Translations under genes and position numbers: made by a program | From: a virus | IMG/VR virus record: IMGVR_UViG_3300030388_001615 | Span: 1 to 21,356 of that record | Strand: one strand, 5' to 3' | DNA: 21,356 nt | Shown: positions 1 through 21,356 of the stretch, piece by piece | How positions within the stretch are numbered: the stretch's first letter is position 1 | Layout of the letters: each line of letters opens with the position of its first letter | The notes under the pieces: generated by a model | What the model saw: only the letters and a program-made list of their open reading frames with translations | The model's database searches: none | What the model was told of the DNA's origin: nothing

Positions 1-344
1 ATTAAAAAATTAGCTAACGTAGCACTTGTTGTTCCGTATTTTAATACCGTATATTCTGGCATATAAATAAAATATGCTGTAGCATCTGGTACTCCAGTTC
101 CTTGATCTGATGTTGGTCCAATAGCTAATAAAGTTAATTCTGTATCAGAATCAATAACAGTTACAAGATATTTTTGTCCTCCATTTGCTGCATTTGTTAC
201 TCTATCCCATACAATTGCATTAACAAGAACAGTTTGAGTAAAAGTTGCCGCTGCATCTGTTAATTTAAGCGTAGTAGATCCATTTGCTGTGGATGTTCCA
301 GTTTTTACAACATTAAGTTGCTTAAAGTTTATAAATTTTTCCAT
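1..344 (-). CDS. Small MEKF-type protein, C-terminus cut by the window edge (function unknown)
   Basis: The reading frame starts at ATG 344-342 and stays open to the left edge, giving at least 114 residues and no stop. The N-terminus is MEKFINFKQLNVV, matching in its first four residues the two genes just upstream. The body is Thr/Ala/Val-rich and looks beta-stranded (for example LVNAIVWDRV and QKYLVTVIDSDTEL), and no catalytic motif is visible. It follows the preceding gene by 11 bases, so it is probably translated from the same mRNA made from the promoter at 1080-1087. Its leader is not the duplicated one used by the other two. I infer a small virion protein from the context (last genes after the capsid operon). 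The function is unrecognised and the C-terminus is missing. Confidence 0.72.
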   Translation of the reverse strand, partial: MEKFINFKQLNVVKTGTSTANGSTTLKLTDAAATFTQTVLVNAIVWDRVTNAANGGQKYLVTVIDSDTELTLLAIGPTSDQGTGVPDATAYFIYMPEYTVLKYGTTSATLANFL

Positions 345-355
345 TGTTTGATTCA

Positions 356-712
356 TTATGCTATTGCAATTGCACTTAGCGGATTAACATTTAAAAAAGA
401 TCCTGCCTCTAATTGATAATTTACAGACATTCCAGACAACATTCCTTTTGGTCCGTAAGGTTCTGAAACATTTGTCCATCCTTTTGTTAAGGCTGCTACT
501 ACTGCATCCTGTACAGAAACCTGTAGTGCTGGAGCTGCTGCTGCTGATGCTGCTGGCCATGTTAACGTAATAGTTTTTCCTCCTAAATATTTGATTGAAA
601 CCGTTGTTGTTGATGGTTGACCTATACTGCTTATTCCAGTTATAGATACTAATTGTGCTTGACTATTTGTCCCATTAGCATCTAATACTGGGATACTTAA
701 AAATTTTTCCAT
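356..712 (-). CDS. Small MEKFL protein, second tandem copy (putative virion protein)
   Basis: A 118-residue protein beginning MEKFLSIPVLDANGT, rich in Ala/Ser/Thr/Val and with an alanine run near the middle. The second half contains SVQDAVVAALTKGWTNVSE, which lines up with SIIQGAMQDVLSTAWFNVAE in the neighbouring gene 744-1049. The shared pattern is roughly Q-x-A-x(4)-L-x(3)-W-x-N-V-x-E, followed by PK and S-x(3)-V. This makes the two likely diverged paralogues. The start is supported by the 40-bp leader and start region (697-736), which is identical to the one at the next gene. No membrane segment, signal peptide or enzyme motif is seen. A small abundant structural protein is an inference from position and leader, not from a recognised family. 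Confidence 0.8.
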   Translation of the reverse strand: MEKFLSIPVLDANGTNSQAQLVSITGISSIGQPSTTTVSIKYLGGKTITLTWPAASAAAAPALQVSVQDAVVAALTKGWTNVSEPYGPKGMLSGMSVNYQLEAGSFLNVNPLSAIAIA

Positions 713-736
713 AATAATAATAATTTATGTGTTAAT
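697..736 (-). repeat. 40-bp direct repeat, copy 2 (leader plus first codons of MEKFL gene)
   Basis: This 40-base block is identical to 1034-1073. On the minus strand it covers a 24-base A/T-only leader containing repeated TTA triplets, the ATG, and the codons for M-E-K-F-L. Identity stops on both sides (C versus T at the coding end, A versus G at the far end). Unlike copy 1, no TAnnTTTG box lies upstream of this copy, so only the leader and start region was duplicated, not the promoter. Confidence 0.9.
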
Positions 737-743
737 AATAATT

Positions 744-1049
744 TTAAACAGTAGTGATATCACTCACTGCATATTTTGGTGTTAATACTTCAGCTACATT
801 AAACCAAGCTGTACTCAATACATCTTGCATTGCACCTTGAATTATAGATCTAAACTGTGTTCCAGAATTTGTTCCTGAAGACGCGCCCACTGTAGCGTGA
901 GTAATGGTAGTTACTTTTCCACTACCATAAGTAATAACTGTTGATGTTGGTGCTGCTGCACCTGCGCCTACTTCAATAAGCTTAACATCTGTACAAGAGA
1001 CAATTTGTTTTCCTTCTCCGGTAACTGCAATATTTAAAAATTTTTCCAT
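744..1049 (-). CDS. Small MEKFL protein, first tandem copy (putative virion protein)
   Basis: A 101-residue protein beginning MEKFLNIAVTGEGK. It is the first gene after the terminator (1091-1118) and promoter (1080-1087), about 30 bases downstream of the -7 box, so it heads its own transcription unit. The region around residues 68-87 (SIIQGAMQDVLSTAWFNVAE) resembles the same part of gene 356-712. The rest is beta-strand-like with Thr/Val/Ala/Gly-rich stretches. The two cysteine-free MEKFL N-termini and the copied leader argue for gene duplication followed by divergence. The separate promoter and the tandem copies suggest high expression, as for a virion decoration or tail protein. That role is inferred, because I do not recognise the family. 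Confidence 0.8.
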   Translation of the reverse strand: MEKFLNIAVTGEGKQIVSCTDVKLIEVGAGAAAPTSTVITYGSGKVTTITHATVGASSGTNSGTQFRSIIQGAMQDVLSTAWFNVAEVLTPKYAVSDITTV

Positions 1050-1073
1050 AATAATAATAATTTATGTGTTAAT
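1034..1073 (-). repeat. 40-bp direct repeat, copy 1 (leader plus first codons of MEKFL gene)
   Basis: Identical over 40 bases to 697-736. Its upstream end, position 1073, lies 7 bases past the -7 promoter box (1080-1087), about where transcription would be expected to start. The repeat therefore corresponds closely to the full untranslated leader plus the start of the coding region. Confidence 0.9.
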
Positions 1074-1079
1074 GAAATA

Positions 1080-1087
1080 CAAAGATA
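1080..1087 (-). promoter_or_regulatory. Bacteroidota-type -7 promoter box (TATCTTTG)
   Basis: On the minus strand this reads TATCTTTG followed by TATTTC, matching the Bacteroidota -7 consensus TAnnTTTG. It sits between the terminator at 1091-1118 and the MEKFL gene that starts at 1049. This is the expected place for a fresh promoter. The same extended form TAnnTTTGTATT occurs at 11739-11746 and 18063-18070. No TTG element is visible about 20 bases upstream. Confidence 0.65.
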
Positions 1088-1090
1088 ACA

Positions 1091-1118
1091 AAAAAAAAGC
1101 CACCCTTTTAAGGTGGCT
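1091..1118 (-). terminator. Rho-independent terminator after the 255-aa gene
   Basis: AGCCACC (1098-1104) pairs with GGTGGCT (1112-1118), a 7-bp GC-rich stem that can extend to 9 bp with a bulged C. On the minus strand it is followed directly by eight T residues (the complement of A 1091-1098). It lies between the stop of the gene at 1140-1907 and the promoter of the MEKFL genes, so it isolates the two units. Confidence 0.88.
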
Positions 1119-1139
1119 AATTTTCTAATTTATAGTGTT

Positions 1140-1907
1140 TTAATCTTTTTTATTTTTTAATTTATTTGTTAAAAGTTTATATACCTGTAAGCCTTCATCA
1201 CTTTGCATAAAAGAAGCTATAATATAATTTGGATCTTCTCCATAAGGTATAGTAAGCATTTTCTTTTTATTATTTGGAAGATTGTAGTATACATCTTTTT
1301 TATTGTTTCTATAAGCTATAAATCCTGCCATCATAAATTGATGAATAGTATCCATTAACTCTAACATAGGATCATTTATGGTATCCATAAAATCCTCTGG
1401 TCTAGCTTTTGCATATAAAAGAATATCTCTTTTTAATTCAGGAACAGTCATATTATCTACACCATTACCCATTAAAACTCTACATACTGAAATTAATCTT
1501 TCTACATCGCCTGTAATTTTTTTAGCTTCTATTTGAGCTTCTAATTCCATCTCTACCCATTCTAGTTCAGCTGAAGCATCTCTTTCATTATTTATTTCTT
1601 CAAACACCATTCCATTTCCTGGATGATAATGTAAAAATAATTGTAATGATTGATTTTGTTTTTCAACTGTTAACATTCCATCTTCAAAAATAATTGGCTC
1701 TAAAATTGCATTCCCATCTTGTTCGTCTTCAAACGGACTTCTTTGGTTTCTTGCATAACGAAGTGGTTTATTAATACCTTCTTCTTCGTCAAAATATAAT
1801 AAAGGTGATCTTGATGAATGTCTTGATGATAGCATGTATGAAAGTGGTTGCTGATCATTTGAAAGTCTGTAAGACTTGTTTTCGTACTTTTCTTTTTGTT
1901 TTGTCAT
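1140..1907 (-). CDS. Capsid-locus protein of unknown function (255 aa)
   Basis: A soluble-looking 255-residue protein with no membrane segment or signal peptide. The first 70 residues are polar, with a loosely repeated pattern RSPLLYFDEEEG / RSPFEDEQDG (about 33-44 and 56-65). A mostly helical acidic middle follows, containing LQLFLHYHPGNGMVF (88-102) and ELKRDILLYAKARPEDFMD (157-175). The C-terminus has KKKMLTIPYGEDPNY (214-228) and SDEGLQVYKLL (236-246). I associate this kind of protein with genes next to the capsid gene in marine phages, but I know no assigned activity. It is a single-gene unit, with a terminator upstream (after the capsid gene) and another downstream. Either read-through or an unseen promoter must supply its mRNA. 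A role in head completion or as an internal virion protein is only a guess. Confidence 0.82.
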   Translation of the reverse strand: MTKQKEKYENKSYRLSNDQQPLSYMLSSRHSSRSPLLYFDEEEGINKPLRYARNQRSPFEDEQDGNAILEPIIFEDGMLTVEKQNQSLQLFLHYHPGNGMVFEEINNERDASAELEWVEMELEAQIEAKKITGDVERLISVCRVLMGNGVDNMTVPELKRDILLYAKARPEDFMDTINDPMLELMDTIHQFMMAGFIAYRNNKKDVYYNLPNNKKKMLTIPYGEDPNYIIASFMQSDEGLQVYKLLTNKLKNKKD

Positions 1908-1935
1908 TATAATATGATTTAATTTGATTTATATT

Positions 1936-1977
1936 AAAAAAAAGGGAGGCTCATCAGAATTTTTATTGCCTCCCTTT
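1936..1977 (-). terminator. Strong rho-independent terminator after the major capsid gene
   Basis: AAAGGGAGGC (1941-1950) and GCCTCCCTTT (1968-1977) form a perfect 10-bp stem around a 17-base loop. On the minus strand the stem runs into eight T residues (the complement of A 1936-1943). It begins 15 bases past the capsid gene stop codon, closing the long head operon. Confidence 0.92.
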
Positions 1978-1991
1978 AATTATTTAATTAC

Positions 1992-3485
1992 TTATGCATC
2001 TTGAAATAAGAAGAAGTTGTTTGCACCTAAAGTACATACAGCTCTTTCAGATAGGAAGTTTACTTCCATCGCATCCAAGTCACTTGTTTTTGCACCACCA
2101 GCAGAACCAGTAATCCAAGTTTTGTAACGTCTATCTTCAGTTTCTGAAGCTCTATAACGTACATGTAAGAATGGTCTCTTAGCGTTCTTACCTAAGATTT
2201 GATCATAAACTGTAGTTGAACCAGCAGGAACTAAAAGTCCGTTGATTTTACCAGCTTGTAAACCACCTCTCATTGTAGGATCGTTTAAGTATTTCCAGTC
2301 AGACTTGTAGAAATCATAACCTCTACGGAATCCTGTAAAACCTAAATTTAAAGCCATATCCTTATCATTGTCAAATAAACCATAAGAAGTTCCTCCTGCT
2401 CCATAAGAGTTTTGAGAAGCTAACATATCGTCAATATCAAATGAGAATTGTCTGTTAACAAAAATTACATTTTCTTCAATAGCACCTTGCTTATCAAGTC
2501 TTTGAATAACATTGTCAAATTGAGCTAAAGCAACTGGGTTTCCACCACCGAATACATTACCTCTATTTCCAACTACAAAGAAAATACCATCAGAACCAGA
2601 ACGACCAGCTACACCTGCACCTACTCCTACACTCTGTAAGAAATCTGCTGCACCCGAAGCCGCCTCTGCTGGAACTGCTTCCACCATTGCTGTCTCTAAA
2701 TAATCTTCAAAACGAAGTCTTGTATCATGTTCAGATTTTAAATACCATAAGTATCCAGTTGCACCATTTTCAGATGTAACTTCAATCCAACCAATTTGAG
2801 CCATATCAGAACCAGAAACAGAATACTTGTCTTTGATAATAATTGGCTTGTTGTCAAAAATAAAGTCATCAGACTCATTAGATCCAACCATTCCAACTGT
2901 TCCTTTTGAGAACTCAGAACCATAAATAAATATATCACAACTTGCTGCTGCCGCCATTGCTTGACCGCCTGCTTCATAATAAGCTACAGTAAATGTTCCT
3001 GGAGCTGCTGAAGTTGGAGCTACTTTAATAATTGCTTTATTCTGTAATGTAGATCCAGCTGTATTGTCAGAAATCATTACTGTTTGTCCTACTCTAAGTG
3101 TAGCTAAAGTACCTGAAGCGGCATTTAACTGTGGATTAAAGTTTGTTGGATTGTTAGCACCTGTTCCTGGAGCTACGCCAACACCTGGTATAGTCCAAAC
3201 ACCATCTACTGCACCTGCTGCTGAAGCAGAAGTACATCCTTGATATTTTGTGTGTAATCTTCCTTGTTCTGCCCATTTGATAAGGTCAGAATTAGAAGGC
3301 ATCTCAGCGCCAACCATTCTTAAAAATGATGCTACTGATCTGTTTCCATAACGCTCAAATTCCTTTTCGTAAGTATCTGGAAGATACTGATTTAAGAAAT
3401 CAAAGTTAGTTATGTAGTTTGTTGATAAAGGAGTTTGTTGCGCACTTGGCTGCAAGTCAAATCCTGGAGTTAAATTTACTGCCAT
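1992..3485 (-). CDS. Major capsid protein, probable HK97 fold with an inserted beta domain
   Basis: A 497-residue protein, last gene of the head operon, directly after the scaffold-like gene and just before a strong terminator. That is the usual place for the major capsid protein. Residues 1-81 form an N-terminal arm and helical region (FDFLNQYLPDTYEKEFERYG, 28-47). Residues about 82-192 are a Gly/Ala/Thr-rich beta segment that looks like an inserted surface domain. KPIIIKDKYSVSGSDMAQIG (213-232) could belong to an extended E-loop. The C-terminal half, with DFYKSDWKYLNDPTMRGG and KTSDLDAMEVNFLSERAVC, resembles the P- and A-domain portions of HK97-fold shells. The start is supported by the AAAATTATGGCA context also found at fibre gene 17311. 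Identification rests mainly on context, size and overall character. No separate maturation protease is seen. Confidence 0.82.
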   Translation of the reverse strand: MAVNLTPGFDLQPSAQQTPLSTNYITNFDFLNQYLPDTYEKEFERYGNRSVASFLRMVGAEMPSNSDLIKWAEQGRLHTKYQGCTSASAAGAVDGVWTIPGVGVAPGTGANNPTNFNPQLNAASGTLATLRVGQTVMISDNTAGSTLQNKAIIKVAPTSAAPGTFTVAYYEAGGQAMAAAASCDIFIYGSEFSKGTVGMVGSNESDDFIFDNKPIIIKDKYSVSGSDMAQIGWIEVTSENGATGYLWYLKSEHDTRLRFEDYLETAMVEAVPAEAASGAADFLQSVGVGAGVAGRSGSDGIFFVVGNRGNVFGGGNPVALAQFDNVIQRLDKQGAIEENVIFVNRQFSFDIDDMLASQNSYGAGGTSYGLFDNDKDMALNLGFTGFRRGYDFYKSDWKYLNDPTMRGGLQAGKINGLLVPAGSTTVYDQILGKNAKRPFLHVRYRASETEDRRYKTWITGSAGGAKTSDLDAMEVNFLSERAVCTLGANNFFLFQDA

Positions 3486-3506
3486 AATTTTGATTTTTTT
3501 TAATTT

Positions 3507-4658
3507 TTAACTTTTTTTAATACTTCTAATTTTGAGTCCTCTTCCGTCAGTTCTGCTATTACTATTCATTGAGCGTATCTTTGTTCCGTCTTTTGCAACA
3601 GTTTGAGAATTTGACCTTACATCCATGTTAATGTTTTTTGATTTTCTTGAAACATTATCCACAGTGTTAGCCACGCCTTGGTCATAGAAATATTGAGCAA
3701 ATTTATCAGGATTCATCGCTACCGACAAAGCCTTATGATAACCTACCGCATCTGTTATTAATCCATCATCATCCAAATATTTACCAATAAAATTGCCAAC
3801 ATTTGATTGAACATTTTTTAATTCTTCAGCAGTACCAGGTTTAAACGTAATATTTTTATCAGACACATTAAAATCAAAACCTTTGAAATCATTGTTAAAC
3901 AAATTATTTGTTTTGTCTTTAAAAAATTGTGTTTTTTTTCTGTTTTGCTCCTCAACCGTTTTAGAATCCTCTATATAACTTTTATAAGCATTAAGGTTTT
4001 TTTCTTGATCTTCAGATAATGCACCCCCACTTGACTCAAGAGGAATGTTGTACTTACCTTTCTGTTCATTTAAAAACTTCTTTGCCTTAGCAAGTTCTCG
4101 CTTTTTCGCTAATTTAACTTTCTTGATTTCTCTTGGTTCATCTAGGTCCTCATCGTAACTAAATTTATCCTCAATAATATCCTGAATGTCTATTTCATCC
4201 AACCCTTCTTCGGTTGACGAATAATAATTAGCAAGTACAACATCATCTTCCATGCTATCAATGTCTTTTTGTAAATTATAAAAGTCATTAATACCACGTC
4301 CAGTTTCTTGTTTGTACTTTAAATACGCAGATACATCTTCTGGTAAATCACTATTTGCCTCTTTTTCCGCAAACAGTTCATCGACAGATGTTATATCCTT
4401 GTTATATCTATTCTTAATATATGAAAGAACGTCATCTTCTTGTAACTCTACTTCTGTTTCTTCAACAGAATTATCATCCACTTTTGTTTCATCAACCGAA
4501 CTTTCCTCGGAAGGTGAATTACTTAAATTAACCCTGTCTATTCCGTCATCTTCATCTGAAGAATCTTCAAATTTTTCTTCATGTTTTTTTAACATTTCTG
4601 TTTCAACTTCAACACGAGACTTCTCTTCTTTGGTTACTTCTTTTACTTTGAATTCCAT
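3507..4658 (-). CDS. Acidic scaffold-like protein between portal and capsid genes
   Basis: A 383-residue protein lying between portal and major capsid genes, the classic position for a capsid assembly scaffold. The N-terminal 90 residues are extremely acidic and Ser/Glu/Asp-rich (for example EDSSDEDDGID near residues 31-41), suggesting disorder. The middle is charged and helical, including KKVKLAKKRELAKAKKFLNEQ (about 179-199), a likely coiled coil. A folded-looking stretch with FKGFDFNVSDKNITFKPGT follows, and then a C-terminal region DPDKF/YFYDQGVANTVDNV typical of phage head assembly proteins. The last 50 residues are basic and Ser/Asn-rich (KIRSMNSNSRTDGRGLKIRS), as expected for a tail that contacts the capsid protein. 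Function is inferred from position, composition and coiled-coil content. No serine-protease motif was found that would make it a fused protease-scaffold. Confidence 0.72.
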   Translation of the reverse strand: MEFKVKEVTKEEKSRVEVETEMLKKHEEKFEDSSDEDDGIDRVNLSNSPSEESSVDETKVDDNSVEETEVELQEDDVLSYIKNRYNKDITSVDELFAEKEANSDLPEDVSAYLKYKQETGRGINDFYNLQKDIDSMEDDVVLANYYSSTEEGLDEIDIQDIIEDKFSYDEDLDEPREIKKVKLAKKRELAKAKKFLNEQKGKYNIPLESSGGALSEDQEKNLNAYKSYIEDSKTVEEQNRKKTQFFKDKTNNLFNNDFKGFDFNVSDKNITFKPGTAEELKNVQSNVGNFIGKYLDDDGLITDAVGYHKALSVAMNPDKFAQYFYDQGVANTVDNVSRKSKNINMDVRSNSQTVAKDGTKIRSMNSNSRTDGRGLKIRSIKKS

Positions 4659-4697
4659 TTGATTTAATTTTTATAAAGTTAATACTATTTAATTTAA

Positions 4698-7133
4698 TTA
4701 TCTTGGGTTAAATTCTGACAAATCAAAACCATCTAAACTATCTTCATTAGACTCAAAATTTATAGAAGGTAAATTACGTTTTCGTTGCTCAATCATTCTT
4801 GATTGATTAGACGATTGATTATTTAATCTATCAGTTTTATTTGTTTCTCTACTAACTTCTCTTTCGTCTAGTTGTGATTGCTCAACTCCTTTTAATTGCA
4901 TTTGATAGTTAAACTCTACCTCCATTAATTTTTGTTTTAACTGAACTTCCATTTGCATTTTTTGAATCGCCATTTGATTCTCAGCAGTCATTGTTTCCAT
5001 TTTAGCGGCTGCAGTTGCTTGTGTTATTTGCATTTGTTGTTGTGCAGCTGCTTCCTGCGCTTGCATTTGTTGTTGCGCTTGCATTTCTTGTTGCTGTGCT
5101 TGTTGCGCTTGTTCTCTATCTTGTTTTTGCTTACGCTTAAGTTTTAATAATTGATTAGCCATTTTTAGATTATTAATCTCTCTAATATCTATTGCATCTT
5201 CTAAACTAATGTTTTCTTTAGATAAAGCCATTTGAATATTTTGCTCAAGCATAGCTTTCTCTTCTTCATCAGGAGACATTTCTATAAAAACTCCAAAGTC
5301 ATATAAATATAATTCTTTTATATCTTCAATAATCTGAAGGTTATATTTACCAATCTGCATAGCAAATTCTTCCTTAAAGTCTGCATATTCTAATACATCA
5401 GATGTTCTAATAGATAAACATTCTGCTAGACTTCTAGTCATATATAAACTTGCCTGTAAAATATGTCTTGTAGCTGTATTTGAATTTAACGCAGCTAATT
5501 TATTTATACCTACTAATGAATTAGGATCCGGCATACTACCATCACGCGCTTCATTTAATCCTGTTACAGACCTAATCATATCTAAATAATGATTATAGTT
5601 GCCAATAAGCATTTGCATCTTTCCAGAGCCACTACTAGCGGTTAACTGAGTAATAGGAACTTTAGCATTATTGTATTCACCGTCTTGAGTATAACTACGA
5701 CCAACAACACTACCAGTTTGAAAATACAAACGTAATGCATCTTCCGGAGTGTAAGCAGCACCAGTACCTAGGTCTACTTCATTTAATCCATCTGCATCTA
5801 TAAATACACCATCTGGAACCACACGAGATACAACTTGTTGAATCTTTAAATGAGTCATTTGAATTAAATCCGCAAATGGAATCATTCTACGAACTAAAGA
5901 TTCTACCGCACCTTTATACATTCTTGGCGCACATGCTATATAATTTGGTCTTGCGTATTGATTAGCTGACTTTGGACGAACCATATTTTCTCCTAGTTTC
6001 CATTGAAGAACAATATTAGTACCCATTACCATAACACCATCATACCATACATCAATTCTTTTTTCAACTCTTTCAAACTTAGCATCCTTTTGCATTTCTG
6101 CTGTTGGATTAAATTCGTCATTTTTTTCGACAGTCTTAAAAGTTCCATCTGCCATTTCTTTTTTCTTGTAAACAAAAGAATGTGTAGACTTATAATTAAA
6201 ATATAATAATGTAGCAGTATCTCTATTAAACATACTATTATTATAAGCTTGCGCTCCATCATAGTATTGTCCCCAATCTTGACTATACTTAGATATTTCA
6301 AGTAAGTCTTCATTAGTTAAGCTAGGATCAATTTTAATTAATTCCCCAATTGGAACTGTTTTAATTTCTCCCCAATAAAAATTATCTTTAAAATAAGGAT
6401 CTTCTGTGTAGCTGTATACTACATTAGCAGGATCAACATAATCAACTTGTATTCCTGAACCTTGTAAGAACATGTGCTTACACATTCCAATACCTAAAAC
6501 TGTCTGATCATAATCAACTCTTTTTCTAATGTCTGAATAATGATTTTCTTCTAGTAAAGTATTTATAGCAACCTCTTGAGCTATCTCTATAGCTGGTTTA
6601 AATTTCATTTGCATGTAGAGTTCTAACTCTTCATCACTACCCGGTAAGTCTTCTTCCGCTACAGTAAAAACCGGAATTTCAAATTGTTTTTCTAACTCTT
6701 TTAAAACAGGAGCTGCTACCATATCAGCTTGGACCATATCTTGAAATTGACTTCTTTTTTCAGCAGACATTGCATCTTGAGCAGTTGCTTTAATTTTAAA
6801 AAGTCTATCAGACATTCCATTAACTACAATATCTACAAATTTAGGAATAATAGGTACTGGAGTCCAATCTAAATTTAAATGACTTAAATCACCATCTACA
6901 GATATTTCATTTTTATATTTTGCAATAGACTGTTCTCCTCTTGCATATAATCGTAAACGATTAAATTCCGCCCATTGATTATAGAACCTGCACGAACCAT
7001 TATCTCTTCTAAACCATTCATATTGAATAGCTTGACCCACTTGTAATCCAAACTCCATTGTGTCTTTAACTTTATCTGACGCAAACTGATCGGGAAAAGC
7101 AGCGGAGTTAACTTGTATTTTTACATCTTTCAT
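4698..7133 (-). CDS. Portal protein, long form with Gln-rich coiled-coil C-terminus
   Basis: An 811-residue protein whose ATG abuts the terminase stop codon. The portal forms the dodecameric ring at one capsid vertex through which the terminase pumps DNA. Evidence is the TerL-portal-scaffold-capsid order plus portal-like sequence: an alpha/beta core with KFVDIVVNGMSDRLFK (98-113), and the wing-type segment DYVDPANVVYS (231-241) followed by DPYFKDNFYWGEIK (245-258). A later helical stem region contains NYNHYLDMIRSVTGLNEARDG. Residues about 664-811 are a Gln/Ala/Met-rich helical tail (REQAQQAQQQEMQAQQQMQA), then a basic and finally acidic end (DGFDLSEF). Many portals are 450-700 residues, so the extra C-terminal extension is noteworthy. 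It may form a barrel-like coiled coil inside the capsid. The portal assignment is fairly secure; the extension's role is inference. Confidence 0.88.
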   Translation of the reverse strand: MKDVKIQVNSAAFPDQFASDKVKDTMEFGLQVGQAIQYEWFRRDNGSCRFYNQWAEFNRLRLYARGEQSIAKYKNEISVDGDLSHLNLDWTPVPIIPKFVDIVVNGMSDRLFKIKATAQDAMSAEKRSQFQDMVQADMVAAPVLKELEKQFEIPVFTVAEEDLPGSDEELELYMQMKFKPAIEIAQEVAINTLLEENHYSDIRKRVDYDQTVLGIGMCKHMFLQGSGIQVDYVDPANVVYSYTEDPYFKDNFYWGEIKTVPIGELIKIDPSLTNEDLLEISKYSQDWGQYYDGAQAYNNSMFNRDTATLLYFNYKSTHSFVYKKKEMADGTFKTVEKNDEFNPTAEMQKDAKFERVEKRIDVWYDGVMVMGTNIVLQWKLGENMVRPKSANQYARPNYIACAPRMYKGAVESLVRRMIPFADLIQMTHLKIQQVVSRVVPDGVFIDADGLNEVDLGTGAAYTPEDALRLYFQTGSVVGRSYTQDGEYNNAKVPITQLTASSGSGKMQMLIGNYNHYLDMIRSVTGLNEARDGSMPDPNSLVGINKLAALNSNTATRHILQASLYMTRSLAECLSIRTSDVLEYADFKEEFAMQIGKYNLQIIEDIKELYLYDFGVFIEMSPDEEEKAMLEQNIQMALSKENISLEDAIDIREINNLKMANQLLKLKRKQKQDREQAQQAQQQEMQAQQQMQAQEAAAQQQMQITQATAAAKMETMTAENQMAIQKMQMEVQLKQKLMEVEFNYQMQLKGVEQSQLDEREVSRETNKTDRLNNQSSNQSRMIEQRKRNLPSINFESNEDSLDGFDLSEFNPR

Positions 7134-9380
7134 CTATCTAAGTAATTGGCTAACGGAATCTGTGTTATTATATCTAGCAAAGTTAATGCTTATTTTCGAT
7201 TTTTCTTTAGTCGGTGTATAGAGGTGTTTTTGATTAGCCATAATCGCTAATCCAGAACTTATTGACGCATCAAATTTTGTTCTATTATTTATATCAAATT
7301 TAGCCCAATCCTCCAGGGTTCTATGAAAATGCATTACCCCCATATCATCTTGGTCTCTATAAGATCCTTCCATATCTAATCCAACGTGTTTTTCTATATA
7401 TGACTCTATCGCAGAAGCATGAGACTGTTTTACATCTTCACTTGAATTGGGAATTCCACCTAATTCTTTTTCTGTTTTTGATAATTTATTAAAAGTTTTA
7501 TCAGGCCTATTAATGCTATAACCCCTATAACCTCTGTTTTTTAAATGATACAATAAACGAGGCTTATTGTTTTCACATAATATTGGCATACCGTAAAATA
7601 CCATAGCCATTAAAACTTCTTCAAAAAATATCTCTGCGGTTTGAGGTCGAGCTATATATTCTAAAAAAAATTCACTGCTTGGAGCATTAGCCATATTAAA
7701 TTTTGTTAATCCATGTAAAGATCCGTTAGAACCCTTACCGACTACAACTCCAGAAATATCATAAGAATCACATCCAAATGTACCCACATGTTCATTACCT
7801 GGATATTTTTTTCCGTTTTTAATTATAACTTTATTTTGCAATGATGTTTCAGGTAACCAAGTTACAAAAAATCTTCCTCTTTTATTAGGGGTCCATATTA
7901 CTCTAGTGTCTTTAATACCATTTTGCCAGGAAAATGATCCTTGAGTTACATATCTATCTGTAATTAATGAATCATTGTAATCTATTTGCTGATATATTTT
8001 TTGAAGATTGAATATAGACTGCTTGCTTTCATCTCTAAACGCATGCGATTCAGTCCTTGGAAACTGTCTGTAAAATTCATTTAATGCATCTGGATCACTC
8101 TTTAATGAATCCACTTCATTCTGCCAATAATTTATAGCTCCTTGTGTAATCATTTCACCATCAATACCTAAGACTGGTTTTAATGGATTACTAAAAACAG
8201 GCATACCAAATATATCTATAAAGCCTTCCATATTCCACTCCATAGGAATAAACAAATTATATAATCCACTTTTTGTTTGTCCATTAGAGTTTCGTTTTGT
8301 ACAATCAGAATCGTTATACAATTGTTTAAAATTAGCACCACCTTTATCTAAAGCATTTGAGGTTGATCCCATCATACATTTTCCAATAATCTTACTCCCT
8401 AAACGAAGACATGTTTTGGTAATACCCCAGTTTTTTATTATACTATTAGGTTTTTCCCACTTACCACTTTCATCATGAACTAATAATTTTAATTTTTCAC
8501 CATCATAACTATTGTCTCCAGTATTTTTCCAGTCAATAGTAGTATCCAATCCTTCAATTGAATCTACATCTTCTTCATACATATTTTTTTTAGTAATCTT
8601 AGAGGCAGGAACTCTAAACGCTAATTCAGTTTTAGGTTTATCCATACCATCTTGTATGGGTTTAAAAAAGAAAGGATAATTATTTGATATAGGAACAACT
8701 TTATCCGTAAACATTTTTTTAGCATCAGCACCTGTTTTAGATAATATTCCAATCCTAGCATCTTTAGTTATAGTACCAATATTTGCACATTCCTCACTTC
8801 CCATATAAGAAAATCCAGAACGTCTTATTTTTAAATAACTATTACCAAAACTTCTTTTATCAGCTTTACAGGCTTCCCAATGTATATAAAATATTCTGTT
8901 TGCTTCTCTAAAATCCGGAAGTCCAACATCAATTTTAGTATGTTGAATATACATCCAATGAGATCCAGTTATATAAGTAGGTTTTCCATTATTTAAAAAC
9001 CAAAAACCTTGCTCCCTATAATCAAATTGTTTTTCAATATAATCAACCCATTGATTTTTAAAATTAGCCGGAGCATTATGCCATTGAAATATTGATTTTA
9101 TATTTAATAATTGTTTAGGAATTATTTGAGCTTCCCAATATTGTTGTTCTTTTTTTAAAGATCTTTTAAAAACATCAGTAGATATTTTAGGAAGTGCAAT
9201 ATTTAATCCCTGTACATTTATTATTTGATCAATCTGCCCTGTCTTTGAAATTACAACAAAATTGTATTTTTCATTAAATCCATAAGTCCAAGTCTTGGCT
9301 CTATTTTTAGAGGTAAGAACACTTTTTGGAACTATATTAATAAGTTCAGTGTATAGTTTATTTTGATCTTGATTCAGCAA
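7134..9380 (-). CDS. terL: Terminase large subunit (packaging ATPase/nuclease)
   Basis: A 748-residue DNA-packaging motor that cuts concatemers and drives DNA through the portal. ATPase motifs in order: a deviant Walker A, KIRRSGFS (184-191), in which the usual P-loop lysine position holds Phe; Walker B, LLVHDE (299-304); and coupling motif III, GSTSN (338-342). RNase H-type nuclease residues follow: Asp538 in FGCDSYD, Glu603 in ILCENN, and Asp704 in KFDASISSGLAIMA. About 180 residues precede the Walker A, longer than in many terminases. FYIHWEACKADKRSFGNSY precedes the P-loop. The gene overlaps the upstream 91-aa gene by 23 bases, and its stop abuts the portal start (TAG then ATG), so the three are translationally coupled. 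Confidence 0.93.
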   Translation of the reverse strand: MLNQDQNKLYTELINIVPKSVLTSKNRAKTWTYGFNEKYNFVVISKTGQIDQIINVQGLNIALPKISTDVFKRSLKKEQQYWEAQIIPKQLLNIKSIFQWHNAPANFKNQWVDYIEKQFDYREQGFWFLNNGKPTYITGSHWMYIQHTKIDVGLPDFREANRIFYIHWEACKADKRSFGNSYLKIRRSGFSYMGSEECANIGTITKDARIGILSKTGADAKKMFTDKVVPISNNYPFFFKPIQDGMDKPKTELAFRVPASKITKKNMYEEDVDSIEGLDTTIDWKNTGDNSYDGEKLKLLVHDESGKWEKPNSIIKNWGITKTCLRLGSKIIGKCMMGSTSNALDKGGANFKQLYNDSDCTKRNSNGQTKSGLYNLFIPMEWNMEGFIDIFGMPVFSNPLKPVLGIDGEMITQGAINYWQNEVDSLKSDPDALNEFYRQFPRTESHAFRDESKQSIFNLQKIYQQIDYNDSLITDRYVTQGSFSWQNGIKDTRVIWTPNKRGRFFVTWLPETSLQNKVIIKNGKKYPGNEHVGTFGCDSYDISGVVVGKGSNGSLHGLTKFNMANAPSSEFFLEYIARPQTAEIFFEEVLMAMVFYGMPILCENNKPRLLYHLKNRGYRGYSINRPDKTFNKLSKTEKELGGIPNSSEDVKQSHASAIESYIEKHVGLDMEGSYRDQDDMGVMHFHRTLEDWAKFDINNRTKFDASISSGLAIMANQKHLYTPTKEKSKISINFARYNNTDSVSQLLR

Positions 9381-9633
9381 ATCCCTTTGGCGTGTTGTTT
9401 ACTTTATTATCTACTCCATCTATTAAATCTTTTTCTTCTGAAATTCTTTTTAATATTTCAAACGCATCAAATATTGCAAGTTTTTTAGTAGCTGCTGCAT
9501 TTTTTAATTTATCAGCAGCAAGTTCATCATCCTCACCATATTTTATAATATGTTCTTCAGCTACTTTTATTAATTGCATAACAGCTTTTTCACCAGCTTT
9601 TATTATTTGTTTTTTTATGCTTATGATATCCAT
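9358..9633 (-). CDS. Candidate terminase small subunit (91 aa)
   Basis: A 91-residue, mainly helical protein located immediately upstream of the large terminase and overlapping its start by 23 bases. Sequence features are an N-terminal amphipathic helix (ISIKKQIIKAGEKAVMQLIK), an acidic turn (YGEDDE), and DKLKNAAATKKLAIFDAFEI, followed by a polar, probably flexible end. Small terminase subunits are usually encoded just before terL, are helical and recognise DNA, and often exceed 130 residues, so this one is short. I do not see a clear helix-turn-helix. Position and coupling make the small-terminase call reasonable but not proven; a terminase-associated regulator is the alternative. Confidence 0.78.
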   Translation of the reverse strand: MDIISIKKQIIKAGEKAVMQLIKVAEEHIIKYGEDDELAADKLKNAAATKKLAIFDAFEILKRISEEKDLIDGVDNKVNNTPKGFAESRSK

Positions 9634-9718
9634 CTTTGTTTCGATTAAATTTTAATTTTAATTTATCTACTTTTTCTTCCCAGCTTAAATTTTTTTTATC
9701 AATATTTTTTTTATTCAT
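9590..9718 (-). CDS. Possible overlapping 42-aa basic microprotein
   Basis: ATG at 9718-9716, stop TGA at 9592-9590. The product begins MNKKNIDKKNLSWEEKVDKL and ends in a Lys/His/Asn-rich tail. It fills the 77-base gap between the oxygenase gene and the 91-aa gene, overlapping the first by 8 bases and the second by 44. The otherwise empty gap in such a tightly packed operon, and the plausible helix LSWEEKVDKLKLKF, argue for a real gene. Its lysine richness could simply reflect AT-rich DNA, so this stays tentative. Confidence 0.4.
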   Translation of the reverse strand: MNKKNIDKKNLSWEEKVDKLKLKFNRNKDGYHKHKKTNNKSW

Positions 9719-10187
9719 AATCTGAAACTTTATAAAACATCACAAAAACTTTTCTACCTTCCTCCCAAGATACATTAGGATATTTGCTATGAAAATAACT
9801 AGAAGGATATGAGACCAATCTATTTTCTTCATAACCAACAACCGTACTTAATCTCCATCTATCTAAATTATTAGCATCTACTTTTATCATTTTATCATAA
9901 TCACTATCACTAATATCTTTAGGTAACTCCCTACCATAAACATCATGTTCCCATAATGCTGTACCATGCAGATTTTCTTTTTCTCTGGGCGATAAATAAA
10001 GAACTAAAGCTCTATCAGGTTTCTCACCTTTAATATTTAAATCAGAATGAATACGCCAAGAAACGTCTAATTTATCTGTAGCAATTCTAAAAAAACTTAA
10101 AATATTTTTAATTTCCTTACCCTCTAAATGTTTATTAGCTATTTCAAAAAGATTTTTTTGCACAAAATCATCTACAATATATATCAT
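9711..10187 (-). CDS. 2-oxoglutarate/Fe(II)-dependent oxygenase (prolyl-hydroxylase-like)
   Basis: A 158-residue protein matching the double-stranded beta-helix oxygenase pattern. His47 and Asp49 (WRIHSDLNI, an HxD motif) and His133 (SYPSSYFHSKYP) would bind iron. Arg145 in GRKVFVMFYK fits the 2-oxoglutarate-binding Arg that follows the distal His by about 10-12 residues. ALVLYLSP and VVGYEENRLVSYP supply the typical strands. Enzymes of this class hydroxylate protein side chains, nucleic acid bases or small molecules using O2 and 2-oxoglutarate. Here the gene overlaps the GroES-like gene by 4 bases (ATGA type) inside the head operon, so a virion or scaffold protein is a possible substrate (inference). 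It closely resembles the compact phage versions rather than AlkB. Confidence 0.8.
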   Translation of the reverse strand: MIYIVDDFVQKNLFEIANKHLEGKEIKNILSFFRIATDKLDVSWRIHSDLNIKGEKPDRALVLYLSPREKENLHGTALWEHDVYGRELPKDISDSDYDKMIKVDANNLDRWRLSTVVGYEENRLVSYPSSYFHSKYPNVSWEEGRKVFVMFYKVSDYE

Positions 10188-10747
10188 AAAGAAAAAGTTA
10201 TATTGTTGGTAAACATCCTATAAAGTCTTTCTCCATCAACATTAAATTCATATTCACTTTCTGGTTGATAAGAAATCTCATCACCAACTTTTAAACCCAT
10301 ACTTAAAAGCTGATCGTTAATGTATTTAATAGTTCCGAACAAAGGTTCTTCTGTAATAGATTTTTTAATAAAAGAATCTTTTGAAGCAGATGGTTTTATA
10401 AAACAATATTTATTATAACCTTTCCATTCTTTATTTTGTTTGTATAAAAAGAATTGATCAGGATCAACAAAAAACAAGTCATCTTTAAAATAACTTTTAC
10501 CGCTTTTTCTTCGGCCCTGCATATCGTTATAAAACTTAAATACATTATGATGAACTAAAAGGGTATCTCCTTCTTTTACAGGCCCTGAGTAATCTATAGG
10601 TGTTGATACTACAACAGCATAACGATTAGACGCGCTATGGTCTTCTTCTGAAGTACTTATGATAAAATCAGTTTCACCATATTTTTTTGTATTATCGTAT
10701 CTCTTATTATTATAAGGTTTTACAATAAACGAGTAAGGAGATTTCAT
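10184..10747 (-). CDS. GroES-like protein with two chaperonin-10-type halves
   Basis: A 187-residue protein in which two GroES-like beta folds can be read. Half one: SFIVKPYNN (6-14), then TDFIIST and RYAVVVSTP, and VKEGDTLLVHHNVFKFY (57-73), ending DLFFVDPDQFFLYK (90-103). Half two: YCFIKPSAS (114-122), EPLFGTIKYI (134-143), LKVGDEISYQPESEYEFNV (152-170) and LYRMFTNNITF (175-185). The order (start motif xxxVKP, GxV-type strand, vkxGDxV, then a closing xxxLxxxdI strand) is that of GroES. Phage co-chaperonins such as T4 gp31 replace GroES during capsid folding. The gene lies in the head operon, so a capsid folding cofactor is a sensible inference. A typical mobile loop is not obvious: residues 20-35 could serve. 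A structural protein using the same fold is the alternative. Confidence 0.72.
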   Translation of the reverse strand: MKSPYSFIVKPYNNKRYDNTKKYGETDFIISTSEEDHSASNRYAVVVSTPIDYSGPVKEGDTLLVHHNVFKFYNDMQGRRKSGKSYFKDDLFFVDPDQFFLYKQNKEWKGYNKYCFIKPSASKDSFIKKSITEEPLFGTIKYINDQLLSMGLKVGDEISYQPESEYEFNVDGERLYRMFTNNITFSL

Positions 10748-10759
10748 TTTATTTGAGTA

Positions 10760-10984
10760 CTAAAAATTTATGTTATATTCCAAAGATATTGGTAAGGTAC
10801 ATTTAAATTCTTTCCAAAGCAAAATTTCACTTTGCTTCATAATCCAGATTTTATAAGACTCTGAAGAAACGTCATGCTGTATAAGATGTATCCCATAACT
10901 ACCGCCTAAAACATCCTGACCAACTATGTAATGCATAGCTCCAGACTTGTAATCTGCTCCGATTGAAATTTTTCTTATGTCCAT
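10760..10984 (-). CDS. Small protein of unknown function (74 aa)
   Basis: A 74-residue protein beginning MDIRKISIGADYKSGAMHY. It has alternating hydrophobic and charged residues consistent with a small beta-rich fold (YGIHLIQHD, SYKIWIMK, ILLWKEFK) and ends ISLEYNINF. Four bases separate it from the fibre-like gene upstream, and 12 bases from the GroES-like gene downstream, so it is a member of the head operon. No motif, membrane segment or cysteine pair identifies its role. I do not recognise a named family. Confidence 0.78.
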   Translation of the reverse strand: MDIRKISIGADYKSGAMHYIVGQDVLGGSYGIHLIQHDVSSESYKIWIMKQSEILLWKEFKCTLPISLEYNINF

Positions 10985-10988
10985 TTGT

Positions 10989-11447
10989 TTATGGGTAGAT
11001 TCTTATCTCTACATGACCTTCATTAATGCTGTCCTCTGTAACACCAGTTGTAGTGTCTATGTTTACAAATCGTGAAAACGTAACACCTACATATTTTCCA
11101 AAAACCTGCTTATCTTCAGCAGAACCAAATCCAGCAATCATCCACCAGGCTCTACCTGACTTAAAAGGACTGCTTGGTGTTATGTCGTAAACTCCTGAAC
11201 TATTTCGTGTCCATGTAAAAGATAAGCCTGTTGTGTTTTGAAGTTCTGAAGCAACTGGATCAGCTGTTCCGTTTTGAGAAAAATTAGCCACGTAAGACGT
11301 ATACGGTTGAGCAACTAAACTTGATACTTGTGCAAGTGTTGCTGTTTTTGTCATTAGATTATTTTCCGCGTCAGTTATAATTAAATAATCTGCTGCATCA
11401 AGATTGCTAATGTTAGGGTACGCTGATGTGTTGCTAATTTTTGCCAT
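10989..11447 (-). CDS. Small tail-fibre-like protein (152 aa)
   Basis: A 152-residue protein with an N-terminus (MAKISNTSAYPNISNLDAAD then YLIITDAENNLMTKTATLAQV) that parallels the start of the 237-aa fibre protein (MARISTYGNASPVVAADKW, then IGTDSQDNSATKNFTAQAV). The shared layout is MA-K/R-IS, a DAAD/AAD turn, an I-x-x-TD strand, N, TK, T and a short helix. This is the attachment-type domain seen at the start of many phage fibre or adhesion proteins. The remaining 100 residues are beta-rich (LSFTWTRNSSGVYDITPSSP, RAWWMIAGFGS, VEIRIYP). It is the second gene of the unit starting at the 11739 promoter, right after the S74 spike gene. It is probably a minor fibre or accessory adhesion protein; its binding target is unknown. 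Confidence 0.78.
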   Translation of the reverse strand: MAKISNTSAYPNISNLDAADYLIITDAENNLMTKTATLAQVSSLVAQPYTSYVANFSQNGTADPVASELQNTTGLSFTWTRNSSGVYDITPSSPFKSGRAWWMIAGFGSAEDKQVFGKYVGVTFSRFVNIDTTTGVTEDSINEGHVEIRIYP

Positions 11448-11453
11448 GTTGTT

Positions 11454-11708
11454 TTATTCTACTGCCTTTAAAGGCTTTTCTTCTTCGTCTTTAACCTCTC
11501 CAGTTTGCAAGTTAATAACTGCATTCTTTCCAAACTCTTTCATTAAAGATACTTCTTGTTCTGCAAATTTACTTTTGATATCAGCAATAACAGAAATTAA
11601 TTCTGCTTTTTTGATTTCTAAATCTGCAATTTCAAATTTTGAATCATTAAATTGTTTTTGTAAACCCTGTAATAATTCTAACTGCTCTTTACTTAATTGT
11701 TTTGACAT
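11454..11708 (-). CDS. Small coiled-coil protein (84 aa)
   Basis: An 84-residue protein with two long helices: LSKEQLELLQGLQKQFNDSK (5-24), and from about residue 27 EIADLEIKKAELISVIADIK, continuing to about 57. The heptad-like spacing of Leu/Ile suggests a helical hairpin or oligomeric coiled coil. It then ends with NAVINLQTGEV and an acidic tail. It is the first gene after the promoter at 11739-11746 and directly follows the S74 spike gene. Prefoldin-like or fibre-assembly chaperone functions would fit the shape and location, but no family-defining motif is present. The function is left open. Confidence 0.78.
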   Translation of the reverse strand: MSKQLSKEQLELLQGLQKQFNDSKFEIADLEIKKAELISVIADIKSKFAEQEVSLMKEFGKNAVINLQTGEVKDEEEKPLKAVE

Positions 11709-11738
11709 TTGATTATATTTTATTTATTAAACTTAATA

Positions 11739-11746
11739 CAAATATA
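11739..11746 (-). promoter_or_regulatory. Bacteroidota-type -7 promoter box (TATATTTG) for the head operon
   Basis: On the minus strand this reads TATATTTG followed by TATTAA, matching TAnnTTTG. It lies in the 57-base gap between the S74 spike gene and the 84-aa gene (start 11708), predicting a leader of about 24 bases. No TTG is seen at the -33 spacing. It would start transcription of the head operon that ends at the 1936-1977 terminator. Confidence 0.6.
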
Positions 11747-11765
11747 AGTATATTTTTCTTATAAT

Positions 11766-14756
11766 TTATAATTCTTTAAACTCCCTTGGGCCAGGCTCTC
11801 TTGGTAGTCTTTTCTCTATACTGGTTACTCTTGTTTGTAAATCTTTAATAGCTTGCGTTAAATAAGGAATTAATTTAGTCGTATCAACCTGTTGATATAT
11901 CGGTTGACCAAAATTTGGAGACTCTTCATTCCTATCAACATCGAGTGGAAGACCTGAAACTGCATCTGGAACAGTCTTTTGTAACTCGTCTGCTATAAAA
12001 CCAGCAACAATAGGAGATAGCGCAAACGGATCTTGAGGATCAACAAAGATAAATGTACATGGGCGCAATTCATCTAATACTTCAGCAGCACCCTCAATAC
12101 CTCTTGATATTTTTTCCTTTAACCTACGATCAGAACTTGTGTTAAAACTTGTTGATCCATTGTTTGCGACAATGCTTCCAACTTGAGTTCCAGTATACCT
12201 AAGTATCTTCATTACAGTAGAACCTGAAGTTTGATTGCTTGTTAATTGAATTGCGCTACCGTATCTCGGAGTTTTAACATCTATACCTAAAGCTCCGTAA
12301 GTTGAAGATAAAGTAGTGTTTATAAATATTGATTTACCACCACTGTTTGTAGTTCCTGGCATTTGTAAATGTCCAGCTGTTCCTGAAGTTGGGTTTACGT
12401 TTATACCTAAAGCATTTTGAGTTGAGTTCCAATATAAGGTGTCAGATGATTGCGTTCGAGTTCCTGTAAAAAAGGCTACTCTACCACTTGTTCCTGATCC
12501 TGTTATAGCTCCAGCATTTGATAAAAACTGTGTTGGTGTTTGCTCTCTCAATAGTCTTGGAACAGTGCTACTTGCAGAATCTGTATAAACAGGAATAAAT
12601 GTAGCGTTACTTGACGTTGAACCATTTATAATGCTATAAATATTTTCTAACTTTATATCTCCAAATAAATTTTCTTCTATATTTAGTAAAGTAAGAGTTC
12701 CTCCAACTGCCATATCCGTACTTCCTCCATTAGCATAAATATAATTCCATTGATCACCATCATCATCAAAAACTATTTTATCACCCTCATCTAAATTTAT
12801 TGGCCCAGAATTAAATGTATTCCCAAAATTGCTCATAGTTCCATTTGAGCTTATTGAAAGTCGGTTTGTACTGCCATCTTTTACTCGGAAAGTATCTCCA
12901 AAATATATTATAGTATCAGATCCAGTAGTAAGAGCTGAGTTTGAAACCTCAACATCATTACCAGAAGTTAAAGATATTAAGGTTCTGGCACTACCACCTG
13001 TATCTGTTCCTAAGTAATCACCGTTATTTGGTATTTGAAAAAGATTCGATGTTAGTTTGTTTGTTGAAGTGTCAAAAAGAAGTTGTGTATCAGAACTAAG
13101 AATGTTAGTTCCACTCCAAATAGTTACTCTACCACCAGCACCAGAACCTGATAATGATGATGAATTAGCATCTACATAAGCCTTATTAGCTGCATCTGTA
13201 GAAGCAGAAACTGTATCTATACCTTGTATTCTTCCAGTACCACCAAGTACTACATCACCGCCTGTTACAGTTAAGTTTCCAGTAATTCCAAGTGAATTTG
13301 CAATTTGTATATTTCCACCACCAGCAATTGTTAATCTTGCAGTTTCATTTGTCCCTAAGACTAAATCTCTACTTGAACTGTTATGATAAATTCTCATTGC
13401 AGTTGCATCTAAAGCAATTGCACCTGAATAACCTGCTCCGTTTATTTTAACTTGACCAGATGAAGAACCATCCATTGAAATATTACCTGTTCCTGCTATT
13501 AAATTGCCTGTAAAAGTTGAATTATTTGCACTTATATTTCCTCCAAAAGTTGATGATAAATCATTATTAAAAACTACTATATTAGTACCTGCATTATTTC
13601 TAATATTTATATTTCCATTAGCTGTAGCTGATGTAATTTGATTTATAATTATATTAGATGAAATTAAAGATGCGCCTGTAGTTACATTTCCTGAAAAAGT
13701 TGCACTTCCGTTGGTGCTTATTACTAAAGAACCAGCAGGGTTTGAAATACTCACTGCACCACTTAATTCATTTGCAAAAGTTAAACTTGAACCACTTCCA
13801 CCAAATCCTACATATCCTATTCTTGTATTGCTTCTTTTAAGAGCTGTATATACCGCACCATTATCTGTTGAATTAAGATTTAAAATTTGATCAGTTGGAG
13901 AGCTAAAAGTTCCTGTTCCTGAAACAGCTATACTTCCTGCAAAAGATGCGTTATTGCCTGAAAAAGATACTGGGCCATCAATAATACTTGTTGAGCTTGA
14001 CCATACAGCAATCTTGGACGTAACACCTGTACCTGTAACTGTACCTGTACCTGATATAGCACTATCAACATAGGCTTTAGTAGCAGCGTCTTGTGCAGCA
14101 GTAGGGTTTGTTAGTCCAGAAATTCTTCCTGCTACAGTAACTCCTGTGCTTGAAGTCTGTAGTTTATTACTACCTGCTTGTCTTAAAGAAACTCCATTAC
14201 TAACTAACTCTAAATTTACAGCTCCACCTGCACTAACAGCAAATCTATCACTTGTTGGAAAACCAAAATAAGTATTACCATCTCCTGCGTGATAAACATA
14301 ATCTTGTAAAAACATATTGGCAACTCCATCAAGATTACCTGCAAAAGTTACAGTACTATTGTCTCTTGCAAGAGTTATTACATTTGAACCAGCAGTACTA
14401 TTATTATGTCTTTTTATTTCTAATTTATTACTTACATTTCCAGTTTGATTAAATGAAAATCCATAATTCATATCACGACCTACACCTGTTGTTTCTTCAG
14501 CAAGTTCTAATCTTGAGCTTTGATTATTTGCTCCTCCTATTCTTAAATAAGGTGTATTGGCAGCAGTTGTTGAGCCTATAAGAACTCTTTCATAAGCACC
14601 ATCAAAATGAACTAAAGGATTAGTTGTATCGGCAGGATCTCCTACTGATACCTCCAATCCTTGAGAAACCATTTTTAATGTAGCGTAGTTTTCTCCACCC
14701 CCTACAAATTTAATAGTATTATCAATCGTTTGGTTTACTAAAAAATTAATTGCCAT
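11766..14756 (-). CDS. Tail spike/fibre with C-terminal Peptidase_S74 self-cleaving chaperone
   Basis: A 996-residue adhesion protein. The N-terminus (MAINFLVNQTIDNTIKFVGG) leads into a long Ser/Gly/Thr/Asn-rich beta shaft. Trimeric-fibre motifs TKAYVD (226-231) and NKAYVD (524-529) recur. A module of the type GSGxxGRVxxWSG followed by SSDT is seen near residues 536-556 and 752-772, with a looser copy near 238-256. Residues 875-996 are an intramolecular chaperone. SDRRLK places Ser875 and Lys880 five residues apart, as in the endosialidase Ser-Lys dyad, followed by ELRPCTFIF, AGFIADEL, and a terminal coiled coil, IKDLQTRVTSIEKRL. The family folds the trimer and then cleaves itself before the Ser, leaving a mature protein of about 874 residues (inferred). 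It recognises a host surface structure that cannot be read from the sequence. Confidence 0.93.
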   Translation of the reverse strand: MAINFLVNQTIDNTIKFVGGGENYATLKMVSQGLEVSVGDPADTTNPLVHFDGAYERVLIGSTTAANTPYLRIGGANNQSSRLELAEETTGVGRDMNYGFSFNQTGNVSNKLEIKRHNNSTAGSNVITLARDNSTVTFAGNLDGVANMFLQDYVYHAGDGNTYFGFPTSDRFAVSAGGAVNLELVSNGVSLRQAGSNKLQTSSTGVTVAGRISGLTNPTAAQDAATKAYVDSAISGTGTVTGTGVTSKIAVWSSSTSIIDGPVSFSGNNASFAGSIAVSGTGTFSSPTDQILNLNSTDNGAVYTALKRSNTRIGYVGFGGSGSSLTFANELSGAVSISNPAGSLVISTNGSATFSGNVTTGASLISSNIIINQITSATANGNINIRNNAGTNIVVFNNDLSSTFGGNISANNSTFTGNLIAGTGNISMDGSSSGQVKINGAGYSGAIALDATAMRIYHNSSSRDLVLGTNETARLTIAGGGNIQIANSLGITGNLTVTGGDVVLGGTGRIQGIDTVSASTDAANKAYVDANSSSLSGSGAGGRVTIWSGTNILSSDTQLLFDTSTNKLTSNLFQIPNNGDYLGTDTGGSARTLISLTSGNDVEVSNSALTTGSDTIIYFGDTFRVKDGSTNRLSISSNGTMSNFGNTFNSGPINLDEGDKIVFDDDGDQWNYIYANGGSTDMAVGGTLTLLNIEENLFGDIKLENIYSIINGSTSSNATFIPVYTDSASSTVPRLLREQTPTQFLSNAGAITGSGTSGRVAFFTGTRTQSSDTLYWNSTQNALGINVNPTSGTAGHLQMPGTTNSGGKSIFINTTLSSTYGALGIDVKTPRYGSAIQLTSNQTSGSTVMKILRYTGTQVGSIVANNGSTSFNTSSDRRLKEKISRGIEGAAEVLDELRPCTFIFVDPQDPFALSPIVAGFIADELQKTVPDAVSGLPLDVDRNEESPNFGQPIYQQVDTTKLIPYLTQAIKDLQTRVTSIEKRLPREPGPREFKEL

Positions 14757-14788
14757 CTATTTGATTTGTTTTAAAATGTTATGTACTA

Positions 14789-17311
14789 CTATGTTACTTT
14801 TGTAATAATAACTGACACTTGATTAGAAGATAAAGCAGTTGTTGTTCTTAAAGTAACTTGATTTACACTTGTTCTTTCTACATCCAACATAACTGTGTCA
14901 AAAGGAGTAGAGTTTCTATAGCATGATACAATTACATTTCTTGTATTTAAATTATGATTTATAGCGTAAGCTACAGCTGATCCATCTCCTATATTAGCAG
15001 TTACACCATTATCAGCAACACAAGTATCAACCGCTGTACAGAAATCAGTTACCTGAGATGCTGTAATTGCAATTGCTTGTTCTGAAGCTGAAGTAATAAT
15101 ACCATCTGCATTTACTGCAAGAGTTACTGTTTCATTAGCATCTCCGTAGTTACCTGTTGTACCTTGATTGTTTAATTGAACCCAACCATTAGAACTTACT
15201 GTAAAGTTAGCTGAATCAAATCCAGATGCACCTTTATTTGTTCCACCATCTGTACTACCAGAACCTGCGATGTTGGCATCTGCCTGGACAACTGTATATG
15301 CTGAAGCTGCTGGACTTGAGTTTGCTGCAATATCTGCATTAGCAAATATAAAATCACCAGGTTCTAAAGTCGGAAAATATCCTCCGTTATTACCTGCAAC
15401 AGACACTACAAAGTAATCTCCTAAATTAAGAGCCACGTTACTTCCTCCAGATATAGCTGGAGAGTTTGTAGCTGCGTTATATGCTCCTTGGAAAACACCT
15501 ACTCCTGCAATAAGTAATTCTACTTGAGCTAAGTTTGGTGCGCTTGTTCCTGTATTTGCTGTTGGCACAGTAACTTGACCTACAAACAAACCAGCACCTA
15601 ATACACTTAAATCATTTGTTACGCTTAAATCATTTCCTACAGTAACATCTTGATTAACATTTAAAGTATCTGCTATTGTAACGTTATCTTGTAAACCTAA
15701 AGTAATACTACCGTTATTTCCTGTACTCTCTGTTACTTTAACACCTGTTCCAGTACCATTAAATGTTACTGTTGATTTAACTCCTGATCCAGTTCCACCT
15801 GCTGTTAATTGAACCGAAGCTGAATTTGCTCCTCCTGCTGCAACTGGCAGTGTATATGTTTCATTAGTATCAGTAGAACTAAAGGTCACTAACTGAGTGG
15901 CACTTGAAAAGGCTATTGATGTTCCTCCACTTGCCGCAAATCTAACCCCTGTTGTTTGATTAGAAGTAAATTGAGTAGTTCCTCCACTATTTTTAACTGG
16001 TAAAGAAGTTGTATTTGTATTTGGGTTAGCAGGTAATGTAAATGTTGTTATATCATGTCCTGTTACGTGTCCAGTTGCATTAACCGCAACATCTGTATAG
16101 GCATCAAACGTGCCGCCAAATGCTAAAGTTGCTGTAGCTGTACCGCTTAAATTACTTTGATTGGCGTGTGCAATATTTACACTACCAGATGTTCCACCAC
16201 CAGTAATAGGAGATGTTGTTGTTACAGCTGTGATATCACCTTGTGGTATTGCTGGGAATGTAACTAAGTTACCTTGACCAGAAATATATTGTGAAGCTGT
16301 ACCAGCCATTGCAATATTTACAGATGGATTAACATTTGCATTGTTTCCAATAGATGCTGTAAATGCATTACCTGCATGAGTTGTTGCTACAGAAGTTACT
16401 GTACCTCCACCAATTGCAGCTGTTAATTGTGATATGTTTACAAATTTAACAACGCTATCAGTAGCATCACTTAAAATTATTTTATCCGTTGAAACAACAG
16501 TTATTGGAGTTGTAACACCATCGGCAGCTGATAATACAATGTTATCTGCACCTGCATAATCTATACTAACAGTTCCTACGCTTGTTATTCCACCAACTGG
16601 ATTTGTAACAAGACCATCACCAGAATCAACTTCGGTAACTCCTTGCAAATCAGCTGGCAAAGTAATTGTTTTTGTATTTACAGCAGTAACGTGACCTGTT
16701 GAATTAGAAGTAATACTATCAATTGCAGTAAAAGTCGCTCCATGTGCTGGAGAAGCTGTAGTTGTTGTATTAGTTCTTGTAGTAGAATTATGCTGTATAT
16801 CAACAATAAATCCATTTGCAGAAGTAGTTATATAAGTACCTCCTTGAATATCAACTAAATCATTGTCCCCAACAGATGCAGAAGTTCCGCTATCTCCTGT
16901 TAGTCTCCATGATGTCATTGTTCCTGCTCCACCATTAGATGCAGCAGTAACTCTACCAAACGCATCAACCGTAATATCTGCACTTGTATATGAACCAGCT
17001 GTTACACCAGAAGTAGATAAATTAACTGTTAAGATTCCTGCTACAGTAAATGGATTTTGTGTTGTACTACCCACTGTTAGTGTTCCAGCTCCTGTACTTT
17101 GAATACCAACAGATGTAACCGTACCTCCACTTGTTCCAAAAGCAACCCAGTTATTAGAACCTGTGTGATATTTCATCTGATTAGTATCAGTTCTGTATAT
17201 CATTTGTCCTTCACCTGACAATCCTGTTGGATCAGATGTTGCGTTGTCAATCTTAAAATCTTTTACTTGATTGTTGTTAAGATCAATGTTAGTTAAATAC
17301 CCTATTGCCAT
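14789..17311 (-). CDS. Large tail fibre protein (840 aa)
   Basis: An 840-residue fibre. An N-terminal segment with NNNQVKDFKIDNATSDPTG and GQMIYRTDTNQMKYHTGSNN (about 12-66) is typical of the start of a phage fibre. A long, repetitive Thr/Ser/Gly/Val-rich beta shaft follows. A loose repeat, STGHVTAVNTKTITLP and ATGHVTGHDITTFTLP, each preceded by a D-x-I/V strand, recurs in the first half. The C-terminal 60 residues (780-840; INHNLNTRNVIVSCYRN then VNQVTLRTTTALSSNQVSVI) form a compact domain also present at the end of the neighbouring 237-aa protein. No S74 domain is present. It lies 13 bases from the upstream fibre gene and 32 bases before the S74 spike, so all three likely share one mRNA and the same tail tip. 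Receptor specificity is unknown. Confidence 0.88.
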   Translation of the reverse strand: MAIGYLTNIDLNNNQVKDFKIDNATSDPTGLSGEGQMIYRTDTNQMKYHTGSNNWVAFGTSGGTVTSVGIQSTGAGTLTVGSTTQNPFTVAGILTVNLSTSGVTAGSYTSADITVDAFGRVTAASNGGAGTMTSWRLTGDSGTSASVGDNDLVDIQGGTYITTSANGFIVDIQHNSTTRTNTTTTASPAHGATFTAIDSITSNSTGHVTAVNTKTITLPADLQGVTEVDSGDGLVTNPVGGITSVGTVSIDYAGADNIVLSAADGVTTPITVVSTDKIILSDATDSVVKFVNISQLTAAIGGGTVTSVATTHAGNAFTASIGNNANVNPSVNIAMAGTASQYISGQGNLVTFPAIPQGDITAVTTTSPITGGGTSGSVNIAHANQSNLSGTATATLAFGGTFDAYTDVAVNATGHVTGHDITTFTLPANPNTNTTSLPVKNSGGTTQFTSNQTTGVRFAASGGTSIAFSSATQLVTFSSTDTNETYTLPVAAGGANSASVQLTAGGTGSGVKSTVTFNGTGTGVKVTESTGNNGSITLGLQDNVTIADTLNVNQDVTVGNDLSVTNDLSVLGAGLFVGQVTVPTANTGTSAPNLAQVELLIAGVGVFQGAYNAATNSPAISGGSNVALNLGDYFVVSVAGNNGGYFPTLEPGDFIFANADIAANSSPAASAYTVVQADANIAGSGSTDGGTNKGASGFDSANFTVSSNGWVQLNNQGTTGNYGDANETVTLAVNADGIITSASEQAIAITASQVTDFCTAVDTCVADNGVTANIGDGSAVAYAINHNLNTRNVIVSCYRNSTPFDTVMLDVERTSVNQVTLRTTTALSSNQVSVIITKVT

Positions 17312-17324
17312 AATTTTATTTTTT

Positions 17325-18038
17325 TTAATTAAATGTCGCTGTTCCAGTTACTAAGCTCGTGAAAGTTAAAGTACACTGGTTTAAATTGTTATATGTTACT
17401 TGTCCGTAAATCTCATTACTTGTTCCTTGTTCAAAAACAGAGATTGCTGGAAACTTGTTTAGATTATGAGTTATTAAATAGACAAGACTATTGCCAGGTA
17501 AACCCACTGTAAAATTTAAATCTCCTGCTGCACTTGAATCATAGTTTAGCAAAGATATGAAATAATCTTTATTAGCGATCAAGCTCCCACCACCTGCTTT
17601 AAATGTTAATCCTAATTTAACTTCCAGGCCAGTAGCTTTTTTAACCGCAGTATCTATTGAATAAATTGCCCAACTTGCAATATCATCTGTTTGAGTAAGT
17701 AATATTTCTGAGTTTAATAATGCGGTTTCAATAAATGAAGAAACATTAGTTGTTGTGCTTCTTGTATCAAATACACCTGCATCTATTGATGTTATACTAT
17801 TTAACAAAACATTTGCTGCTCCACCTCCTGTAAATGAGATTGATCCAGTTTCATATATTGCAGAATCATTGTATTTATATCGTAAATTCTGAGCTTCACC
17901 ACCTATTGTGTTTATAAAATCAGCAACTGCTTGCGCGGTGAAATTTTTTGTAGCACTATTATCTTGCGAATCAGTTCCTATCCATTTATCTGCTGCAACT
18001 ACAGGACTTGCATTTCCGTATGTACTTATTCTTGCCAT
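17325..18038 (-). CDS. Short tail fibre/adaptor protein (237 aa)
   Basis: A 237-residue protein with an N-terminal attachment-type domain (MARISTYGNASPVVAADKW, then TDSQDNSATKNFTAQAVADF), related in layout to the N-terminus of the 152-aa protein at 10989-11447. A beta-rich middle follows. Residues 186-237 (VYLITHNLNKFPAISVFEQG then NNLNQCTLTFTSLVTGTATF) form the same C-terminal domain as in the 840-aa fibre. It is the first gene after the promoter at 18063-18070, about 25 bases downstream of the -7 box. It may connect the longer fibres to the baseplate or act as a small fibre. Assignment is by domain resemblance, not by a specific family. Confidence 0.82.
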   Translation of the reverse strand: MARISTYGNASPVVAADKWIGTDSQDNSATKNFTAQAVADFINTIGGEAQNLRYKYNDSAIYETGSISFTGGGAANVLLNSITSIDAGVFDTRSTTTNVSSFIETALLNSEILLTQTDDIASWAIYSIDTAVKKATGLEVKLGLTFKAGGGSLIANKDYFISLLNYDSSAAGDLNFTVGLPGNSLVYLITHNLNKFPAISVFEQGTSNEIYGQVTYNNLNQCTLTFTSLVTGTATFN

Positions 18039-18062
18039 TTAATTCGCTTCTTTTAATAAATA

Positions 18063-18070
18063 CAAAGTTA
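18063..18070 (-). promoter_or_regulatory. Bacteroidota-type -7 promoter box (TAACTTTG) for the fibre genes
   Basis: On the minus strand this reads TAACTTTG followed by TATTTA, matching TAnnTTTG. It sits in the 50-base gap between the holin gene and the first fibre gene (start 18038), which implies a leader of only 18-20 bases. No -33 TTG is visible in the A/T-only sequence upstream. Confidence 0.6.
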
Positions 18071-18088
18071 ATCTTTTTTTTACTATGT

Positions 18089-18484
18089 TTATTTTTTAGA
18101 AATAGTAATATTTTTAGATATTTTCTCTGCACTTCTCCCAACAACATAACCTCCAATACCTATTTTTAATAACTCCCAAAATTCAATTTCTAATTTAGGG
18201 ATAGTCAAATCAAATACAGGAGCTACAAATTTTACATAAATTATTATAAATCCAAACGACAACATTAATATTGGCCTCCAACTTCTTTGCAGCCAATTAC
18301 CTTTTGCTTCTGCTATAATAATATCAGTTTGCATTTGCTGCAACTCTACTTTTTTTTGTAAAATAATTTCTTTTATTATACTTTCAGCTTTTATTTTTTC
18401 TTCTTTAGAAGTAAATAATTTATCCAGGCCACCTAATAAATCTTTAAGTACGCTACCTCCGAACCAATCAAATATTTTTTTCAT
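18089..18484 (-). CDS. Holin of the gene-transfer-agent 3TM type
   Basis: A 131-residue membrane protein. The N-terminal region is helical and charged (FDWFGGSVLKDLLGGLDKLF, 5-24; a Lys/Glu/Gln-rich helix to about 60). It is followed by GNWLQRSWRPILML (62-75), which leads into a hydrophobic segment of about 72-92, and then FWELLKIGIGGYVVGRSAEK (102-121), a second membrane segment with the GGYVxGRSxEK signature. This matches the layout of the 3TM gene-transfer-release holin family (Pfam PF11351). Holins permeabilise the inner membrane and let the endolysin reach the wall. Here the likely partner is the amidase at 20449-20862, separated by seven small basic genes. It is the last gene before the fibre promoter. 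Confidence 0.88.
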   Translation of the reverse strand: MKKIFDWFGGSVLKDLLGGLDKLFTSKEEKIKAESIIKEIILQKKVELQQMQTDIIIAEAKGNWLQRSWRPILMLSFGFIIIYVKFVAPVFDLTIPKLEIEFWELLKIGIGGYVVGRSAEKISKNITISKK

Positions 18485-18486
18485 AA

Positions 18487-18741
18487 TTATTTCTTAGATT
18501 TTTTACCAGAACATTTCCATCTCTTACGAGATAAATTATTAGGGGTGTTGGGATCGTTTTGTTTTTTCTTAGACAGTCTTCTTTTTATTCCAAAACTTCT
18601 GGCACAATAACTATCCCCTTTGGTAGTCCCAGGTTTTACTCTTGGGCCACCACCAGAAGCCTGACCTGCTTGACCATAACTAACTTTCTTTCCAGAAGAA
18701 GTTACTTTAACTTTTGCTTTTCCAGCTCTTGGTTTTGCCAT
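18487..18741 (-). CDS. Small basic protein with paired cysteines (84 aa)
   Basis: An 84-residue, very Lys/Arg-rich protein. The first 40 residues are Gly/Lys/Ser-rich and probably unstructured (AKPRAGKAKVKVTSSGKKVS). The second half has GDSYCARSFGIKRRLSKKKQ and then NDPNTPNNLSRKRWKCSGKK. The two cysteines, roughly 30 residues apart with the intervening conserved-looking NDPNTPNNLSRKRW, suggest a small folded unit. I have the impression of seeing this pattern in marine phage genomes, without an assigned role. It overlaps the upstream gene by one base (TAATG), so the two are coupled. No membrane segment is present. Nucleic-acid binding is possible from composition alone. Confidence 0.82.
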   Translation of the reverse strand: MAKPRAGKAKVKVTSSGKKVSYGQAGQASGGGPRVKPGTTKGDSYCARSFGIKRRLSKKKQNDPNTPNNLSRKRWKCSGKKSKK

Positions 18742-19076
18742 TATGATTTATAATTTCTTTGAAATTTTTTAATTTCTCTTTTTGATTTTCTATGACCAAA
18801 GGAATTTCTCGTTCCATCTGGTGCTACTACAACTCTTTCACCATTTTTTTTAGTTTCTGTAACTAAAAAATTTGTTTTACCCTTTGGTTTTTTATTAGTC
18901 TTTGTAGAAACTTTTTGAGTTCTTTTACGTGTTACATTATTCAGAACATCAGAATTAGATTTTGTTTTAACCTTTTTATTTTTTGAGGTCTTAAGCGTTT
19001 TTATTTTTACTGTATGAGGTTGTGACTTTGATTTACAATACGCTAATGCTTTTCCTTTTAATCCTTTGCAACTCAT
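18741..19076 (-). CDS. Small basic protein with CKGLKG N-terminus (111 aa)
   Basis: A 111-residue protein that opens MSCKGLKGKALAYCKSKS, almost the same N-terminal motif as the 147-aa protein at 19879-20322 (MSCKGLKGRELRACKIKAG). Pattern: M-S-C-K-G-L-K-G-x(2)-L-x(2)-C-K, two cysteines 11 residues apart. The rest is Lys/Thr/Asn-rich low complexity (IKTLKTSKNKKVKTKSNSD), followed by a more ordered KTNFLVTETKKNGERVVVAP and DGTRNSFGHRKSKREIKKFQ. No enzyme motif or membrane segment is seen. It overlaps the next gene by one base. Function unknown; a cationic nucleic-acid or wall-associated role is only suggested by charge. Confidence 0.82.
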   Translation of the reverse strand: MSCKGLKGKALAYCKSKSQPHTVKIKTLKTSKNKKVKTKSNSDVLNNVTRKRTQKVSTKTNKKPKGKTNFLVTETKKNGERVVVAPDGTRNSFGHRKSKREIKKFQRNYKS

Positions 19077-19091
19077 CTTATTTTTTCTTTA

Positions 19092-19445
19092 TTATTTTTT
19101 CTTATTCATTTTAGCTCTTTTCTTTTTCATTCTATTGAGCATAGATTTACCTCTTATTTTACTTATTTTTCTTGAAGTAAAATCACCTCCCTCTTTACCT
19201 CTTTGAAGAGTGTAAGATCCATCTTTATTTTTTTTAACTTGCTTAAAAGTTTCACGTCCATTACCCCTTTTATTAGTCTTCATTTTTACACGACTAATTT
19301 TAGTATCATCCATGTTTGAAACATAAGATTTGCTTTTAAAAGTTTCAGTATTTTTACCTCCACCTTTACCCTTCATTTTCACCACACTTCTTTTACTTAC
19401 CTTAAAAGGGCCTTTAACTATTTTTTTCTTTTTTGGATCTGGCAT
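19092..19445 (-). CDS. Small very basic protein (117 aa)
   Basis: A 117-residue protein dominated by Lys, Arg, Ser, Thr and Gly. A roughly repeated element is visible: NTETFKSKSY and GRETFKQVKKNKDGSYTLQR, with repeated KISRVKMKTN/KISKIRGKS segments. The spacing suggests a small beta-rich domain in residues 45-95 with disordered basic ends (MNKKK at the C-terminus). There are no cysteines. It lies 2 bases after the 41-aa gene and 15 bases before the 111-aa gene, within the microprotein block of the lysis module. Neither a motif nor a family is recognised. Confidence 0.8.
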   Translation of the reverse strand: MPDPKKKKIVKGPFKVSKRSVVKMKGKGGGKNTETFKSKSYVSNMDDTKISRVKMKTNKRGNGRETFKQVKKNKDGSYTLQRGKEGGDFTSRKISKIRGKSMLNRMKKKRAKMNKKK

Positions 19446-19447
19446 TA

Positions 19448-19573
19448 TTATTTCTTTTTAGGAGTATGACTATATCCTTTTTTCTTTAGTGCTAAATGGT
19501 CTTTCATAGTTTTAGCAACTTTTTTAATTCCAGTTTTGCTATACATATTATGTATCTTAAATGCTTTTGCCAT
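19448..19573 (-). CDS. 41-aa basic microprotein
   Basis: ATG at 19573-19571, in the AATTATGGCA context common to other starts here; stop TAA at 19450-19448. The product begins MAKAFKIHNMYSKTGIKKVA and continues KTMKDHLALKKKGYSH, ending in a lysine tail. It has one amphipathic helix (KKVAKTMKDHLALKKK) and no cysteines. It is fitted between neighbouring genes with 2-base gaps on each side, which is the main support for it being real. Function unknown. Confidence 0.75.
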   Translation of the reverse strand: MAKAFKIHNMYSKTGIKKVAKTMKDHLALKKKGYSHTPKKK

Positions 19574-19575
19574 AA

Positions 19576-19875
19576 TTATTGTTTTCTTATTATTCTTTTC
19601 CTTTTCCTTGTTTCTAATTTGTTTCGGAAATTTGCTTCTTTTCTTTCTACTTTGTCGCTTCTCTTTTGGATTCTTTTAGACCTTTCTAAAAGACGACTTT
19701 CTTTTTTCATCCTTCCTTCATCTAAAGCAATGTTAGCTTTATTCTTAACTTTAGCTACTCTTTCTCTCATTACCACAGACCTTTCTTTCATACCTTCTCC
19801 GATACGTAATTTAGGTAGTTTTTTATCTTTAATTTGAGTTGGCGCCAAAGGCAATGATATTCTTGCGTCTTTCAT
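19576..19875 (-). CDS. Charged coiled-coil small protein (99 aa)
   Basis: A 99-residue protein beginning MKDARISLPLAPTQIKDKK. From about residue 28 to the end it is one long Arg/Lys/Glu helix (MKERSVVMRERVAKVKNKAN, KKESRLLERSKRIQKRSDKV, ERKEANFRNKLETRKRKR) with heptad-like hydrophobic spacing. That could be a coiled coil or a lone charged helix. There are no cysteines and no membrane segment. It lies 2-3 bases from both neighbours in the microprotein block. Basic charge and helicity would suit binding to RNA, DNA or acidic wall polymers, but nothing specific is seen. Confidence 0.8.
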   Translation of the reverse strand: MKDARISLPLAPTQIKDKKLPKLRIGEGMKERSVVMRERVAKVKNKANIALDEGRMKKESRLLERSKRIQKRSDKVERKEANFRNKLETRKRKRIIRKQ

Positions 19876-19878
19876 AAT

Positions 19879-20322
19879 TTATTTTTTATTTTTTTTATTT
19901 TTTTTATTTAAACTCATAAGATACTCTTCTCTTTTATTAAATTGAGTTTTAGCCAAAGGCTTAGAGCTTCTTACTTTATTCTTAGCATTATATATTTTGG
20001 TGTGGTTGTAAAGTTTAGTCAACGCTTTCTTTTGAGATGAAGTTCTTTGAGTTGGTCTACCTGAACTATTTTTTTTATCTTGTTTTTTCTCAAGTTTTTT
20101 CATTCCTTTCCAACCCTCAAAGTTGTTTTCTTTTGCAAACTTTTTACCTCTTGCCTTTCCTTCAGGTGATCTGTCTATATATTTCATCCCTGCTATTGAG
20201 TTCTTCTTTGAAGGTACACTGTTCTTAAAAATTCTATCTGTTTTAAGAGAATCTCTTTTAACTTTTCCAGCTTTTATTTTACAAGCGCGCAACTCTCTGC
20301 CTTTTAATCCTTTACAACTCAT
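19879..20322 (-). CDS. Small basic protein with CKGLKG N-terminus (147 aa)
   Basis: A 147-residue protein opening MSCKGLKGRELRACKIKAG, the same double-cysteine motif that starts the 111-aa protein at 18741-19076. The bodies differ. This one contains GMKYIDRSPEGKARGKKFAK, then ENNFEGWKGMKKLEKKQ, a Ser/Thr-rich linker, and ALTKLYNHTKIYNAKNKVR. It ends in a run of lysine and asparagine. Composition is strongly basic throughout. The gene follows the 39-aa gene by 4 bases. The shared N-terminus on unrelated bodies suggests a reusable module such as a localisation, packaging or metal-binding tag. This is inference, and no known family is recognised. Confidence 0.82.
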   Translation of the reverse strand: MSCKGLKGRELRACKIKAGKVKRDSLKTDRIFKNSVPSKKNSIAGMKYIDRSPEGKARGKKFAKENNFEGWKGMKKLEKKQDKKNSSGRPTQRTSSQKKALTKLYNHTKIYNAKNKVRSSKPLAKTQFNKREEYLMSLNKKNKKNKK

Positions 20323-20326
20323 GTCT

Positions 20327-20446
20327 TTATTTCCTTACACAGTTATTAACTCGTTTAACTTTTCCGCTTTTTGTCATTTTTCCGCTGGGAGATTTTTTAG
20401 TTCCTTTTGCAACATAACCTTTCCAACATTTTTGTTTATAAGCCAT
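20327..20446 (-). CDS. 39-aa basic Cys-containing microprotein
   Basis: ATG at 20446-20444 in an A/T-only leader (ATAATTATGGCT); stop TAA at 20329-20327. The product begins MAYKQKCWKGYVAKGTKKSP and ends with VNNCVRK. Cys7 and Cys36 are in a strongly basic peptide, with CWKG recalling the CKGL motif of its neighbours. The gaps are 2 bases to the amidase stop and 4 bases to the next start. Function unknown; the tight spacing and the Cys pattern make it likely to be a real gene. Confidence 0.75.
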   Translation of the reverse strand: MAYKQKCWKGYVAKGTKKSPSGKMTKSGKVKRVNNCVRK

Positions 20447-20448
20447 AA

Positions 20449-20862
20449 TTATATATTTTTATATTCACTTGTCGCGTCAAAACTTGGACACTCTTTACTT
20501 GAAAAATCCCTATGCCCATGTATAACAGCATTAGGATGAAACTTTTTTAATAATCTAAGAAGCTCCAGTAGTGATGCTATTTGATTAGGTGTCCTGGTGT
20601 CTTCTGCGCACTCCATATCTTTATCCATTCCACCAATGTAACATATACCAATGCTATCTTGATTGTGTCCCTTACAATGCGCCCCAGACACTTCTATAGG
20701 TCTTCCATATTCCATAGCACCATCAAGTCTTACTATGTAATGATATCCAATATCACTCCACTTATTTCCTTTAACGTGCCAGTCCCTTATATCTTCCGCA
20801 CTAAAATCTTTGTGAGGAGGAGTTGCAGAACAATGAATTATTATCTTATCTATATTTCTCAT
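20449..20862 (-). CDS. N-acetylmuramoyl-L-alanine amidase (T7-lysozyme-type endolysin)
   Basis: A 137-residue type-2 amidase that cuts the bond between muramic acid and the peptide stem of peptidoglycan to lyse the host. It aligns by motif with T7 lysozyme. Zinc ligands are His10 (IIIHCSAT), His117 (IHGHRDF) and Cys125 (SSKECPSFD). Catalytic partners are Tyr40 in SDIGYHYIVRLDG and Lys123. There is no signal peptide or wall-binding domain; 137 residues is close to the 151 of T7 lysozyme. It therefore needs a holin, most likely the one at 18089-18484. It starts 14 bases past a strong terminator and no promoter box is visible in between, so how it is transcribed is unclear. The ECPSFDA end is followed by only a few residues, so the domain is minimal but complete. 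Confidence 0.93.
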   Translation of the reverse strand: MRNIDKIIIHCSATPPHKDFSAEDIRDWHVKGNKWSDIGYHYIVRLDGAMEYGRPIEVSGAHCKGHNQDSIGICYIGGMDKDMECAEDTRTPNQIASLLELLRLLKKFHPNAVIHGHRDFSSKECPSFDATSEYKNI

Positions 20863-20875
20863 CTATATTTATTTT

Positions 20876-20907
20876 AAAAAAAAAGACGCAGATGTTCTGC
20901 GTCTTTT
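20876..20907 (-). terminator. Strong bidirectional rho-independent terminator
   Basis: AAAAGACGCAGA (20881-20892) and TCTGCGTCTTTT (20896-20907) form a perfect 12-bp stem with a 3-base loop (TGT). On the minus strand a run of about nine T residues follows (complement of A 20876-20884). On the plus strand TTTTAATTTTT also follows. It separates the 58-aa membrane protein gene from the amidase. Confidence 0.93.
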
Positions 20908-20934
20908 AATTTTTCAATTAAGATTAAGAACATT

Positions 20935-21111
20935 TTATTTCTTTTTTCTATCTCTTCTGTCTTTATCTAAAAGATACCATTTTTGGGCGGTATATCCTAC
21001 ACTGATAATTAAAAGAAGAATCTTTAATGCCATGTCAATGTGTGAAAAAGATAGGGCCAACGATGTTATGTTTAATGCGTATAATTTTATATCTGACATG
21101 TTAAATTCCAT
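20935..21111 (-). CDS. 58-aa small membrane protein (holin-like)
   Basis: ATG at 21111-21109, one base after the stop of the upstream gene; stop TAA at 20937-20935. Residues 10-22 (LYALNITSLALSF) are weakly hydrophobic, 27-42 (MALKILLLIISVGYTA) strongly so, and the C-terminus DKDRRDRKKK is very basic, so the tail should face the cytoplasm. Short, with one or two membrane segments and next to the amidase across a terminator, it could be a second holin, an antiholin or a spanin-like partner; the sequence does not decide. A shorter start at 21100-21098 (MSDIKLYAL) is possible. Confidence 0.75.
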   Translation of the reverse strand: MEFNMSDIKLYALNITSLALSFSHIDMALKILLLIISVGYTAQKWYLLDKDRRDRKKK

Positions 21112-21112
21112 A

Positions 21113-21356
21113 TTACCATATTGCTACACAAGCATTCCTTGCTTCAGCAGTTGTTGAGGTTAATAATAGCTGAGTGATCTGTATTGGTAAATAACCTCCA
21201 ACTGGGAATTTTTCAAATGTAATAATATTTCCTGCTGTTGTTTTTACACGTATATCTACATAACTTCCAGCAGCTGTCATTGGAGATAAAGAACTACCAA
21301 CGTATAATAAACATCCTTCTGCCGAATTAATTCTTGAAGAACCACCAGGGCCTCCT
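21113..21356 (-). CDS. C-terminus of a spike-base-like virion protein (N-terminus outside window)
   Basis: The reading frame enters from the right edge and ends at TAA 21115-21113, giving the last 80 residues. It begins GGPGGSSRINSAEGCLLYVG, then VDIRVKTTAGNIITFEKFPV, GGYLPIQITQLLLTSTTAEA and a final ARNACVAIW. The order (a G-rich lead, LYVG, a strand pair ending in T-x-x-G, F-x(3)-P-x-G-x-x-LPI-x-I, then T-x-T-x(2)-A and a final hydrophobic strand ending in W) is what I know from small spike-base-type proteins of phages and gene transfer agents. The product would be a minor tail or spike-base component. Only part of the protein is seen and no start can be chosen. Confidence 0.7.
   Translation of the reverse strand, partial: GGPGGSSRINSAEGCLLYVGSSLSPMTAAGSYVDIRVKTTAGNIITFEKFPVGGYLPIQITQLLLTSTTAEARNACVAIW

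Follow-up and report, generated by a model that had tools for sequence, protein, structure and literature searches.

A repeated block before two tandem genes

Two neighbouring phage genes have diverged strongly and are preceded by one and the same untranslated sequence. What is this leader for, and what has kept its two copies alike? The locus lies in an IMG/VR virus record, IMGVR_UViG_3300030388_001615, which was analysed whole (positions 1 to 21,356; 21,356 bases, here called the window). The window carries terminase, portal and capsid-type genes. Its terminase and capsid proteins match those of cultured relatives, phages of Flavobacterium, Cellulophaga, Maribacter and Tenacibaculum, and from these relatives the host is predicted to belong to the Flavobacteriia. 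On the minus strand the order is a capsid-type gene, a 255-aa gene, then A, B and the start of C. The features are as follows.

1098–1118, minus strand: intrinsic terminator hairpin of the upstream gene; its T run abuts the A promoter
1080–1087, minus strand: predicted -7 promoter box of A, TATCTTTG; no counterpart before B
1050–1073, minus strand: leader of A, the 24 nt that precede the start codon
1034–1049, minus strand: start of the A coding region, 16 nt identical to B (MEKFL); similarity at the protein level, codon choice not co-varying
744–1049, minus strand: gene A, 101 aa, MEKFLNIAVTGEG...; predicted to open the transcript; assigned to no known family
713–736, minus strand: leader of B, same sequence as the leader of A
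697–712, minus strand: start of the B coding region, 16 identical nt (MEKFL)
356–712, minus strand: gene B, 118 aa, MEKFLSIPVLDANG...; paralogue of A
1–356, minus strand: gene C, 5' part, cut by the window end; full-length in the relative L003

The repeat spans 697–736 and 1034–1073 (minus strand) and is exact over 40 nt, of which 24 nt are leader and 16 nt, or five codons plus one base, are coding. With up to three mismatches allowed, these are its only two matches in the window (0.00 expected in 100 shuffles), so chance does not account for it. The original prediction had described this identity correctly, as it had the strong divergence beyond the block, where about 36% of residues agree between A and B. 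Its description of the leader as composed of A and T alone was wrong: the sequence contains two C and no G. The leader and start hardly fold (-0.8 kcal/mol, a value equalled or bettered by 198 of 200 shuffles). Adenine stands at -3, -6, -12 and -13, the four positions at which it correlates with, and by mutation raises, translation in F. johnsoniae as reported in PMC6847099.

Other gene starts in this region show different arrangements. The B stop and C start overlap as TAATG (342–358, minus strand), and C may be translated by coupling to B. The sequence before C is not a copy of the A/B leader. A second in-frame ATG at 344, 12 nt further on, would give MEKFINFK and so restore a MEKF start. 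In one clade (L013, L020, L022 and L023) a fourth MEKF gene, D (92 aa, MEKFIKV...), follows C; its A-rich leader differs from that of A and B. Elsewhere in the window, two small K/R-rich proteins both start with MSCKGLKG (18741–19076 and 19879–20322, minus strand). As a contrast of paralogous starts, this pair differs from A and B in that its leaders are not copied.

One promoter and one message

The box TATCTTTG at 1087–1080 follows directly on the terminator hairpin of the upstream gene. By sequence alone such boxes are unremarkable, the window containing 32 occurrences of TANNTTTG where 34.8 are expected; it is their position before A that is conserved. A relaxed form, T(A/T)NNTTT(G/A), precedes the gene in 48 of 48 distinct A relatives and the strict TANNTTTG in 42 of these, whereas a -7 box is found in none of 34 distinct B upstream regions. 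The leader lies downstream of a -7 box before A only, as predicted. The idea that each copy is part of a promoter, and that B has its own transcription start, could appeal to the AT-richness of the block and its repetition at two gene starts; against this asymmetry of the box it is very improbable.

The leader core begins 6 nt past the box in 31 of the 48 A relatives and 7 nt past it in 11. The window has the 6-nt spacing, and transcription in F. johnsoniae starts mostly 4 or 5 nt past the -7 box in the data of PMC6847099, so that the block should begin about 1–2 nt inside the predicted mRNA. The end of the block had been equated with the transcription start; it lies close to it, with the predicted start 1–2 nt ahead. 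Since B has no box and no terminator-like site is listed between A and B on the minus strand of the window, B is probably read from the A message. Alternatively, RNA processing at the B leader might leave B with the 5' end that A has, a suggestion in keeping with the start of the matched part near the predicted start site of A. Processing leaves unexplained why phages with A alone also conserve the leader, and we regard it as improbable.

Age of the gene pair

Related loci were gathered from IMG/VR by searches with A, an alignment of A, two divergent A proteins and an alignment of B. They yielded 105 distinct pairs of tandem genes, with starts of the form M-x-K-F/Y, which form 69 clusters when the first genes are grouped at 90% identity. 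These clusters include B-C and C-D pairs; 34 are of the A-B type. Removal of four with a different second gene, one with a truncated B and three with a short gap leaves the main set of 26 lineages. An earlier set of 86 loci contained 58 with the pair and 26 with A and no such neighbour. Four phages without B (L118, L121, L136 and L137) have the same leader before A. Many records have A without B (for example L030, L085 and L105), with a leader that is related and different (TTATTAACCCATTAAT...ACAA).

The A and B families are homologous (profile–profile probability 99.5, E 6e-23). Protein identity between A and B is 0.36 within genomes and 0.36 between them, below that among A proteins (0.55) or among B proteins (0.54). 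The pair is therefore old, and not a fresh duplication. A recent duplication, with the block as the part that has not yet diverged, would have explained the exact 40-nt identity in the window; it is refuted by the separate orthologous families A and B in 26 lineages and sits badly with the existence of several lineage-specific leader versions, so that it retains next to no likelihood.

Phages with these genes are known mostly from environmental DNA. Among 50,697 phage records there is no cultured relative of A, B or C, and the species genomes of the GTDB contigs contain no relative of A. The window proteins A and B match no PHROG or Pfam family, and their relatives give weak PHROG hits only. 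Predicted models of A and B are fair (pLDDT 85.8 and 78.9, respectively). The A model finds no PDB fold below E 1, and in BFVD it finds close viral models without useful names. The one role suggested, in the virion, is no more than a guess based on their place downstream of a capsid gene.

Leaders matched within genomes

In 10 of the 26 lineages the A and B leaders agree without a mismatch for at least 24 nt. These lineages carry five different versions, each doubled within its own genome: the TTAACTCAT type, the TTAACACAT type, a form with an extra A, a form ending in TTTTTATT, and the form TTAACCTTAATCACATTATTTATT of L025, which is far from the others and identical at 27 of 27 positions. When A and B leaders are taken from different genomes, 24-nt identity is found in 61 of 650 combinations. 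Over positions -25 to -4, leader similarity is 0.827 within genomes and 0.676 between them (permutation P 5e-5); a first set of 22 lineages had given P 1e-5 for the within-genome excess.

Shared descent was taken into account by simulations in which the two leaders evolved independently, at three rates, along the protein tree, which has many weak inner branches. The 26 lineages have 4.42 mismatched leader columns within genomes and 7.10 between them, a difference reached in 0 of 1000 simulations at each rate; its size is inflated, as columns are treated as independent and an indel is counted several times. The result of 0 of 1000 persists when the five most deviant lineages are left out (4.00 versus 5.33 in the remaining 21) and when three short-gap lineages are added (6.17 versus 8.67 in 29). 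Presence of the TTTTTATT ending agrees between A and B in 26 of 26 lineages and the base at -6 in 24 of 26, single characters that each offer only one or two supported independent contrasts, too few for significance alone.

Both leaders extend to the ATG in all 26 lineages, and G is absent from 26 of 26 A leaders and 24 of 26 B leaders. Adenine occupies -3 in 26 A and 25 B leaders, -6 in 19 and 17, -12 in 19 and 20, and -13 in 18 and 22, respectively. In L205, where B starts 12 nt after A and its leader overlaps the last A codons, the final 17 nt of the B leader still copy the version of the A leader in that genome.

Matching is a tendency and not a rule. The two leaders differ somewhere in their last 24 nt in 16 of the 26 lineages, and a 2-nt insertion arose about three times in the A leader and never in that of B. 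In L063, L064 and L026 the B start lies 3 to 11 nt after A and the B leader is gone or eroded, so B does not always need it. Relatives in which the leaders differ freely while the genes remain close, the pattern that would have spoken against the original prediction, were not found; the exactness seen in the window is relaxed in these 16 lineages and lost in the three others.

Limits of the matching

The within-genome excess occupies about -25 to -6 (profile of the first set of 22 lineages) and is confined to the leader. Synonymous choice at codons 2–9, compared where the amino acid is shared, is no more alike within genomes (0.604) than between them (0.599; P 0.43) in the 26 lineages, nor in the 10 with exact leaders (0.587 versus 0.594). 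The upstream flank at -57 to -30 has no excess either (0.286 versus 0.279, P 0.34). The copied unit had been taken to be the leader plus five codons; the matched unit is the leader alone, and the first codons resemble each other owing to the shared protein start MEKFL.

As a control we used gene E, which is preceded by a -7 box of its own and was available for 21 of the 26 genomes. Over the 15 nt before the ATG, mean pairwise identity is 0.79 for A and 0.78 for B, compared with 0.54 for E (21 genomes). A and E leaders have no within-genome excess in these 21 genomes. The same holds for A-C and B-C starts (C in 24 of 26 genomes), and B and E leaders have a weak excess of 0.027 (P 0.016, uncorrected), or 0.016 over 24 nt (P 0.05, uncorrected). 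A host-wide initiation preference, considered as the cause of the matching, was rejected on these comparisons, in which A does not co-vary with E or C, and B co-varies with E only weakly.

The leader has 48 exact matches in 38 IMG/VR stretches, and every one of them precedes A or B. Five genomes were also scanned (the window and four records of 50–67 kb, some of them incomplete), and no other start scored clearly above its shuffled counterparts; the leader as a genome-wide regulon is not supported in these five. Part of the leader lies outside the known determinants of initiation: a TTAAC-N-CAT element at about -23 to -15 is conserved, and some A-only phages have it too.

Possible causes of the matching

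The observations to be explained are the identity of the leaders, the age of the pair, the co-variation and its limits, its privacy to A and B, and the asymmetry of the promoter. We favour, with moderate confidence, the view that the block is a strong initiation leader for Bacteroidia, duplicated together with its gene and kept matched, most likely by selection specific to A and B. The proposed course is this. (i) B would have arisen by tandem duplication of A with its leader, before the 26 sampled lineages split. (ii) The proteins would then have diverged, while the two leaders tended to stay matched in each lineage, changing together. (iii) Gene A would be transcribed from its own -7-box promoter and B from the same mRNA. 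(iv) The leader would act as a nearly G-free, unstructured initiation region that dispenses with Shine–Dalgarno (SD) pairing and presents adenines at -3, -6, -12 and -13. (v) Initiation on this one message would thereby probably be strong for both A and B, with matched rates. The claim of a strong SD-less initiator gains from conservation beyond that of the gene E control and from the favourable adenines, and a function in initiation is what these features suggest. Confinement of the matching to the leader and to the A/B pair points to selection on the pair, most likely because the outputs of A and B have to match or because one partner has to recognise both leaders. Brief conversion tracts, kept within the leader by selection at its edges, would perhaps add to this selection.

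Purifying selection and gene conversion had both been offered for the exact preservation. Plain conversion, in which short homology between the two starts allows one leader to be overwritten with the other by phage recombination and no selection for matching is needed, is a tentative but serious contender. Up to about 40 nt of near-identity could serve as a template, and many sites change together in one lineage, as in L025, where identity at so many sites is easiest to see as copying. Conversion of the leader together with the gene start is not what the relatives look like, as codons 2–9 lack an excess both in all 26 lineages and in the 10 with exact leaders, and tracts would need to end near the start codon again and again. 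A different cause would be translational control: both leaders might be operators that bind one factor (a phage RNA-binding protein, or a small or antisense RNA), and if this partner set the A:B ratio and co-evolved in each lineage, each would acquire its own matched version. Such an operator would account for co-variation that stays within the leader, concerns A and B only and is hardly seen at other starts, and for a conserved TTAAC-N-CAT outside the known initiation determinants, present also in some A-only phages; by analogy, the ESAS repeats of Cluster K mycobacteriophages, which come in subcluster-specific versions, may follow a factor likewise. The leader is unstructured and the window has no Rfam match, and we consider an operator rather unlikely. 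Selection on the A/B pair is the reading carried forward here.

Relation to known systems and significance

In concerted evolution by gene conversion, paralogue copies are more alike within genomes than between them. The A/B leaders follow this pattern in being closer within than between genomes, in the leader only. They depart from it in that the coding parts take no part and neighbouring synonymous codons have no excess.

Repeats directly before phage start codons, with a proposed role in translation initiation, are known from Cluster K mycobacteriophages (PMC3203893). The SAS described there is a 13-bp GGGATAGGAGCCC with an SD core, present in 11–19 copies per genome before different gene families; the ESAS consists of 17-bp imperfect inverted repeats in subcluster-specific versions that are common to the copies of a genome. 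Position and proposed role are shared with the A/B leader, as are, for ESAS, lineage-specific versions common to the copies in one genome. The differences from SAS and ESAS, as described in PMC3203893, are considerable. The A/B leader is nearly G-free, measures 24–27 nt, lacks the 13-bp GGGATAGGAGCCC with its SD core, and is present in two copies, both before paralogues. It is without inverted repeats, none of the 17-bp imperfect type being found at the window leaders. The A/B leader may thus work like SAS and ESAS, yet it is no member of either, differing in sequence, copy number and spread over genes.

Closer to the predicted host, the initiation regions of F. johnsoniae, which are Kozak-like in the account of PMC6847099, share with the A/B leader their adenines, the lack of an SD sequence and the scarcity of structure (for structure, the window only). 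They also share a TANNTTTG promoter (-7), here before A and of the form expected for sigma-ABfr, and a leadered mRNA, here predicted. The preferences described in PMC6847099 concern positions over many genes, unlike the one long sequence fixed here before two genes only.

Our search of the open-licence PMC literature turned up no description of paralogous phage genes with matched leaders. It is unusual for co-variation to be limited to untranslated sequence, and this separates selection on the leader from constraint at the protein level. Five exact matched versions, with changed genes behind them, amount to a natural experiment on initiation without SD pairing. Such natural variants could be used as they stand to find the leader positions that count in Bacteroidia, and to ask whether phages adjust the ratio between two proteins through matched leaders. 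For flavobacterial genetics, the leader could also be a source of initiation parts that are both compact and strong.

Follow-up and report, generated by a model that had tools for sequence, protein, structure and literature searches.

Seven basic microprotein genes separate an amidase from a holin gene

What is a run of small, lysine-rich proteins doing between the amidase and the holin of a phage, and does it take part in lysis? We addressed this question for a 21.4-kb virus record, analyzed at its full length of 21,356 nucleotides and termed the window, whose genes lie on the minus strand in the order amidase, seven microproteins, holin, fibre genes, terminase, portal, scaffold-like protein and capsid. 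The window terminase shares 70% identity with that of a Manatee Spring phage and 45% with those of the Flavobacterium 'elemo' phages. The N-acetylmuramoyl-L-alanine amidase (endolysin; 20449-20862, minus strand) was identified by Pfam Amidase_2 (6e-15) and the PHROG amidase family (2e-58), and the holin (18089-18484, minus strand), of the GTA_holin_3TM type, by GTA_holin_3TM (3e-9) and the PHROG holin family (6e-29). Elsewhere in the window, a 187-aa gene at 10184-10747 carries the PHROGs label co-chaperonin GroES.

All seven open reading frames of 39-147 codons were found tightly packed on the minus strand between the two lysis genes, as described in an initial annotation of this DNA. In transcription order, the run begins with p7 (20446-20327, 39 aa), a basic two-cysteine module of the form CWKGY...NCV, followed by p6 (20322-19879, 147 aa; amino-terminus MSCKGLKG), the basic and exchanged p5 (19875-19576, 99 aa), the conserved basic p4 (19573-19448, 41 aa), which usually lies directly upstream of p1, and the lysine-rich p3 (19445-19092, 117 aa). 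The exchanged gene p2 (19076-18741, 111 aa; amino-terminus MSCKGLKG...CK) and p1 (18741-18487, 84 aa), a DUF6321-type basic protein with two cysteines and a predicted fold, complete the series. The intergenic spacing of -1 to +15 nt makes the seven frames resemble a single transcription unit. Directly upstream of the amidase, a bidirectional terminator-like hairpin (20881-20907, no strand assigned; two such hairpins found versus 1.2 expected in shuffles) may form the boundary of this amidase-microprotein unit. A 65-nt direct repeat with 72% identity spans the starts of p2 and p6 (19027-19091 and 20273-20337), indicating that their amino-termini are paralogous.

The composition of the proteins also agreed with the initial description as strongly basic, devoid of membrane segments and in several cases carrying paired cysteines. 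Lysine and arginine make up 30-35% of the residues, yielding net charges of +12 to +36, whereas for the other listed window genes the net charge per residue lies between -0.07 and +0.07. The best 19-residue hydropathy of any of the seven was at most +0.02, so that p1-p7 have no membrane segment. Two cysteines each are present in p1, p2, p6 and p7, and p5 contains a charged central stretch (ANIALDEGRMKKE). Weak Pfam and NCBIfam matches of p2-p6 were regarded as composition noise.

p1 is a widespread phage protein with a confidently predicted fold

Searches of IMG/VR yielded at least 597 confirmed relatives of p1. Among the cellular genomes of 84,980 species only nine matches were obtained, eight titled as metagenome-assembled genomes and one as a metagenome bin; p1 is thus nearly missing from cellular genomes. 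When the window was compared with six phages from other lineages, p1 proved 81-89% identical with synonymous sites near or beyond saturation, and within the fetched stretches around p1 these six phages gave no BLAST match to the window portal, terminase or capsid. p1 is a very common small protein of marine viral contigs that is conserved where the head genes are not recognizably related. Isolated phages with a related terminase (elemo and Cellulophaga phages) gave no p1 match, indicating that p1 is not universal in the lineage.

In unrelated marine phages, p1 occurs among head genes. For 70 distinct p1 proteins, the nearest large upstream gene matched a portal family in 28 cases, GroEL in five and major head protein families in further cases. 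Spot checks directly upstream of p1 identified a portal in contig L011 and major head proteins in L024 and L068, and in phage P-SCSP1k a p1 relative lies between the capsid and tail-tube genes. Cultured phages with stand-alone genes of the p1 type include Roseobacter phage CRP-7, Vibrio phage 1.061.O, Pelagibacter phage HTVC100P and cyanophage P-SCSP1u.

An AlphaFold2 model of p1, built with 77 relatives, reached a pLDDT of 95.4 and a pTM of 0.83. It comprises two short strands, three helices and a short carboxy-terminal strand pair, with C46 located within the first helix and C77 beyond the last one. This confident fold renders a disordered protamine-like peptide unlikely. Neither the p1 sequence by itself nor its profile gave a significant hit in PDB searches, and a fold search with the model returned no PDB match and no recognized DNA-binding fold; the viral models matching the p1 fold include cyanophage DUF6321 proteins.

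p1 and p7 correspond to modules of cyanophage virion proteins

The initial annotation had recognized none of the seven proteins, a statement that no longer holds for p1 and p7. p1 aligned to DUF6321 (PF19846) over residues 40-75 with 17.1 bits (E 0.0087), below the gathering cut-off of 28.5 bits, while 20 of the 77 aligned relatives matched the family at E ≤0.01 (best 6.8e-22). Together, these values identify p1 as a diverged DUF6321 relative rather than a formal member. Residues C46, R48, W75 and C77, constituting the CAR...W.C core, are invariant in all 77 sequences, including the 20 that match DUF6321. This carboxy-terminal part of p1 (CARS...RKRWKC) is of the DUF6321 type and is found at or near the carboxy-terminus of the cyanophage protein gp114. 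The ends of p1 and of a DUF5754-like family (Tlr6F) look alike by eye; a profile comparison of p1 with this family was not significant (hhalign probability 0.3-0.4%, E 0.14-0.18). Literature searches on DUF6321 retrieved no publication.

A p7 profile matched gp114 of S-RIM8, P-SSM2, RB11-B and S-P4 as well as a 103-aa protein of S-TIM5, with E-values of 1e-10 to 2e-15. Tblastn hits of p7 were weak (E 1-7), with 72 of the 73 matched records stemming from cyanophages. In an ACG-2014d record, a p7-like stretch (92537-92608) adjoins a p1-like one (92618-92866). By sequence, p1 and p7 are therefore stand-alone versions of modules in gp114, whose T4-GC0119 cluster is annotated in S-P4 as a structural protein. 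A p7-like CWDGYE...PNCVP module also occurs in the carboxy-terminal extensions of two portals from related contigs (L118:675-2786 and L141:398-2329; PHROG portal E 2e-102 and 8e-133, respectively). The AlphaFold2 model of p7 is a hairpin of moderate quality (pLDDT 78, pTM 0.36).

Mass spectrometry of purified virions of cyanophage S-CREM2 has detected 52 proteins (PMC10665884). Across the whole S-CREM2 genome, the p1 profile matched a single protein, ORF137 (E 1.8e-13), encoded between terS and terL, and the p7 profile likewise matched only ORF160 (E 1.7e-7). Both are on the virion list, with four and seven unique peptides, respectively (PMC10665884 Table 3). The chance of finding both module proteins among 52 detected of 221 annotated features is about 5%, and the peptide coverage of ORF137 is 4.1%, so the p1 module itself may be unseen in these virions. 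For S-SM1, Sullivan 2010 detected 41 virion proteins. Our literature searches found neither virion proteomics of the window phage or its clade nor anything on this system under lysine-rich phage cargo, and the P-SCSP1u cryo-EM and P-SSP7 papers contained no proteomics of the small p1-like ORF. A small virion protein of P-SS2 that we considered is not basic and lends the reading no support. For p2, p3, p5 and p6 no link to virion proteins emerged, and they are placed in the cassette solely by composition and position.

A constrained core is accompanied by exchanged genes

The expectation that the seven frames are conserved in relatives held for p1, p4 and p7, which are under strong purifying selection (dN/dS of 0.04-0.15, 0.02-0.22 and about 0.02, respectively), and failed for p2, p3, p5 and p6, which are patchy, exchanged genes. 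Values for p3, p5 and p6 were about 0.25-0.5 (p3 about 0.46, p6 about 0.38), and p2 reached 1.43 against the related contig L029, with 21 nonsynonymous and 4 synonymous codon differences. At the DNA level, p2 (window 18741-19076) and its L029 counterpart (L029:4667-5002) are 89% identical in phages that are otherwise far diverged, the neighboring p1 showing a dS of about 1.8 in the same comparison. This indicates a recent horizontal transfer of p2, whose mostly nonsynonymous change perhaps reflects diversifying or relaxed selection. Taken together, the dN/dS pattern and the differing divergence of p2 and p1 delineate a constrained core (p1, p4, p7) and a fast-changing, horizontally moving remainder, with p1 as a core cassette member. 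In other contigs, moreover, strongly basic small ORFs amounted to 41% within two genes of p1 versus 9% further off (P = 3e-15), which along with the low dN/dS of p1, p4 and p7 argues that the block is more than a chance assembly.

The distribution of the individual genes follows the same division. p4 was found at 12 loci, p5 at 9-13, some of them having only the central stretch in common, and p2, a paralogue of the p6 amino-terminus, at six. p3 was present in two related contigs only, with tandem paralogues in L186, and the one close relative of p6 is in L002 (the same contig as L179); judged by eye, p6 resembles an extended version of a 50-aa protein encoded in L192 (L192:4559-4711). The flanks of the window and L002 are 98-99.6% identical, and the cassette breaks at gene boundaries: in the near-identical L002, two different basic genes take the place of p2 and p3.

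The lysis setting is incidental

The position between amidase and holin, by which the initial annotation had placed the block inside the lysis module, holds in a few close relatives only. L186 carries its microprotein set there, as in the window, and L082 shows the order amidase-p7-p4-p1-77aa-holin. The block is not conserved at this site beyond them: in L006 and L029 amidase and holin adjoin with the microproteins upstream, and in L084 a single short lipoprotein-like gene separates the two, the microproteins again being upstream. In L182, L185, L189, L192 and L193, arrays of about 3-10 mostly basic microproteins are located downstream of a GroES-like gene, preceded by GroEL in three of the five. 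The contigs with a GroEL-like gene upstream of the array are L189, L192, L193 and L015, the gene being mostly followed by a GroES-like gene of 85-86 aa. As amidase and holin are adjacent elsewhere and the microproteins otherwise located, we conclude that the lysis setting is incidental. Membership among lysis proteins (spanin, holin or cationic lysis peptide) was rejected in view of the hydropathy of at most 0.02 and the non-conserved placement.

At least 15 recurrent microprotein families could be told apart by eye in the relatives. Microproteins beside p1 or its neighbors match DUF5872 and DUF5754, families of giant viruses, polinton-like viruses and phages; the models of both families gave no match among the window proteins. 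Two proteins, L182:3642-4001 (119 aa) and L193:2565-2903 (112 aa), are fusions of two families that are separate in L189, the former matching DUF5872 at 1.5e-12. A listing for an algal giant virus likewise contains DUF5872 (PMC12085832). A basic 97-aa protein (L185:4962-5255) matches DUF5754/Tlr6F at 1e-4, below the cut-off. The small protein Tlr6F, of unassigned function, has been described as conserved among PLVs, virophages, Megavirales and certain phages (PMC4642659).

Discussion

We favor, with moderate confidence, the interpretation that the block forms a mosaic cassette whose products are packaged head proteins, probably associated with DNA. Since p1 and p7, two of the best-conserved members, are akin to parts of virion proteins of another marine phage, the run is probably quickly swapped head cargo rather than lysis machinery. 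The proposed proteins would be small and basic, probably late-expressed, and either part of the phage head structure or enclosed within it, where a lysine- and arginine-rich surface would contact the packaged DNA. p1, p7 and probably p4 would be standing members and the remainder exchangeable cargo, of which the variable proteins may accompany the DNA out of the capsid and have a role in the host cell, by analogy with T4 internal proteins. We infer that the stand-alone proteins of this phage would be packaged, too, and that they may contact DNA and be ejected. The site between amidase and holin would then be where the clade keeps the cassette in its operon, with no lysis function. Of the three roles suggested by the initial annotation, packaged DNA-condensing proteins are thus favored, given the homologous modules in proteins detected in purified cyanophage virions and the many unrelated phages in which p1 adjoins portal and capsid genes; a link to lysis was not supported.

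The company that the modules keep would also suit accessory factors of head assembly or packaging that act on portal, scaffold, terminase or DNA and are not kept in the mature virion: p1 genes adjoin those for portal, scaffold and capsid, the gp114 gene neighbors the terminase subunit genes and a p7-like module is fused to portal proteins. We consider this unlikely, however, as the module-bearing S-CREM2 proteins stay in purified virions and up to about ten different basic microproteins exceed the expected need. The fast turnover of p2, p3, p5 and p6, which are gained, lost and swapped with breaks at gene boundaries, and the amino-acid change in p2, both reminiscent of an arms-race or accessory locus, and the strongly basic character of the proteins would fit unpackaged host-takeover or anti-defence proteins binding host nucleic acid or ribosomes. 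To this reading, too, we assign a low probability, because the core members p1 and p7 correspond to modules of portal proteins or of proteins detected in virions, unrelated phages show extreme conservation of p1 and the block has structural and lysis genes as neighbors, unlike takeover genes, which as a rule are early.

It is rather improbable that the accessory genes, at least p2, p3 and p6, are weakly constrained and travel with the cassette without a fixed function. Their few homologues and elevated dN/dS point in this direction, yet in those relatives that were found the frames remain uninterrupted and their products basic, the gene boundaries are exact and amino-terminal CKGLKG motifs recur in other phages. 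Cationic peptides that destabilize the wall or outer membrane and so aid lysis would explain highly cationic proteins encoded between amidase and holin. They are very improbable here: the proteins lack a hydrophobic stretch, structure prediction shows p1 as a compact folded domain, L006, L029 and L084 carry the genes away from the amidase-holin pair and many p1 genes are located in head modules.

Broadening the head-cargo interpretation, we tentatively propose, as a possibility of limited likelihood, that unrelated marine phage lineages share a pool of at least 15 small basic modules, some related to DUF5872 and DUF5754 proteins of giant viruses, which are used as swapped cassettes or fused virion proteins, with conserved members holding the set in the head and variable ones being delivered with the DNA against host DNA or defence. 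The link of p1 and p7 to virion proteins provides the DUF6321 family with a function that can be tested. It further suggests that unrelated-looking phages exchange common head-cargo modules, which would account for the blocks of such basic microproteins that many genomes of marine phages contain.

Compared with known systems, the locus resembles an endolysin-holin lysis module in being flanked by amidase and holin, and departs from it by seven genes without a lysis feature at a non-conserved location. A further counterpart is gp114, with which p1 shares the homologous carboxy-terminal CARS...RKRWKC part and which carries the p7-type CW...NCV module together with two more modules, each of them a microprotein of its own in window relatives. 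gp114 is a multi-module protein encoded near the terminase genes, whereas in the window the modules are individual genes of 39 and 84 aa that lie between amidase and holin, and p1 has an additional conserved amino-terminal SYGQAG part. In T4, the internal proteins IPI-IPIII are small, basic and head-located, and are encoded in variable gene sets between conserved flanks; proteins of this type are packaged, undergo cleavage by the prohead protease and are ejected along with the DNA. Our comparison with the T4 locus is one of function and implies analogy rather than relatedness.
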